The notes beneath the pieces were generated by a model that was given only the letters and a program-made list of their open reading frames with translations, was not told where the DNA came from and ran no database searches. Below are positions 1 to 64,000 of a stretch of DNA of 64,000 nt, one piece after another. The DNA comes from Treponema sp. (GTDB lineage Bacteria; Spirochaetota; Spirochaetia; Treponematales; Treponemataceae), in NCBI GenBank assembly GCA_017934745.1, contig JAGBIY010000015.1:37312-101311 (forward strand), given 5' to 3'. Every line of letters starts with the position of its first letter. Positions within the stretch are counted from its first letter, which is position 1. The position numbers and the translations under genes were made by a program.

Positions 1-891
<891 letters not shown>

Positions 892-911
892 GTCTGGTTC
901 AAATGGAAAAT

Positions 912-941
912 GGAGCCGGTTCCCGTTCGGGAATTGGTTCC
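912..941 (+). promoter_or_regulatory. Stable RNA hairpin in the rpoB-rpoC spacer
   Basis: Two 13-base arms (912-924 and 929-941) pair completely if G-U pairs are allowed, around a 4-base loop GTTC. No T-run follows, so this is not a classical terminator. It may be an RNA processing or stability element between rpoB and rpoC; that role is inferred. Confidence 0.55.
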
Positions 942-970
942 GTTTGTGACTGATAACAAGGTAAAGACTA

Positions 971-3900
971 ATGAGAGACATAAAAGATTTCGATTCGATA
1001 AAAATAAAGTTGGCTTCTCCGGATGACATCCGCGCCTGGTCTTACGGCGAAGTGAAGAAGCCGGAGACCATCAACTATAGAACTCTCCGCCCGGAGAAAG
1101 AAGGTCTTTTCTGCGAGCGCATTTTCGGAACAACAAAGGAATGGGAATGCTATTGTGGAAAATTCAAGTCGATCCGCTATAAGGGCGTGGTTTGCGATCG
1201 CTGCGGTGTCGAAGTCACACACTTCAAGGTTCGCCGCGAGCGTACTGGTCACATCGAGCTTGCCGCTCCTGTGAGCCACATCTGGTACTACCGCTCTGTT
1301 CCTAGCCGCATGGGACTTTTGCTCGACATGCAGGTTGCGGCTCTCCGCTCTGTTTTGTACTACGAGAAATACATCGTCATCAATCCTGGCGAGACTGAAC
1401 TCAAGAAAATGCAGCTCCTCACAGAGGACGAGTACAACGACATGGAGGAGAGGTACGGAGAGACGTTCGAGGCCGGCATGGGTGCGGAGGCAATCAAGAA
1501 GCTCCTCGACAACCTCGACCTCGACGAACTTGCCGCAGAACTTCGCGGAAAGATGATCGAGAAGGGCACGAAGACCGACAAGCGGCTCCTCAAGAGAATC
1601 GAAATCGTTGAGAATTTCAGGAATTCTGGAAACAAGGCGAGCTGGATGATTTTGGATGTCATTCCTGTCCTTCCGCCTGACCTTCGCCCGATGGTCCAGC
1701 TTGAGGGTGGGCGTTTCGCGACTTCGGACTTGAACGACCTGTACCGCCGCGTCATCAACAGAAACAACCGCTTGAACAGGCTCATGTCTTTGTCCGCTCC
1801 CGATATCATCATCAGGAACGAAAAGAGAATGCTCCAGGAAGCCGTTGATGCGTTGTTCGACAACACAAAGAGGAAGCGCGCCGTCAAGGGAGCTTCCAAC
1901 AGGCCTCTCAAGTCTATTTCCGACATGCTCAAGGGTAAGCAGGGACGTTTCCGCCAGAACCTTTTGGGAAAGCGTGTCGACTATTCAGGACGTTCCGTAA
2001 TCGTCGTCGGACCGGAGCTGAAGCTCTGGCAGTGCGGTCTTCCTACGAAAATGGCTCTTGAGCTTTTCAAGCCGTTCATCATGAAGAAGCTCGTCGACAA
2101 GGGAGTCGTCTTCAACATCAAGAAGGCGAAGACACTCGTGGAGCAGGGAGACCCACGCGTGTTCGAGAACCTCGACGAGGTCGTCCGCGAGCACCCTGTA
2201 ATGCTCAACCGCGCTCCTACTTTGCACCGCTTGGGAATTCAGGCGTTCGAGCCGGTTCTTGTCGAAGGAAAGGCCCTCAAGCTCCATCCTCTCGCCTGCA
2301 AGGCTTTCAACGCCGACTTCGATGGAGACCAGATGGCTATCCACGTTCCGCTCACTCAGGCCGCTCAGATGGAGTGCTGGACGCTCATGCTCTCTGCGAG
2401 GAACCTCCTCGACCCTGCCAACGGAAACCCAATCGTGCTTCCATCACAGGACATGGTTTTGGGAATCTACTACATGACTTCAGTGAAGCGCGGTGGAAAG
2501 GGAACCGGAAAATGGTTCTCAAGCGCGGACGAGGCGACGATGGCTGCCGAGGGCGGATACATCGACTGGGGCTCTTTGATTACCGTTCCGGCTCCGAAGC
2601 ATTCTTTCACTGACGGAGATTTCAACGTCGGAGACAGAATCAAGACGACAGCGGGACGCATCAGGTTCAATTCCGCCATGCCTGACGAGGTTGGATTCAT
2701 CAACCCTCACGTTACGGAAGAGGATCTTGAGAAGAAGGTCACGACCGGTATGGGCGACAAGGACCTCAAGAAGATGATTACCACTGTCTACCACAAGCAG
2801 GGGCCGTGGGTCACAATCAAGATGCTCGACGCCATCAAGGATGTCGGATACAAGAACGCTACGTTCTTCGGAGCGACTCTTTCAATGGACGACATCCTCA
2901 TTCCGCCAGAAAAGAAGCAGATGGTCGACGAGGCCAACAAGCAGGCCGAGGAATATGTCAGCCAGTACTCGAAGGGTGTCATCACGGCCGAGGAACGCTA
3001 CAACAAGGTAACCGATATTTGGGCGCGCACGAACGACAAGCTCACCGACATAATGATGAAGCAGTTCAAGGACGACAAGGACGGATTCAACACAATCTAC
3101 ATGATGGCTGATTCCGGTGCCCGTGGTTCCAAGAAGCAGATTTCCCAGCTCGCCGCCATGCGTGGTTTGATGGCCAAGCCTAACGGTGACATCATCGAAC
3201 TTCCTGTAAAGTCGAACTTCAAGGAAGGTCTTTCGGTCATCGAGTACTTCATTTCGTCAAACGGTGCCCGCAAAGGTCTTACCGATACGGCTTTGAAGAC
3301 TGCTGACGCTGGTTACATGACTCGCCGCTTGGTCGATGTCGCTCAGGACGTCGTAATCAACGAAGAGGACTGTGGAACAATCAACGGTCTCGACTACACC
3401 GCAATCAAGAACGGAGACGAAATCATAACTCCTTTGTCTGCCCGCATCGCCGGACACTTCACAATCGAGCGCGTCATCCATCCTGTAACGGGAGAGCTTC
3501 TCTGCGACGTCAACGGCTACATCGACGACGACCTCGCGAAGAAAATCGAGGATGCTGGAGTGGAGAAGGTGAAGCTCCGCACTGTTTTGACTTGCGAAGC
3601 CGAGCACGGTGTCTGCGTCAAATGTTACGGAAAGAACCTCGCCCGCAACAAACTCGTCGAAATCGGAGAGGCTGTCGGAGTCATCGCTGCCCAGTCAATC
3701 GGTCAGCCTGGTACTCAGCTTACGATGCGTACATTCCACGTCGGTGGTACAGCTTCCAAGGAGACTGAGGACAACCACATCATCCTCAAGTATCCTGTCC
3801 TCGTGAATGAATTCGACGGAACGAACGTACCTACGAGCGAGGGGCACAAACTCTTCACAAGAAAGGGCGTGATGAAGGCGACCCGCATCCTCGACACGAT

Positions 3901-5266
3901 TTCCGCTGATGGCGACGTCAAAGTGAAGGATGGCGAGAAAGTCCTCAAGGGAGCCGTCATCGTGTCGGCAAAATCCGGAGACGTTGTCGCGAAGGCGAAC
4001 GGAAGAATCCTTTTGTCTAACGGAAAAATCTATCTCGCTGGAAACGACATCGACATCGAAATCAGCAACGGTTCAGAGATTCAGGTCAAGGAAGGCGACA
4101 TCGTAGAGGCTGGTGCTGTCATCGGAACGTTCGATCCGTTCAGCGAGCCTATCATCGCCGAGGTTTCTGGAGTCGTCCACTTCGAGGATGTCATCTCTGG
4201 AATCACTCTTGTCGAGAATGTCGACCAGACTACTGGAAGCGTCGAACGCTACATCAGCGACCTCCATCTCGACACGAAACAGCCTAAGATTTTGATTACC
4301 GATGAGGCCGGTAACTCGCTCGGTTCTTACTTCCTTCCTGCAAAGGCCGTTCTCGCGGTTGAGGACAACCAGCAGGTCGAGGCGGGAACGACCCTCGCGA
4401 AGATGCCTGTGGCCGCCGCGAAAACGAACGACATCACTGGTGGTTTGCCACGCGTTTCCGAGTTGTTCGAGGCGAGAAAGCCGAAGATTCCGTGCGTCTT
4501 GGCGCAGATTTCTGGAATCGTCAAATTCGGCACCGTAACGAAGGGAAAGAGGCAGATTATCGTCGAGGATGAGTACGGCAAGGAATACAAGCACCTCGTC
4601 CCGATGACAAGGCGTATGCTCGTCCGCGATGGAGACAAGGTTGTGGCAGGTGAGCCGCTTTGCGACGGAAGCCCAAGCGCGCACGACATCCTCGCAATCC
4701 TCGGTGAGAACAAGCTTCAGGAATACTTGATGAACGAAATCCAGCAGGTTTATTCCGCCCAGGGCGTTGCGATCGACGACAAGCACATCGGTGTCATCGT
4801 CCGTCAGATGCTCCGCAAGGTAGAAGTTGTCTCTGTCGGCGACACGAAGTTCATCTTCGGTCAGCAGGTCGACAAGTTCCACTTCCATGAGGAGAACGCA
4901 AGAATCATCGCCGAAGGTGGACAGCCGGCTGTCGCCCGCCCGATGTTCCAGGGAATCACGAAGGCGGCTCTCGCCACCGATTCGTTCATTTCCGCTTCTT
5001 CGTTCCAGGAGACGACACGCGTGCTTACGAACGCTGCCATTTCCGGTTCTACGGACAACCTCCGCGGCTTGAAGGAGAACGTAATCATCGGACACATGAT
5101 TCCTGCCGGAACCGGTGTCAGAAACTACAGGGACATCAAGCTCTTTGACAGTTCCAACAACGATTTGGACGTCAAGATGCAGGAAATTCTTGAGAAACAG
5201 AGGGAAGAGCGCGCCGCTGAGAAAATCTTGGACGACGCCGTTGATGCCGCTGGCTCCGATGAGTAA
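971..5266 (+). CDS. rpoC: RNA polymerase beta' subunit
   Basis: Largest subunit of RNA polymerase, 1431 residues, full length for the family. The N-terminal zinc ribbon has Cys60, Cys62, Cys75 and Cys78. The catalytic [10 protein letters not shown] motif, whose three Asp residues hold the active-site magnesium, starts at residue 447. The second zinc site is visible as Cys801 and Cys875, Cys882, Cys885. The trigger loop and bridge helix region lies around [20 protein letters not shown] long insert of repeated beta-type modules (about residues 930-1130) separates the conserved C-terminal blocks, as in many bacteria. The ATG at 971 is preceded by a weak AAGG-like site. It is cotranscribed with rpoB by position and is followed by a promoter region before rpsL. 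Confidence 0.99.
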
Positions 5267-5294
5267 TTAGGAAAGGATTTTTCAAACCGAAATT

Positions 5295-5346
5295 TGTCAA
5301 ACGAATTTTGCAGAATTTTGCATGAATTCCGAAAATTCGTTTGACA
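5295..5346. promoter_or_regulatory. Perfect 15-bp inverted repeat overlapping the rpsL promoter
   Basis: The arms at 5295-5309 and 5332-5346 are exact reverse complements (15 of 15), separated by 22 bases. The right arm contains TTGACA, the -35 box of the promoter described next. No T-run follows, so an operator or an RNA element at the end of rpoC is more likely than a terminator. The structure is directly visible; the role is inferred. Confidence 0.65.
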
Positions 5347-5370
5347 TTGCGTTTGAAAATTTATTACTAT
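5341..5370 (+). promoter_or_regulatory. Sigma70-type promoter for rpsL-rpsG
   Basis: TTGACA (5341-5346) and TACTAT (5365-5370) are 18 bases apart in AT-rich DNA ahead of rpsL. This would transcribe the streptomycin-type operon rpsL-rpsG separately from rpoBC. Confidence 0.6.
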
Positions 5371-5436
5371 TTTTTACACTTTTTTGGTTTATTTTTGCCG
5401 GTAGTGCTGACCGGTGTCGAAATAGGAGAATAGGCG

Positions 5437-5811
5437 ATGCCTACAATTAATCAATTGGTTAGAAAAGGTAGACAGTCTGTGGCTAATCAGACTAAAGCTC
5501 CCGCGCTTGAGTCTTGCCCACAGAAACGTGGCGTTTGCACACGTGTTATGACTGTCACTCCGAAAAAGCCGAATTCGGCTCTTCGCAAGGTTGCTCGTGT
5601 TCGCTTGAGCAATGGAATTGAAGTTACAGCTTACATCCCTGGTATTGGACACAACCTCCAGGAGCACTCTGTCGTTCTCATCCGTGGTGGACGTGTAAAG
5701 GATCTTCCTGGTGTTCGCTATCATATCATCCGTGGTACAAAAGATACTCTCGGTGTTGATGGACGCAAACGCGCTCGTTCTAAGTACGGTGCTAAGAGAC
5801 CAAAGGCTTAA
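5437..5811 (+). CDS. rpsL: 30S ribosomal protein S12
   Basis: Decoding-centre protein of the small subunit, 124 residues, normal length. Conserved blocks [11 protein letters not shown] and [13 protein letters not shown] are both intact. The two lysines whose replacement gives streptomycin resistance in other bacteria (Lys43 and Lys88 of the E. coli numbering) are present, so the sequence shows the susceptible form. A GGAG ribosome binding site lies 8 bases before ATG. It is followed after 51 bases by rpsG. In many bacteria fusA and tuf follow; here fusA is absent and tuf is set apart by a terminator. Confidence 0.99.
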
Positions 5812-5862
5812 TCTTAGGTTTTAAGGCGAATCGTAAAATCTAGTTAAATACCGAGGATTACT

Positions 5863-6333
5863 ATGGGAAGACATAAGAAGTCAATCAATCGTCCATGTTT
5901 GCCGGATTCAAAATTCAACAGCCCGGTCATCACGAAATTCGTTTCAAGAATGATGTTGGACGGAAAAAAAGATACTTGCACAAAAATCATCTACGAGGCT
6001 TTGGACAAGCTCAAGGCAAAGACTGACAAGGACCCTCTCGAAGTGTTCTTGAAGGCTCTCGACAATGTGAAACCAGCTGTTGAGGTCAAGTCTCGCCGCG
6101 TCGGTGGTGCTACATACCAGGTTCCAGTCGAAATCAGGGACAACCGCAAGGAAGCTTTGGCGATGAGATGGATCATCGCCGCTGCTCGCTCAAGAAGCGG
6201 ACATGGCATGGCTGATACTCTTGCTTCTGAGTTGCTCGATGCGTTCAACTCTACAGGTTCTGCTTACAAGAAGAAGGAAGACACTCACAAGATGGCTGAG
6301 GCGAACAAGGCTTTCGCACACTATCGCTGGTAG
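5863..6333 (+). CDS. rpsG: 30S ribosomal protein S7
   Basis: Primary 16S rRNA binding protein that nucleates assembly of the 30S head, 156 residues, normal length. Conserved features include SKLVNKFM-like [17 protein letters not shown] near the N-terminus, [17 protein letters not shown] in the middle and the C-terminal [15 protein letters not shown]. The ATG at 5863 has a GAGG-like site upstream. It is the last gene of a two-gene operon with rpsL: a clear terminator follows within 20 bases. Confidence 0.99.
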
Positions 6334-6351
6334 TTTTTCGGCTTTTCACGG

Positions 6352-6390
6352 AAATCCCTTTGCTTCGCTTGGAGTGAAGGGATTTTTTTT
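6352..6390 (+). terminator. Rho-independent terminator after rpsG
   Basis: The arms AAATCCCTT and AAGGGATTT flank a loop and are followed directly by a run of eight T. This ends the rpsL-rpsG transcript. Confidence 0.85.
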
Positions 6391-6399
6391 CAAATTCAC

Positions 6400-6428
6400 T
6401 TGAATTTATTTTCTCATTATTGTATAAA
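6400..6428 (+). promoter_or_regulatory. Candidate promoter upstream of tuf
   Basis: TTGAAT (6400-6405) and TATAAA (6423-6428) have a 17-base spacer. If used, the tuf mRNA would have a leader of nearly 400 bases. A second AT-rich candidate -10 lies close to the gene around 6775-6790. Confidence 0.45.
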
Positions 6429-6823
6429 ATAAAAACTTATAAGTGCAGGACAGAGTTCTTTGAAAAATGGTAGACGAACTTCGTTTCATCAAGTTCGGCG
6501 GGAATCGTAAAGTCAGCTTTCAGCTTTCAGGTTCACGCATCTTCGGTACACTTCTTTTTTGATTGCCGAAGGTTCTGGTAAAAGGCTCTGGGTGCCATTT
6601 TACTATCTGATTATTGTGATGGTTTTGGTGACTCCAGAAGTTGGTTGGCATTTTGAATTGATAAAGTGCCTTTTCTTATCTAGTCATTCAAAACAAAAAT
6701 AATCTATCAATTAGTGTGTCTGCGAACGCAATTTCTTCTGTTGAATGTGATTGTGTTCTGGCTTAAAGTGCAACACATAAATATTTTTATATGCCGAATA
6801 GAATGTCGGCGAAGGAGAAACAC
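6429..6823 (+). other. Long gene-free leader region ahead of tuf
   Basis: About 395 bases without a convincing gene. Visible structure includes a stem CTTCGG/CCGAAG (6541-6546 with 6566-6571) and a stem with arms at 6578-6586 and 6594-6603 with one bulge. No T-run terminator is attached. No tRNA cloverleaf was recognised. It may be a structured 5' leader controlling tuf; this is inference only. Confidence 0.4.
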
Positions 6824-8014
6824 ATGGCTAAGGAGAAGTTCGTAAGAACTAAACCTCACATGAACGTTGGTACTATTGGTCACGTTGACCATGGTAAGAC
6901 AACATTGTCTGCAGCTATCACTTCATACTGTGCAAAAAAGTATGGTGATAAAGTTCTCAAGTATGATGAAATTGATAACGCTCCAGAGGAAAAAGAGCGC
7001 GGTATCACAATCAACACTCGTCACTTGGAGTATCAGTCAGACAAGCGTCACTATGCTCACATCGACTGCCCAGGACATGCTGACTATGTAAAGAACATGA
7101 TCACTGGTGCTGCTCAGATGGACGGCGCTATCCTCGTTATCGCTGCTACTGACGGTGTTATGGCTCAGACAAAAGAGCACCTTTTGCTCGCTCGCCAGGT
7201 TGGTGTTCCGAAGATCATCGTTTTCTTGAACAAAGTTGATCAGCTCGACGGCGACGAAGAGATGTTGATGCTCGTTGAAGAGGATGTTAAAGATACAATC
7301 CAGAAGTACGGCTTCTCAGCTGACACTCCAATCATCAAGGGATCTGCTTTCAAGGCTCTTCAGGATGGAGCTTCTGCTGATGACACAAAATGCATCGAGG
7401 AACTCCTCACAGCTATGGATACATGGTTCGATGATCCAGTTCGCGATGATCAGAAGCCATTCTTGATGCCAATCGAGGATATCTTCACAATCTCTGGACG
7501 TGGTACTGTTGTTACAGGACGTATCGAGCGTGGTGTCATCAACCTCAACGATGCTGTTCAGATCGTCGGTATCCGCCCAACACAGGATACAACGGCAACT
7601 GGTATCGAGATGTTCCAGAAGACACTCGATCAGGGTATCGCTGGCGACAACGTCGGTATCTTGCTCCGTGGTATTGAAAAGAAGGATGTTGTTCGTGGAC
7701 AGGTTTTGGCTGCTCCGAACTCAATCCACCCACACACAAAGTTCGAGGCTCAGATCTACGTTCTTTCTAAGGAAGAAGGTGGACGCCACTCTCCATTCTT
7801 CACTGGATATCGCCCACAGTTCTACTTCAGAACTACAGATATCACAGGAACTGTAGAGCTTGAGGCTGGAACAGACATGGTCAAGCCAGGCGACAACGTT
7901 AAGATTATCGGTGAGCTCATTCACCCAATCGCTATGGATGAAGGTCTTAAACTTGCTATCCGTGAAGGTGGACGCACAATCGCTTCTGGACAGGTAACAA
8001 AGATTATTGAATAG
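6824..8014 (+). CDS. tuf: Elongation factor Tu
   Basis: GTPase that delivers aminoacyl-tRNA to the ribosome, 396 residues, normal length. The G1 loop GHVDHGKT is at residues 19-26. The effector region with RGITIN, the G3 motif DCPGHADY and the G4 motif NKVD are intact; domains II and III follow. The start was placed at 6824 rather than at an in-frame ATG 33 bases upstream, because a GAAGGAGA ribosome binding site is correctly spaced from it and the N-terminus MAKEKF matches the family. The strongly biased, T-ending codon use is typical of a very highly expressed gene. It precedes the S10 operon, as in Treponema pallidum. Confidence 0.99.
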
Positions 8015-8040
8015 TCTTTAGACTGTTTTATCTATAATGT

Positions 8041-8073
8041 AATGGTGGTGTCGTCTTTGGCGGCATCACCATT
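8041..8073 (+). promoter_or_regulatory. Hairpin directly upstream of the rpsJ ribosome binding site
   Basis: Arms at 8041-8051 and 8063-8073 pair as an 11-base stem with one G-U pair. It ends exactly where the GGGGGA ribosome binding site of rpsJ begins. It is a candidate for translational or attenuation control of the S10 operon; the S10 leader is autoregulated by L4 in enterobacteria, but similarity to that leader cannot be claimed here. Confidence 0.5.
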
Positions 8074-8082
8074 GGGGGAATA

Positions 8083-8391
8083 ATGACTAACGGTAATATT
8101 CGTGTCAGACTTCGTGCGTTTGACGTTGAGCTTATTGATCAGAGTGCAAAATCGATTGTTGAGACAGTTAAGAAAGCTGGTGCAAAGGTTTTGGGACCGA
8201 TTCCGCTTCCGACTCGTGTTAATAAAGTCACTGTCTTGCGCTCACCTCACGTCAATAAGAAGTCTCGTGAGCAGTTCGAGATGAGAACTCATAAACGTTT
8301 GATTGACATTGTGGAGCCATCTTCAAGTGTAATGGATTCTTTGATGGGTCTCGAATTGCCAGCCGGCGTTGATGTCGAAATTAAACAGTAA
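8083..8391 (+). CDS. rpsJ: 30S ribosomal protein S10
   Basis: Small-subunit head protein that also acts as NusE in transcription antitermination, 102 residues. Characteristic segments are [14 protein letters not shown] at the N-terminus, GPIPLPTR in the loop region and [12 protein letters not shown] strong GGGGGA ribosome binding site precedes the ATG. It is the first gene of the long S10-spc-alpha cluster. Confidence 0.99.
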
Positions 8392-8413
8392 AATTACTGC
8401 GTTGCAGTTAATT
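8392..8413 (+). promoter_or_regulatory. Hairpin between rpsJ and rplC
   Basis: AATTACTGC and GCAGTTAATT pair with one bulged base around a 3-base loop. No T-run follows. Together with the adjacent 80-base spacer, the largest within this part of the operon, it may modulate rplC expression. Confidence 0.4.
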
Positions 8414-8471
8414 TAATAAATGGTACGGTCTCTTGGATCAGAGATGGCGGCTATAAAGTAGGAGAATCAGA

Positions 8472-9092
8472 ATGAAAGGTCTGATTGCGAAAAAAGTAGG
8501 AATGACACAGGTATTCGATGAAAACGGTAATCTGACACCAGTAACCGTGATCCATGTAGAACCGAATACAGTTGTCGCTACTAAGACAAAGGAAGCTAAT
8601 GGCTACGATGCTGTTGTTCTTGGTTTTGAGGATGTCAAAGAATCAAGAGTGTCAAAGGCATACAAAGGTCAGTTTCCTGAGAATGTATCCCCAAAAAGAC
8701 ATTTGAAAGAATTTAGGGATTTTGAGAAAGAAGTTGCAATTGGAGATCAGATTGGTCTTGAATTGTTCGAGAAAACATCATTCCTTGATGTTACTGCGAC
8801 TTCTAAGGGTAAGGGCTTCCAGGGTGTTATGAAGCGTTGGGGATTCCATGGTGGACGTGCCTCCCACGGTTCTAAATTCCATCGTGAAGCTGGTGGTACA
8901 GGAAACTCTACAACTCCTGGACATTGTCTCAAGAATGTAAAAATGCCGGGACATATGGGTTTTGAGAAAGTTACTGTACAGAATCTTAAAATCGTAAAAA
9001 TTGATCCAGAACTTAAGGTAATTATGGTTCGTGGTGCTGTTCCTGGTAATAAAGACTGCACTTTGGTCATCAAGTCGGCAGTTAAGAAGTAA
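8472..9092 (+). CDS. rplC: 50S ribosomal protein L3
   Basis: Large-subunit assembly-initiating protein near the peptidyl transferase centre, 206 residues. It begins MKGLIAKKVGMTQVFDE. The GRASHGSKFHR segment and the extension entering the 23S rRNA core (KGFQGVMKRWGFHGG) are intact. A GTAGGAGA ribosome binding site lies upstream. Part of the S10 operon. Confidence 0.99.
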   Translation: MKGLIAKKVGMTQVFDENGNLTPVTVIHVEPNTVVATKTKEANGYDAVVLGFEDVKESRVSKAYKGQFPENVSPKRHLKEFRDFEKEVAIGDQIGLELFEKTSFLDVTATSKGKGFQGVMKRWGFHGGRASHGSKFHREAGGTGNSTTPGHCLKNVKMPGHMGFEKVTVQNLKIVKIDPELKVIMVRGAVPGNKDCTLVIKSAVKK

Positions 9093-9106
9093 GGTCGAGG
9101 AATAAT

Positions 9107-9745
9107 ATGGAAAAGAAAGTTTATTCAATCGATGGTAAAGAACTGCGTACAATTAATCTTGATGATAAGGTTTTCGGACTTCCTGTCAATGAAGATGTTA
9201 TTTACTATGCCATCACAAATGAATTAGCGAATAGTCGTGTTGGTACTGCTTGTACGAAAACTCGTTCAGAAGTTCATGGTAGCAATGCGAAGCCTTATAA
9301 GCAGAAGGGTACAGGTCATGCTCGCCGTGGTGATAAGAAGTCTCCTATCACTCGTGGTGGTGGAACGATTTTTGGACCAAAGCCTCGTGACTTCAGTTAC
9401 TCAATTCCAAAGACTGCGAAGCGTCTTGCTATGAAGACTATTTTGAGCCTTCAGACTGCTACTGATAGACTCGTAGTTGTTGAGGATTTCACAGTTGAAA
9501 GCAAGAAGACAAAGGATTTGGTGAAAATCGTAAACGCTTTTGCTAAAGATCTTCGTACAGTCCTCATCCTCAAGGATGACGATGCCAATATCAAGCAGGC
9601 TGGACGCAATGTGAAGAATCTTTCGCTTCTTTCTTACAACCGCCTTCGCGCTCATGATCTTTTCTATGGACGCAAAGTTATCCTTTTGGAAGGCGCTGCA
9701 AAGAATCTTTCTGAATTCTACAAGGTTGAAGAGGAGAATAAATAA
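9107..9745 (+). CDS. rplD: 50S ribosomal protein L4
   Basis: Binds 23S rRNA and lines the peptide exit tunnel, 212 residues. The tunnel loop segment KQKGTGHARRGDKKSP is visible in the first half. In E. coli L4 also represses its own operon. The stop codon overlaps the rplW start by one base (TAATG), which suggests translational coupling. Confidence 0.98.
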   Translation: MEKKVYSIDGKELRTINLDDKVFGLPVNEDVIYYAITNELANSRVGTACTKTRSEVHGSNAKPYKQKGTGHARRGDKKSPITRGGGTIFGPKPRDFSYSIPKTAKRLAMKTILSLQTATDRLVVVEDFTVESKKTKDLVKIVNAFAKDLRTVLILKDDDANIKQAGRNVKNLSLLSYNRLRAHDLFYGRKVILLEGAAKNLSEFYKVEEENK

Positions 9746-10032
9746 TGATTGATTTGCACGATGTTATCATAGCTCCTGTTCTTTCTGAAAAAGCTACTGC
9801 TTTGCGTGAAGAGAATAAGTATGTATTCAAAGTACATCCTTCTGCTTCGAAAATTCAGATAAAAGAAGCTGTTGCAAAGCTTTTTAACGTAAAAGTTTTG
9901 TCTTGCACGACTCTCAATGTCCTTGGTAAGGTCAAGAGGGTTCGCGGAAAGCTTGGAAAGACTGCTAGTTGGAAGAAGGCGATTGTTCGCCTTGCAGCAG
10001 GTGAAACAATCAAGGTATTTGAAGGCGTTTGA
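9745..10032 (+). CDS. rplW: 50S ribosomal protein L23
   Basis: Exit-site protein that docks trigger factor and signal recognition particle, 95 residues. Conserved segments include [23 protein letters not shown] and the RRP-type loop region [13 protein letters not shown]. The start overlaps the rplD stop codon by one base. Confidence 0.98.
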
Positions 10033-10055
10033 GCCTTTTTATTAAGGGGAACCAG

Positions 10056-10880
10056 ATGGCTCTTAAAGTTTTTAAACCATATTCAGCGGGTACTCGTACT
10101 CGTATTGATTTGGTAAGAGATGAACTAACAACTGATAAACCCGAAAAAAGTCTGGTATCAGGATTTAAATCTCAGGGTGGACGTGGTGCGGGTGGTCGCA
10201 TCTCTGTTCGTCATCAGGGTGGTGGACATAAAAGACGTTATCGCGAAATCGATTTCAAGCGCAACAAGCATGGAATCCCTGGCACAGTTAAGTCTATTGA
10301 ATATGATCCTAACAGAAGTGCTAATATTGCGTTGATTTACTATGCTGATGGTGAAAAACGTTATATAATTGCTCCGAAAAATTTGGTAGTCGGTCAGAAG
10401 ATTCTTTCTGGTGAGACAGCTGCTCCTGTTGTTGGAAATGCGCTTCCGCTTGATGCAATCCCTGTCGGATTCTCAATTCACAATATTGAGCTTACATTGG
10501 GACGCGGTGGACAGCTTGTTCGCTCGGCTGGTGCTAGTGCAACAGTACAGGGAAAGGATGGAGAGTATGTAATCATTCGTCTTCCATCTGGCGAAACAAG
10601 AAAAGTTCTTGGCAAGTGCTACGCAACAATCGGTATTGTAGGCAATGAAGAGCGCATGAACACTCAGTTGGGAAAAGCTGGTCGCAAACGCTGGCTCGGT
10701 ATTCGTCCTACTGTTCGTGGTATGGCTATGAACCCTGTTGATCATCCACTTGGTGGTGGTGAAGGTGCTGGTAAGGGACATGTTCCTGTTACTCCTTGGG
10801 GTCAGCCGTGTAGAGGTTATAAGACTCGTAACAAGAGAAAGACTTCTAGCCGCTTCATTATTTCACGACGCAAGAAGTAA
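10056..10880 (+). CDS. rplB: 50S ribosomal protein L2
   Basis: Central large-subunit protein needed for subunit association and peptidyl transfer, 274 residues. Key segments are SGRNNQG-type [18 protein letters not shown], and the C-terminal [19 protein letters not shown], which holds the conserved functional histidine region. The start at 10056 is preferred over an in-frame upstream start because AAGGGGA lies 5 bases before it and [14 protein letters not shown] is the normal N-terminus. Confidence 0.99.
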
Positions 10881-10897
10881 TTTCATAGGAGTTAATT

Positions 10898-11173
10898 GTG
10901 TCAAGATCTGTTAAAAAAGGTCCTTTCATAACAAAGAGCCTTTATAAAAAGGTTATTGAAATGAACAAAGAGAGCGACAAGAAGATGATTAAGACTTATT
11001 CTCGTTGCTCGATGATTATCCCTGAGATGGTTGGAAACACGATTTCAGTTTATAATGGAAAGTCATGGATTCCTGTGTACGTTACAGAGAACCTCGTCGG
11101 TCATAGACTTGGTGAGTTTGCTCCTACTCGTACATTCAAAGGTCATGGCGGTGATAAGGCTGCTGGTAAATAA
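10898..11173 (+). CDS. rpsS: 30S ribosomal protein S19
   Basis: Head protein contacting S13 and the tRNA sites, 91 residues. [11 protein letters not shown] at the start and the C-terminal [18 protein letters not shown] are typical. It begins with GTG, with TAGGAG upstream. Confidence 0.99.
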
Positions 11174-11184
11174 AGGTGGATATG

Positions 11185-11541
11185 ATGGCTGAGAAAAATG
11201 GTTATGTAGCCACTACAAAATTTCTTATTGCGTCGCCGACGAAGGTTCGCCCTGTCGCTCACGTGATAAACAGAAAGAATTGTACAGCGGCTTTGGCTAT
11301 TCTTGATAACATGCCTCAGAAGGGAGCTTCGTTGATCAAGAATACATTGAAATCTGCAATTGCTAATGCATTGTATGCTAACAATAAGCTTGATGAAGAT
11401 TCATTGTATGTGAAAGAAATTAGAATCGATGAAGGTCCAAGGCTCAAGAGAGTCTGGTTCAGGGCTAGAGGTCGTGCTGATCAGCTTTTGCGTCGTATGT
11501 GTCACATTACTGTGATTGTTGCAGAAAAGGCAGGTGAGTAA
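11185..11541 (+). CDS. rplV: 50S ribosomal protein L22
   Basis: Tunnel-lining large-subunit protein, 118 residues from the chosen start. The hairpin tip region and the C-terminal [21 protein letters not shown] segment (written with its conserved core [10 protein letters not shown]) are clear. ATG occurs at 11182 and 11185 and GTG at 11176; 11185 has the better spacing to AAGGTGG and gives the N-terminus MAEKNGYVA. The difference is 1-3 residues and uncertain. Confidence 0.97.
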
Positions 11542-11542
11542 A

Positions 11543-12295
11543 GTGGGTCAGAAAGTAAATCCTATTGGTTTGCGTCTTGGAATTAACAAGACTTGGCAGT
11601 CTCGTTGGTATGCGAACCCAAGAGCGTATGCTGATTTGGTCTTGGAAGATTTGAAAATCCGTGACTTGGTAAGATCTTTGCCAGAGTGTCAGAATGCTGA
11701 TATCGCTGAAATCGAGATTGTAAGACATCCGCAGCGCATCACGATTGTTATTCATACTGCTAGACCTGGTGTCATCATTGGCGTAAAGGGTGCGACTATC
11801 GAAAAAATCAGTTCTGACATTCAGGCCAAATTCTTGGGTCGGAAAGTTCAGATCAAGATTAAGGAAATCAAGAGAGCTGACATCAACGCTTCTTTGATTG
11901 CTCAGAATATCGGTCGTCAGTTGGCAGGAAGAGGTTCTTTCAGAAAGGCTTTGAAACAGGCTTCTTCTAACGCTATGAAGAACGGTGCGCAGGGAATCAA
12001 GATTCGCTTGTCAGGTCGTCTTGGTGGAGCTGATATGCGTCGCAGTGAAGAGCATAAAGATGGACGTGTTCCTCTTCACACTCTTCGTGCTGACATTGAC
12101 TATGGCACATTCGAAGCTCACACGACTTACGGCAAGATTGGCGTTAAGGTCTGGGTTTACAATGGTATGAAATACGGTCATGATCAGAATGATGATTCTG
12201 CTCAGACAACACGTAAGCCTCGTCACGAACGCAATTCTGACAGAAATCGAAGGTCTACACGTGCATCAGATTCTGAAAATGCTTCTAAGGAGTAA
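11543..12295 (+). CDS. rpsC: 30S ribosomal protein S3
   Basis: Small-subunit protein at the mRNA entry channel with helicase role, 250 residues. It contains a KH domain with the motif PGVIIGVKG and the C-terminal [19 protein letters not shown]. The last 40 or so residues are a charged Arg/Ser/Asn-rich tail. The start is GTG at 11543 with AGGTGAG 4 bases before it, giving [13 protein letters not shown]; an earlier in-frame ATG would overlap rplV and adds unrelated residues. Confidence 0.98.
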
Positions 12296-12300
12296 AGTAA

Positions 12301-12717
12301 ATGCTTAGTCCTAAAAGAGTTATTCACCGCAAAGTACAGCGCGGTAGAATTAATGGATGTGCAACTCGTGCTAATAACATCGATTTTGGTGAAATTGCTC
12401 TCGTCGCAATGGAGCCTGTTTGGTTGAACGCCAAGCATATTGAGGCCGCTCGTGTTGCTATTAACCGAAAACTTGAAAGAAAGGGTAATGTTTGGTTGAG
12501 AGTTTTCCCTGATAAGCCTGTTTCTAAGAAACCTGCTGATACTCGCATGGGAAAGGGAAAGGGTGCTCCAGAGTTCTGGGCTGCCGTCATCAAGCCAGGT
12601 GTGATTCTTTTTGAGGTTGGTGGTGTTGATATAAAACTTGCAGAGCAGGCCTTGGCTTTGGCTGCAAGCAAACTTCCAATCAAAACAAGAATTGCTTTCA
12701 AACCGACAAAAGACTAG
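12301..12717 (+). CDS. rplP: 50S ribosomal protein L16
   Basis: Positions the A-site tRNA on the large subunit, 138 residues. MLSPKRVIHRKVQRGR and the RMGKGKGAPEFW motif identify it. An AAGGAG site overlaps the rpsC stop codon, so the two are probably coupled. Confidence 0.99.
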   Translation: MLSPKRVIHRKVQRGRINGCATRANNIDFGEIALVAMEPVWLNAKHIEAARVAINRKLERKGNVWLRVFPDKPVSKKPADTRMGKGKGAPEFWAAVIKPGVILFEVGGVDIKLAEQALALAASKLPIKTRIAFKPTKD

Positions 12718-12726
12718 GAGTAAGAT

Positions 12727-12939
12727 ATGGCTAATTCTAAAAAGAAGAATCTTAAAGACTTGTCTTATGCTGAGTTGATTGCTGAGCTCGCTAAAGTGAA
12801 GCAGGAGTATATGGATTTCAGATTCCAGGCTAAACTTGGAAGTGTCGATAATCCTATGCAGGAGCGCACTTTGCGTCGTCAGGTTGCAAAACTTAATACA
12901 TTTATTCGGCAGAAAGAAATCGCCGAATTGAATAAGTAG
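12727..12939 (+). CDS. rpmC: 50S ribosomal protein L29
   Basis: Small helical exit-site protein, 70 residues. The pattern of an N-terminal LRELS-like KDLSYAELIAELAK helix and QERTLRRQVAKLNT helix with a C-terminal RQKEI is typical. GGAG lies upstream. Confidence 0.97.
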   Translation: MANSKKKNLKDLSYAELIAELAKVKQEYMDFRFQAKLGSVDNPMQERTLRRQVAKLNTFIRQKEIAELNK

Positions 12940-12949
12940 GAGTTGATTC

Positions 12950-13222
12950 GTGGAAGAACAGGTTGTTCAGAGTAAAGGTGGCAAACGTTCTTTTGTTGGT
13001 ATCGTTACAAGCGACAAGATGGATAAAACCATCGTTGTCTCTATCGATACAAAAAGAATGGACACTCTTTACAAGAAATATGTTACACGTACAAAGAAGT
13101 GTAAGGCACACGATGAACAGAATGAAGCTCACGTTGGTGATACTGTTCGTATCGTTGAATGCAGTCCTATCAGCAAAGACAAGTGCTGGAGACTCGCTGA
13201 GATTGTTGAGCGTGCAAAATAA
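12950..13222 (+). CDS. rpsQ: 30S ribosomal protein S17
   Basis: OB-fold 16S rRNA binding protein, 90 residues. [18 protein letters not shown] and [16 protein letters not shown] are the family signatures. It starts with GTG after TAGGAG. Confidence 0.98.
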
Positions 13223-13238
13223 CGCTAGGAGTTAAGTT

Positions 13239-13607
13239 ATGCTTCAAATGCAGTCAAATCTGGTTGTTGCCGATAACTCTGGCGCAAAGCTCGTTCAGGT
13301 GATTAAAGTTCTCGGTGGCTCTCATCGTCGCTACGCTGGTATCGGTGATGTTGTTGTTGTAGCTGTCAAGGAGTCCATCCCGACATCTACTATAAAAGAA
13401 GGTTCAGTTGAAAAGGCGGTTATCGTTCGTGTTTCGAAAGAGTATCGCCGTCCAGACGGAACTTATATCCGCTTCGATGACAATGCTTGTGTCATCGTTG
13501 ATGGTGACAAGAATCCGAAGGGAAAACGTGTCTTTGGACCTGTTGCTCGCGAGCTTCGTGATATGGATTATATGAAAATCGTTTCACTTGCTCCTGAGGT
13601 TCTGTAA
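13239..13607 (+). CDS. rplN: 50S ribosomal protein L14
   Basis: Forms part of the intersubunit bridge, 122 residues. [17 protein letters not shown] and the C-terminal [23 protein letters not shown] are diagnostic. It begins the spc part of the cluster; TAGGAG precedes the ATG. Confidence 0.99.
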
Positions 13608-13636
13608 TTTTCTGTATATACGTAAGGGGACTTATA

Positions 13637-13951
13637 ATGGATACTAAAGTCAAAATCCGTAAGGGTGATACGGTACAGGTAATTGCAGGAAAAGATAAGG
13701 GCAAGCGCGGAGCTATCGTTCGCGTTAATGCCAAAAAAGATGCAGTTATTGTATCGGGTGTCAATATCGTCAAAAAGACGATGAAAAGACGCAGCCAGCA
13801 GGAGCAGGGCGGAATCGCTGAAGTAGAAGCTCCTTTGAATATCTCTAATGTTGCGATTGTATGTAAAAAGTGCGGTCCAACAAGAGTTGGCTACAAAATT
13901 GATGGAGACAAGAAAATTCGTGTCTGCCGTAAATGTGGAGAAACTTTGTAA
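13637..13951 (+). CDS. rplX: 50S ribosomal protein L24
   Basis: Early assembly protein with a KOW motif ([17 protein letters not shown]), 104 residues. The C-terminal half carries two CxxC pairs (CKKCG and CRKCG), a potential zinc site found in many bacterial L24 proteins. AAGGGGA lies upstream and the stop overlaps the rplE start (TAATG). Confidence 0.98.
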
Positions 13952-14502
13952 TGAATAATTACGTACCACGGCTTAAGAAAGTCTACAAAGAAACTATCGC
14001 TCCTGAACTCTTTAAGGAACTTGGATACACATCTGTAATGCAGATTCCAGCTATCAAAAAGGTAGTTGTGAGCATGGGTGTTGGCGAAGCTCTTACAAAC
14101 AAGAAACTCCTTGATGCCGCAGTTGCTGATATTACTCAAATCACTGGACAACATGCGGTAAAAACAAGAGCAAAGAAGAGTATTGCGAATTTCAAACTTC
14201 GTGAAGGAAATGAAGTTGGTGTAATGGTTACATTGCGTGGCGATATCATGTATGAATTCTTGGATCGCCTTATCAATGTGGCATTGCCTCGTGTAAAGGA
14301 TTTTCGTGGAATAAAGGCTACTGGCTTTGATGGCCACGGAAACTTCTCTCTTGGTATTACTGAACAGATTATTTTTCCAGAAATTGATTTTGATAAAATC
14401 ACAAAGATTGCTGGTATGAATATTTCAATTGTTACAAGTGCTCGTACTGATGCTGAGGCTCGTGCGCTTCTTACTAAGTTCAGAATGCCGTTCAGAAAAT
14501 AG
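13951..14502 (+). CDS. rplE: 50S ribosomal protein L5
   Basis: Binds 5S rRNA and contacts P-site tRNA, 183 residues. Conserved parts are VVSMGVGEA, the [12 protein letters not shown] segment and [16 protein letters not shown]. The ATG at 13951 overlaps the rplX stop; a longer in-frame start would lie inside rplX and is not supported. Confidence 0.99.
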
Positions 14503-14512
14503 TGAGGAATTC

Positions 14513-14698
14513 ATGGCTAAGAAATCAATGATTATTAAGGCTGCCCGCACTCCAAAATTCAAGACACGCGAATATAACCGTTGTCAGATTTGTGGGCGTC
14601 CACGCGGATACTTGCGTAAGTTTAAAATGTGTCGTCTTTGCTTCCGTAAATTGGCAAGCGAAGGTTTGTTGCCAGGTGTGACAAAATCTAGCTGGTAG
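14513..14698 (+). CDS. rpsZ: 30S ribosomal protein S14, zinc-binding type
   Basis: Short zinc-containing S14 of 61 residues. Cys24, Cys27, Cys40 and Cys43 form the zinc site. It ends in the family-typical [17 protein letters not shown] lies upstream of the ATG at 14513; extension to an upstream start would run into rplE. The zinc-free longer paralog used under zinc limitation is not in this window. Confidence 0.98.
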
Positions 14699-14710
14699 AG
14701 GAGAATATAA

Positions 14711-15109
14711 ATGAGTGTATCAGACCCAATAGCAGACATGCTCACAAAGGTTCGTAACGCTGTTCAGGCTCGCCATGAGAATGTTGATGTTCCTACATCA
14801 AAACTCAAGCTGGAAATTGTGAAAATCCTGAAGACAGAAGGCTACATCAAGAATTTCAAGAAGGTTCAGGAAGATAGCAAGAATCTCATTCGCATCGTTT
14901 TGAAGTATGATGATTCAAACAACTCTGTCATTCATGGTCTTGAGAAGGTTTCCACACCTGGTCGCCGCGTTTATTCTGGATATAAAGATTTGCCACGTGT
15001 TTTCAACGGCTTCGGTACTTTGATTGTCTCAACATCTGTTGGTGTTACAACTGGTAAGAAGGCTGCCGAGAAGCAGGTTGGTGGCGAAGTTATTTGCAAA
15101 GTTTGGTAA
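14711..15109 (+). CDS. rpsH: 30S ribosomal protein S8
   Basis: Central-domain 16S rRNA binding protein, 132 residues. [13 protein letters not shown] at the start and GGEVICKVW at the end are diagnostic. In E. coli it represses the spc operon. GAGGAGA precedes the ATG. Confidence 0.99.
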
Positions 15110-15121
15110 TAGGAGCGCAAG

Positions 15122-15661
15122 ATGTCAAAAATCGGAAAACTTCCTGTTGCTATTCCAGCAGGTGTAACAATAACAACTAAAGACGGTACAGTTACTGTAA
15201 AGGGACCAAAAGGCGAGTTGTCACAGTCTGTAAACGAATTGGTTTCTGTCGAGATAAAGGACGGAGAGCTTTCAGTAAAGGCAAAGGACGAGTCAAAGGC
15301 TTCTAATGCTGCCCATGGTTTGTATCGTGTTCTCATTCAGAACATGGTCACAGGTGTTACAACTGGTTTCTCAAAGACTCTTGTTGTTACTGGTGTAGGT
15401 TATCGTGCTGAAGTTCAGGGAAAGAATTTGGTCATGAACCTTGGATATTCATCTGACTTCATCGCAATTATCCCTGAAGGATTGACTGTGGCTGTTGATG
15501 CTCAGAACAAAATCACTATCAGTGGCATCAGCAAGCAGTTGGTTGGAGAGTTCAGCGCTCAGATTAGAAAGTTGCGTATGCCAGAGCCTTATAAGGGAAA
15601 GGGTATCCGCTATGATACTGAGACTATTAGACGCAAAGTCGGTAAGACTGGTGTAAAATAA
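15122..15661 (+). CDS. rplF: 50S ribosomal protein L6
   Basis: Large-subunit protein near the factor-binding site, 179 residues, two duplicated domains. [15 protein letters not shown] and the C-terminal [11 protein letters not shown] are characteristic. TAGGAG lies upstream. Confidence 0.99.
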
Positions 15662-15671
15662 GGTGTAACAC

Positions 15672-16034
15672 ATGTTTAAGAAACTTAATGATAAAGCTAG
15701 AAAGCGTTTGCATCGTAAGGTTCATATCCGCAAGTCTATCTATGGAACTGCGGAGAGACCTCGCATGACTGTTACTCGCAGCAACACAAACCTTTATGTT
15801 CAGGTTATCAATGATGCCGAGGGAAAAACTCTCGCTTCTATCTCTACTTTGGAGAAAGAATTTGTTGATCTTAAACCAAATACGGAAGGTGCTGCAAAGC
15901 TCGGTGAAGCATTTGGAAAACGCTTGCAGGAAAAGAGCATCACAACTGTGGTTTTCGATCGCAATGGTTATTTGTATCATGGTGTTGTAAAAGCCCTTGC
16001 TGATGGAACTCGCAAAGCGGGAATCATTTTCTAG
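15672..16034 (+). CDS. rplR: 50S ribosomal protein L18
   Basis: 5S rRNA binding protein, 120 residues. [35 protein letters not shown] and the C-terminal [18 protein letters not shown] identify it. Its ribosome binding site AAGGTG directly follows the rplF stop. Confidence 0.99.
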
Positions 16035-16042
16035 GAGAATCT

Positions 16043-16558
16043 ATGGAACGCCAGAATAAATTCGATAGAAAAGAAGATCAGAAAGAATTCGTTGAGAAAC
16101 TTGTAAGATTGAATCGTACTGCTAAAACTGTAAAAGGTGGACGCAGGATGTCATTCTCTGCTTTGACAGTTGTCGGCGATGGTAAAGGTCGTGTTGGATA
16201 CGGTTTCGGAAAGGCGAATGATGTTTCTGAGGCAATCAGAAAGAGCATCGATCGCGCTAAGAGAAACTTGATTGAAGTTCCTGTCAAGAACGGAACTTTG
16301 CCGCACGATATGGTTGGAAATTACAAGAGCTCTTCAATATTCTTGAAGCCGGCTTGTGCAGGAACTGGAATCATCGCTGGTGGTACTGTTCGTGCAATCA
16401 TGGATTCTATTGGAATCACTGATGTTATTTCCAAGTCTTTGGGATCAAGCAGTCCTGTCAATGTTGTCAGAGCGACGTTCGCTGCTTTGACGAAGTTGAT
16501 GGATGCCAAGGCTGTCGCTAAAAACAGAGGTAAGTCTCTGCAGGAAATGTGGGGTTAA
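16043..16558 (+). CDS. rpsE: 30S ribosomal protein S5
   Basis: Decoding-fidelity protein of the small subunit, 171 residues. It has the double-stranded RNA-binding-like N-terminal domain with [18 protein letters not shown] and the C-terminal [13 protein letters not shown] block. TAGGAGA precedes ATG. Confidence 0.99.
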
Positions 16559-16560
16559 TT

Positions 16561-16743
16561 ATGGCTAAGATAAGAGTTACTCTCGTAAAAAGTCCGATTG
16601 GTCAGAAGCCTGCTAAGAAAGCGACTGTTCGCAGTCTTGGTCTTAAGAAGCTTAATTCGTCTGTGGAAAAAGAAGATACACCTGTTATCCGTGGTATGGT
16701 AGCGGCTGTTGCTCATCTTGTGAAAGTTGAGGAGGCTAACTAA
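16561..16743 (+). CDS. rpmD: 50S ribosomal protein L30
   Basis: Small large-subunit protein, 60 residues, with the family pattern [11 protein letters not shown] and ATVRSLGL near the N-terminus. The ATG at 16561 follows the rpsE stop by two bases, and its stop overlaps the rplO start (TAATG). Confidence 0.97.
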
Positions 16744-17201
16744 TGGCAGATTTTATTTTGAACGCCCCAAAAGGTGCTAACAAGAAAAAGTTTATTGTTG
16801 GTCGTGGCTCTTCTTCAGGAAACGGAACTACAGCTGGAAAGGGTAACAAAGGTCAGCAGTCTCGTTCAGGTGGAAAAACCTATGTGGGTTTTGAAGGTGG
16901 ACAGATGCCTTTGTACAGAAGGATCGCTCATCGTGGTTTTTCTAACTACCCTTTCAAGAAGGAGTATTCAATCATCAATGTTTGCTTCCTTGAGTCAAAC
17001 TTTGAGTCTGGAGAAACTGTTGACAAAGCTTCATTGCTTGCAAAAAATCTGATTGATTCAGATAAGGTTTCTGTTAAGATTCTTGGAAATGGTGAATTGA
17101 CGAAAAAACTCACAGTCAATGTCGATAAGGTTTCTGCTTCTGCAAAGGCTAAAATCGAAAAGGCTGGCGGTTCAGTAGTTTCTTCATCTGAATCTAAATA
17201 A
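16743..17201 (+). CDS. rplO: 50S ribosomal protein L15
   Basis: Late assembly protein, 152 residues. The glycine-rich N-terminal region GRGSSSGNGTTAGKGNKGQQ is typical, followed by the RGFSNYPFKK segment. Coupled to rpmD by a one-base overlap. Confidence 0.98.
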   Translation: MADFILNAPKGANKKKFIVGRGSSSGNGTTAGKGNKGQQSRSGGKTYVGFEGGQMPLYRRIAHRGFSNYPFKKEYSIINVCFLESNFESGETVDKASLLAKNLIDSDKVSVKILGNGELTKKLTVNVDKVSASAKAKIEKAGGSVVSSSESK

Positions 17202-17226
17202 GTAAATATTGATGTCGGGGACTCTG

Positions 17227-18570
17227 ATGGCAAATAATCCTATCGTAAATATTTTCAAAATTAAGGAACTTCGCAACAAGTTGTTCTTTACTTTTGTGAT
17301 TTTTGTTATTTTCCGCTTGGGGTGTGTTTTGACTATTCCAGGCATTGATGCAGGAGCATTGATAACTTATTTCGATGATCTTGTGAAACATAATAAAAAT
17401 GCATTTGCTAGTTATATGGACTTTTTTGCCGGTGGAGCATTCTCAAATTTTTCTGTGTTCATGCTCGGTGTGATGCCGTATGTATCGACACAGATTATTT
17501 TGCAGTTAGCTCTGATCATTTTTCCTTCTCTCAAGCGTATCGCTCAGGAGGATGGTGGTCAGAGAAAAATAGCAGCATGGACTAGGATAGGAACTGTTTT
17601 TGTTTGTCTTATCCAGTCCCTTGCTGTTACTGTTTATGCCGATAGTATTCCCGGTGCCATAATCATCGAGAATCATTTGGCATTCCGATTGCTGGCAATG
17701 CTCACTGTGACTACAGGTGCGATGATAACGGTTTGGTTGGGCGATTTGATTACTGCTCATGGCATTGGTAATGGTATATCGATGCTCATTTTCGCAGGAA
17801 TCGTTGCAAGGCTTCCTAACGCTATTATCGAGCTTGGCGATAAAGTCAGTAAAGGTGAAATAAACGCAGTTTTTGTCATCGTCGTTTTGTTGATGTTTGT
17901 TGGAATAATCGCTTTGGTCGTGTTTGAACAGCGTGGCGAGAGGCGTATTCCTGTGCATTATGCAAAGCGTGTCGTTGGAAAGAGAATGTATGGTAGTCAG
18001 AATTCATACATACCATTCAAGATAAATCCTTCCGGCGTCATTCCTGTAATTTTTGCATCATCGTTTTTGACTTTTCCGTTGCAGATTGTGTCTAGCTTGG
18101 GGAATTCTGCGGAAGTGACTGCTTCTGCTCGGTGGATTGCGCGTCTTTCTGCCATTTTGACTCCAACAGGTTGGTGCTACAATATTTTGTTGGTTTTGTT
18201 GATAATTTTCTTTGCGTATTTCTATACTCAAGTTACTATGAATCCAACAGAAATTGCAAAACGGATACGTGAGAATGGTGGTTCGATTCCTGGAATTCGG
18301 ACTGACAAGACGGAATCATATATGCAAAAGGTTTTGAATCGCTTGATTTTGCCAGGCTCTCTTTACCTTGCATTGATTGCTGTTTTACCGACTATAATTC
18401 AAAACATTTTTAGATTTCCGCAGTCGATTTCGATGCTGATGGGAGGAACTTCATTGTTGATTCTTGTTGGTGTTGATCTTGACATGATGAGCCAGATTGA
18501 GGCTGTACTCAAAATGCATCATGCCGATGGTCTGGTGAAAAAAGGAAATTTGCGTTCACATCGATTGTAG
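17227..18570 (+). CDS. secY: Preprotein translocase subunit SecY
   Basis: Channel-forming subunit of the Sec translocon in the cytoplasmic membrane, 447 residues with ten hydrophobic segments. GIMPYVSTQIILQL-like GVMPYVSTQIILQLALI and the cytoplasmic loop with FEQRGERRIPVHYAKR are diagnostic. The start at 17227 was chosen because GGGG lies 6 bases before it and MANNPIVNIFKI fits the family; in-frame TTG and ATG codons 15-18 bases upstream lack a site. It is the last gene before a structured 170-base gap. Confidence 0.98.
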   Translation: MANNPIVNIFKIKELRNKLFFTFVIFVIFRLGCVLTIPGIDAGALITYFDDLVKHNKNAFASYMDFFAGGAFSNFSVFMLGVMPYVSTQIILQLALIIFPSLKRIAQEDGGQRKIAAWTRIGTVFVCLIQSLAVTVYADSIPGAIIIENHLAFRLLAMLTVTTGAMITVWLGDLITAHGIGNGISMLIFAGIVARLPNAIIELGDKVSKGEINAVFVIVVLLMFVGIIALVVFEQRGERRIPVHYAKRVVGKRMYGSQNSYIPFKINPSGVIPVIFASSFLTFPLQIVSSLGNSAEVTASARWIARLSAILTPTGWCYNILLVLLIIFFAYFYTQVTMNPTEIAKRIRENGGSIPGIRTDKTESYMQKVLNRLILPGSLYLALIAVLPTIIQNIFRFPQSISMLMGGTSLLILVGVDLDMMSQIEAVLKMHHADGLVKKGNLRSHRL

Positions 18571-18597
18571 CATGATTTGTTGTGGATTTTCTTGTGA

Positions 18598-18650
18598 AGA
18601 TTTGTTCTAAATTTGTTCCCAATATTTTGCGGAACAGCTAGAACAAATCT
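18598..18650. promoter_or_regulatory. Nested inverted repeat between secY and rpmJ
   Basis: Outer arms AGATTTGTTCTA (18598-18609) and TAGAACAAATCT (18639-18650) are perfect, and TGTTCC/GGAACA pair inside them. A TTAATTTTAT tract follows. It could be a weak terminator after secY or an operator in front of the alpha operon promoter. Confidence 0.55.
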
Positions 18651-18659
18651 TTAATTTTA

Positions 18660-18668
18660 TGCTAGTAT
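18660..18668 (+). promoter_or_regulatory. Candidate extended -10 element before rpmJ
   Basis: TGCTAGTAT resembles an extended -10 (TGnTATAAT) about 75 bases before rpmJ. No convincing -35 box is seen. Its placement directly after the inverted repeat suggests an internal promoter for rpmJ-rpsM-rpsK-rpoA-rplQ. Confidence 0.35.
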
Positions 18669-18743
18669 ATTCTCTCGGACTGTAACTTATTGTAAGTTGC
18701 TATGGTTCGATGAAGTTATTTATTTATCAATAGGGGGAACTTT

Positions 18744-18857
18744 ATGAAAGTTCGTACAAGCGTCAAACCTATCTGTGATAAATGCAAGGTTATCAAAAGA
18801 AACGGAATCATCCGTATCATTTGTACTAATCCAAAGCATAAACAAAGACAGGGGTAA
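18744..18857 (+). CDS. rpmJ: 50S ribosomal protein L36
   Basis: Smallest ribosomal protein, 37 residues beginning [15 protein letters not shown]. It is the zinc-binding form, with Cys11, Cys14, Cys27 and His32. A GGGGGAA ribosome binding site lies 6 bases before the ATG. infA and adk, which often sit between secY and rpmJ, are absent. Confidence 0.97.
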
Positions 18858-18867
18858 GGGGTAACTT

Positions 18868-19239
18868 ATGGCTCGTATTGCAGGAGTTGATCTCCCAAAT
18901 AAGCATGTTGTCATTGCATTGACTTATATCTATGGAATCGGTCGTTCATCAGCAAAGGCAATCTGCGAGAAGACAAACATTGATCCTAACAGAATGCTTA
19001 ACGATTTGGATCAAGATGAACAGGCTAAACTTCGTACTGTAATTGATGCAGAGTACAAAGTTGAGGGACATCTTCGTAGTGAAGTGGGTCTCAATATCAA
19101 GAGACTTATGGATATCGGATGCTACAGAGGATTGCGTCATAGAAAAGGATTGCCAGTTCGTGGCCAGAGAACTCGTACCAATTCTCGCACAAGAAAGGGT
19201 AAGAAGAAGACTGTTGCTAACAAGAAGAAGGCAGTCTGA
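18868..19239 (+). CDS. rpsM: 30S ribosomal protein S13
   Basis: Head protein contacting P-site tRNA and the B1 intersubunit bridges, 123 residues. [20 protein letters not shown] and the C-terminal [19 protein letters not shown] are diagnostic. GGGGTAA lies upstream. Confidence 0.99.
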
Positions 19240-19256
19240 TTTGGGGGGTAGATTAA

Positions 19257-19640
19257 ATGGCTAACAATGGTAAAAAGCGAAAGGAAAAAAAGAGTGTATA
19301 CGAAGGAAATGTGTACATTCAGGCAACTTTTAACAATACTATCGTAACTATCACTGATCTCAAAGGAAACACTCTTTCTTGGGCTTCTTCTGGCGGGTTG
19401 GGATTCCGCGGTGCTAAAAAGTCAACTCCTTTTGCTGCACAGTCTGTAACAGAAACTGCAGTTCAGAAGGCTGTGAGCTATGGTCTTCGCGAAGTTCATG
19501 TTTTCGTGAAGGGACCTGGTGTCGGCCGTGAGAACGCTGTTCGTTCTCTTGGTGCGTTGGGATTGAAAGTGAAGTCTATTTCAGATGTTACTCCGATTCC
19601 ACATAATGGTTGTCGTCCAAGAAAGACTCGTCGTATGTAA
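19257..19640 (+). CDS. rpsK: 30S ribosomal protein S11
   Basis: Platform protein near the Shine-Dalgarno helix, 127 residues. [32 protein letters not shown] and [15 protein letters not shown] identify it. rpsD, which usually follows, is missing; rpoA comes next. Confidence 0.99.
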
Positions 19641-19644
19641 TCTT

Positions 19645-19692
19645 GCAGTCAATCTTTGTATTGATTGCATGTAGCTCATTTTTGAGCTCTAT
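19645..19692 (+). promoter_or_regulatory. Two consecutive hairpins between rpsK and rpoA
   Basis: GCAGTCAAT pairs with ATTGATTGC (one G-U pair) and TAGCTC pairs with GAGCTCTA shortly after. They fill the 71-base spacer. The second is followed by TTTAAC, too short for a good terminator, so attenuation or processing is possible. Confidence 0.4.
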
Positions 19693-19711
19693 TTAACTAA
19701 AAGGAGTTCAG

Positions 19712-20773
19712 ATGGCTCGTAAAAATCTGCTTAGAGGTTTTAAAAAACCGAAGGGTGTAGCGTTTGAGCATATTGAAAACAATCCTAATTATGGAAAGTT
19801 TACTGCATATCCATTTGAGACAGGTTTCGGCACGACTGTAGGTAATACTTTGCGCCGTGTCCTTCTTTCTTCTATTCAGGGATATGCAATTTCTTGTGTC
19901 AGGATTGTTTCGTATGATGCTGATAATACTCCTCATGTGATTTCTAGTGAGTTTGAGTCGATTGAGAACGTTTCCGAAGACACTTTGGAAATTTTCAACA
20001 GTCTCAAACAGATTCGCTTGAAGCTTGCTGAAGAGTCTGAATCAGGGACTTTTTTGTTTGAATTCAAAGGTCCCGCTACTATAACTAGCGACGATTTCGA
20101 GAAACAGGGGCAGCTTGAAGTTCTTTCAAAGGGAATTCCAATCTTTACGATGATGGAAGGAGCCCATATTGAATTTGAAATTCAGGTTGACTTGGGTAGA
20201 GGATATGTTCCTGCGGAAGTGAATGAAGAGCATGTTGAGATTGTTGGTTCAATCCCGATTGATTCTATTTTCACTCCTGTTTCTAAGGTCAAGTATTCAA
20301 TTGAGCCGTGTCGTGTTGGTCAGAGAAATGACTATGACAAGCTTATTTTGGAGATTTGGACAGACGGAACTATTTCTCCAGAAGATGCACTCGCTGAAGC
20401 TGCAAAAATTGCGAAGGATCATTTCTCAGTTTTTGTGAATTTCAACGATAGTGAAGTTTCTGTTAGCGATGATTTGGATGAGGATGATGAAAAAATCCGA
20501 CAGTTCCTTAACAGACCTGTTGAAGAGTTGGAACTTACCGTCCGATCTGCAAACTGTCTTAAGAATGCCAATATTAAAACTATTGGTGAGCTGACTCGCA
20601 AAACAGAAGATGATATTAGCAAAACTCGTAACTTTGGTAAGAAAAGTTTGACAGAAATCAAAGAGAAGTTGTCTGAACTCAATTTGTCTCTTGGTATGAC
20701 TGACTACAGTTATTTGAAGAATTCTGTCGATTTGACAAAACCAATACAGAAGGAAGAATCCGATGAATCATAA
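19712..20773 (+). CDS. rpoA: RNA polymerase alpha subunit
   Basis: 353 residues, with the N-terminal dimerisation domain ([17 protein letters not shown]) and the C-terminal DNA- and activator-binding domain ([17 protein letters not shown]), joined by an acidic linker ([10 protein letters not shown]). AAGGAG lies upstream. The stop overlaps the rplQ start by 11 bases, suggesting coupling. Confidence 0.99.
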
Positions 20774-21296
20774 GAATGGTTTTAACCCGCTTTCACGTAC
20801 AACTGCACACCGCCGTGCAATGTCACGAAACATGGTTACTTCACTCCTCAGATTTGAGCGCATTACAACAACAAGTTCCAAGGCTAAGGAAGTTCGTAAG
20901 GCTGCTGAGAGACTGATTACACGCGCAAAGGAAGATACAGTTCACAACCGTCGTATCGTTGCGAAGTTTATTCAGGATGAGAAAATCTTGAACAAGCTCT
21001 TCACAGAGGTCGGTCCTCGCATGAAGGAGCGCAACGGTGGTTACACTCGTATCCTTAAACTCGGCTTCAGACAGGGAGATGCAGCTGATGTTGTTATCCT
21101 TGAGTTGGTTGACTACAAGTTGCCATCTGATTCTGAGGAAGCTGCTGAGAAACCTGCAAAGAAGGCTTCAAAGCCAAAGACTGCCAAGACGGAGAAATCT
21201 GAGAAGGCTCCTGCAAAAAAGGCTTCTACAAGGAAGGCTTCAACAAAAGCAAAGGCTGAGGCTGAGTCTTCTGAGACAGCTGAAGCTACAAAATAA
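20763..21296 (+). CDS. rplQ: 50S ribosomal protein L17 with Lys/Ala-rich tail
   Basis: Exit-site large-subunit protein. Residues 1-120 are the normal L17 fold ([39 protein letters not shown]). The remaining 57 or so residues are a low-complexity Lys/Ala/Ser/Glu tail absent from the shortest family members, giving 177 residues in total. It starts inside the end of rpoA. The tail may bind RNA or be unstructured; its role is unknown. Confidence 0.98.
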
Positions 21297-21319
21297 ATTG
21301 CGAATCAAGGAGTTAATCT

Positions 21320-21541
21320 ATGTCTAAGGCACATCGTGGAACAGGTATCCGTGCAGAAGTCAATCACGGACGTGGAGTATGCCCACGCTGCAAGAAAGAG
21401 AATGTGAAAGTTCTCTACGAGAAAGAAATCGATGGCAACAATGTGAAAATTTGCAAGATTTGCAATGCCGCATTGAAGAACATCGCAAGAAAAGAGGCTA
21501 GAGCCGTTAAGGCTGCTGCTGCAACAACAGAACAGGCATAA
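21320..21541 (+). CDS. Small zinc-ribbon protein at the end of the alpha operon
   Basis: 73 residues with two CxxC pairs, Cys21/Cys24 (CPRC) and Cys45/Cys48 (CKIC), which should bind one zinc in a ribbon fold. The N-terminus is basic (SKAHRGTGIR) and the C-terminus is Lys/Ala rich, much like a small ribosomal or RNA-binding protein. AAGGAG lies 8 bases before ATG. It is the last gene of the ribosomal cluster, before a strong terminator. I do not recognise a named family. Expression with the ribosome suggests a translation-related or ribosome-associated role, but this is inference. Confidence 0.85.
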   Translation: MSKAHRGTGIRAEVNHGRGVCPRCKKENVKVLYEKEIDGNNVKICKICNAALKNIARKEARAVKAAAATTEQA

Positions 21542-21586
21542 GTTTGTATCTGACTTTTATCGATTGATACAGTCTGTTTTGTGTAT

Positions 21587-21619
21587 GCCGCCCTTGTACA
21601 AGGGCGGCTTTATTTTTTT
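21587..21619 (+). terminator. Terminator of the S10-spc-alpha cluster
   Basis: A perfect 22-base palindrome, GCCGCCCTTGT with its complement, is followed by a T-rich tract (TTTATTTTTTTA). It ends plus-strand transcription just ahead of the convergent gene. Confidence 0.9.
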
Positions 21620-21630
21620 AGTGGACATTC

Positions 21631-24090
21631 TCAGTTTTTGAAGGTCGAGCCTATGTCGGCGATTTCGTCAATGGCTTCGGATATTTTCTCCGCTCCTGAG
21701 GATGCGTTTGCGATTTGTGCGGAGACTGTCGCTGTGGAATTCACCTGGCCGTTTATTGAGTCCTTTATGTGCTCGGACAGTTCTGAAATCCTTTTTATCG
21801 ATTCGTATGTGTGCGTCATCACTTTTTTTGCGGCTTGGGTGTTTTTGCCGTTTTTTGTGACCAGCTCAAAAATGGTCTCTGTCGTGCTGACCGTTTTTGC
21901 GGCAAGCACCTTGACCTCTTTCGCGACCACGCTGAATCCTTTTCCCGCATCTCCTGCGTGTGAGGCTTCGATTGATGCGTTCAAAGCGAGGACGTTTATT
22001 GTCTCCGATATGTCGTTTATCATTGCGATGGATTCGGTTATTTTTTCGGTGCTGCTGACGAGGTTCGTGATTGATGCGTTCGCCTCGTCGATCATTTGGC
22101 TGGCTGAATTCACTGTTTCTGAGACTGTGAGTATGTCCTCGGATATGTTCTTTATGTTTTCCGCGACGGACTCCATCGACTGAGAAATCGTGTTTATGTT
22201 TCCGGATATGTTTTTGCTGTGTCCCGCGACCAAATCCGCTTTTTCGGACATGTTCCGCATTGCCGATTCCACCGCGTCCTTGTTTTCGTTCAACTGGTTC
22301 AGGAGCAGGGCTCCGTAAAGTGAGCTTGAGAGCTGGTCTCTGAGGGCGGTGTATGGACCTCCTGTCCGTGGGCCTTCTTGGAACACGATGTAACCGATGA
22401 ATTTGTCCTGAAAATTCAACGATTCTAGAATCAGCGAATAGAAATTCGACTGTGGGAGGAATTGGTCAGGAATGATTTTTTCCGTGTCGAATTCGAATCC
22501 GTCTTTTTTGAGGTTCAGCCGTTCGTTGTCTCGCACTGCCAATATGAGCCGGCTTTTCTTCGGAATCTTCTTGTTTTCGGGGGTGTAGTCGCAGTTTTCA
22601 TATAGGACCACATATACCCCTGGAATCTTTAGTTTTTTGAGGGAGCCGTGGAGAATGTCCATCAATCTTGATATGTCGTAGCTGGAGAGGAGAGCGGCGC
22701 TTGTCGAACGCAAGTCTGCGTCGTACCTCGAATCCCAAAGGGATTTTTGCTTCTGCTGCCTGCTGTCGAATTCATGTATGAGGATTCTCGCCTGCTGGAT
22801 TATGCTGGCGGAGACGCTTTCGAAAATCGTTGCCGATATGATGGGCTGAGAATGCTTGTTCACTATGGAAAGAAAATCCTGCCACAGCCTGAACCTTGTG
22901 GATATGTAGAGGAATTTGTTCAGTGATTTGCCGAATTCCTGCACGAATTCGCTGTTCTCTGAGTCGAGTGAGAGGACGGATTCCGTGTAGATCTGGATTA
23001 GCCTCGCAGTGTTTTCCCTGAAAAATTCAACCGTTTCTTTCTCTGAGTTGTGCATAGTCCCGATGTGCTCAAGCGTTTCAGTTTTTGCCATGGTCTGCCA
23101 CTTCTCGTCTTTCAGCTCGGATTCGGCGGCCGCATTCTTGTCCGTGCATTTTTTTCCAAAAAGAACTCGGAACGGGTTCTTTGACAGACCTCTTCTCTGT
23201 TCGTCAACAGATGTCTGTATCGTCGCTTTTCTGACCGATGTCGATTTGCAGCCGCATGATTCTCCTAGAAGAAGCGAGGTCGAATAACGGAACTCTGCCT
23301 GCACACTCTTGCCCGCAACGGTGTCCGCGAGAGTGTTGAAAGCTTTCACTCCGATTCCGTGAAACGGCATTTCGACTGTCGTTATCGGGGGATTGCACCA
23401 GGCGGCGTCGTCCGTTCCGTTGAAGCCGCAGACAGCGATGTCGTATGGGACTTGATAGCCCTGCTTTATCAGGTATTCCTGCGCGCCTATCGCCACGTTG
23501 TCTCCGACGCACACGATTGCCTCTATGTCTGTTCCTGGAATGAGGCCGTTTTGTATGAACGCCTTGACCGCATCCATTCCGTCGTTCAGTCCCCAGCCGC
23601 CGTTATCCGAGATTAGCCTGTCGTCTTTCTGGATTCCATGCCTCTGCAGTGATTCAAGATATGCCTCGAACCTCTCCTTCGCGTATATGTGGACGGCAGG
23701 CCCCCTGATGAATGCGATTTTCGTGAATCCGTGGTGGTCGATGAGATGGTCCATCAGCTCGTTCATTCCTGCCTTGCAGTCCGCGAATATGACAGGCTTT
23801 CCGGTGACTTTGAACGTGACGCAGACGAGGGGTGTCTTTTTGAAGCTCGTGTAGTAATCGGCGACATCATTTGTTACGTCGGACGATGCCCATGATATCA
23901 GTCCGCTGAATGTGTCGTCCGTGAAAAGATTGTATATTATCGATTCGTTTCCCTGGTTGAGAATCGGACCCCTGAATGTGATGACGGGAACCCTCTCTTT
24001 CCTGCAGCTGTCGACTATTCCGTGCCACATGCTGATTCCCGTGGCATCGACCAGCGAGCGAGTCAAAAAGGCGACAGTGTTCTTTTTCAT
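21631..24090 (-). CDS. Soluble chemoreceptor-like protein with LacI-type ligand-binding domain
   Basis: 819 residues in three parts. Residues 1 to about 285 are a periplasmic-binding-protein fold of the LacI/GalR effector type ([30 protein letters not shown]) with no helix-turn-helix. The middle is a helical and sensor-like region of unknown class. The last 220 or so residues are a methyl-accepting signalling domain with the hairpin tip near residue 699 ([20 protein letters not shown]). No signal peptide or membrane segment is visible, so it is probably cytoplasmic and could pass internal sugar levels to CheA/CheW. The start at 24090 has GGAG 6 bases upstream; an ATG 12 bases earlier overlaps that site. 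Transcribed convergently with the ribosomal cluster. No CheR-binding pentapeptide is visible at the C-terminus. Confidence 0.8.
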
Positions 24091-24210
24091 GAAATGCTCC
24101 AATTAAAACAAGTATCATGAAATTATACACTGAAATTTTCCGAAAAAAAACAAGGCATCTCCAAAAGCTCCACTCGTCTTTGAAGATGCCTTCCGTTGTC
24201 CAGCGTTTCC

Positions 24211-24651
24211 TTACGCTACGTTGATTGTGATTTTCCTAGGCTGCGCTTCGGCTTTCCTTGGGATAGTTATCGAGAGGACCCCGTTCTTGAAGTTCGCGGA
24301 AACTCCTGTCTCGTCGATGTCCTTCGGAAGGGTGAAGCTTCTGCTGAAAGAAGAGCGGCAGCGTTCCCTCAGAAGATACTGCGGTTTCTCCTCTGCTTCG
24401 GAGCCGCCTTCGTCCTTCTTCTCCGCATCCTGTTCCTCGGTCTCTGCCTTTTTCTCCTCTGCGGAAGAGATTGTCAAAACCCTGTCGTTGAGCTCTATGG
24501 CGACATCCTTTTCCTCTCTTCCCGGAAGATCCATCTCCAAGACGTATGAATCCTTTGTCTCTGTGACATCGACATTCGGAACGAAGATTTTCGATGTCGT
24601 TCCGTAGTAGTCGTCGTTGAGCCAGTCGTTGAAAAGTGAAAGTGCGTTCAT
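24211..24651 (-). CDS. Hsp20-family small heat shock protein
   Basis: ATP-independent holdase chaperone of the alpha-crystallin family, 146 residues. The alpha-crystallin domain begins near FVPNVDVTETKDSYVLEMDL and ends with the conserved GVLSITIPRKAEAQPRKI, in which the C-terminal IxI-like motif (ITI) is visible. An acidic Glu/Lys-rich insertion (about residues 66-90) lies inside the domain. A perfect AGGAGG site lies before the ATG at 24651. An in-frame extension upstream lacks a ribosome binding site. A promoter with good boxes lies just ahead. No CIRCE repeat is seen. Confidence 0.93.
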   Translation of the reverse strand: MNALSLFNDWLNDDYYGTTSKIFVPNVDVTETKDSYVLEMDLPGREEKDVAIELNDRVLTISSAEEKKAETEEQDAEKKDEGGSEAEEKPQYLLRERCRSSFSRSFTLPKDIDETGVSANFKNGVLSITIPRKAEAQPRKITINVA

Positions 24652-24671
24652 ATTGTGCCTCCTAAAGCATC

Positions 24672-24699
24672 TATATAATTTTTTTTCAGTGGTTGTCAG
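24672..24699 (-). promoter_or_regulatory. Promoter of the hsp20 gene
   Basis: On the minus strand CTGACA (24694-24699) and TATATA (24672-24677) are separated by 16 bases, directly upstream of the AGGAGG site. Confidence 0.55.
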
Positions 24700-24837
24700 T
24701 TTTTTTTCTGACACTTTACATATAGCAAAAAGCGTGCCAACTTTTTTTGCTTGAAGAAAAAAAATTGTAGCCAAAATGGAATTATTTAAGATTTATTGAA
24801 CGGATTTGACCTCTGTTTGTGTTATATTTCTAGGTGT

Positions 24838-26325
24838 ATGAGAGCGGTTGATTCGTTAGAGGTGTTTTTCAGAAAATTTTTAGACCCGTTTTCGGCGGGA
24901 GATCTCTGCTCGGATTTGCGAAAAATGGGGGAGAGGATTTCCGTCGAGGACATGGAGGATATTCTCGATGAGCAACCGAATGTGCTGAAGCTCCAGGGGG
25001 ATTTGTACATAACCCGAGCCGGCGCGTTCAGTGGTCAGTTTTTCAGCTTTGTTCCAAACGCACAGGAGATTGAGCAGGGAATCATAGTTCCTGGCGACAG
25101 GTGTGTTCCGTTCGTAGATCCGAACCGGATTTCCTGTGAAATAAACTTTGCCGTGCATGGAAAAATTCTTCCGAGAAAAGTCCTGAGCACGGATGCGAAC
25201 AGCGTTTGCGATTTTTTCGCCCTTTCTGACGATTTTACGGTCCAGAACATCGCTCTGGATCCTGCCAACGAGAAGCTTCGCATAGCCGAAAACGACTATG
25301 AGCTTCCTCCGAAGTATTTTCTTACGGGATTTGATTTCTCTTCTGTTTTCAAGCAGTTCGGTTTCAAGCTCGGCGACAGAATCCTCGCGTATGTGTCCGA
25401 TTGGGACGCTTCAATCGTGGAAGTTTTCCCCCTCAAGGCGTTTTTGAAGGATAGCGGAGAGAAATATGTCCATTTGAGCGACTATGAACTTGCGAGAAAC
25501 GAGTGGTATGAGATTTTGGAGGATGCGCTCCTTGATAGCTTCGACTACCACGGTTCGTGCGAAAGCATCGAGAAGCAGCTCGTGAATGTCTTCTACGACA
25601 ATAGGAAACTCCTGTGCGTCCCCTTATGCGGCTCCGTGAACGAATTCCTGAGGAAAACAGACAAGATTTCGGTCGAATTCTATGGTTCCGAACTCAGACT
25701 CTGGAAGAAGGGCGAGCTTGTGCCAATCGACAGCAACCTTTCGTTCGACGACATCGTGTACACCGTGTACGACATTCCCTATTTCGTCATAGACTGTTTC
25801 CTTTTGAACGAGCTTTACCTTTCCCACAGCGACTCGAAAAATGCGAAAAAGTCTGACGCCGAAGCCGAGCGGGAGATAATCCAGAAGGTCATTCCTGATT
25901 CCATCGACTTGTCCCCGAACGAACGGGACTTCTTTACGTTGCAAATCAAAAATAGACGTGCTAAACTACGAAAAACTTACAATTGGTTTGCGGATTTTAC
26001 ATTTGGTTCGTTTCGTCAACATTCGGTTGAAGTTTTTTCTGAGCTGCGTGATTTTTTGTTGGAGCTTGAGTGCTCCGAGAGTGAATTCAAAAAACTTCCC
26101 CAGCAGGAATTCGCCATCCTTTTTCAGATGTTCGAGCATGTGGAGCGGATTCTTGAGACATTGGCCGATTTCTTCGATTGTGATGGTGAAGAGGAAATTT
26201 CGGATAGGGATTTCACCGAGATGAAGAAGTCCCTGGAAATTATCGAGTTGAATCTGGAAGACATTCGTCCTGTGCTTTTGGACGCTTATGAGCAGATTCA
26301 GCGGGAGCGTTTTTCTATCGTTTAA
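24838..26325 (+). CDS. Conserved-looking protein of unknown function
   Basis: 495 residues, no signal peptide and no membrane segment. It is acidic and rich in Phe and Asp. The N-terminal part looks like mixed alpha/beta (RKFLDPFSAGDLCSDL onward); the C-terminal 120 residues are helical (LSPNERDFFTLQIKNRRAKL and following), possibly coiled coil. I do not recognise a domain. It starts at the ATG at 24838, which has only a weak AGGTG site; TATATT lies about 10 bases upstream, so the mRNA may be nearly leaderless. It ends 29 bases before transketolase on the same strand and may be cotranscribed with it. Confidence 0.8.
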   Translation: MRAVDSLEVFFRKFLDPFSAGDLCSDLRKMGERISVEDMEDILDEQPNVLKLQGDLYITRAGAFSGQFFSFVPNAQEIEQGIIVPGDRCVPFVDPNRISCEINFAVHGKILPRKVLSTDANSVCDFFALSDDFTVQNIALDPANEKLRIAENDYELPPKYFLTGFDFSSVFKQFGFKLGDRILAYVSDWDASIVEVFPLKAFLKDSGEKYVHLSDYELARNEWYEILEDALLDSFDYHGSCESIEKQLVNVFYDNRKLLCVPLCGSVNEFLRKTDKISVEFYGSELRLWKKGELVPIDSNLSFDDIVYTVYDIPYFVIDCFLLNELYLSHSDSKNAKKSDAEAEREIIQKVIPDSIDLSPNERDFFTLQIKNRRAKLRKTYNWFADFTFGSFRQHSVEVFSELRDFLLELECSESEFKKLPQQEFAILFQMFEHVERILETLADFFDCDGEEEISDRDFTEMKKSLEIIELNLEDIRPVLLDAYEQIQRERFSIV

Positions 26326-26354
26326 AATCATTTTATAAAAAAAGAGGTTTTATT

Positions 26355-28325
26355 ATGAACTTGAATGGAATTGCTGCTGTCGCAAAATCTGTTCGCAGCT
26401 TGTCTATCGATGCCATCCAGAAAGCCAATTCAGGCCACCCTGGACTTCCGCTTGGATGCGCAGAACTGGCTGCCGTTTTGTACGGAGAAATCCTCAAACA
26501 CAATCCGGCTGATTCAAAGTGGGCAGACCGGGATCGTTTCGTTCTTTCGGCTGGACATGGTTCAATGTTCCTGTATTCGATTCTGCATTTGAGCGGATAC
26601 AAAGTTAGCCTCGACGACATCAAGAATTTCCGCCAGGTTGGGTCAAAATGTCCCGGTCATCCAGAATTCGGGTGGACCGATGGAGTCGAAAATACCTCTG
26701 GACCTCTTGGGCAGGGAATCGCCATTGGAGTCGGAATGGCAATGGCCGAGTCGATTCTCGCCGGCAAATACAACACGAAAAACCACAAAATCGTCGACCA
26801 TTACACATACGTTTTGACAGGCGAGGGTTGCTTGGAAGAGGGCGTTTCTTCCGAGGCTTCGTCATTCGCGGGCCACAACAAGCTCGGAAAACTCATCGTC
26901 TTCTACGACCAGAACAAGATTTCAATCGACGGCTCAACCGACATCACTTTCACGGAAGACATTGGAAAAAGATACGAGGCTTACGGCTGGCAGGTCTTGA
27001 AGGGCGACATGTACGATGTCGAAGGCATCGCCAAGCTTGTCGAGCAGGCGAAGGCCGAGACCGGGAAGCCGACCCTCATCATGCTCAAATCCGTCATCGG
27101 CAAATTTGCGCCGAAACAGGGAACTCCATCCGTCCACGGCGAGCCGCTGGGCGTTGACGACGTTGCCGCCACAAAGAAGAACCTCGGCTTGAATCCTGAC
27201 GAATTCTTCCAGGTGGACCCGGAAGCGTACAAATATTTCGAAGACAAGAAGGCGGATTTCGCGAAGAAAGAGGAAGACTGGAAAAAAGAGTTCGACGCTT
27301 GGGCGAAAGAGAATCCAGAGCTTGCGAAACAGTGGAAAGCGAGCTTCGAGGGATGCGAGGACGGAACCGCCGAAGACCCGAAATACGAAGTCGGAAAGTC
27401 TGTGGCGACGAGAACCGCTTCCGGCGACATGATAAACGCCATGGGACTCCGCTATTCATATCTCGTCGGCGGCTCCGCTGATTTGAAAGGCTCGAACAAG
27501 TCGGGCATGAAGTGCGACGGCGGAACATACACTCCGGAGAACCGCGCCGGACGCTCAATCGAGTACGGAATCCGCGAATTCGGCATGGCGAGCGAGGCTT
27601 TGGGAATGGCCGCCCACGGTGGAATCAGGCCGTTCGTGGCTACATACCTCGTCTTCTCCGACTATATGCGCCCGTCAATCCGCGTGGCTTCTTTGATGAA
27701 GATGCCTGTAATCTACGATTTGACCCACGATTCAATTTACGTCGGCGAGGACGGCCCGACCCACCAGCCGATTGAGCATTTGGCTTCGCTCCGTGCGATT
27801 CCGGGCTTGCAGGTTCTTCGTCCGGGCGATGCAGAGGAGACTGTGGCGGCTTGGCACATGGCCATGCAGTCCAAGGACCATCCTGTTCTCTTCGCTTTGA
27901 CGCGTCAAAATGTCCCAGTCTACGAAAAAGAGGACAAGAACTGGAGAGAAACGATTCAGAAGGGTGCGTATGTCGTCAAAACTGGGGCGGAAAATCCCGA
28001 TGTGACTCTCGTCGCAACTGGTTCCGAAGTTTCAATGGCTTTGGAGGCCGCGTCAAAAGTTTCTGGAAAGAGCGTGCGCGTCGTTTCTGTCTTGGACAAG
28101 AACCTTTTCGAGTCGCAGAGCGAGGACTTCCAGAAGTCAATTCTTGGCGAAAAGTCGCGCAAGATTGTCGTGGAGGCCGGCGTCAGGAACGGTTGGGAAT
28201 TCTACGTCTCAAGCAAGAAGGATTTGTTCACTCTCGACCACTTCGGCGAGTCAGGTCCTGCGAAGAAAGTCGCCGAGCATTTCGGCTTCACTGCCGACAA
28301 ACTGGCTGAACTCATCAATTCTTGA
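26355..28325 (+). CDS. tkt: Transketolase
   Basis: Thiamine-diphosphate enzyme of the non-oxidative pentose phosphate pathway, moving two-carbon units between sugar phosphates; 656 residues, full length. Visible are the N-terminal AIQKANSGHPGLPLG, the GPLGQGIAIGVGMA segment, and the cofactor motif beginning GEGCLEEGVSSE and ending in QNKISIDG. The pyrimidine-domain EYGIREFGM and the DGPTHQPIEHLASLRAIPG block of the second half are also intact. AGAGG precedes the ATG. A terminator follows. Confidence 0.98.
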   Translation: MNLNGIAAVAKSVRSLSIDAIQKANSGHPGLPLGCAELAAVLYGEILKHNPADSKWADRDRFVLSAGHGSMFLYSILHLSGYKVSLDDIKNFRQVGSKCPGHPEFGWTDGVENTSGPLGQGIAIGVGMAMAESILAGKYNTKNHKIVDHYTYVLTGEGCLEEGVSSEASSFAGHNKLGKLIVFYDQNKISIDGSTDITFTEDIGKRYEAYGWQVLKGDMYDVEGIAKLVEQAKAETGKPTLIMLKSVIGKFAPKQGTPSVHGEPLGVDDVAATKKNLGLNPDEFFQVDPEAYKYFEDKKADFAKKEEDWKKEFDAWAKENPELAKQWKASFEGCEDGTAEDPKYEVGKSVATRTASGDMINAMGLRYSYLVGGSADLKGSNKSGMKCDGGTYTPENRAGRSIEYGIREFGMASEALGMAAHGGIRPFVATYLVFSDYMRPSIRVASLMKMPVIYDLTHDSIYVGEDGPTHQPIEHLASLRAIPGLQVLRPGDAEETVAAWHMAMQSKDHPVLFALTRQNVPVYEKEDKNWRETIQKGAYVVKTGAENPDVTLVATGSEVSMALEAASKVSGKSVRVVSVLDKNLFESQSEDFQKSILGEKSRKIVVEAGVRNGWEFYVSSKKDLFTLDHFGESGPAKKVAEHFGFTADKLAELINS

Positions 28326-28354
28326 TGAAGCGGCCGCATAAACTCTGATTTTCC

Positions 28355-28396
28355 GAGACTCCACTGTACGTTTTGCGGTGGAGTCTCTTTTCTTTT
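28355..28396 (+). terminator. Terminator after transketolase
   Basis: Perfect 10-base arms GAGACTCCAC and GTGGAGTCTC around a 13-base loop, followed by TTTTCTTTTG. Confidence 0.85.
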
Positions 28397-28432
28397 GCGA
28401 ACGCGTTTTTTTTGCCTTATCATTTATTCATC

Positions 28433-30220
28433 ATGAATGTCTGCACTTACAATTTCAATTCATCTGTCGGAAAGTATTCGAGTCCGATTGTCGGTTTTTC
28501 AGGTGTCCAGAGACTGATTCCGTTCAACAACAGCACAAAAAAAGGCTGGTGCCCTTTCCACAGTCGGTGGGAGGTCGTGACCGTGGACGGAAGCCGCAAC
28601 GTCTTCTCGTGCGGAAATCCCGTTCCTGCGACTTTGGGGCTGGACAGGCAGTGGAACAACAACAGTTTTTCGCTTTACCTGGACAAGGACAATCTCATGC
28701 TAACTCTTTCAGAGCGGTTTTCATGGATTGATGTGCACGAAGGCTCGCCATACCAGACAAACAAGGCGAATCTCCTGATATTCGACATGGCAAGCGGAAA
28801 AACTTATACGATGGAGAATCGCAGATTGAAGCGGATTCCTGACGAGCTCCGCGAAAAAATCGGCAGAGTGCTTTCGTCTTTGAGCGAATCACTTTTTGGA
28901 AGGTCGTTGGATGTCGGTGTCTTTGGTTTCAAGAATTTTGTGAAATATCCGTCTTGCCCGAATTTCGCTTTTCTCGTTCCTTTCATCGACAATGTCCAAA
29001 AATACCAGTTCCGCATGGATTTGAATCTGTTCAAGGATTTTTGCAAGCTGATGCATATCCGCGAGACGAAAAGCTTGAGAAAGGACTTCAGCAAGGACCC
29101 GCTTTCGATTCTCTTTCATGCGATGGCTCAGGCAATCAATTTCACGGATGCGAACGCCATAAAGATTTTCGTGGGCGATGCCGGGATTAGGAAGCTGCTT
29201 GAAAAGAGGCTGCGCTTTTCGATTGTGCGGAAGAGCGTGTATTTGAACGACACGTTCTACGAATTGCGCGACCACGGAGATTTCAAGTTCAACATGATTG
29301 ACGGTTTGAGACTGTGGGTTCAGAATGCGCTCACGGACAAGAGCGAAATCATAGTGATGAAGAGGCTCGTCCGCTTTTTGAAGGACACTGATTTCGATGT
29401 CGTGAAGGATGCAGTTTCCGCTTACGACAACAATGCCCGCGACCTTCCCGTGGCTTTCCACGAGCGCATTCTGAAGGAAGGTTTCACGAATCAGATGCAC
29501 GACCAGTTGATGCAGTTTTTCCATGTTGACGACGATTTTTTTGTTGGCCCTCTTGATGATGAGCGTGAGCGAATTAAAAACAAGGATATTGTATACAGGC
29601 CTGAAATCCTGAAATTCGAAGATTTTTTCAAGAGTGGAAATAATTTTTCTGTCGCTAGTGCATCTTCCGAGGATTTGCAGCTGAACAGGTTGATGATGGC
29701 CGAGGCCCAGAAGAAAAGCGGCAACGCGGAGAAGGCCGCCCGCACTGTCCTGGAGGATTCTGGATTGGATGCTTCCAGGGAGCGGTCGGAGTTGACGAGC
29801 GACGACGGCAATGCGCCTGTTTTCGACACCCCCGATTTGAACCAGAAACTTGTCCAGCCGGAAATCAGTACGAAATTCACGATAGGCAGCGAACTGAGAA
29901 AAAGGGGGAGTGCGGACGACACTTACTTCGTTCTTCCGAGAAACACTGACGAAATGTACGAAATCAGCGCGAACATGAGGAACTGTGTGGGCTACCTTTA
30001 CAGGGACAAGGTTTTGGACGGCAGTGCTGTGATAGTCGTCATGCTTACGAAGAACAAATTTGTCGCCTGTTTTGAAATCCGTCAGAACTACAAGACGTAT
30101 GCGTATGAGATTGTCCAGGCGAAAGGGCCTGGAAACAGGAGCATAAAAAAGTGCTACATGGGTGTCATAAAAGAGTGGATGAATAGAAAAAATATAAAAG
30201 ACGCTTGTGTCATGTTCTAG
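28433..30220 (+). CDS. PcfJ-like domain protein
   Basis: 595 residues. The C-terminal 100 or so residues carry the pattern of the PcfJ-like family: NMRNCVGYLYRD, then a strand-rich FVACFEIRQ segment and VQAKGPGNRSI. PcfJ-like proteins were first named from conjugative plasmids but are also common as chromosomal genes of unknown role. The N-terminal 400 residues show no domain I recognise and the middle (about residues 410-490) is a Ser/Ala/Asp-rich linker. The start at 28433 has no clear ribosome binding site. It lies alone between transketolase and a convergent lipoprotein gene; no other conjugation gene is near. Confidence 0.7.
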   Translation: MNVCTYNFNSSVGKYSSPIVGFSGVQRLIPFNNSTKKGWCPFHSRWEVVTVDGSRNVFSCGNPVPATLGLDRQWNNNSFSLYLDKDNLMLTLSERFSWIDVHEGSPYQTNKANLLIFDMASGKTYTMENRRLKRIPDELREKIGRVLSSLSESLFGRSLDVGVFGFKNFVKYPSCPNFAFLVPFIDNVQKYQFRMDLNLFKDFCKLMHIRETKSLRKDFSKDPLSILFHAMAQAINFTDANAIKIFVGDAGIRKLLEKRLRFSIVRKSVYLNDTFYELRDHGDFKFNMIDGLRLWVQNALTDKSEIIVMKRLVRFLKDTDFDVVKDAVSAYDNNARDLPVAFHERILKEGFTNQMHDQLMQFFHVDDDFFVGPLDDERERIKNKDIVYRPEILKFEDFFKSGNNFSVASASSEDLQLNRLMMAEAQKKSGNAEKAARTVLEDSGLDASRERSELTSDDGNAPVFDTPDLNQKLVQPEISTKFTIGSELRKRGSADDTYFVLPRNTDEMYEISANMRNCVGYLYRDKVLDGSAVIVVMLTKNKFVACFEIRQNYKTYAYEIVQAKGPGNRSIKKCYMGVIKEWMNRKNIKDACVMF

Positions 30221-30276
30221 CGGAATTGCAATAAAAAACGGAAGGGCGGAGGCTTTGTCTTTACGCAGAAAAAATT

Positions 30277-32130
30277 TTAGAACTCCGGCAAGTAATCTTC
30301 AAATTCAATGCCGGTTTCGTAAAACTGCATCAAGTCTGCATTGAGTTTGAACTTAAATGTATTAGTGAACGGTCCTTCTTCTTCGCCTGTCACCCAATTA
30401 CGAGATTTATAGCCGTATTCAAACATCGTCAATTCTGGCAAGGCGGAGTCTTCGTCCAAAGAGGCTTTAAAATCGCTGTTCACTTCCGCGCAGTGCTGCA
30501 CATATTCTGAGTTGCCAAAAGTTCCAAGCAGGAAGGCAGTGCCGTCGTCGCGAACCGCGTAGAAATGATAGAGCGAGCGGTTTGGTGCCCATGAGAACGG
30601 ATTGAAGCTGAACGCGCAGAAATAGTAATTCTGTTCGTTCATCTTGAACGGAAAGGATTTCACAAGCGTAAAGTTGCGCATGAAATCTTGATTGCCCAAA
30701 GAAATTGGTCTGCTCTCAAAATGCATTTCGTTTTCAGCAAAGCCAGTTTCGAGTTTTCTCAATTGCTCGGTTTTTAAGTCATATTCATACAAATCTACAA
30801 AATATTCGCTCTCGTTGGTGAAAATGTGTTTTATGTATTTGTAATTAACATACAGTTTCACGCCATCAAGTTCGGCAGAACTATAAAAATGAGCACCCAT
30901 TGTGATTTCGTCATGCGCCAAAGCAGAGCCTGACAGAATGCCAACTTTGTCCTTGAAGCGGACAAGATAATAATTGTAGCGAGTATAGTATCTTTGAGCG
31001 CTGTCGGGATTGTATTCATCGTATTCAAAAAGGCTGTTGTATGGCTGTTCGCCGTATCTGTCGCTAAGCAATTCCACAATTTCAACAGTATCGCACGAGT
31101 TGACCTCTGTCGTTGTGCCGTCAGGCAGGAACATCTGAGCTTGGCGAAGTACAATCGGAGTGTCCCCGCGGGCGAACTCTTGCTGCGTGAGCAAAATCGT
31201 TTGCTTGTCTTCTGACATCTCAGTCAAGGCTTCTGCCGCAAGCTCACGGTCATTTTGTGTTTGAGCGAGATATTCCACGCACTGAGAAACAAGGCTTGGA
31301 ACATCATAACGGCAAAGAGCAAGCATTTCCCTGATTTCGTCGTTTTTGCAATTGTCGATGTAATTAACGAGCGCGCGGCCTTCGTTGTCTTTGTGAGTCA
31401 AACCGCTAAAATTATTGGCTTTGATTTTTTTATAAAGATATTTGACGGCAGCGATGTTTTCGAATTTTGTGGCAAGCATCAAGCACGAGCGTCCGTCGCT
31501 GTCATAATAATCGCTCATATCGTCAAACAAAAACAAAATCTCTTCGTTCGCATAAGGAAGCAAAATATGAAGAGGGTTTGTTGTGTCCGGGCTAAAGTCG
31601 GTAACTTTTTGAAATTTTGGCAAAATCAAAGAAACAAAGTTTTGTAGAGCAGCGTCATCTTCCCAATTCTCTTTCTGCAATCGGTCTTTCAAGTGCAAGT
31701 CGGCAAGGAGTTTCGTCAACTTCTCAACAGCTTCTGCATTTGAAAACATGTAAAAACTGTGCTCGAACAAAATCTTTGCGTTTTCATCTCCGTCAATCAC
31801 AAGGTTCACGGTCTTGTCAAAAATTTCTTTCGTCAGCGTTACGTCTTTCAATGAAATCCAGCCGGTCTTTTTCGAGCCGCCGTCGGAGAACTTCACTTTG
31901 AGCAAATCGCCGGACTGTTCGATTATTGAGAGCTGTGTAGGCTCTGTAAAAACTGAAAGTTCATAGTTTGTCTTCTCGTTTTTTTCTACATCCGAATAAA
32001 TTTCTACCGGGCTTACTTTCGGAGTTACCACGCAGTCGGCGATTGGAGATGTGTTTTGGGCTTTTTGCTTGCAACTTGCAAGGAAAAGCGCAAAAAGAAA
32101 AATGATTGCGACCCTAAAAAAAATTCTCAT
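30277..32130 (-). CDS. Putative lipoprotein of unknown function
   Basis: 617 residues starting with a signal peptide and lipobox (FLASC, Cys20), so it is probably anchored in an envelope membrane. Residues 50-100 contain an SH3-like stretch (SIIEQSGDLLKVKFSDGG and GWISLKDV). Residues 170-270 have ankyrin-like helix pairs (DSDGRSCLMLATKFENIAAV). The C-terminal half is strand-rich with many aromatic residues and may bind a surface ligand. No ribosome binding site is seen. A TATACT box lies only 8 bases before the ATG, which suggests a nearly leaderless mRNA. Codon use is more AT-rich than transketolase. Function unknown. Confidence 0.8.
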   Translation of the reverse strand: MRIFFRVAIIFLFALFLASCKQKAQNTSPIADCVVTPKVSPVEIYSDVEKNEKTNYELSVFTEPTQLSIIEQSGDLLKVKFSDGGSKKTGWISLKDVTLTKEIFDKTVNLVIDGDENAKILFEHSFYMFSNAEAVEKLTKLLADLHLKDRLQKENWEDDAALQNFVSLILPKFQKVTDFSPDTTNPLHILLPYANEEILFLFDDMSDYYDSDGRSCLMLATKFENIAAVKYLYKKIKANNFSGLTHKDNEGRALVNYIDNCKNDEIREMLALCRYDVPSLVSQCVEYLAQTQNDRELAAEALTEMSEDKQTILLTQQEFARGDTPIVLRQAQMFLPDGTTTEVNSCDTVEIVELLSDRYGEQPYNSLFEYDEYNPDSAQRYYTRYNYYLVRFKDKVGILSGSALAHDEITMGAHFYSSAELDGVKLYVNYKYIKHIFTNESEYFVDLYEYDLKTEQLRKLETGFAENEMHFESRPISLGNQDFMRNFTLVKSFPFKMNEQNYYFCAFSFNPFSWAPNRSLYHFYAVRDDGTAFLLGTFGNSEYVQHCAEVNSDFKASLDEDSALPELTMFEYGYKSRNWVTGEEEGPFTNTFKFKLNADLMQFYETGIEFEDYLPEF

Positions 32131-32273
32131 GTAAAAAAGTATAGCACGATAGGCATTTTTTTATCATTGAAGCTGGCGCGAAAATTCTGCCAGCCACGCG
32201 ATATGCGAATATACTTTTACTATTTGCTGTAAAGACGGAAAACGGAAAAATGAAAGGTGAAAATGGAGATTCA

Positions 32274-32345
32274 GAAAACTTGTTCGGAATGACAGGTTCC
32301 AAAGTCGGAATAACATTTTCCGAACGATGAATAACACAAAAGAGG
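32274..32345. repeat. Dispersed repeat block at the left edge of the cassette island
   Basis: Contains ACTTGTTCGGAATGACA and then ATTTTCCGAACGATGAATA with ACACAAAAGAG. A closely similar block recurs at about 39105-39148, at the other end of the island. The segment 32131-32273 before it has a small GCTGGC/GCCAGC hairpin and no gene. Confidence 0.75.
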
Positions 32346-32351
32346 GAAAAA

Positions 32352-32664
32352 ATGGACGAAGTTTTTAGATGTGTGAACTTGAATGTTCACTATTCAGCAC
32401 CAGAATATGTCTGGGACAAAATCGACGCAGTATTTAAAAGTATGGATTTTTATGATCCGACATCAAATGTACCGAGTTGGAAAGGCGACGATTTTTATGT
32501 GGAATACTCGCTAGAACCGAGCGGAATGCAGTTTTCGTCAAATATGAGCGAAAATCTTTGGCAAAAATGGTACGGCGAACTAAAAAAAACGTCTTTCGGA
32601 CTCTTTGGGCTACGAAATTGGTGAGCTTGAGGACGGTTTTGACTTTTTCTATGATTGGAAATAG
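32352..32664 (+). pseudogene. Small unknown gene interrupted by a frameshift in an A8 run
   Basis: The frame opened at 32352 stops at 32624 after 90 residues. At 32582-32589 there is a run of eight A; removing one A restores a frame running to TAG at 32662-32664, with a sensible C-terminus (KKRLSDSLGYEIGELEDGF, then DFFYDWK). The intact protein would be 103 residues, acidic and aromatic, with no signal peptide. I do not recognise the family. A GAGGG site lies before the ATG. The shift may be a real mutation, a slippage switch or a sequencing error. Confidence 0.65.
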
Positions 32665-32724
32665 AGAAGTTAAGCACGATGAAAAAACGAGTTACACTCA
32701 CGGCACAACCACGACAGAAATGCC

Positions 32725-32882
32725 GTCATGCTGAACTGTATTTTTCGCAAGAAAAATACTTTCAGCATCTGCGGCAAACGGAAAAAGGAAATGCAGATTC
32801 TGAAAACTTGTTCGGAATGAGGTTCATTCTGTCATGCTGAACTCGTTTCAGCATCTGCGGTTGCTGAGCGGAATCGAAGCAC
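32725..32882. repeat. Dispersed repeats: palindromic element plus one 24-bp unit
   Basis: At 32725-32770 a palindromic sequence pairs TGCTGAA with TTCAGCA and TATTTTTC with GAAAAATA; a near copy is at 36703-36748. At 32859-32882 lies one copy of a 24-base unit beginning GGTTGCTGAGCGGAATCGAA. Between them is another CTTGTTCGGAATGA copy. The block separates the broken gene from the first BRCT-DUF1963 gene. Confidence 0.75.
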
Positions 32883-32908
32883 AAATATAAATCAGGAGAA
32901 AGAGAGTT

Positions 32909-34021
32909 ATGGAAAGCGTATGTTTTACGGGCGCGTGCCCAGACATGACAAGAGAGGAACTGACCAAGATGGCAGAGGAAAAGTTCGAGGTCAGGAAGAG
33001 CGTGACGAAGGATTTGGATATCCTTGTGTGCGCAGACCCAAACGCAGGAAGCTCAAAGCTTGAGAAAGCCAAGAAGAACGGGACTCGCATCATCAGCTAC
33101 GAGGATTTTCTTGAGATGCTCGACAGCGATGATGATGACGACGACGATGAGGATGGCTTGTATTCGCACGCAGAGGCGAAGAAGATTCTGAAGCATTTGC
33201 GAAAGGCTTACGCAGAGGAGTGCGTCCGCATAAACACAAGCGTCGAAAATGAGCCGCTTCCGATGACGGCGAGCAAGTTCGGAGGCTTACCGTATTGGGA
33301 GAAAGGCGTGGAGTTTCCGAAGACCTCGGAGGAAGTCGAATGCGAGCAAGAACCGCTCTTTCTTTTGGCGCAAATCAATTTCGCAGAAGTGCCTCATCTT
33401 CCAGATTATCCAGAAAAAGGGCTTTTGCAGATTTTCATACACGGTGATGATTTGTACGGAATGGATTGCTATGACGAACAGGGTGACAACTCATCTCAGA
33501 AACTTTGGCGTATTGTGTGGCACGAGGATTTTTCAGAAGAGCGTGCAATGACGGAAAGAGAACTTCACGAAATGGGCGTAAGAAGCGTGGCTGAGGCTAG
33601 CGGGGACGACGACAATTATTTCCCGCTGGACAAAGAATATGCGATTTCGTTTGAAAAGGCACTTTCGTTTGTGACTCCGTGTCTTGACGACTTCGATGAG
33701 AAAATCCGACAAGCTGCGAAAGATTTGGCGCTTCCTGTCTACGAAGACGAGGATTCATGTGATATGTTCAGTGAGAACGATTTCGAGAACTTCTGCGATG
33801 ATAACGCACCGTTCCACCAAATCGGAGGACTGCCGTTTTACACGCAAAGCGATGTAAGGCGTGAGGGCGACATTCTGCTCTTCCAGATGGACAGCGAGCA
33901 CACCGATAATGGCTGGGAAATCCTTTGGGGAGACAGCGGAGTCGCGAACTTCTTTATCAAGCGAGAGGATTTGAAGAAGAAAGACTTCTCGCATGTGATT
34001 TACAACTGGGACTGTTATTGA
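32909..34021 (+). CDS. BRCT-DUF1963 (YwqG-like) fusion protein, copy 1
   Basis: 370 residues, cytoplasmic. Residues 1 to about 72 are a BRCT domain (VCFTGACPDMTREEL, KDLDILVCADP, GTRIISYEDFLEML) like that of NAD-dependent DNA ligases. A run of seven Asp follows. The rest is a DUF1963/YwqG domain, with TASKFGGLPYWEKG, LAQINFAEVPHLPDYPEKGL, HQIGGLPFY and a C-terminal VANFFIKREDLKKKDF. DUF1963 proteins have no settled function. GGAGAAAGAGAG lies upstream. A paralog follows directly. A DNA-damage or phosphopeptide link is possible from BRCT but not shown. Confidence 0.85.
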   Translation: MESVCFTGACPDMTREELTKMAEEKFEVRKSVTKDLDILVCADPNAGSSKLEKAKKNGTRIISYEDFLEMLDSDDDDDDDEDGLYSHAEAKKILKHLRKAYAEECVRINTSVENEPLPMTASKFGGLPYWEKGVEFPKTSEEVECEQEPLFLLAQINFAEVPHLPDYPEKGLLQIFIHGDDLYGMDCYDEQGDNSSQKLWRIVWHEDFSEERAMTERELHEMGVRSVAEASGDDDNYFPLDKEYAISFEKALSFVTPCLDDFDEKIRQAAKDLALPVYEDEDSCDMFSENDFENFCDDNAPFHQIGGLPFYTQSDVRREGDILLFQMDSEHTDNGWEILWGDSGVANFFIKREDLKKKDFSHVIYNWDCY

Positions 34022-34042
34022 TTGAAAAAGGAGAAACAGATT

Positions 34043-35173
34043 ATGGAAAGCGTATGTTTTACGGGCGCATGCCCAGACATGACAAGAGAGGAACTGACCG
34101 AAATGGCAGAGGAAAAGTTCGAGGTGAAGACGAGCGTGACGAAGGATTTGGATATCCTCGTGTGCGACGACCCGAACTCAGGAAGCTCGAAGCTTGAGAA
34201 AGCAAAGAAGAACGGAACGCTCATTATCAGCTACGAGGAGTTTCAGGAGATTCTCGACGAGGAGGAATATGAGGGCTATTATTCAATCATACAATCGAGG
34301 AAGATTCTGAAGTATATCCGAGACAATTACGGAATGGAGTGTGTCCGCATAAAGCCAAAGAAAACAGAGTCACCGCTTGCGATGACGGCGAGCAAGTTCG
34401 GAGGGCTTCCATACTGGACGGCTGGCGAGGAGTTCCCGAAGGACGTGGACGGAAACATGCTCACACTTTTGGCGCAAATCAACTTCGCAGAAGTTCCTCA
34501 TCTTCCTGATTATCCTGAAAAGGGACTTTTGCAGATTTTCATTATTGCAGACCTCTCGGCAGGGCGCGACATGGACGATGACGGAACGACACAAAATTAC
34601 TGGCGTGTCGTGTGGCGTGAGGACGTGGACGAATCTCTTGCCCTCAGTGCAGAAGCTCTTCACGAGATGGGTGTTCAGAGCGCAGAGGAAATCATGAAGA
34701 AAGAGGATGAAAGGCGGGACAGCCAAATGAAGAGAGGAGAGAAACTCACCCTCGAACACGATTTCCCGCTCGAAAAAGAGTATGCGCTGACGTTTGAAAA
34801 GGGCATTTCCCACCCGAACCAGATGCTTACGGAGTACAACGATATGGCGACAGCGGCTGCAAAAGAGTTCGGATATCCCGTTTACGAAGACCCGAAAAAC
34901 TCGTTTTCCGAAGACTTGGACATGAACGATTATTTTTGCGAGGACTCAAAAGACGGCACTCTCCACCAGATTGGAGGCTATCCGTTCTTCGTACAGTGCG
35001 ACGGCAGAAGCGAAGACGAGGAAGAAGTCCTGCTGCTCCAGATTGACAGCGAATACAATACGGACGTCAACATCAGCTTGGGCGACGACGGAATCGCGAA
35101 CTTTTTCATCACCCCTGAAAACCTCAAGAAGCGCGATTTCTCGAAAATCCGATACTACAGCGACTGCTACTAA
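34043..35173 (+). CDS. BRCT-DUF1963 (YwqG-like) fusion protein, copy 2
   Basis: 376 residues with the same layout as the preceding gene. The BRCT-coding part is almost identical at DNA level to copy 1, while the DUF1963 part has diverged (TASKFGGLPYWTAGEEF, LAQINFAEVPHLPDYPEKGL, HQIGGYPFFVQ, ANFFITPENLKKRDF). This pattern suggests duplication followed by gene conversion or selection limited to the BRCT half. AAGGAGA lies 8 bases before the ATG at 34043, which decides the start. It is followed by three tandem 24-bp repeats. Confidence 0.85.
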   Translation: MESVCFTGACPDMTREELTEMAEEKFEVKTSVTKDLDILVCDDPNSGSSKLEKAKKNGTLIISYEEFQEILDEEEYEGYYSIIQSRKILKYIRDNYGMECVRIKPKKTESPLAMTASKFGGLPYWTAGEEFPKDVDGNMLTLLAQINFAEVPHLPDYPEKGLLQIFIIADLSAGRDMDDDGTTQNYWRVVWREDVDESLALSAEALHEMGVQSAEEIMKKEDERRDSQMKRGEKLTLEHDFPLEKEYALTFEKGISHPNQMLTEYNDMATAAAKEFGYPVYEDPKNSFSEDLDMNDYFCEDSKDGTLHQIGGYPFFVQCDGRSEDEEEVLLLQIDSEYNTDVNISLGDDGIANFFITPENLKKRDFSKIRYYSDCY

Positions 35174-35177
35174 TCAT

Positions 35178-35275
35178 GGTTGCTGAGCATAGCCGAAGCA
35201 CGGTTGCTGAGCGTAGCCGAATCACGGTTGCTGAGCGGAGTCGAAGCAAGAGATTCCGAAACAAGTTCGGAATGA
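35178..35275. repeat. Three tandem 24-bp units plus palindromic CCGAA element
   Basis: Units at 35178-35201, 35202-35225 and 35226-35249 share GGTTGCTGAGC and CGAA. They are followed by ATTCCGAA-ACAAG-TTCGGAAT, a perfect 8-base inverted repeat. The same block occurs with two units at 36751 and one at 32859. Confidence 0.85.
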
Positions 35276-35299
35276 CAAATGTATAAGGAGAAAGCAAAG

Positions 35300-36682
35300 A
35301 TGGAAAAGATGGAGATTTCAAACGGAGTCTTGAAAATTTGTAGAGACCCAAACATAGAGTTTGCCCTTATCCCAGACGGGATTCATACGGTTGGAAAAAG
35401 CTATTGGGAAAAACTTTTTTCTTCCAGCAAGTCTGTCAAGAGCGTGGTTTTGCCAAAAAGCGTGAAGCGCATTTACGCAGGCTTTCGCGGACAAAAGGAG
35501 CTTTCTTCCCTTGAGTTCGGAGGAACGATGGAGCAATGGAAAGCCGTGAAAATCACCGACCAATTCTGGCGTTCCGGCACGAAGCTCACGGCGGTGAAAT
35601 GCTCTGACGGCATGGTCGAGCTTGAGCCGTACGATGTGAAAGACGGTGTTCTCATAAAGTGCCATTTTGATTTCGTGGAGTTCGCTGTTCCCGACGGCGT
35701 GACGGAAATCGAGGACGAAGCGTTCAGCTATTGCACCAGCCTTGAAAAGCTCGAAATCCCCGAAAGCGTGGAGAAAATCGGCAAGTGCTGTTTTGCGTTC
35801 TGCAATTCTCTGAAGGAAATCGTTTCAAAATCGAGCGAGTGCCCTTGCGAGAACGGGCTTCTCTTCAGCAAAAAGACGAACCGACTTCATGCAACTGTCT
35901 GCGAAAAGGTGACAATCCCAGCGTTCATAAAATCGCTCGACAACTTTTCGCTCCAAAACTGCACTGAGGTCGCGTTTGAAAAGGGCGGCAAAATCACGGC
36001 GGAGACTTTGGACTACAGGGTAACAGCACGAGACGTTCAGGACGCTGTGTGGGAGGAAGCAAAGAAGAACCGTGCCAAGACCGCCAAAATCGACAAGGTG
36101 GGATTTACAGGCTCGGACTCTCTGCTTTCGGGCATTCTGGAGGAAAGCGGCGTGAGCGCGGAGGTTTGGCAGGACAAGAGCGCAGTCGTCCTTGCGGTGA
36201 AGGCTCTTGATTATGGGCTTGAGATTCGCCTTTCCTCAAAAAGCACTTCGTGGCAGAAAAATGTCCGCGAGTTTTTGAAGAGCGTCAAAGCAGGCGCGGA
36301 CATCGTGCAGCTCATAAAGGCTGCCGAGGACAACAAGCTGAGAATCGCAAGCAACCAGGCAAAAAAATACGCCGTGTTCCAAGTCGATGTTAAAGACAAG
36401 AACATGTACTTCAACGAAGCCCTCGAAACCGTTTATATCGCCGACGGTGTCAGCACAATCGGAAAGTCTGCATTCTGGGCCTGCCGCAAGCTCAAAACGG
36501 TTTACATTCCCAAAAGCATTACGAAAATCAAGTGCAGTGCTTTTGTTGGCAACGACTCGCTCAAAAACGTTACATTCGACGGAACGTTTTCGCGGTTCAA
36601 TATGATTCAAGAAGAACGCATGCGCGGGCAGTGGGGCAACAAGATTACTGTGCACTGCACCGACGGCGACTTTGAGATATAA
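35300..36682 (+). CDS. BspA-like leucine-rich-repeat protein, copy 1
   Basis: 460 residues. LRR_5 (BspA/Treponema pallidum type) repeats of about 23 residues occur at residues 30-170 and again at 375-450, with patterns such as IPDGVTEIEDEAFSYCTSLE and VYIPKSITKIKCSAF. Between the two repeat blocks, around residues 245-365, is a non-repeat segment (AKIDKVGFTGSDSLLSGIL onward) that is also present in the next gene. No signal peptide is visible, unlike surface BspA proteins, so it may be cytoplasmic. AAGGAG lies 9 bases before the ATG at 35300. The gene is flanked on both sides by dispersed repeats. Confidence 0.85.
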   Translation: MEKMEISNGVLKICRDPNIEFALIPDGIHTVGKSYWEKLFSSSKSVKSVVLPKSVKRIYAGFRGQKELSSLEFGGTMEQWKAVKITDQFWRSGTKLTAVKCSDGMVELEPYDVKDGVLIKCHFDFVEFAVPDGVTEIEDEAFSYCTSLEKLEIPESVEKIGKCCFAFCNSLKEIVSKSSECPCENGLLFSKKTNRLHATVCEKVTIPAFIKSLDNFSLQNCTEVAFEKGGKITAETLDYRVTARDVQDAVWEEAKKNRAKTAKIDKVGFTGSDSLLSGILEESGVSAEVWQDKSAVVLAVKALDYGLEIRLSSKSTSWQKNVREFLKSVKAGADIVQLIKAAEDNKLRIASNQAKKYAVFQVDVKDKNMYFNEALETVYIADGVSTIGKSAFWACRKLKTVYIPKSITKIKCSAFVGNDSLKNVTFDGTFSRFNMIQEERMRGQWGNKITVHCTDGDFEI

Positions 36683-36702
36683 ACTTCGGGGAAAGGAAAA
36701 CT

Positions 36703-36840
36703 GTCATGCTGAACTGTATTTTTCGTAAGAAAAATACTTTCAGCATCCGTGGTTGCTGAAAGTAGCCGAAGCACGGTTGCTGAGCGCAGCCGAAGCAAGA
36801 GATTCCGAAAACTTGTTTGGAATGACAATAAAAGATGAGG
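36703..36840. repeat. Dispersed repeat block between the two LRR genes
   Basis: Consists of the palindromic CATGCTGAACTG element (36703-36748), two 24-base units (36751-36774, 36775-36798) and the ATTCCGAAAACTTGTTTGGAAT element. It matches the blocks near 32.7-32.9 and 35.2 kb. Confidence 0.85.
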
Positions 36841-36851
36841 GTTTATCAAAA

Positions 36852-39077
36852 ATGGCTAGCGAAGAAAATGTTTTGACAATCGAAGACGGCGTTGTGACAG
36901 CGTGCAAAGAAGACGCGGAGAGAATTGTTATTCCTGCTGGTGTGACACAATTAGGCATTGGGTTTAGTGCGAGCGAAAAATTAAAAGAAGTTGTGTTTGA
37001 AGGCACGATGGCAGAATGGGAAAACATAGAGTACTCATACATAGTTTTTATTTACGGCGGTGTAAAATGTGTGAAGTGTGCTGATGGGGAAGTGAAAAAG
37101 AGTGTTTACATTGTCTCTGGTGATGCTGTGCAACTTTGCATAGACCGCAATGTGAAAAATGTTACGGTTGAGGGCGTGAAGAAAATCAATCCGATGGCGT
37201 TTTGGCATTCGGAAGTGCTTGAGCATTTGGTGATTGGAGAGGGCGTGACTGAAATCGGAGATAAAGCGTTTCTTCATTGCTCGTCGCTAAAGTCTGTCTC
37301 TCTTCCGTCTACGCTGAAAAAAATCGGAAAATATGCGTTCGACGAATGTTATTCTGTCGAGAAAATCGAGTCTGCTTCTCCTTTGTTCAAGTTCGATGAG
37401 GAAAAAAGCACGCTATATTACGTCCACCCCAAAAAAGAAAGGCAGCCAATTCTCTCGCTCAAAAAAGAACTGCACAAAGTTCCAGAGTCATTTTTGACAA
37501 TCGAAAACAGCGTTGTGACAAAATGCCACGAATCCGCTGTGAGCGTGGTTATCCCAGACGGTGTGACGGCAATCGGTGAAAATGCGTTTAATAAGTGCGA
37601 GTCGCTAAAATCTGTGGTGATACCAGAAAGCATGAGAGAAATCGGAAAGTGCGCGTTCCATTATTGCGAGGCTCTTGAGAGCGTGGTTATTCCAAAGGGA
37701 GTTACGGCAATCGGAAATGGTGCATTCGCTAATTGCTCAAGACTAAAAGAAGTTGTCATTCCTGAAGGCGTGACTGAAATCAGTTATTGCGCGTTCGAGA
37801 AATGTTCTGCGCTGGAGGAAGTGACAATCCCCGAAAGCGTTACGTCAATTGTCGCTGCCGCGTTCAATAACTGCTCATCGCTAAAATCGGTTGTGATACC
37901 AAACGGTGTGAAACAAATCGAATCTTGGACATTCAAGAATTGCGCTTCTCTTGAACAAGTGACAATTCCAGAAGGCGTGGTGCAAATCGGAATGGAGGCG
38001 TTCTGTCGCTGTTCATCGCTAAAATCGATTGTGCTTCCGAACAGTCTAACAGCAATCGGCGAGCAGGCGTTCGATGATTGCACTTCGCTTTCGTCTGTGA
38101 CTTTTGGCGATAAGATAACAGAAATCGCTCCTTTTTCGTTTATGAGGTGCGAGTCGCTCAAATCGATTGAGATTCCTTCCACCGTGAGCGAAATTGGAGT
38201 GGGTGTCTTTGCTGATTGCACAGCACTTTCTGGCATTGTAATTCCTGAGGGCGTGACGAAAATCGGCAAAAATGCGTTCTACAAATGCACGGCGCTTTCT
38301 TCAATTGAAATCCCTTCGACCATGGCGAAAATCGAAAAAGACGCCTTCGAGGGCTGTGAGGCTGTTGAAAAAATCGTGTCGAAATCCCCGATGTTCCCGT
38401 TCAACGAAAAAACGCGAAAACTCTACGCCGTAACGAAAACTACAAAGAAGGCTATTCTCTCGCTTGGAAAAGATATCGCAAAGCAAGCGAAAATCGATGA
38501 GGTGCAAAACGCTTCTGCGAGCGCTGTTCTTGGCTCGATACTTTCTGAGCACAAGGCAAAAAACGAGGTTGTTCGAGGCGAAAAGAACGCGAGTCTTCTC
38601 ATAAAGGCTTCTTTTGGTGGCATAGAGATTTTGCTTCTTGATTCCAAAGTGCAAAAGTGGATGAAGACGCTTCCTTCTTTGCTCGACCTTGCCGCAACAG
38701 GCGCAGACGCTTTTGCGCTCAAGAAGTTCGCTGACGAAAACGTCCTTGAGGACAAAAGCCGAAAGTATCTGACAATTTCAAAAAACGACAGTGTGTCGCG
38801 CAAGAAAAAATTGAAGCCTGTCTATCTCTTCATTCCAGATGGCGTTACATCAATCGAAGGAAGAACGTTCTCTTTTACCAAGACGCTCAAGTTCGCAGCC
38901 ATTCCTTCGACCGTTACATCAATCGGTGGAACTGCGTTCGAGGAATGCACCTTTCTCACAGAAATCGCTTTTGGCGGAACGGTTGCACAGTGGAACGCGG
39001 TAGAAAAAGGCAAGGGCTGGTGCGAAGGCATTGGCGCAAAGTGCGTGAAATGCTCTGACGGAGAAGTGGAACTGTAG
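36852..39077 (+). CDS. BspA-like leucine-rich-repeat protein, copy 2
   Basis: 741 residues, mostly LRR_5 repeats (residues about 8-520 and 645-741) of the form VVIPEGVTEISYCAFEKCSA. A non-repeat middle region (about residues 530-635) resembles that of the preceding gene. No signal peptide. The frame is open further upstream through the dispersed repeat, but MASEENVLTIEDGVV at 36852 starts the first repeat; an ATG at 36822 is possible and neither has a strong ribosome binding site. LRR_5 proteins commonly mediate protein-protein contacts; the partner is unknown. Confidence 0.85.
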   Translation: MASEENVLTIEDGVVTACKEDAERIVIPAGVTQLGIGFSASEKLKEVVFEGTMAEWENIEYSYIVFIYGGVKCVKCADGEVKKSVYIVSGDAVQLCIDRNVKNVTVEGVKKINPMAFWHSEVLEHLVIGEGVTEIGDKAFLHCSSLKSVSLPSTLKKIGKYAFDECYSVEKIESASPLFKFDEEKSTLYYVHPKKERQPILSLKKELHKVPESFLTIENSVVTKCHESAVSVVIPDGVTAIGENAFNKCESLKSVVIPESMREIGKCAFHYCEALESVVIPKGVTAIGNGAFANCSRLKEVVIPEGVTEISYCAFEKCSALEEVTIPESVTSIVAAAFNNCSSLKSVVIPNGVKQIESWTFKNCASLEQVTIPEGVVQIGMEAFCRCSSLKSIVLPNSLTAIGEQAFDDCTSLSSVTFGDKITEIAPFSFMRCESLKSIEIPSTVSEIGVGVFADCTALSGIVIPEGVTKIGKNAFYKCTALSSIEIPSTMAKIEKDAFEGCEAVEKIVSKSPMFPFNEKTRKLYAVTKTTKKAILSLGKDIAKQAKIDEVQNASASAVLGSILSEHKAKNEVVRGEKNASLLIKASFGGIEILLLDSKVQKWMKTLPSLLDLAATGADAFALKKFADENVLEDKSRKYLTISKNDSVSRKKKLKPVYLFIPDGVTSIEGRTFSFTKTLKFAAIPSTVTSIGGTAFEECTFLTEIAFGGTVAQWNAVEKGKGWCEGIGAKCVKCSDGEVEL

Positions 39078-39104
39078 AAAAATAAAGGCGCGGATTTCAA
39101 AAAC

Positions 39105-39148
39105 TTGTTCGGAATGACATTTTCCGAACGAGGAATAACACAAAAGAG
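39105..39148. repeat. Dispersed repeat at the right edge of the cassette island
   Basis: CTTGTTCGGAATGACATTTT with CCGAACGAGGAATAACACA closely matches 32274-32345. The paired copies flank the five-gene island in direct orientation. Confidence 0.75.
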
Positions 39149-39149
39149 A

Positions 39150-39197
39150 AAAAAAAACGGAAGGTGGGGAATTTTCTTTCCCTTCGTACCTTCCGTT
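39150..39197 (-). terminator. Terminator of the lgt operon
   Basis: Arms AAACGGAAGGT and ACCTTCCGTTT, with an inner GGGAA/TTCCC pair. On the minus strand the stem is followed by a run of T (the A-run at 39149-39155). It may also stop plus-strand transcription leaving the island. Confidence 0.8.
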
Positions 39198-39259
39198 TCC
39201 CGCGTTTCAGACTGACCTGTTCAAAAACTGAAGTTTCCGAACTGATTTATTGAAAAAAA

Positions 39260-40273
39260 TCAGTCGCCTTGTTCTGCTTTCCTATTCTTTCTTTTGTCGA
39301 GAATCCAGCACGTTATGAGGATTCCGATTCCGCCGAGAATCATGAGCGAGCAGAGAATCTGGCCTGTTGAGATGTTCATGAGCGAAGTGTTCTCGTAAAT
39401 CTGCGCTCCGTCGACGCTGAACCTGTAGCCGATGTCCGCGTCCGGTTCCCTGAAATATTCGATTACGAACCTGAAAAGTCCGTATCCGAGCGCGTAGAGT
39501 CCGCCCGTGAATCCGTCGAACGGCTTCCTCTTGTGCAGAATCCAGATTATTGAGAAGAGCACAAGTCCCTCGAACAGAGCTTCGTAGAGCTGGCTTGGGT
39601 GCCTCGGAAGGTTCGCGAGCTGCCCTTCGACCGCCTGCATCCCGATTTTGTCCATGAAGGCCGCCACCCATTCTACTTTCGACGAGAAACGCTCCGAAAT
39701 CGGAACTGTCGGGAACACCATGCCCCACGGCATCGTCGTTATGCGTCCGTAAAGTTCCCCGTTCATGAAATTTCCGATTCTGCCGAACGTGTATCCGAGC
39801 GGAATTGCGGTGCACATGGCGTCGATCCACTTCATCGTGGGCTTCTTGTGCCGCCAGCACCAGTAAATCATTCCGAGAAGGCCGCCGATGAAACCACCGT
39901 GGTAGCTCATTCCTGCGAGTCCCGTGAATCTTCCGTTCTTGAACGGCCAGAAAATCAGCCACGGCTTGTGCCAATAGTCTCCCGACGTGTCGTAGACGAG
40001 CGTGGAGAAGACCCTGGCTCCAATCAAAAGAAAGATGATTCCTGTCGCGATGAACGAGAAAATCTCGTCCTCGGTTGTCGCGACGAGCTTTCCGTCTGCG
40101 TCCTTCGAGTCGAGCGCGCCTTCCTTCAAGAGCTTTTTCAGTATGAAGAATGCCGTTCCGAACGCGAATATGTACATGAGTCCGTACCAGCGGAGCAGCC
40201 CCAGTACCGGAATGTTCGGGAAAATTTCCGGGTGGATCCAAGACGGATAGTTTATGTAGAGAGGCAGATTCAT
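39260..40273 (-). CDS. lgt: Prolipoprotein diacylglyceryl transferase
   Basis: Integral membrane enzyme that transfers diacylglycerol from phosphatidylglycerol to the lipobox cysteine of prolipoproteins; 337 residues with about seven membrane segments. Diagnostic segments are YHGGFIGG, the signature GRIGNFMNGELYGR and the C-terminal RFVIEYFREPD. It supports the lipoproteins predicted in this window. The start overlaps the stop of the upstream MinD-like gene (ATGA), so the two are translated together. Slightly long because of a loop near residues 50-75 and 180-220. Confidence 0.97.
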   Translation of the reverse strand: MNLPLYINYPSWIHPEIFPNIPVLGLLRWYGLMYIFAFGTAFFILKKLLKEGALDSKDADGKLVATTEDEIFSFIATGIIFLLIGARVFSTLVYDTSGDYWHKPWLIFWPFKNGRFTGLAGMSYHGGFIGGLLGMIYWCWRHKKPTMKWIDAMCTAIPLGYTFGRIGNFMNGELYGRITTMPWGMVFPTVPISERFSSKVEWVAAFMDKIGMQAVEGQLANLPRHPSQLYEALFEGLVLFSIIWILHKRKPFDGFTGGLYALGYGLFRFVIEYFREPDADIGYRFSVDGAQIYENTSLMNISTGQILCSLMILGGIGILITCWILDKRKNRKAEQGD

Positions 40274-41400
40274 ACTTTGAACCCCATCGCCGCCGCCTTC
40301 ACGATTTTCGATTTGAGGAGGACGTTTTCCCGTTTGAGACTGTTCAGCTCGTACTGCTGCTGCTTTATCATCTCGGCGAGTTCAGTCACCGAAAGCGCAC
40401 CCGTTCCAATCAGGTCTTCGACGTACGACATTTTCGAAGAGAAGTCGTCGTTCGCCTCTTCGGCCGCAAGTTCGAACGAGCCGTCTGCAGAATCGATGTC
40501 GAAGGCGACAGTCTCGCTCTGGAGGATTTTGTCGGCGATTCTCTGTATGGCCTGCGACAGCACCGCATTCGGCTTGTAGATTGTGACAGGCATCCTCGAC
40601 GACAACGCCCTGTCCTGCATGCTGTCTCGGTACATCACTCCGAGCGACTCCACCTCAAGTCCGAGATACTGCTGGCATGAGCGTCGGATTTTCTGCGCCT
40701 TGTCCGCGTCCTTCGGCTCGTCGATCATGTTCATTATGAGGCGTGGGTGGAATTTCTTGATTCTGTTCCTGAATTTCTCCGCGTTCTCCGGGTCGATTCC
40801 GGCGATTGTCTCGATGAGCTTAGGAATGTAGAGCCTCTGGAGTGACGCCGAGTCGTTTCGGAGTTTCGTGAGGTACTCGTTTGCCTTCGTTCCTTTCTTG
40901 AACGTTGCGGCCATCAGCCTGAAAACCGCGTTCTTCAAAAAGAGGTAGCCGTTGAGCGTCGCCGTGACGGTCGGTGCCGTTACGATGATTCCCTGCGGCG
41001 AAAGGAGGAACATGTCAAGAATCGTCAGGTGGGTTCCCGCTCCCAAATCAAGAATCAGATAGTCCGCGTCGATGTTCTGGAATTTCTTGATGAGCGAATT
41101 CTTCTGTGCGAATTTGAGTGAAGAAAGTCCTGGAATCTCAGAGTCTCCGGCTATGAAGCGCACGTTCGTGTAGTCGGTGTCTTCGATTATGTCCTCGAAT
41201 TTCGTCTCGCCTGTCAAAAAAGTCCCGATTCCGGCTTTTGGAGAATTCTGTCCGATGACCAAATGTAAGTTTGATGCGCCCAAGTCCAAATCAGCCAGAA
41301 CGACCTTTTTTCCGGCTTTTCCGAGCGCGATTGCTAAATTGGCAGAGAGGAGGCTTTTGCCCACGCCTCCTTTTCCGCTTGCTACAGGTATAATTTGCAT
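40270..41400 (-). CDS. MinD/FlhG-like P-loop ATPase
   Basis: 376 residues. The deviant Walker A motif GKGGVGKS is at residues 9-16; VVLADLDLGASNLHLVIG and YLILDLGAGTHLTILDMF are further ATPase motifs of the MinD/ParA class. The C-terminal 80 residues form a helical extension with a probable coiled coil (ELAEMIKQQQYELNSLKREN). Such proteins position cell division or flagella; spirochaetes use FlhG-type proteins for periplasmic flagella. The lack of other flagellar or min genes here leaves the role open. It overlaps lgt. Confidence 0.85.
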   Translation of the reverse strand: MQIIPVASGKGGVGKSLLSANLAIALGKAGKKVVLADLDLGASNLHLVIGQNSPKAGIGTFLTGETKFEDIIEDTDYTNVRFIAGDSEIPGLSSLKFAQKNSLIKKFQNIDADYLILDLGAGTHLTILDMFLLSPQGIIVTAPTVTATLNGYLFLKNAVFRLMAATFKKGTKANEYLTKLRNDSASLQRLYIPKLIETIAGIDPENAEKFRNRIKKFHPRLIMNMIDEPKDADKAQKIRRSCQQYLGLEVESLGVMYRDSMQDRALSSRMPVTIYKPNAVLSQAIQRIADKILQSETVAFDIDSADGSFELAAEEANDDFSSKMSYVEDLIGTGALSVTELAEMIKQQQYELNSLKRENVLLKSKIVKAAAMGFKV

Positions 41401-41430
41401 GATTTTTCAATTATATCACATTTCCATAAA

Positions 41431-41459
41431 TTGAAAAATTCTAGAGTGCGACATAGAAT
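41431..41459 (+). promoter_or_regulatory. Promoter of the S41 protease gene, close to the start codon
   Basis: TTGAAA (41431-41436) and TAGAAT (41454-41459) have a 17-base spacer. The ATG is only 7 bases after the -10 box, so the transcript may be leaderless; no ribosome binding site is visible. Confidence 0.5.
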
Positions 41460-41466
41460 AAAAACT

Positions 41467-42978
41467 ATGAAAAAACTTGCAAAATTCATTTCTTCGGTAC
41501 TCGGATTCGTGGTCCTGTCGATTTTCGCGTCGCAGTGTTTCGCGCAGTCCCAGTCGAAAACAGCTGACCAGCAGAAGAGTCAAATCAGCAAATACGTCCA
41601 AAGCATTTACGGAATACTTGACCTTCTCCAAGAATATTATGTCGACGAGCCGGACATGGAGGCTCTTTACCACGGTGCGCTCAAGGGAATGCTCGAAGCC
41701 GCCGGCGACCCCTACACGACGTATCTCGACGCGGACGCATTCCGCGGCATAACGGACACCACGGAAGGCTCTTTCGGCGGTGTCGGTCTCTCAATCTCCA
41801 AGCCGTACGAGTCCACGCCGGACAAGCCCGCATTCGTGGAGGTCGTCTCGCCGATTGAGGACACTCCGGGCTTCAAGGCTGGAATCCAGGCGGGAGACTT
41901 GATTGTGACGGTCGATGGTGTGGACACTTCCACGATTTCGATGGACGATGTTCTGAGCAAGCTCCGCGGAAAAGTCGGCGAGGATGTGGAAGTCGGATTC
42001 AGGCGCGGGAACATCGACTTCACGAAGGTCCTGACAAGGGCCTTGATAGAGGTTCCGACCGTGAAGTTCGGCACGATTCCTTCCGGAAAGAAGCAGATTG
42101 GCTACATGAAGCTCATACAGTTCACGCCGCTCACGGCCGAGCGCGTCCAGGACGCGTTGGATTCGTTCGACTATTCCAAGACCAGCGGCATCATAATCGA
42201 CTTGAGGAACAATCCGGGCGGCTTGATTTCGAGCGTCGTCGATGTGGCGAACAAGTTCATAGACGACGGCCCGATTGTCTCCACGAAAAGCCGCGTCAAA
42301 TTCGAAAATTCCGTCTATTCCGCGACAAAGGGGAAGACATTCGGGAAGGCGAAGGGAATCCCGATAATCGTCCTCATCAACAAAGGTTCCGCCTCCGCTT
42401 CCGAGATTCTTTCAGGCGCGCTCAAGGACAACCACCTGGCGTACCTCGTCGGCCAGCGTTCCTACGGAAAAGGCTCTGTCCAGCAGGTCATTCCGCTTTC
42501 CGCCACCGACGGAATCAAGGTGACGATGGCGCGCTACTACACGCCGAGCGACGTCTGCATCGACAAAATCGGAATCCCGCCGGACAGGGAGGTGCTCTTC
42601 CCGAAAATCGAGGAGGAGGCCGAGAAGCAGTACACGGAACTTTACAAGAAGAACGAGATTGAGAAGTACGTCTCTGCGCACAAGAACATGAGCGAGAAGG
42701 ACATCGCTTCATACGCGAAAGTCCTCAGAAAAACCTACACGGAAATCGACGAGGCTTCTCTCAGGAAACTCGTGCGGAACGAAGTGACGAAGACGAGCGG
42801 AGCCATGCTATACGACTTGGACTACGACATCCAGCTCCGCGAGGCGATAAAGATTCTCGAAAAAGAAAATTTCGCCTCCCTCGTGAAGAACGCGAAGACG
42901 CTCAAGCAGCTTCAGGACGCCGCACAGCTTGAAGAGAAAAAAGAAGAGAGTAATTCCAAGTACATAGACGCGAAATAA
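41467..42978 (+). CDS. S41-family C-terminal processing protease (CtpA type)
   Basis: 503 residues, exported. A signal peptide (residues 1-26, ending at FAQS) is followed by a PDZ domain (GFKAGIQAGDLIVTVDGVDT) and the serine protease domain. The catalytic Ser308 is in KGSASASE and the general base Lys335 in SYGKGS. These periplasmic proteases trim C-termini of envelope proteins. The start at 41467 was chosen because it opens the signal peptide; the frame runs further upstream without support. The stop overlaps the rsmE start (TAATG). Confidence 0.93.
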   Translation: MKKLAKFISSVLGFVVLSIFASQCFAQSQSKTADQQKSQISKYVQSIYGILDLLQEYYVDEPDMEALYHGALKGMLEAAGDPYTTYLDADAFRGITDTTEGSFGGVGLSISKPYESTPDKPAFVEVVSPIEDTPGFKAGIQAGDLIVTVDGVDTSTISMDDVLSKLRGKVGEDVEVGFRRGNIDFTKVLTRALIEVPTVKFGTIPSGKKQIGYMKLIQFTPLTAERVQDALDSFDYSKTSGIIIDLRNNPGGLISSVVDVANKFIDDGPIVSTKSRVKFENSVYSATKGKTFGKAKGIPIIVLINKGSASASEILSGALKDNHLAYLVGQRSYGKGSVQQVIPLSATDGIKVTMARYYTPSDVCIDKIGIPPDREVLFPKIEEEAEKQYTELYKKNEIEKYVSAHKNMSEKDIASYAKVLRKTYTEIDEASLRKLVRNEVTKTSGAMLYDLDYDIQLREAIKILEKENFASLVKNAKTLKQLQDAAQLEEKKEESNSKYIDAK

Positions 42979-43763
42979 TGCGCCAGTTCGTTTCGAATAA
43001 GAATCCAGAAAACGGAATCCTTGTCGTTGTCGGCAAGGATTTTCGTTATTTACGGCTTGTTCTGCGCCTTTCCGTGGGGGACATGTTTTCTGTGCGGCTC
43101 CCCGACGGCTCTTTGCGGAACACCACCGTCTCGAAAATCGACGATGCCGAAAAGCGAATCGTGCTGCAGGTGTGCGATTCCATTTCGTCCGGTGCAGATT
43201 TCGCCAACGACGAGAACATTCCCGCCGAGTCCCTCAAGGAGATATGGCTCTTCATGTTCGTCCCCAAGCCGTCAAAATTCGAGCAGATTGTCAGGCAGGC
43301 GACCGAATGCGGTGTCTCGCGGATTTTTCCTGTCGCTTCGGAATTCTCGCAGAAGGGCGCGGAGAAGATGAATTTCAAGGGCGAGCGTTTCGGGAGAATC
43401 ATAAAAGAGGCGAGGCAGCAGAGCGGGTCGGCTGTGGACACCGTTGTGGAAAATGTCGTCTCCGTGGACGAGGCGTGCCGAATCTGGAAGGATGTCGATT
43501 CCTCAAAATTCGGCTGCGTCCTCTACGAAAGAAGCGATTTCACTGTTTCGATGATGTCCGCTTTTGCCGAAAATTCAAGTGTCGAAAAAATAGAGAAATC
43601 CGCTGTCGTCGTCGGTTCCGAGGGTGGTATAAGTCCTTCCGAAATCGAGAAGCTCAAGGAGGCGGGGTTCGTGCCCGTCCACTTCAGGACGAACATTTTG
43701 AGATGCGAAACGGCCGCGCTTTACGGCCTGTCGGTTCTTCAGAATTTAATTGAAGAAAACTAG
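42978..43763 (+). CDS. rsmE: 16S rRNA m3U1498 methyltransferase RsmE
   Basis: SPOUT-class enzyme that methylates U1498 of 16S rRNA with S-adenosylmethionine, 261 residues. An N-terminal PUA-like domain (FRYLRLVLRLSVGDMFSV) precedes the knot domain with KPSKFEQIVRQATECGVSRI, the cofactor loop VVVGSEGGISPSEI and the C-terminal LRCETAALYGLSVLQN. Translationally coupled to the protease gene by a one-base overlap. Confidence 0.95.
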   Translation: MRQFVSNKNPENGILVVVGKDFRYLRLVLRLSVGDMFSVRLPDGSLRNTTVSKIDDAEKRIVLQVCDSISSGADFANDENIPAESLKEIWLFMFVPKPSKFEQIVRQATECGVSRIFPVASEFSQKGAEKMNFKGERFGRIIKEARQQSGSAVDTVVENVVSVDEACRIWKDVDSSKFGCVLYERSDFTVSMMSAFAENSSVEKIEKSAVVVGSEGGISPSEIEKLKEAGFVPVHFRTNILRCETAALYGLSVLQNLIEEN

Positions 43764-43790
43764 AAATCATTGCAAAGGAAAAGTAGGATA

Positions 43791-44816
43791 ATGAAACGAA
43801 TTGAGTTGCTTGGTGTCCCTGTCGATGTCTGCCGGCCGGAGGAGCTGGAGTCTGAATTCATGAAGATTCTGGAGAAGCCGGGCGTAAAACAGGTAGTTTT
43901 TCTTTCGGTTTGGGATTTGATAAAGGCGAGGAACAAGAAGAAGGATTTCTGCAAATGCCTTGAGGGCGCGGATTTGATTCTCCCCGTCTCAAAAAGCATC
44001 TTGGGCGGAGCGAAATTTTTGAAGATGGAGGATATCCCTGTCCGCTACAACCCGTTCGACGTGACGATTCAGTTTCTTTCGGTCGTCGACCAGCACTACA
44101 GGACGCTTTTCCTCCTCGGCGGCAGGAAGCGCACCCTGCAGCAGGCCGAGCGCAACGTTCACGAGACTTTCCCGAATGTGCGCATTGTCGGTCGCTACGT
44201 CGGATACTTCCCGAAAGAGAGCGAGGACGATGTGGTGACCGCGATTCACAAGGCTTCTCCGTCCCTCGCGATTGTCAGCGAAGGCATCAAGGAGAAGAAT
44301 TTGTGGGCGTTCCACAGAAAAGACAGGTTCTCTTCAAGCGTGTTCCTCTTCTACAACGACTGTTTGGGAATATTCTCCAAGCGCATAAAGCGTGTGAGCG
44401 AGAAAACGTTCGAGCGCGGCCATGAAATTTGGCATGAAATTTTCCACAATCCGTTCAAATTGTTCTATGTTTTTCCGTTCATTTATTATATTATTTCGCT
44501 GTTGTGGTGCAGGCTTTTTAATAAGAAGTCAGAGAATGTCAAAGAAACGCAAGAAAATTCAACTGAGGAATCTACAGAGTCTGCAGGTTCTCCGATTGGA
44601 GCTGGCGATGAATCTGACGGAGGCACTCCTTCCGGTGAAAATGGGGCTGGAACGTCGGCTGAGCCGTTGAGCGGCGGTTCGAATGTCGGCAAAAGCGAAA
44701 GCGACGATGAGGAAATCGATTCTGTCGTTCATGAACCGAAAAAAGAGCAGAAAAAATCGTTCAAAGCTTTCAAAAATCCAAAAATAGACGATTCCGATGA
44801 CTTGGAGTTGGAATAG
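43791..44816 (+). CDS. Divergent WecG/TagA-family glycosyltransferase-like protein
   Basis: 341 residues. Residues 1-225 align by eye with the WecG/TagA/CpsF fold (RIELLGVPVDVCRPEEL, GADLILP, FLLGGRKRTLQQAERNV, FPNVRIVGRYVGYFP). The conserved Asp-Gly that normally follows LP and includes the proposed catalytic Asp is replaced by Val-Ser. A hydrophobic segment (about 222-245) could attach it to the membrane. The last 90 or so residues are an acidic Ser/Glu/Gly-rich tail. It may have lost transferase activity or act on a different substrate. A GTAGGA site precedes the ATG at 43791. Confidence 0.75.
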   Translation: MKRIELLGVPVDVCRPEELESEFMKILEKPGVKQVVFLSVWDLIKARNKKKDFCKCLEGADLILPVSKSILGGAKFLKMEDIPVRYNPFDVTIQFLSVVDQHYRTLFLLGGRKRTLQQAERNVHETFPNVRIVGRYVGYFPKESEDDVVTAIHKASPSLAIVSEGIKEKNLWAFHRKDRFSSSVFLFYNDCLGIFSKRIKRVSEKTFERGHEIWHEIFHNPFKLFYVFPFIYYIISLLWCRLFNKKSENVKETQENSTEESTESAGSPIGAGDESDGGTPSGENGAGTSAEPLSGGSNVGKSESDDEEIDSVVHEPKKEQKKSFKAFKNPKIDDSDDLELE

Positions 44817-44874
44817 GCTCGTCCGAGGCGTTGCGCTTCCGGCTTGTCCGTTCTTGCTTTCTTTGCCAAGAATC

Positions 44875-45699
44875 ATGTTAAAAAAGTTAGATTTCAATGT
44901 GAGGGTTCCGAAGGGAACGGTCGTAAAGGACTTTTTCGACTCTTCGGGATTCTTCAAAGTCCATCAGAATTTGGATTTCGTCGGGAAATCCAAAAAATCA
45001 ATAGAAGTAAAGCGCAAAATAGAAAAAATCGCGAAGTCCGATTTGCCCGTCCTAATCCTTGGAGAGAGCGGTTCGGGAAAGACTTTGGTCGCGCGTCTCA
45101 TCCACGAGCTGTCGATACGCTCGATGAGGCGGTTCTTCGACGAGAACATATCAGCCATTCCGGAGCACATCGCCGAGTCTGAGCTTTTTGGAAGCGTGGA
45201 GGGCGCGTTCACCGATGCGAGGAACAGGGCCGGGTATTTCGAGATGGCGGACGGAGGCACGCTTTTCCTCGACGAGATAGGGGAGGCGAGCGTGAACATC
45301 CAGAAAAAACTCTTGAAGGTCATAGAGACGGGCGAATTCCGCAAGGTCGGCTCTCCTGAGACATCGAAAAGCGATGTGAGGCTCGTTTTCGCGACGAATT
45401 CCGATTTGCGGGAGAAAATAAAAAGGGGAGAATTCCGGGCGGATTTGTTCTACCGGATGGCGAATCTCGTAATCGAAATCCCGCCTTTGAGGGAGCGAAA
45501 GGACGACATCCCTGAGCTTTGCGAGCGGTATCTGTCGAAAAAGAACTATTTCAAGTGCTTTTCTGATTCCGCTTTGGATGAGCTTTGCACGTTCGACTGG
45601 CCGGGAAATGTACGTCAGCTCCACAACACAATCGAACGCGCCGTGTTCAACTCAGACGATTCCGGTCTGATTCTTCCTGAGCACATCGAAATCTACTGA
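44875..45699 (+). CDS. AAA+ sigma54-activator-like ATPase lacking DNA-binding domain
   Basis: 274 residues. Walker A GESGSGKT is at 63-70, Walker B near LFLDEIGE (130-137) and the arginine-finger region FRADLFYRM. The loop that contacts sigma54 reads GAFTDA (110-115) instead of the standard GAFTGA. There is no receiver or GAF domain in front and no Fis-type helix-turn-helix behind; the protein ends right after the AAA lid (WPGNVRQLHNTIERAVF). It could activate from solution, act on another partner or be degenerate. The start is uncertain; the frame continues upstream over the end of the previous gene. Its 3' end overlaps the convergent methyltransferase gene by 48 bases. Confidence 0.85.
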   Translation: MLKKLDFNVRVPKGTVVKDFFDSSGFFKVHQNLDFVGKSKKSIEVKRKIEKIAKSDLPVLILGESGSGKTLVARLIHELSIRSMRRFFDENISAIPEHIAESELFGSVEGAFTDARNRAGYFEMADGGTLFLDEIGEASVNIQKKLLKVIETGEFRKVGSPETSKSDVRLVFATNSDLREKIKRGEFRADLFYRMANLVIEIPPLRERKDDIPELCERYLSKKNYFKCFSDSALDELCTFDWPGNVRQLHNTIERAVFNSDDSGLILPEHIEIY

Positions 45700-46452
45700 A
45701 TTTTCGGGGACGGCTTCGTATGCGCTGTCTATGAGCGTCCTGTTCTTGCCGGCGAGGCCCGCCGCCTTGTTGAACGTCTGTTCGATGTAGGCGGCTTCTC
45801 CCTCGCTCAGTCCCGCGCGCGAGAGAATGTCCCTCCAGAACCGCTCCATGTCGTCCCTTCCAGCGACTTTGAAGAATCCGATTTTCTCAAGGTCGTCCGC
45901 GATTGTGCCCACCGTTCTTGAAAGCCGCTCAAGCGTTACCGGCACTATTCCGTTCGACTGCCTGCTCTGCGTCCTGAAAAGCTGGTACGAGACAATCTGC
46001 ACCGCGTGCGAGAGGTTGAGCGAGGCGAATCCTTCGTCGGAAGGAATCGTCACGCCCATCGTGCATTCGTCGAGTTCGCTTTCGGTGAGACCCGTCCTCT
46101 CGTTTCCGAATACAACGGCTATTTTCCCGTTCTCGGAAAACTGTTCGACTTCCTTTGCGAATTCCTCCGGTAGAAGAAGTTTGCCCCTTTTCTTTCCCCT
46201 TCTTCTCGTGGTTCCCGCCGCTATCGAGCAGTCTTTTGTCGCTTCCGTTATCGAACCGAAGAATTCCGCGTTTTCCCAGATGTACGCCGCGTGTATCGCC
46301 AAGATGCGGACTCTTTCCTCGTCGAAGTCCGATTTCTCGCCCACTATCCTGAGCGTCTTGATTCCGTTGTTCGCCATCGCCCTGCAGACGGCTCCGACGT
46401 TCCGGCTCTCTTCTGGATGCGAGAGCACTATTACAATGTTTCTCAAATTCAT
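45652..46452 (-). CDS. TrmJ-like SPOUT RNA methyltransferase
   Basis: 266 residues. The SPOUT fold signatures are VIVLSHPEESRNVGAVCRAM at the start, VVFGNERTGLTESEL and the knot segment IPSDEGFASLNLSHAVQIV. This is the pattern of TrmJ/LasT enzymes that 2'-O-methylate position 32 of tRNAs; exact target not proven. A C-terminal helical domain (FWRDILSRAGLSEGEAAYIE) completes it. The start at 46452 is where the family begins; the frame is open far upstream without homology. No ribosome binding site is visible and TATCAT lies about 8 bases upstream. Confidence 0.9.
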   Translation of the reverse strand: MNLRNIVIVLSHPEESRNVGAVCRAMANNGIKTLRIVGEKSDFDEERVRILAIHAAYIWENAEFFGSITEATKDCSIAAGTTRRRGKKRGKLLLPEEFAKEVEQFSENGKIAVVFGNERTGLTESELDECTMGVTIPSDEGFASLNLSHAVQIVSYQLFRTQSRQSNGIVPVTLERLSRTVGTIADDLEKIGFFKVAGRDDMERFWRDILSRAGLSEGEAAYIEQTFNKAAGLAGKNRTLIDSAYEAVPENSVDFDVLRKNQTGIV

Positions 46453-46487
46453 GGTACAAATGATAAGATTTTTGAGTGATAAAGAAA

Positions 46488-47249
46488 ATGGAAAAAAAAA
46501 TGCAAAACAAATCCGTTCTTGTGGTGGGCGGCAGCGGTGGAATCGGAGCTTCCGTCTCCCGCATGTTCGCTTCAAAATTCTCCAGGGTCTGCGTCCACGG
46601 AGGACACGACTCTCCGAAATTCGATGCCCTCGTCGATGAACTTCTCTCGTTGAATGTACGGAATCGTCCAAAAGACATTCCTGAAAATTTTTGCCATGTC
46701 GAAAAACTCGTCTATAATTTTCTTGAGAATGAATTTTCGGAACTTGAGAAATCTGAACTTGCGAAAATCGCCGAATCTGTCGATATTCTATGTATCTGTC
46801 ATGGTCCTTTCGTTCAAAAACGAATCGATGAGATGTCGCTGGACGATTGGAGGACGGTGTCTTTGTACGATTTCGCCCTTCCGGGGTTCTTCGTCTCGAA
46901 GGCACTTCCGAACATGGTAAAAAATTCGTTCGGGCGGATAATCCTTTTTGGAGGGACTGGCACTTCGTGCCGCAGCGAATTCAAGACGAACGCTCCGTAT
47001 GCGGCCGCGAAGACAGCCGTAGGCACTTTGGTGGAGTCGACAGCCGCGTTCTATGCGAAATTCGGGGTTACGTGCAACGCTGTTCTTCCCGGATTCGTCC
47101 GCACCGAGTACAACGGAGACAGCCCTGTTCCTTTCGGGATGGATGTAGATGCTGGAAAAATCGCGGACTGTGTTGAATTTCTTGTCGGCAACAAAGAGTT
47201 GAACGGTGTTCTTCTCCGCGTGGACAAAGGATGGAGTCCGAATTTTTGA
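46488..47249 (+). CDS. Short-chain dehydrogenase/reductase
   Basis: 253 residues from the chosen ATG. The NAD(P)-binding GGSGGIGAS motif, the FGRIILFGGTG strand and the catalytic Tyr-x3-Lys (YAAAK) are present, followed by NAVLPGFVRTEY. These are the marks of classical SDR oxidoreductases, close to the FabG type; the substrate is unknown. An insertion after the second strand (about residues 40-75) is longer than usual. Starts at 46488 or 46500 are both possible, without a clear ribosome binding site. It is divergent from the methyltransferase gene, with only 35 bases between them. Confidence 0.88.
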   Translation: MEKKMQNKSVLVVGGSGGIGASVSRMFASKFSRVCVHGGHDSPKFDALVDELLSLNVRNRPKDIPENFCHVEKLVYNFLENEFSELEKSELAKIAESVDILCICHGPFVQKRIDEMSLDDWRTVSLYDFALPGFFVSKALPNMVKNSFGRIILFGGTGTSCRSEFKTNAPYAAAKTAVGTLVESTAAFYAKFGVTCNAVLPGFVRTEYNGDSPVPFGMDVDAGKIADCVEFLVGNKELNGVLLRVDKGWSPNF

Positions 47250-47371
47250 GCTTTGAATTTCATTTGGAGTGGAGATAATAGAGGAATTGGATGTTTTAGA
47301 GTTATACATCTGTTTTTTCTAGACGCTTACATTTTTTTATTGTAATATTTTACATAGCTTTAAATTTTACC

Positions 47372-47401
47372 TTGATTTGTGAAAAAAAAAGTGATTGTAT
47401 A
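47372..47401 (+). promoter_or_regulatory. Candidate promoter of the STAS gene
   Basis: TTGATT (47372-47377) is followed after 17-18 bases by TTGTATA within a TATATATATA tract, ahead of AGGGAGA. The surrounding 47250-47371 gap holds no gene. Confidence 0.4.
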
Positions 47402-47429
47402 TATATATTTTTTAGGGAGATACGAAGTT

Positions 47430-47981
47430 ATGGGCAACAATAACAATTTGGTACCAGGATTCAACGACGAACGTGACGATAGTCTCAAGATAAACCTTGA
47501 GAAGTTGGAGGATGTCGAGAACGGAATCATCATTTATCTCAACGGATATATCGATACGTACAACTCAAACTTCTTTCAGAAGAGAATCCAGAAAGTTGTG
47601 GAGTCGGGATTCATCAATCTGGTGTTCAACTGCGCTTCTCTCAATTATGTTTCATCTACTGGTATCGGATCGTTCACAGCGTTCCTCAAAATGATTAAGC
47701 CGAAGAACGGCGATATCGTTCTTCTTGAGATTCAGCCGAAAGTCTATGAGGTCTTTCAGCTTCTCGGCTTCTCGCAGTTCTTCAACATCAAGGAAAGCAT
47801 GGCGGAGGCTACTCTGTTCTTCCATCAGGGCGCGCCTTCCACTGACAGCGTGTTCCCGAAAGTGTTCAGCTGCCCTGTCTGCTCCAAGAGATTGAAGGCC
47901 ACGAAGAAAGGCAGATTCCGCTGCTCTGAGTGCAAGTCTATTCTTGCGATTGACGATGGCGGCCAGGTCTTCCTTGGTTGA
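47430..47981 (+). CDS. STAS-domain protein with C-terminal zinc ribbon
   Basis: 183 residues. Residues 18-130 are a STAS domain of the anti-sigma-factor-antagonist type; the phosphorylatable serine region is LNYVSSTGIGSF (Ser75/Ser76). Residues 145-170 add a zinc ribbon with Cys148, Cys151, Cys165 and Cys168. The fusion is unusual and might couple a partner-switching module to DNA, RNA or another protein. AGGGAGA lies before the ATG at 47430, which rules out the longer frame. It stands alone between two gaps, with its own terminator. Confidence 0.88.
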   Translation: MGNNNNLVPGFNDERDDSLKINLEKLEDVENGIIIYLNGYIDTYNSNFFQKRIQKVVESGFINLVFNCASLNYVSSTGIGSFTAFLKMIKPKNGDIVLLEIQPKVYEVFQLLGFSQFFNIKESMAEATLFFHQGAPSTDSVFPKVFSCPVCSKRLKATKKGRFRCSECKSILAIDDGGQVFLG

Positions 47982-48006
47982 TTCTTTTTGTATCGGTTTG
48001 TGTCTA

Positions 48007-48033
48007 AGTCGGCTTCGCGCCGGCTTTTTTTTA
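48007..48033 (+). terminator. Terminator after the STAS gene
   Basis: AGTCGGC and GCCGGCT (one G-U pair) around TTCGC, followed by eight T. Confidence 0.85.
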
Positions 48034-48114
48034 TGCGCCTTTGTTTGCCGCAGGTTTATTGACTTGAATTCGAGCGGAAATGTACCGAAATTTAAGTATT
48101 GAATTGGAGACAGA

Positions 48115-49179
48115 ATGAAAACCGCTTTATCCCTTGTAATTTCCTATTTGTCTTTCTGTGCCTTTGGAATCGTAATCTGCGGATTCCTGTACATGGTTTG
48201 CGAAGGTCTTGTGACTTTTGTCGTCGGACATCCGATGTCGTTTTTTTCGCTCGATTTTTTCAAAAAAGGGTTGGTCTTCTCGACTCCTGCCGTCTGTGTT
48301 TTGGCGCATATACGCTTGATTCTCAAGGTTCTGAAGATAAACAGCTCTAAAAAAGTCCGCGTCTCGGAGGTCGACAGGAATCTTGTCATCGGGCTTCTGG
48401 TTTTGATGCTTTCGACATCGCTTTCATGGTTCGTCCTGTTCCCCGCTGTCATAAATTTCGCCAATGCCCAGCACAATTCGGGGATTGTGAAGATGAATCC
48501 TGTCTCGACCGGCTATTTTCGGGAAAGCGACAGCGGACTCGTCTATTACTACACCGATGTGCACGATGACGGAACCGCGGACGGAATTGTTTTCGACACG
48601 AACAAGGCCGAGTCGGGTAATCCAGATGTCGTCCAGTTCTCCAACCTGACCACTGCCAGCGTCTCCGCATATCCATATTCCGATGTCCTCGTGAAGAACG
48701 CCATCCAGACCCCAAAGGGCGTCTCCGATGTGTTCACCGTCTACACGACGATACTTCGAAACGCCAGGAAAAGCTGGAACGACGGGCTTCCTTCGTGGCT
48801 CGTCTTCTCGTCGTTCGCGCTTGTCCTTGTTTCCATGTATGGATTCCAGTTCTCAAGCTCGTGGCGGTTGATAAATTCCGTTTTCATCTTCATAGTCGCG
48901 GCGTTCTCTATTTTCCTGAACTATCTCTATTTTGTCGGAAAACTGCCTTCTTTTGTGATGGACTTGGATTATTCGGTCCCTGTTTTTGTGAACTCCGCTT
49001 TGCTCTTCGTGAACCTTGCGATGTTCGTCGTTTTCACCGCGTTTGGAATAGTGATGTGCGTGTACCGGAGGCGCAAGGCTAAAAAGGCCGCGCTCGTGGA
49101 AGGGGCGGACGCCGGATATGATGACGAAGTGGATGCCGAAGAAGAAGGCGAAGACGATTCCGCTTTTGAAGGAGAATGA
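48115..49179 (+). CDS. Membrane protein with 3+3 transmembrane layout (pair member 1)
   Basis: 354 residues. Three membrane segments in the first 120 residues, an external domain of about 110 residues (GIVKMNPVSTGYFRES onward, with a VYYYTDVHDDGTADGIVF strand block), then three more segments and a cytoplasmic Glu/Asp-rich tail. The next gene has the same layout. This arrangement and pairing recall LptF/LptG permeases, but sequence evidence for that is weak in this copy. GGAGACAG precedes the ATG. Confidence 0.75.
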   Translation: MKTALSLVISYLSFCAFGIVICGFLYMVCEGLVTFVVGHPMSFFSLDFFKKGLVFSTPAVCVLAHIRLILKVLKINSSKKVRVSEVDRNLVIGLLVLMLSTSLSWFVLFPAVINFANAQHNSGIVKMNPVSTGYFRESDSGLVYYYTDVHDDGTADGIVFDTNKAESGNPDVVQFSNLTTASVSAYPYSDVLVKNAIQTPKGVSDVFTVYTTILRNARKSWNDGLPSWLVFSSFALVLVSMYGFQFSSSWRLINSVFIFIVAAFSIFLNYLYFVGKLPSFVMDLDYSVPVFVNSALLFVNLAMFVVFTAFGIVMCVYRRRKAKKAALVEGADAGYDDEVDAEEEGEDDSAFEGE

Positions 49180-49181
49180 AA

Positions 49182-51005
49182 ATGAAAAAGATGATGACGA
49201 TTGTCTTCGCGTACTCGATTTTTTCGCTTGTCGTCTGCTGCATCGCCGCGTTTTTTTTCAAGAAACCTGAGTTGATGGCTTCTGACGTGCTTGGATACAC
49301 TTTTTTCCAAGGTGTTCTCCTCTTCTCCAAGGTGATGCCGGCCGTTGTGTTGAGCGGATTCCTTGTCGCCTGTTCGATAACGTTCACGGACAGTTCTGTG
49401 AGGTTCATATTCGGTCATTTCAAGGATTTGATGGTGAATTCCATAATCCTCGTGGGGCTTGTATTCGTCTTTGTCGAGGTTGTGGCTCCGATTGTGAAGG
49501 GCAAGCAGGCTAAAATGGAGGCCGCGCCTGTCGCATACAACGATTTGATGGCTCTCGGAAAAAAGAATCTTGATGAGCTTCATGCGACCTTGGCTTCGAA
49601 ATACGCCAGCGACGCGCTGCTTTTGAATCCGAAAAGCGAGGAGGCGAGAAAGCTTTACGAGGACGCAATCGCCGCGAAGGACGAGGAGAAGCGCGTCTAC
49701 GCTCCAAAGCTCGTTTTCGGTAATGACGGGAGCGTTGAGGAGAATGCGGAGGGCAACTTCTCATACCACGGGCTTGAGAGTGAGTCGGCCCGCTCTCTGC
49801 TGGACAAGTCCGACGAGGCGAAGGAGGACGAGAAGTGGCTCGACGCGCACTACTATGCGGATTTGGCGAAGAAATTCGGTTCGGACGGGAAACTCCACGA
49901 GGAGGCCAAGGACAAGGCTTTGAGCGCATGGGAGAAGCTGAACCTTCCGCCGTCCAGCGCGACTAGCGAGGAGATGGAGCTTTTCGCGAAGAAGAGCCAC
50001 GCCTACATGCTTTTGACTGCTGGGCGCAACATCGAGTCGTACTACGCGTTCAGCGCAATCGCAAAAAGTTCCGAGAAGGCATCGAAGGATCCTGATGTGC
50101 AGAAGTACCTTGAAATCGCTTCCGAGCGCGTGAAGAGCGAGTATTTTTTCATAGACGAGCTTGACGACTTCAAGAAATTCGAGGCCGACAAGAACGTGTA
50201 CTTTTCTGTGGCGCACGACGACGGTTCATGCGATGTCGTTTTCATCCGCGGAATAACCCCGATAAAGTCTTCCGTGGGCATGGTGAAGTATCTCCGTGGG
50301 TTCTCTCTCTATTCGTATGATAAGGACGGCGCATTCGTGCGTTCTGTTTTCGCGCCTTATGCGAAGCTTTTTTCACGCCCGCTCGATTCTTTCACCGAGG
50401 CGGAGAAGAAACTCTATTCAATTGACAAGAAATTCAAGAATGTTCCGTACATTCTCATTCACGGCCTTGATTCAGGGAATCCTAAGCTTGTTTCAGAGCC
50501 AGTGTTCGAGTTCTCTCCTGCCGTCCTGAAAAAAGAGCGCACCGCTCTCACTGAGTCGAAATTTTTCCTGCTGGACATTTCCGACAGTGATTTCGATTTG
50601 ATATGCGCGGGCAACGCGAATCCCGCCGAGATGAGCCTTTTCTCGCTGTGGCGCATCTTCCACCGCGCGGAGAGTTTCGGCTATTCAGGCGAGATTTTCG
50701 GGTCGGCCCTCATAATGCGCCTGACGTATCCGGTGCTGCTGCTTGTGGTGTTCATGTTCCTCGCCTGCATCGCTTGGGCGTACAAGCTTTCCGACGGGCA
50801 GCTCTTCAAATTCAAGTGGATTCTTTTGGTTCCCGTGAGCACCGTCGTTCTCTATTTCGTGCTTGAGGTCGTCTACTACATAATGCGTCTGCTGAATTTC
50901 ATCTTCATCTGGTTTTCCGGAAAGTGGGCGGTCTTCCTCGCCCTGTTCCTGGAGGTCGCGCTTCTCGTGATGTTCTCCTGGATGTTCATACGGCGCGAGA
51001 AATAG
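49182..51005 (+). CDS. Membrane protein with 3+3 transmembrane layout (pair member 2), LptF/G-like C-terminus
   Basis: 607 residues. Three N-terminal membrane segments, a large external region (about residues 115-480) with helix pairs that look TPR-like (YADLAKKFGSDGKLHEEAKD), then three C-terminal segments. The stretch PAEMSLFSLWRIFHRAESFG followed by a membrane segment resembles the segment before TM4 of LptF/LptG, the permeases of the lipopolysaccharide transporter. Treponemes generally lack classic LPS, so a different lipid or lipoprotein cargo is possible. Two starts exist; 49182 has GGAG at 7 bases, while 49176 overlaps the upstream stop. Confidence 0.75.
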   Translation: MKKMMTIVFAYSIFSLVVCCIAAFFFKKPELMASDVLGYTFFQGVLLFSKVMPAVVLSGFLVACSITFTDSSVRFIFGHFKDLMVNSIILVGLVFVFVEVVAPIVKGKQAKMEAAPVAYNDLMALGKKNLDELHATLASKYASDALLLNPKSEEARKLYEDAIAAKDEEKRVYAPKLVFGNDGSVEENAEGNFSYHGLESESARSLLDKSDEAKEDEKWLDAHYYADLAKKFGSDGKLHEEAKDKALSAWEKLNLPPSSATSEEMELFAKKSHAYMLLTAGRNIESYYAFSAIAKSSEKASKDPDVQKYLEIASERVKSEYFFIDELDDFKKFEADKNVYFSVAHDDGSCDVVFIRGITPIKSSVGMVKYLRGFSLYSYDKDGAFVRSVFAPYAKLFSRPLDSFTEAEKKLYSIDKKFKNVPYILIHGLDSGNPKLVSEPVFEFSPAVLKKERTALTESKFFLLDISDSDFDLICAGNANPAEMSLFSLWRIFHRAESFGYSGEIFGSALIMRLTYPVLLLVVFMFLACIAWAYKLSDGQLFKFKWILLVPVSTVVLYFVLEVVYYIMRLLNFIFIWFSGKWAVFLALFLEVALLVMFSWMFIRREK

Positions 51006-51035
51006 ATTTTTGTGGAGCTTTTGCGAAAAAAAAAC

Positions 51036-51081
51036 GGGGAAACAAGCTTGAGTGCGTTTCAGGCAAGTTTCCCCTTTTTTT
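51036..51081. terminator. Bidirectional terminator between the membrane-protein pair and murA
   Basis: GGGGAAAC and GTTTCCCC arms with a T-run on the right (plus) and an A-run on the left (T-run on the minus strand). It serves both convergent units. Confidence 0.9.
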
Positions 51082-51113
51082 GCTCGGATCCGAATCTGCG
51101 GCCGTGCGCCGGA

Positions 51114-52418
51114 CTAGTAGTCCAGTTCGATTTTCTCGATGTGGGCGCCGAGCGACTGGAGTTTTTCCACGAGGTTCTCGTAGCCGCGCTCAATCTGGTA
51201 GACGTTGGAGATGACGCTCTCGCCGTGGGCGCACAATGCCGCTATGACCATCGCCATTCCCGCGCGCACGTCCGGCGAGACGAGGTTGTCTCCGTGCAGC
51301 GTGCTCGGCCCTGAGACGACTGCCCTGTGCGGGTCGCAGAGCGTTATCTTCGCGCCCATCGAGATGAGCTTGTCCACGAAGAACATTCGGCTTTCGAACA
51401 TCTTCTCGAAGATGAGGGCTGTTCCTTCCACTTGTGTCGCGACGACCGTCATTATCGATGTCAAATCCGGCGGAAATCCCGGCCACGGAGAGTCGTCGAT
51501 TTTCGGAATCATGCCGCCGAGGTCCGAATTCACCTTCATCTCCTGGTTCACGGCCACTGAAAGGGTGTCGTTGTTCACGCCTTCGCCAGGCTCTATCGTC
51601 CATTTGATGCCGAGTTTTCCGAATCCGACCCTGAGCGGCCTCATGTCCTTCGCGTTCACGCCAGTTATGGTGATGGAGCCTCTAGTGGCCGCCGCAAGCC
51701 CTATGTACGAGCCGATTTCCATGAAGTCCGGCCCGATGGAGAATTCTGTTCCGTGGAGCTTTTTCACGCCGTCAATGTTCAGTATGTTGCTTCCGATGCC
51801 GGATATTTTCGCGCCCATCGACACGAGCATGTTGCAGAGGTCCTGGACGTGCGGTTCCGATGCCGCGTTCGTGATTGTCGTCTTTCCTTCGGCCAGAACC
51901 GCCGCCATGACTGCGTTCTCTGTCGCCGTGACCGACGTCTCGTCCAAAAAGATGTCCGCTCCGACGAGCTTGTTCGTGGTGAATTTGAACGCGCCCTCGA
52001 TTTCGATTCTCGCTCCCAAATCCTGCAGCGCGAGAAAGTGCGTGTCGACCCTCCGCCGTCCGATGACGTCGCCTCCCGGTGGCGGAAGAATCGCCTTGCC
52101 CGTGCGCGCCGTGAGCGGACCCGCGAAAAGAATCGACGCCCTTATCTTCTTGCTCAGTTCTGACGGTATGTTGGAGCTGCTTATCTCCTTCGCCTCGATT
52201 TTCCATTCGTGGGTCTTGAGCTTTGTCACTCCGGCTCCAAGTGCCTGCAGAATGAGGAGCATGACGTTCGTGTCCTCGATTTCCGGGATGTTCTTGAGGA
52301 TTATCGGCTCTTCGGTGAGCAGCGCCGCCGCTATGCAGGGGAGGGCCGCGTTCTTGTTTCCGCTTGCGGCGACTGTTCCGCGGATTGGGATTCCGCCTTC
52401 GATTTTGTATTTGTGCAT
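51114..52418 (-). CDS. murA: UDP-N-acetylglucosamine enolpyruvyl transferase
   Basis: First committed enzyme of peptidoglycan synthesis, adding enolpyruvate from PEP to UDP-GlcNAc; 434 residues. The N-terminal GTVAASGNKNAALPCIAAAL and KEISSSNIPSELSKKIRAS blocks are typical. The active-site loop reads PPPGGDVIGRRR, so the cysteine (Cys115 in E. coli) is replaced by Asp117. This Cys-to-Asp form is known from spirochaetes, chlamydiae and mycobacteria and is not inactivated by fosfomycin. GGAGACAAGA precedes the ATG. Confidence 0.97.
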   Translation of the reverse strand: MHKYKIEGGIPIRGTVAASGNKNAALPCIAAALLTEEPIILKNIPEIEDTNVMLLILQALGAGVTKLKTHEWKIEAKEISSSNIPSELSKKIRASILFAGPLTARTGKAILPPPGGDVIGRRRVDTHFLALQDLGARIEIEGAFKFTTNKLVGADIFLDETSVTATENAVMAAVLAEGKTTITNAASEPHVQDLCNMLVSMGAKISGIGSNILNIDGVKKLHGTEFSIGPDFMEIGSYIGLAAATRGSITITGVNAKDMRPLRVGFGKLGIKWTIEPGEGVNNDTLSVAVNQEMKVNSDLGGMIPKIDDSPWPGFPPDLTSIMTVVATQVEGTALIFEKMFESRMFFVDKLISMGAKITLCDPHRAVVSGPSTLHGDNLVSPDVRAGMAMVIAALCAHGESVISNVYQIERGYENLVEKLQSLGAHIEKIELDY

Positions 52419-52458
52419 TCTTGTCTCCGTTTTTTCTATTTATATCGTCGATTTAGCA

Positions 52459-53688
52459 TCAGCAATCGCCTGTCATCAATTGTACAAGAATCTCTTCCGC
52501 TTTTTCCATCTGTTCGAGGGAGGCCCATTCCGTCCTTGAGTGGTAGTTGTGGCCGCCCGTGAAGATGTTCGGGGTGGGGATTCCCATCTCGGTGAGCCTT
52601 GAGCCGTCCGTGCCGCCCCTTATCGGGACGAATTTCGGCTCGACTCCCGCCTTCCTGTACGCGGACACGAGACTTTCGACAACGCTCGGATTTTCTTCGA
52701 GCTTGTCCTTCATGTTCTCGTACTGGAAAGTGTGCTTCACCTCGACTTTACCTCCGAACAGCTCCGCCGTCGTTTTTGCGAGGTTCTCAACAATCATCTT
52801 CCTCCTCGCCATTCCGGCTTTTCCGAAGTCACGGAGGAACACGCAGACTTTCGCCTGCTCGATTGTCCCCTCCACCGTCATCGGCGCGAAGAAGCCCTGC
52901 TTTCCGTCGGTGGTCTCCGGCGCTTCGTTTTTTGGAAGGTTCTGCAGGAAGCTCGCCGCCATCGATATCGCGTTCACCATGTCCGGCCGCGCGTTTCCCG
53001 TGTGCTTCGATTTTCCCGTGAACGTTATGTCGCTCTTGTACGCGTTGAAGCACTCTGTCTCAAGCTCTCCGATGTGACCGCCGTCCACCGTGTAGGCGCG
53101 TTTTGACTGCAAGAGATTGAGCGGCACGTTGTCCATGCCGTGCCCGGTCTCTTCGTCGGGCGAGAAAATCACCTCGATTTTTCCGTGGTTCAATTTCTTT
53201 GAGACGACTTCGCTCAACGCCGTCATTATCTCGGCTATTCCGGCCTTGTCGTCCGCTCCGAGCAGGGTGTTCCCGTCGGACGTGATAATCGTCTCTCCGT
53301 TCCTGCCGGCCTCCGCCAGGTCGGCGTCGCATTTCGGCTCGATTATGTCGCCCGATTCGAGTACGATTCTCTCTCCGCTGTAGTTTTCGTGGATTACCGG
53401 TTTGACGTTTTCGCCTGAGACTTCCTCGACCGTGTCCATGTGCGCGATTAGGCAGAGCGGCTCCCTGTCTTCAAGGCCGGCCGTGGCTGGCAGGCTTCCA
53501 TAGACGTAGCAGTGTTTTGTCGTCTGCACGTCCTGCAATCCCATTTCCTTCATCTCTGATTCAAGGATTTTGGCGAATCCGAACTGCCTTTCCGTCGACG
53601 GCTGAATTCCAGCGTCCGCTTTTTCCGAATCCGATGTAGACCAAATCTGGACGTATTTCGTGAATCGGTTCAATAATTCTTTTTTCAT
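52459..53688 (-). CDS. pepT: Peptidase T (tripeptidase)
   Basis: Zinc aminopeptidase of family M20 that releases the N-terminal residue of tripeptides, 409 residues. Metal-site motifs LIAHMDTVEE, LGADDKAGIAEIM and SPDEETGHGMDNV are present, as are the dimerisation domain (SKHTGNARPDMVNAI) and the C-terminal GGTDGSRLTEMGIPTPN with GGHNYHSRTEW. The start at 53688 gives MKKELLNRFTKYV; an in-frame start further out adds unrelated residues. Ends 40 bases before murA on the same strand. Confidence 0.96.
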   Translation of the reverse strand: MKKELLNRFTKYVQIWSTSDSEKADAGIQPSTERQFGFAKILESEMKEMGLQDVQTTKHCYVYGSLPATAGLEDREPLCLIAHMDTVEEVSGENVKPVIHENYSGERIVLESGDIIEPKCDADLAEAGRNGETIITSDGNTLLGADDKAGIAEIMTALSEVVSKKLNHGKIEVIFSPDEETGHGMDNVPLNLLQSKRAYTVDGGHIGELETECFNAYKSDITFTGKSKHTGNARPDMVNAISMAASFLQNLPKNEAPETTDGKQGFFAPMTVEGTIEQAKVCVFLRDFGKAGMARRKMIVENLAKTTAELFGGKVEVKHTFQYENMKDKLEENPSVVESLVSAYRKAGVEPKFVPIRGGTDGSRLTEMGIPTPNIFTGGHNYHSRTEWASLEQMEKAEEILVQLMTGDC

Positions 53689-53840
53689 ACTTAGATTTTC
53701 GGCTTTTGAAGCCAAGTTCTTTTTGAATTCATTTTTGCGAAATATTCAATACTTTTCGTAGATTTTCAACGGTTTGCGATTTGTTCACTTTTTTGCAATA
53801 AAACGATATTCTCTTCTATTGAGTTAAGAGGTTTTTATAT

Positions 53841-55913
53841 ATGGAGAACATTATCAATCTTGTTTTTCAGCTGGCCGTAATCATTTTTGCGGTCAGGATT
53901 TTCGGAAAATTGGCGACAAAGGTCGGGATTCCTTCGGTTTTGGGAGAGCTTGTGGCTGGAATCCTCATAGGCCCGTTCGCTTTGGGAAAAATTTCGCTTC
54001 CCGGCTTTGAGGGGGGCTTCTTCGCTGGCGGAGTAAGCCCTGAACTTGAGGCTTTTTCTCAAATAGCTTCCATAATACTCCTTTTCGCGTCCGGACTTGA
54101 GACGGACCTTGGGCTTTTCATAAAATATTCGGTTTCCGGCGGAATAATCGGAATCGGCGGTGTCGTCTTCTCTTTCGTTTTGGGCGATGTTTCCGCCATG
54201 TTCATCTTGAAGGCATTGACCGGCGAGATGGGAAATTTCGCAGACCCTGTCTGTCTTTTCCTCGGCGTAATGTCTACGGCGACTTCCGTTGGAATCACCG
54301 CGAGGATTTTGTCGGACAAAAAGAAGATGGACTCCCCTGAGGGCGTCACGATTTTGGCGGCAGCCGTGTTCGACGACGTTCTGGGAATCATTCTCTTGGC
54401 GGTGGTGAAGGGAATCGCTTCGGCTTCGTCTGGCTCCGCCGGTGGAATTTCGGGTGCCGAGCTTGGATTGATAGCCGTGAAGGCGATTGGAATCTGGCTC
54501 GCCGCCACTGTCATCCTCGTCCTTTGCGCGAAAAAAATCGCCCGCTTCGTCCGTCTTTTCGGAGGCACTTTCGACTTTTCGATTGCGGCTTTGGGCGTCG
54601 CCCTTGTTTTCGCGGGCTTCTTCGAGAAGCAGGGGCTTGCGATGATTATCGGAGCGTACACCACGGGTCTCGCCCTTTCGCGCACCGACATCGCGCCTGT
54701 GATTCAGGAGAGAATCCACGGATTGTACAAATTCTTCGTCCCCGTCTTCTTCGCCGTGACCGGAATGAGCGTGGACGTGACGCAGCTTTTCGATGCTAAG
54801 GTCCTTGTCTGTGGTCTTTTGTTCACTGTCGGCGCCGTCCTTGCGAAGGTAGTCGGCTGCGGCGGCCCGGCTCTCTTCCTCGGCTTCAACTTGAAGGGAG
54901 GTTTCAGAATCGGAGCCGGAATGATTCCTCGCGGCGAAGTCGCCCTCATCGTCGCCGGAATCGGCTTGAGCGCGGGCATCGTGAGCCAGAGCCTTTTCGG
55001 AATCGTCATCCTCATGACGCTCTTGACGACTCTCGTGGCCCCTCCGATTTTGAACATCGCTCTCGGAATAAAGGGCAGGGGAACTCGCAAGGAAGTTTCG
55101 ACTTCGGAGAGCCAGCAGTTCGTTTGGGACTTCAAAGACCCGGATATCAACACTCTCGTCGTGGACATCTTCGTGCGCGATTTGCGCTCCGAGGGCTTCT
55201 ACGTCCAGATGATGAACATAAACGAGGGAATCTCGCAGGCCAGGAAGGGGAACATCGCGATTTCGATTCTCCGTTCGGGCAGCGTCCTCACAATCGAGAC
55301 CGCTCAGGCCGACATGGGCTTCGTGAAGGGCGAAATCTACGAAATCATGCTCATGCTCAACAAGTCGCTTTCGACTCTCGAATCCCTCCACAATACGGAC
55401 ACTCTCCAGTACGGTTTCGCCTCTCCTGAAAACCGCGTGAGCAAGGTCTCCTACAAATTCCTCGACCCCAAGTGCATTTCTTGCGATTTGAAGGCCAACA
55501 CGAAGGACGAGGTTCTTTCCGAAATGTGCGACCTTCTGGAGAATTCCGGTTTCGTCACCGACAAGGCAAAGCTCCTCTCCGACATCAGGGCGCGCGACGA
55601 AGCCATGAGCACCGGCCTTGAGAAGGGAATCGCGATTCCGCACGCGCGCACCGACGGCGTGAACGAGCTTTGCGTCGCAATCGGAATCAAGAAGGGCGGG
55701 CTGGACTTTGGCTCTCTGGACAAGAAGCCGAGCGACATCTTCATCCTCATCGCCTCCCCGGCTTCCAAGGCCGGCCCTTTGATGCGCGTCATGTCCGCGA
55801 TTTCCGGCGCGCTCATGAAGGAAGAGACGAGACAGAAATTCCTTGAGTCGACAAAGCCAGAGGAAGTGATGGAGCTTTTGAAGGAAGCGCAGAAAATAGC
55901 TGAGGCGAAATAG
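53841..55913 (+). CDS. Cation:proton antiporter (CPA2 type) fused to PTS EIIA domain
   Basis: 690 residues. About residues 1-405 form a monovalent-cation:proton antiporter with roughly twelve membrane segments (VLGELVAGILIGPFALGKIS, MIIGAYTTGLALSRTD, GMIPRGEVALIVAGIGLS). A soluble linker follows (about 410-540). The last 150 residues are a fructose/mannitol-type EIIA domain with the phospho-accepting His601 in GIAIPHARTDG. Such fusions are known; the EIIA part is thought to regulate transport according to the phosphorylation state of the PTS. AAGAGG lies before the ATG. Confidence 0.92.
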   Translation: MENIINLVFQLAVIIFAVRIFGKLATKVGIPSVLGELVAGILIGPFALGKISLPGFEGGFFAGGVSPELEAFSQIASIILLFASGLETDLGLFIKYSVSGGIIGIGGVVFSFVLGDVSAMFILKALTGEMGNFADPVCLFLGVMSTATSVGITARILSDKKKMDSPEGVTILAAAVFDDVLGIILLAVVKGIASASSGSAGGISGAELGLIAVKAIGIWLAATVILVLCAKKIARFVRLFGGTFDFSIAALGVALVFAGFFEKQGLAMIIGAYTTGLALSRTDIAPVIQERIHGLYKFFVPVFFAVTGMSVDVTQLFDAKVLVCGLLFTVGAVLAKVVGCGGPALFLGFNLKGGFRIGAGMIPRGEVALIVAGIGLSAGIVSQSLFGIVILMTLLTTLVAPPILNIALGIKGRGTRKEVSTSESQQFVWDFKDPDINTLVVDIFVRDLRSEGFYVQMMNINEGISQARKGNIAISILRSGSVLTIETAQADMGFVKGEIYEIMLMLNKSLSTLESLHNTDTLQYGFASPENRVSKVSYKFLDPKCISCDLKANTKDEVLSEMCDLLENSGFVTDKAKLLSDIRARDEAMSTGLEKGIAIPHARTDGVNELCVAIGIKKGGLDFGSLDKKPSDIFILIASPASKAGPLMRVMSAISGALMKEETRQKFLESTKPEEVMELLKEAQKIAEAK

Positions 55914-55929
55914 TGCGCTGCTAAACCCG

Positions 55930-56050
55930 ATTGAGTCCTAATCCTTGCTAGTTGGATGCAGCGCCGCCGAGAATCGCATGGGCGATTCTCGCGCATGGCT
56001 GCTTTTTGCTGATTGAGTCCTAATCATTGCTGTTTGGATGCAGCGCCGCC
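55930..56050. repeat. Hairpin repeat array, left part, module B copies
   Basis: Module B (ATTGAGTCCTAATC then TTGGATGCAGCGCCGCC) occurs at 55930-55968 and 56012-56050, 82 bases apart. Between them GAGAATCGC (55969-55977) and GCGATTCTC (55982-55990) form a perfect 9-base stem with a 4-base loop. Part of a non-coding 1.1-kb region that has no larger gene. Confidence 0.8.
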
Positions 56051-56060
56051 ACTCCACAAA

Positions 56061-56232
56061 TGCGCAAGAATTGCCTCGTAATTCTTGGCGAGGTTGACAT
56101 CCATGCGACAATATTTTTTCCAGCTGTACAACGGTCAACCTACCAATGCGCAAGAATTGCCTCGCAATTCTTGGCGAGGTTGACATCCATGTGGCAATAT
56201 TTTTTCCAGTTGTACAACGGTCAACCTTCCGA
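56061..56232. repeat. Two tandem 86-bp hairpin repeats (module A)
   Basis: Copies start at 56061 and 56147. Each begins TGCGCAAGAATTGC and contains CAAGAATTGC-CTC-GCAATTCTTG, a perfect 10-base stem in copy 2 with one change in copy 1. Each then has GGTTGAC and GTCAACC arms about 45 bases apart. Both strands are open for about 80 codons, but no ribosome binding site or family was recognised. Confidence 0.85.
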
Positions 56233-56364
56233 TAATCTAACCAGTTTCATCAAGAAACTGCGCGACCATAGGGACTCTCGCGAGTCCCGAAGGTGTTGGC
56301 GGTTGCTCTTCAATCTCTACCGAACGTTGTGAAACGTGCGGAATAAAGTTTTGGAGGGCGTGCA

Positions 56365-56433
56365 ATGATAGCGAAAATCATTTTGGTTTTGGCGATTGCC
56401 TGCTTCTTCTTGGCAGGCTATCCCGCTTGGTAA
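56365..56433 (+). CDS. 22-residue hydrophobic peptide, candidate type I toxin
   Basis: ATG at 56365 follows GGAGGG by 6 bases, a strong ribosome binding site. The peptide begins MIAKIILVLAIACFF and ends LAGYPAW: one predicted membrane segment with a single Lys near the N-terminus. Its size, hydrophobicity and the structured 3' region (hairpin at 56471-56501, terminator at 56519-56575) resemble type I toxin genes, whose mRNA is silenced by an antisense RNA. I cannot see the antisense promoter with confidence. It lies between two halves of a repeat array. Expression and toxicity are inferred. Confidence 0.5.
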   Translation: MIAKIILVLAIACFFLAGYPAW

Positions 56434-56470
56434 TTGCGCTCTCTAGCTGAAAAGTCCAGAGAGTAAAAAA

Positions 56471-56501
56471 TAACCGCCTAAGTCTTTCAACTTGGCGGTT
56501 A
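56471..56501 (+). promoter_or_regulatory. Hairpin downstream of the small peptide gene
   Basis: TAACCGCC pairs with GGCGGTTA, and AAGT with ACTT inside, leaving a 6-base loop and one bulge. No T-run follows directly. It may be part of the mRNA 3' region or of an antisense RNA. Confidence 0.55.
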
Positions 56502-56518
56502 ATCCGTACAAATGAAGA

Positions 56519-56575
56519 CCAACCGTAGCATTTGGAAATGTTGACGCATTTCCGTGGTTGCGCTTCTTTTTTCTA
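56519..56575 (+). terminator. Terminator of the small peptide transcript
   Basis: CAACC pairs with GGTTG outside and GGAAATG with CATTTCC inside, followed by CGCTTCTTTTTTCT. Confidence 0.65.
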
Positions 56576-56603
56576 TTATATCGACAATTCCCCGAAAAAT
56601 CCA

Positions 56604-56882
56604 TCAATTTGGCAATGCTTTTTCCAGCTGAACAACGGTCAACCTACAAATGCGCAAGAATTGCTCCGCAATTCTTGGCGACTGCTGCATCCAACTAGCA
56701 ATGCTTAGAACACATCCGGTTCCTAGCAGCGTTCCGATTCTTTGCGAGGTTGACATCCATGTAGCAATGTTTTTTTCCAGCTGGACAACGCTTCTCCACC
56801 CATGCGCAAGAATTGCCTCGCAATTCTTGGCGAGGTTGCCTAACATGTGGCAATGCCTTTCCAGCTGTAAAAAGGCAACCTA
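56604..56882. repeat. Hairpin repeat array, right part (modules A and inverted B)
   Basis: A half copy of module A (56604-56650) is followed by TGCGCAAGAATTGC starts at 56651 and 56803. Between them lies module B in inverted orientation (GCTGCATCCAACTAGCAA, from about 56683) and another GAGGTTGACATCCATG segment. Perfect or near-perfect CAAGAATTGC hairpins are kept in each copy. Nothing coding is recognised from 56882 to 57039 apart from an AT-rich stretch that may hold the next promoter. Confidence 0.8.
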
Positions 56883-57039
56883 CTTTTTAAACCACCGTTT
56901 TTTTTCATATTTCATCCAACTTCGCGCGTATCAGAAATTTTAACGCTGTTTAAGAAAAATCACAATGTTCAATTTAATCGGTGGTATTTTTTGCACACTT
57001 CCTCCTCGCGCTCCTACACAAGAAGAAGGGGTATGACTG

Positions 57040-59895
57040 ATGTTCAACTCAAAGAAAATGTTTTTTGTTTTGTCGATTTTTGCGCTCTGCGTGGGCTTGT
57101 TCGCGCAGACTTCCGTTCCTGAGAAGAAGCTAGCAAAGACGCTGGAGAAGAACAAGGACGAGAATGCTGTTTTTGAATGCGAAATGGACTTGTCCAGGCT
57201 GGCGGTCAGTGAGAGCGGAGCCGTCTCGATTCCGCTCCTGTCGAAGAGCAAGGTCTCAATCGTTTCTGGAATGGACATGACGGACATTCGCGAGAGGATT
57301 TCGCATTCAAATCGCTCGACTTTCCCCGTCACGTTCGAGGCAAGAAGCGTCAAGCCGAACAGCTACGCGGTCACGAAAATCGGCGGAATCGAGAGCGTTT
57401 CCGAATACAAGGCAAGGCTTGCGAAAGAGGCGCAGTTGGCGGAGGAAAAGCGGATTGCCGAAGAGAAAAGGCGCGCCGAGGAAGAGAAAGCCCGCTGGGA
57501 GCGTGAGCGGCTCTCGAACCTCACAAAAATGCCGGTTCAAGTCGTGAACCAGGAGGTCATAAACCTTGCCGGCGCGGAGAGTGCGTGGCTTCCAGGGCAG
57601 ATTCAGGACAAGTTCAAGTCGAACCTGCAGGAATTCTTGGGAATGAAGACCGTCGTCGACTCGAAGTCGGAGGCTGCCCTCAAGAAACTGCAGGCCGAGA
57701 GCGAGAGCGCGGCGAGGGACGAGAGCACGGCGATAGAGTTCGGGAAAATCACCACGGCGAGCTTCGCGCTCTTCACGAAAATCCGAAAGACCGGCAAGGG
57801 CTACACAATCAGCGCGGACTTCACCGACCTGACCACGGGCGAGCAGATGGCGAGCGCGACGAGCAAGGAGTACAGCGAGGCCGAATACCTCTACGGCTCC
57901 ACTGGAGCGGTTGACGAAATCACGCTCTCCCTCGGAAACAAGCTCGGAATAAAAATCTCCGACCTCAACAAGAACCTCCTGGCAAGCGGCTCCGCCTCGT
58001 TCAGCGTGGACGAGCAGCTTGCGCTCGCGAAGCAGAACGAGGAGAACTTCAAGAAGATGATGGCGCAGTACGACGCCGACCTGCAGAAACTTTCCGTGTC
58101 GAACGACATCTCCGCAATCGAGAACAAGAAGAAAATCGAGGCGGAGAAGGCGCTTCTCGCGGAGAGGCAGAACGCGGAGAAAAAACGGCAGGCGGAGCTT
58201 TCCGAGCAGAAGAAGAGGGCGGAGGCGGACGCGAAACTTGAGGCGGAGCGAAGCATCGCGCTCAAAACCCAGCGCGACCAGATGGCGAAGGAAGCCGCCG
58301 CCAAAGCCGCCGAGGTGCGAAAGCTCAAGATGGCGAAGCAGGGCGTCCTGGGGCAAATCAACATCATCGAGAGCAAGAAGAAGGCGCTGGTCGAGATTCG
58401 GAACAGCGTGGAATCTCGTTCCCAGGAGTTGTACGCGCAGCTTGTAAAAGACCGTGAGAGCGAGGAGGAGAGAATCCGCGGGAAGAGCTACAGCACGGTG
58501 GAGCTTGAGTACGGCAAACCGACAGAGGCCGCGTTGGAGCGTCGCGAAAAGCAGGTAATCAAAAGCTACGAGGATTTGACGAACAAGTTCTTTTTGGATG
58601 CCGATGCGGTCAAGAAAAGCACGGCTTCCCAGGATACAGCCCTGCTCGCGGAAATCCGCGCCGACCAGAAGGCGTTGACGGCTTTGCGCACGGTGTCCTC
58701 GATGGGCGACGAACTCAAAGTGTCGTTCGGCGGCTACGAGGGCAGCGTGAACGGCTGGCGCGCGTATCTGTCGCTGTACTCCGACGGCGTTCTCTTGTAC
58801 AACGACAGTTTCATTGTCGACTATGCGACTTTGAGCGGCAAGAAAGCTCCGAACATGAAAACCGAGCTTGACGATGCGGTCATCGAAGACTACACGAACA
58901 ACGTGGACATGTATTCCTCCCTCCTCACCCGCGGCGACCCGATTGTCTACTTTGAGATTGATTACAACGTGACCGCCGAAACCGACGACAAGCCGAGCGA
59001 GTACACGTTCTCCTTCAACAAAGTCCGGGTGATAAACACTGTGAGCGGAAAGACCGTGCAGACGAGCGCGCTGGAAAAGACGCAGCCGAGGACAATGAAG
59101 CCGGAGTGGGATTTGCGGGAGATTGTGGGAGTTGTGGCGAGTGAGAAAGAAAATTTTGCAACGATAGAAAGATACATTGCAAAGGGTAATAACTTTGAGG
59201 AAGCAAAAAAAGTAGTTGCAAGGGATATTGAAGTCGCAAAAATTTTCGGCAAATCAAAGATGGTTGTCATGCCGAGGCAAGACTTCGAGGTGCTTAATAC
59301 GGAAGTGACGCAGAAAATGTATAGAGCTGTAATGGGCGAAAATCCGAGCAGTTTCAAAGGCGAGAATAACCCCGTGGAGAATGTCAGTTGGTACGATGCA
59401 ATTTTCTTCTGCAACAAGCTGAGTGAAAAATTCGGCTATGAGCCAGTATACGCAGTGAACGGAGAAACTGACGTAAGGAGATGGGGATATACGCCGCACA
59501 ATGACAAGTCGATTCAAGGAAAAATAGTGCAGAAAGGGTCGGCAAACGGCTTCAGGTTGCCGACGGAGGACGAATGGGAATATGCTGCGCAAGGCGGACA
59601 GAACTACAAGTATGCGGGAAGCGACAACATTGACGAGGTGGGATGGTATGGTGGTAACAGCGGAAGAACGACACACCCCGTGGCGCAGAAGAAGGCGAAC
59701 GGCTACGGACTCTACGACATGAGCGGAAATGTTTTTGAATGGTCCGGTGCCGCTTCCGGCTCCAACCGCGTCGCTCGCGGCGGTTCTTTGATCCTCGATG
59801 CGGACTTCTGCGCCGTGTCTATCCGGGACTACTACAACCCGGACGGCCGCTACTACTACCTTGGTTTCCGTGTTGTGCGTTCCAGTTCTAACTAA
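57040..59895 (+). CDS. Exported FGE-sulfatase-fold protein with diversity-generating-retroelement variable region
   Basis: 951 residues. A signal peptide (1-22) is followed by charged coiled coil (about 127-158) and a CsgG/LpoB-like domain (about 164-310: MPVQVVNQEVINLAG, FALFTKIRKTGKGYTISADF). Then come a long Lys/Glu/Ala coiled coil (about 330-500) and an unassigned domain (about 550-720). An FGE-sulfatase (C-type-lectin-like) domain runs from about 741 (EVLNTEVTQKMYRAVMGENP, GFRLPTEDEWEYAAQGG, GYGLYDMSGNVFEWSG) to the end. The final segment, residues 918-940, has the residue pattern of a retroelement variable region, ending in YYYLGFRVVRS. AGGGG lies before the ATG. Probably a surface or periplasmic ligand-binding protein. 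Confidence 0.85.
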   Translation: MFNSKKMFFVLSIFALCVGLFAQTSVPEKKLAKTLEKNKDENAVFECEMDLSRLAVSESGAVSIPLLSKSKVSIVSGMDMTDIRERISHSNRSTFPVTFEARSVKPNSYAVTKIGGIESVSEYKARLAKEAQLAEEKRIAEEKRRAEEEKARWERERLSNLTKMPVQVVNQEVINLAGAESAWLPGQIQDKFKSNLQEFLGMKTVVDSKSEAALKKLQAESESAARDESTAIEFGKITTASFALFTKIRKTGKGYTISADFTDLTTGEQMASATSKEYSEAEYLYGSTGAVDEITLSLGNKLGIKISDLNKNLLASGSASFSVDEQLALAKQNEENFKKMMAQYDADLQKLSVSNDISAIENKKKIEAEKALLAERQNAEKKRQAELSEQKKRAEADAKLEAERSIALKTQRDQMAKEAAAKAAEVRKLKMAKQGVLGQINIIESKKKALVEIRNSVESRSQELYAQLVKDRESEEERIRGKSYSTVELEYGKPTEAALERREKQVIKSYEDLTNKFFLDADAVKKSTASQDTALLAEIRADQKALTALRTVSSMGDELKVSFGGYEGSVNGWRAYLSLYSDGVLLYNDSFIVDYATLSGKKAPNMKTELDDAVIEDYTNNVDMYSSLLTRGDPIVYFEIDYNVTAETDDKPSEYTFSFNKVRVINTVSGKTVQTSALEKTQPRTMKPEWDLREIVGVVASEKENFATIERYIAKGNNFEEAKKVVARDIEVAKIFGKSKMVVMPRQDFEVLNTEVTQKMYRAVMGENPSSFKGENNPVENVSWYDAIFFCNKLSEKFGYEPVYAVNGETDVRRWGYTPHNDKSIQGKIVQKGSANGFRLPTEDEWEYAAQGGQNYKYAGSDNIDEVGWYGGNSGRTTHPVAQKKANGYGLYDMSGNVFEWSGAASGSNRVARGGSLILDADFCAVSIRDYYNPDGRYYYLGFRVVRSSSN
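59776..59889 (+). other. Candidate diversity-generating-retroelement variable repeat
   Basis: Codons between an invariant RGGS and LGFRVVRS are those expected from AAC or AAT codons after random change of A: ATC, CTC, GAT, GAC, TTC, ATC, GAC, TAC, TAC, AAC, GAC, GGC, TAC, TAC, TAC, each keeping C or T in third place. Invariant codons (TGC, CGG, CCG, CGC) lie between them. This is how Treponema variable proteins look after adenine-specific mutagenic retrohoming. The template repeat and reverse transcriptase are not in the window. Confidence 0.75.
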
Positions 59896-59903
59896 GCAAA
59901 AAA

Positions 59904-59951
59904 ACGGTTGCTTTAAAGAGACCGCTTAGACGGTCGAAAGAAAGCAACCGT
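59904..59951 (+). promoter_or_regulatory. Nested hairpin just after the variable region
   Basis: Outer arms ACGGTTGCTTT (59904-59914) and AAAGCAACCGT (59941-59951) are perfect over 11 bases; inside, GACCG (59920-59924) and CGGTC (59931-59935) enclose a 6-base loop. It begins 8 bases after the stop codon. Hairpins at this place are needed for target recognition in the Bordetella phage retroelement; alternatively it is a weak transcription terminator, though no T-run follows. Confidence 0.65.
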
Positions 59952-60009
59952 AATAACCGCGCGTAGCACCCTAGTAGTCGCTGTGTAAGGCAGGGCTTGG
60001 GAAGTCAAG

Positions 60010-60048
60010 TGCGGAAGCACGGCCGCGGCGACACCGTAGGCTTCCGCA
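60010..60048. promoter_or_regulatory. GC-rich hairpin upstream of the three-gene module
   Basis: TGCGGAAGC pairs with GCTTCCGCA, and ACGG with CCGT inside. The segment 59952-60103 contains no gene. The hairpin may end the preceding transcript or mark a module border. Confidence 0.5.
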
Positions 60049-60103
60049 TTGTTCGCACCATTGAGTCAAAATAACCATTGATAAATTGAAGGAGAAAAAG
60101 ATT

Positions 60104-60586
60104 ATGAAAGAAGCAAAGGTTTTGTATATTGCTGGAAATGAGAGGGCTGGAAAAACGCCTACCTGCAAAAATATCAACAAAATGTTGCAGGCTCATGAAT
60201 ATCAGCAAAAAGGCGATAAAAAGGACTTGTTTAGTGGCGATTATGCTATCCACTTGGTAAAGGATAAAACACATGTGATAATTTGTACTGCATCCGATTC
60301 AAATACAGTAATTGGGAACTTTATAGAGTTTCTAAAGAAAATAGCTGAGTGTATAGGTGATGACTGTGTTTTGGTGCTGATTCTGGCTATGCGCAATGAA
60401 GGCGATCGTAAGCGTGATTTGTTCGAGGAAGAAATAAACAAAATCGTTTCAATCAAGGAAAAGTTGGAATTTCCTTTGGCAAGAGTGAGTGATAGAGCAG
60501 ATTCGACAGTTCATGATTGGTATCGTAAATCTGTCGATGCAATTATCACGCATGTTTTAGGTGGAAAGCCTTTTAATTTGGTTTAG
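60104..60586 (+). CDS. Small P-loop NTPase-like protein
   Basis: 160 residues. A Walker A motif GNERAGKT is at residues 11-18, after the first beta strand (AKVLYIA). The rest fits a compact alpha/beta fold (HVIICTASDSNTVIGNFIEF, CVLVLILAMRNEGDR), but no DxxG or NKxD of GTPases is clear. I do not recognise the family. AAGGAG lies 7 bases before the ATG at 60104. It starts an AT-rich group of three genes on the same strand whose composition differs from the flanking envelope genes. A signalling or nucleic-acid role, possibly defence, is speculative. Confidence 0.75.
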   Translation: MKEAKVLYIAGNERAGKTPTCKNINKMLQAHEYQQKGDKKDLFSGDYAIHLVKDKTHVIICTASDSNTVIGNFIEFLKKIAECIGDDCVLVLILAMRNEGDRKRDLFEEEINKIVSIKEKLEFPLARVSDRADSTVHDWYRKSVDAIITHVLGGKPFNLV

Positions 60587-60651
60587 GTCTTGTAAAAGTG
60601 GTTTTCTCATTTATGAGAAAATATTGTGATAATTTTTTAGGAGTCGTAATT

Positions 60652-61134
60652 ATGAAAGAAATAAAAGCGTCAATCAGCTGTTCTCAAAATTCAGATAATT
60701 CCAATGCTGATATTTCATTGACAAGTCATGAAGGTTGTTCCGATTTGTCTGTAGGTGCTACCGTGAAATCTGAAAATGAAAGTGGAGGAGAGAAAAAGAA
60801 AACTCAAGAGGTGGGAGCAGAAGGAAATAATGCTGTGCCAAATATTAAGTTTTCTCCAGTTTTGTCCTTTGTAGTTGTGGCCTCCTTCTCACTTTTAGTT
60901 GGTGTTGGAGCATATTTGATTATGAAACCTATTCCTGATGTTGAGCCTAATGAAACTTATATTTCTTGTATTGCAAAAGTAGCTATTTGCTTTGCTTCTA
61001 CAATAGCTGCATTTTTACTTTCGGTAAAAGCTACAGCATCGTTTTTTAAGTTGGAACTTCTAAAGGGCATAATAAACTCGTCTACAAGCCACGAGTTAAA
61101 AAAACTGTACTGTGACACATTGGTGGAGATTTGA
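60652..61134 (+). CDS. Small two-transmembrane protein, unknown function
   Basis: 160 residues. A hydrophilic N-terminal half, rich in Ser, Asn and Glu, is followed by two membrane segments (LSFVVVASFSLLVGVGAYLI and VAICFASTIAAFLLSVKA) and a short helical tail. TAGGAG lies 8 bases before the ATG at 60652. Three bases separate its stop from the next start. No family recognised. Confidence 0.7.
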   Translation: MKEIKASISCSQNSDNSNADISLTSHEGCSDLSVGATVKSENESGGEKKKTQEVGAEGNNAVPNIKFSPVLSFVVVASFSLLVGVGAYLIMKPIPDVEPNETYISCIAKVAICFASTIAAFLLSVKATASFFKLELLKGIINSSTSHELKKLYCDTLVEI

Positions 61135-61136
61135 CG

Positions 61137-61730
61137 ATGGAATTCATAAAAGCCATTTGTACTTGGAAAGATTCTTTTTTCACTTCCGATTGCGTATCAA
61201 TTGTTATCGCAATTTTTACTTTGGTAGTTACAATCAGCATTCCCGTTCAGATAATGAAATTTCAAAGATACTTGAGCCTCATGCCTATTTATATGGGATT
61301 TGATGTTGCTAATGCGTTCATGAGTGTAATTAATTTTTTCCATGACGACTGCGACTGTGATGTTGGTAGAATTCCTGAAGAATATAAAAAGCGATTCAAA
61401 TATGATTTCGACGAAAAGAACAATGTTCCTTTGGAGAAAATCCTTCATTATCAGAGAAGGCTTCTCAATGATTATTTCTTTGAACTTGAGTCTTGCAGAA
61501 AGTCTAGTTGGATTTTACGAAGAAAGATTGAGAAAGAATGGACCTCAAGTGAAGCGTGGGTAGTTAAGATTCTAATTTTTATGAATGCTGCCGTAGACAA
61601 TGATCCAGAACTTTTCAAGAACATAAGCGGCATCAAGCATGAGCGATTGCCAAAAATAAGAGGCTTGAACAAGTATCTCAAAAAATTTTATGACGACTTG
61701 AGCAATGCTAAACGTTGGATGCAGTCATGA
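61137..61730 (+). CDS. Membrane-anchored helical protein, unknown function
   Basis: 197 residues. One clear membrane segment near the N-terminus (CVSIVIAIFTLVVTISIPVQ) and a long, charged, helical C-terminal domain (HYQRRLLNDYFFELESCRKS, SSEAWVVKILIFMNAAVDN). The layout recalls small membrane-tethered effector or sensor proteins, but no family is recognised. GGAG lies 8 bases before the ATG. Probably cotranscribed with the two genes before it. Confidence 0.7.
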   Translation: MEFIKAICTWKDSFFTSDCVSIVIAIFTLVVTISIPVQIMKFQRYLSLMPIYMGFDVANAFMSVINFFHDDCDCDVGRIPEEYKKRFKYDFDEKNNVPLEKILHYQRRLLNDYFFELESCRKSSWILRRKIEKEWTSSEAWVVKILIFMNAAVDNDPELFKNISGIKHERLPKIRGLNKYLKKFYDDLSNAKRWMQS

Positions 61731-61746
61731 CTTCGGAGTTCGCAAA

Positions 61747-62751
61747 ATGAAACCAAAAATTTTCCTCTCAATCTCTCTTCTCCTTCTCTCGGCGCTCTCC
61801 CTCCTCTCCGCCAAGCCCAAGGAACCCGCGTGGCTATCCGACTACCGCGCGGTCTACCCCGACACCGCCTACATCGCGCAGAAAGCGACTGCGGACAAGG
61901 CGGAGCGGGCGCGCACCGAGGCCGTCGCGCAGATTGCTAGGTACTTCAAGACGAGCGTGAGCGCGAACCTCAAGACCAGCATGAAGTCGGTCGCAAGCGG
62001 TGAAACTGTCTCGGAGGAGACGACGGTCGAAAACGACGTCTCCCTCTCAAGCGACGTGAGCCTCTTCGCTGTGGAGACGACAGAGCCGTACTACCTCAAG
62101 AAAGAGAAGAAGTGGCACTGCGTTGCATTCATCGAGCGGGCGAAGGCGTGGGAGCAGTACCAGCCGACAGTGGAGGGTGCGAAGACGGAATTCTATTCGA
62201 TGAAGAAGAACGCTGACGAGGAAAGCGACCCGTTTGAGAAATGCGCTCTGCTCTCGAAGGCGTGGGAAAGCGGAAAAGTCCTCCTTGAAAAACTGGAGTA
62301 CGCCCGGATATTGGACGCGAAAAAGGAAGCCGCCTATGAAGACGACCGCAAGACCGCGAGCGGAATGCCGGGTGAGATTGCGAAGGAGAAGGAGAAATGC
62401 ACGGTCTACATTTCCGTCTCTGGCGACTACGGCTCGAACGTCTCCTCGGCATTGGCGAAAACCCTCTCAAGAAACGGCCTAAAAATCGCAAAGAACGAAT
62501 CGGAAGCCTCATACATCGCAAGCGCGGCAATCGAAGACAACGCGGTCGGAAGCGAGCCTGTCTCAATTTATCCGAGCCTGGAATTCAAAATCGAGAGCAA
62601 GGCCGGAAAGACAGTCTGCTCGTCAGAGGTGAAAATGGAGTCGAAGACCGTCTCCTACACGCTCGATAACGCCCGGAAAAAGGCGTACCCGATTTTGGCG
62701 AGCGAACTCGACAAGGCGGTTTCGGAAGAATTGAACAAAAAATTCAAATAA
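61747..62751 (+). CDS. Exported envelope protein, LPP20/lipoprotein-assembly-like
   Basis: 334 residues. A signal peptide (1-22, LLSALSLLSAKP) is followed by PAWLSDYRAVYPDTAYIAQ and an ATADKAERARTEAVAQIARY helix, the pattern of LPP20-type and related envelope proteins. The C-terminal half (about 225-334) alternates strands and helices (CTVYISVSGDYGSNVSSALA, then ASYIASAAIEDN), as in LpoB/CsgG-like domains. CGGAG lies 8 bases upstream of the ATG at 61747. GC-rich codon use matches the variable protein upstream rather than the AT-rich module between them. Likely part of an envelope assembly with its neighbours. Confidence 0.75.
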   Translation: MKPKIFLSISLLLLSALSLLSAKPKEPAWLSDYRAVYPDTAYIAQKATADKAERARTEAVAQIARYFKTSVSANLKTSMKSVASGETVSEETTVENDVSLSSDVSLFAVETTEPYYLKKEKKWHCVAFIERAKAWEQYQPTVEGAKTEFYSMKKNADEESDPFEKCALLSKAWESGKVLLEKLEYARILDAKKEAAYEDDRKTASGMPGEIAKEKEKCTVYISVSGDYGSNVSSALAKTLSRNGLKIAKNESEASYIASAAIEDNAVGSEPVSIYPSLEFKIESKAGKTVCSSEVKMESKTVSYTLDNARKKAYPILASELDKAVSEELNKKFK

Positions 62752-62780
62752 ACAAGATTCATTTTCAGGAGGAAAGAAAA

Positions 62781-63863
62781 ATGAAAAAGACAACAAGACT
62801 GGTCGCCGTGTCGGCGGCTATTTTGACGGCGGTGTCGTTCGCCTCGTGCGGCTCCTCAAAAGTGGAGGACAAGAGAAACGACGTTCCGGAAGCGGCCGCG
62901 AGCGAAATCGACAAGGTGGTGGTCGTGGACTGGACTGACCGCGCGCTCGGCGAGGTCTCGGCTCCGACATGGCTCAAGAACATGAGGCGGGGAAATTCCG
63001 ACACGTTCAAGCAAAGCTGGGGAGTCGACGCGAACCGTGTCGTGAAGGTCAGCATGGCTACGGGAAAGACCGAGGCCACGGCACAGGCGCTTTCCAGGGC
63101 GGGTTTCGCCTACACGCAGGCGGCCGAGTTGAACCAGAAGGTCATCGGCCGCGTGGGGCAGGGCTTGAACGACATCGGGCAGCTTGAGGCCTTGTACCTC
63201 GCCGCGAGCGAGACGAAGGCCGACATGACCGGCTTGCGAGAGGAGACCGGCTTCTTCCAGAAAGTCCGCACCACGAACGCCGACACTGGGGCGAAATCGG
63301 AGCAGTTCGTCTACTACACGGTCTATTCGATGAGCAAGGAGACGTGGGACGCCCTCTGCAAGAAATATCTCATTGACATGATGGGCGGAGCGGATTTGAC
63401 GACCGAGACGCAAAAGAAAATCGGAGCATTGTTCAGCGAGATGAAGGAGGACGCTGACAAGAAGGACGCGCAGAAGCAGGCCGACGAGGAGATGGCGTAC
63501 AAAGCCCAAATCGCCCGCCTCGAAGCCGAGCGCGCCAAGTCGAACGCCGCCGCCGCCGCATCCAACGCCGAAACTGCAAAGGCCGGCTTGAGGGCGAAGG
63601 AGATGGACGCCCAGGAAGCCCAGACCAAGAAAGCCGCCGAAGAAGCGGAGGAATTGGCGAGCTACTTGATGTGCTTTAGGCATTTGCAGATTGGATGCAG
63701 CGTCCGAAAAGAATCGCCATCTTCGCAATTCCGTCTTTTTATAAATTCAGCACAGAAACAGAAGGGCACCGGCCCATGCAAGAACATTTTTGCGTGGGTG
63801 CGGTGCCTTTTTGTTAAGGAGTGGCAGGGCGGTAGGGGCAAATGTTTAGCGTTTTTCATATAG
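62781..63863 (+). CDS. Lipoprotein with LPP20-like domain and coiled coil; 3' end replaced by repeat sequence
   Basis: Signal peptide with lipobox (FASC, Cys23), then WTDRALGEVSAPTWLKNMRR and ATGKTEATAQALSRAGF, an LPP20-like domain up to about residue 215, and a long Ala/Glu/Lys coiled coil up to about 293. From about base 63670 the frame enters a dispersed repeat and then a terminator hairpin, so the last 65 or so residues (to position 360) are unlikely to be original. AGGAGGAAA precedes the ATG. It stands with the preceding gene as an envelope unit. Confidence 0.75.
   Translation: MKKTTRLVAVSAAILTAVSFASCGSSKVEDKRNDVPEAAASEIDKVVVVDWTDRALGEVSAPTWLKNMRRGNSDTFKQSWGVDANRVVKVSMATGKTEATAQALSRAGFAYTQAAELNQKVIGRVGQGLNDIGQLEALYLAASETKADMTGLREETGFFQKVRTTNADTGAKSEQFVYYTVYSMSKETWDALCKKYLIDMMGGADLTTETQKKIGALFSEMKEDADKKDAQKQADEEMAYKAQIARLEAERAKSNAAAAASNAETAKAGLRAKEMDAQEAQTKKAAEEAEELASYLMCFRHLQIGCSVRKESPSSQFRLFINSAQKQKGTGPCKNIFAWVRCLFVKEWQGGRGKCLAFFI
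63678..63735. repeat. Degenerate copy of the module B/A repeat at the lipoprotein 3' end
   Basis: CATTTGCAGATTGGATGCAG followed by CGTCCGAAAAGAATCGCC and TTCGCAATTC matches modules B and A of the array at 55.93-56.88 kb. It marks the right side of the region that the array opens on the left. Confidence 0.6.
63765..63816 (+). terminator. Terminator inside the annotated lipoprotein frame
   Basis: Arms GGCACCGGCCCATGCAA and TTGCGTGGGTGCGGTGCC pair with a few mismatches and are followed by TTTTTGTT. Its place inside the open frame supports the idea that the frame has been extended artificially. Confidence 0.75.
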
Positions 63864-63894
63864 GTCGAATGTCGAGTTTATGCATACCGTAGTT

Positions 63895-63998
63895 GCAGAA
63901 ACAAGCTCCCAGCGGGAACCCGCCAACAAAAACGGCAGTACCGCTCCGCGGTGGCTGAGTGTTTTTGTTGACGGAACCCCGCTTCCGCTCGTTTCTGC
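63895..63998. repeat. Long imperfect palindrome at the window end
   Basis: Outer arms GCAGAAAC/GTTTCTGC (63895-63902, 63991-63998), middle arms CAACAAAAAC/GTTTTTGTTG (63924-63933, 63961-63970) and an inner stem ACCGC-TCC-GCGGT (63940-63952) lie on one axis. The 21-base stretches between outer and middle arms are partly complementary. It could be a recombination site, an RNA gene or a transposon end; the window ends too soon to tell. Confidence 0.6.
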
Positions 63999-64000
63999 CA

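Follow-up and report, generated by a model that had tools for sequence, protein, structure and literature searches.

Systems comparable to the locus described here are known from Treponema denticola, in which isolates have been reported that carry targets of diversity-generating retroelements (DGRs) yet neither a reverse transcriptase (RT) nor a template repeat (TR), and which the accessible part of that report reads as leftovers (PMC4891356); an orphan target as such was therefore already known. For the DGR of Bordetella phage BPP-1, the accessible text reports that a transplanted IMH and hairpin suffice to retarget a foreign gene (PMC3240598). We analysed a 64,000-nucleotide stretch of a Treponema sp. 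genome (the window, meaning this whole stretch), in which a first-pass annotation had placed a DGR variable region (VR) at 59776–59889. Our analysis confirms this observation as a genuine DGR variable region, on the evidence of adenine-restricted differences between copies, homologues accompanied by a TR and an RT, a TvpA-like FGE domain and a hairpin behind the stop codon. The target gene and its domain are as follows.

57040–59895, forward strand: target gene, 951 aa, with an N-terminal platform region and an FGE end (open reading frame, homologues, alignment).
59302–59880, forward strand: FGE-sulfatase domain, C-type-lectin-like, aa 755–947 (PF03781, E 2.7e-30; 2y3c, E 1.7e-41).

The open reading frame closes with RGGS...LGFRVVRSSSN, as had been described, and the FGE-sulfatase fold assigned to its end is borne out by the PF03781 match across aa 755–947. 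Treponema denticola variable protein 1 (PDB 2y3c, E 1.7e-41) is the best solved-structure match of this end, and the VR accordingly sits at the C-terminal end of an FGE-fold protein. The platform region, about aa 1–717, is conserved in the alignment and gave neither a significant family in the profile search nor a significant PDB match; the CsgG/LpoB-like label it had been given proved weak, since the LpoB profile reaches just E 0.78, below its curated cut-off, and E 0.0043, still below cut-off, in one homologue (L128). Homologues of the first 753 aa occur in 85 of the 201 genomes of the genus set, the window's own genome (G000) included in both figures, and among named records the gene's closest relative is found in an uncultured Treponema MAG (CAMHLH010000239.1). 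In two loci (L123:502-3162 and L124:571-3165), the same platform bears BspA-type leucine-rich repeats (LRR_5) and no FGE end, and further homologues combine it with ends of no assigned family. Judging by its N-terminal sequence, the protein would be exported, and it may be displayed at the surface and bind a ligand. Repeats were also seen elsewhere in the window: the gap that precedes the target gene holds four copies of a ~100-nt repeat (56012–56854), and nine copies of a 70-nt repeat, spaced mostly by 69 nt or multiples, lie at 37228–38305 in what looks like a repeat protein.

Within the gene end, two parts of the VR can be told apart.

59764–59859, forward strand: variable codons of the VR (A-restricted differences between copies).
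59860–59892, forward strand: nearly invariant VR end, a candidate IMH-like stretch by its presumed function, identical or nearly so in the window and in contigs C193 and C42 of the congener G047.

A second copy of this end in the same genome, on contig C59, matches the window at 78%; over 37 codons, 23 are identical, one differs synonymously and 13 change the amino acid. Eleven of these 13 are NNC codons altered in positions 1–2, the other two being the codon at 59773 and TTG/TGG at 59788. The original explanation of the variable codons by changed adenines does not account for TTG at 59788; the VR lies where it was placed, except that its variable stretch begins a little earlier, with codons 59764 and 59773 also varying between copies. 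Closer copies of the window end are found in G047, on C193 (86%) and C42 (82%), and a search with this end matched 114 of the 201 genomes, many of the matches spanning just the 44 bases that code for YGLYDMSGNV. Adenine columns were marked with an all-AAC repeat of G047 (C136:5013-5149), a congener's sequence taken in place of an own TR for the comparison. By this marking, the window and C193 differ at 14 of 34 A columns and at 5 of 103 others (Fisher p 1.5e-6), and all six pairs among four copies show the bias, with p between 9.2e-9 and 3.4e-5, so that the anticipated A-biased variation is present as differences between copies at adenines defined by the G047 repeat. For three of the five non-A columns (59774, 59812 and 59842), a different template may have adenine, given that A stands there in C193 or in a partial copy beside it. 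A third VR-like end in the genome, on contig C24, shows a weaker bias (17 of 34 A columns against 21 of 101 others, p 0.0015). The codons between the variable ones are identical to the third base, except for one synonymous difference against C59 and one against C193. We also considered the all-AAC repeat as the template of the window VR itself and rejected it: the two differ at 20 of 34 A columns and also at 17 of 103 others.

Homologues of the N-terminal 753 aa lie within 8 kb of an RT in four genomes (G001, G021, G160 and G177). In three of these congeners a TR could be paired with the end of the homologue itself, the differences falling at A in 21/21 (G001), 22/22 (G177) and 17/18 (G021) cases; in G160, the TR/VR pair that was found (16/17 at A) lies in a different gene and not in the platform homologue. 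Across loci, our TR/VR scan returned pairs in 8 of 10 loci of a first set (none in L067 and L072), in 11 of 17 of a second and in none of four of a third, and in none of four controls, namely the window and three stretches of its own genome. The RTs of G001, G021 and G047 contain IGNLTSQ and YMDD, motifs that we take to be a mark of DGR RTs, and a 160-aa protein that matches HRDC (E 9.1e-6) is encoded ahead of the RT (PF00078) of G047.

Several loci of these congeners have features of their own. In G047, the all-AAC repeat of C136 forms the in-frame end of an FGE gene (L067:3683-5239), is followed by a TR-type 3' flank and lies ~0.7 kb before the RT; either target and template are fused here, or the assembly has collapsed. 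On C193 of the same genome (L074:4469-4542), half of a TR-like repeat lies between unrelated DNA in front and, behind it, the end of another protein that by eye looks like DUF1566. A homologue of 1198 aa in G138 (L267:3901-8062) matches the FGE part of the window protein twice; its locus has a TR/VR-like pair (7373 and 7973) with 22 of the 25 differences falling at A, and the search with the G047 RT had no match in this genome. By eye, a similar stretch, GGCAGG, some bases, then GTAATCC, stands behind the TRs of L066, L077, L256, L258 and L262 and behind L067 after 5160; it may belong to the template RNA.

Just downstream of the VR, the window carries a structured element.

59904–59951, forward strand: two-tier hairpin, 8 nt after the stop (folding z -5.5 and -3.8; covariance model 76.6 bits; covariation over eight loci).

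The stretch folds at -15.9 kcal/mol (z -5.5, or -3.8 on a 75-nt stretch) into an 11-bp outer stem, an internal loop, a 6-bp inner stem and a four-base loop ending in AG. To place this fold among congeners, 20 TR/VR pairs were available, of which L065, at a contig edge, was excluded before folding, leaving 19 pairs in which the ends of L070, L071 and L073 are non-FGE by sequence and the frame of L263 is doubtful; the 110 nt behind the VR stop fold with z <= -3 in 13 of these 19 loci, the matching place at the TR does so in one of 19, and a strong hairpin is absent from six of the 19 VR flanks. A covariance model built from four hairpin copies and run on 88 sequence sources, mostly FGE or RT loci, recovered eight distinct loci at E <= 1.1e-6 (the window, G047, G106, G041, G009, G101, G080 and G130), with weaker matches up to E 0.82, some of them the opposite strand of the same hairpins and two loci being listed twice. 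At all eight loci, the hairpin lies 6–12 nt past a stop codon that closes an FGE gene whose end is of the VR type. In the model-fitted alignment of the eight species, 97.8% of cells are standard pairs and 10 of 17 pairs are changed on both sides; the covariation score is reached by none of 500 shuffles, and sliding the pairing partner lowers the paired cells to 33–46%. A hand alignment of six hairpins has standard pairing in 100 of 101 cells, with changes on both sides in 7 of 17 pairs; both alignments lean towards the structure. Rfam returned nothing at gathering score over 57000–62000, the exact hairpin pattern had no match in viral_contigs, and the two-tier form was not found in the accessible portions of the open-licence literature on DGRs.

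The hairpin and the VR share their history with sequence outside this gene, in layers that extend beyond the stop codon.

59744–59967, forward strand: cassette (VR, stop and hairpin) common to the window and C193 of G047 (90.6% identity over 224 bp; 106 of 108 positions in 59860–59967).
59955–59967, forward strand: left arm of a second hairpin, cut at the cassette junction and complete in G106 and G047 (by eye).
59964–60074, forward strand: older layer, part of another post-VR element followed by a vestigial FGE end (93.8% to G180 from 59957).

By segment, the window and C193 agree at 27 of 29 positions, then at 70 of 87 (the VR) and then at 106 of 108, and one other gene, read as fliI and serving as the whole of the background estimate, is 73% identical between the two genomes. 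G047 is absent from the genomes that have the window's N-terminal region, and the same end therefore sits on two scaffolds; a third gene, in G106, is followed by the hairpin stretch at 93% identity across some 80 nt. The orthologue in G180 is 93–99% identical over 57040–59139, 61–85% in the FGE core and 60% in 59740–59889, has a different end and no hairpin, and resumes alignment at 93.8% from 59957. G047 (78% complete), G106 and G180 are drafts in which chimaeric contigs are possible. Further downstream, the vestigial FGE end at 60000–60074 reads ...VGFRIVRTIESK, with its stop at 60072–60074 (frame from G180 and by eye), and parts of this downstream post-VR element also occur in G087, in G112 and behind the genome's own C59. 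We read the window end as a product of successive exchanges of gene ends, in which the VR and hairpin (59744–59967) look to have been exchanged between species and genes. Retrohoming alone should not import a hairpin that lies outside the TR, which is why recombination is the process we infer. A phage or plasmid origin found no support, the cassette being unmatched in phage and plasmid collections; proteins related to the FGE end, at 33–45% identity, are encoded on ten viral contigs.

The machinery itself was sought in G000, a draft of 3.58 Mb in 73 contigs that is 95.9% complete. No RT was found there with PF00078 at E<=1, with the DGR-RT protein of G001 at E<=10 or with the RT of G047 at E<=0.001; PF00078 matches 17 of 59 genus genomes. 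A codon-set pattern compatible with a TR matched the window and C59 and nothing else in G000, and the TR of G047 with its flank detected three VR-like ends (window, C24, C59) and two weak short matches, and no TR. The near-copy template and the retroelement-type RT that the first-pass annotation expected elsewhere in the genome are thus both missing from this assembly, which holds just VR-like places; that annotation had named the joint lack of machinery and of A-biased variation as evidence against itself, and the former is what we see, whereas the bias is present. Because neither RT nor TR is found in a 95.9% complete assembly, an active DGR in this genome is not supported, and the target is here an orphan DGR target. 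An RT match (G047 RT, E<=0.001) is likewise missing from five of the eight hairpin genomes (G000, G009, G080, G101 and G130) and present in three, G047 itself and, more distantly, G106 and G041. The one unpaired inner-stem cell of the hairpin alignment is the window's; together with one non-A change in the VR it is compatible with, and no proof of, a frozen end, and the window VR would at present be inactive. Two further contigs of this genome, C57 and C34, open in FGE-gene sequence that is nearly the same in both before they part (L004 and L005, bases 1–250); the assembly may have broken there on repeated FGE genes.

Taken together, we consider it probable that the window holds an orphan DGR target whose VR (59764–59892) and hairpin arrived by recombination of a cassette, with no TR or RT in the assembly to rewrite it now. 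Under such a mechanism, cDNA made by an RT from a template RNA, with errors introduced at adenines, would take the place of the gene's 3' end. The invariant VR end and the hairpin that follows the VR would mark the site, and what is rewritten would be residues in the TvpA-like FGE domain that the platform protein carries. The VR and hairpin would have been written elsewhere or earlier, and would have reached this gene through recombination of the ~220 bp cassette, no TR or RT being left in the assembly for rewriting. The adenine-restricted differences, the covariation of the hairpin, the TR, VR and RT at homologues and the lack of TR and RT in the assembly are direct observations; points against the explanation as a whole are the lack of a known template for the window VR, the change outside A at TTG 59788, A columns that coincide with codons possibly varying in FGE ends for other reasons, a background divergence taken from a single gene, possibly chimaeric drafts and the six of 19 VR flanks that have no strong hairpin.

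An active DGR acting on this gene as a remote target, with its TR and RT in the small part of the genome that was not assembled or on a mobile element missing from the assembly, seems unlikely to us. Such a machine could hide in a 73-contig draft of 95.9% completeness in which two contigs begin in nearly identical FGE sequence, and remote targets are known in T. denticola according to the accessible part of that report (PMC4891356); yet RT and TR would both have had to escape several searches, five of eight hairpin genomes have no RT match, including G101 at 99% completeness, and the cassette is unmatched in phage and plasmid collections. Far less credible is an origin without any DGR, by which paralogous ends under diversifying selection or gene conversion would owe their adenine pattern to NNC codons at the surface. 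FGE genes are indeed numerous (18 PF03781 matches in G000) and swap parts, and the bias of contig C24 is the weaker one given above, but the third-base identity of the intervening codons, broken by one synonymous change against each of C59 and C193, and the adenine-only TR/VR pairs adjoining RTs in homologues of the same protein speak against this reading.

A separate question concerns the hairpin, which could be an ordinary shared transcription terminator and no landing signal of a DGR, a reading to which we give a small share of the probability. Its place just past a stop is typical of terminators, and six of 19 VR flanks have no strong fold; however, no T-run follows it, a terminator scan does not list 59904–59951, such a fold appears at just one of 19 TR sides, and all eight model loci lie behind VR-type FGE ends, an association that is not a genome-wide test because the 88 sources were chosen mostly for their FGE or RT genes. 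A wider proposal may be put forward tentatively, which we would still rate as doubtful: DGR landing cassettes, each a rewritten end with a two-tier hairpin, might move between species and scaffold genes independently of the RT and accumulate at preferred loci; cells that lack the machine would thereby gain ready-made diversified ends together with landing sites. If so, diversity generated in one lineage would be usable by another that has no machine, and targets without an RT would be explained otherwise than as leftovers of loss. Surveys restricted to the neighbourhoods of RT genes overlook VR ends of this kind, and a hairpin model that detects them without an RT would permit orphan and remote targets to be counted.

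An orphan target is in itself known; what sets this one apart is its platform scaffold, together with a covarying hairpin of two tiers and an end cassette shared across species. TvpA of T. denticola (variable protein 1, 2y3c, E 1.7e-41) and its paralogues resemble the window protein in having an FGE-fold end with a C-terminal VR, and the accessible part of the T. denticola report describes an accessory of the HRDC type, as at the related DGR of G047, and orphan and remote targets like that of the window (PMC4891356). The scaffold differs, the window target having a long N-terminal platform, and the two-tier hairpin and the cross-species cassette of VR and hairpin are found in the window and not in the accessible part of that report, from which the word hairpin is absent (PMC4891356). 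Nanoarchaeal DGRs share with the window a hairpin near the end of the VR and are unlike it in having GRA three-base loops and a hairpin within the target gene, as far as the accessible text describes them (PMC4372165). The DGR of BPP-1, in the accessible part of its description, resembles the window in that an inverted repeat with a four-base loop closely follows the VR (PMC3240598); its type is a single GC-rich stem of 7–10 bp with a GRNA loop (PMC3240598), whereas the window hairpin stacks an 11-bp outer stem, an internal loop and a 6-bp inner stem beneath a loop that ends in AG.
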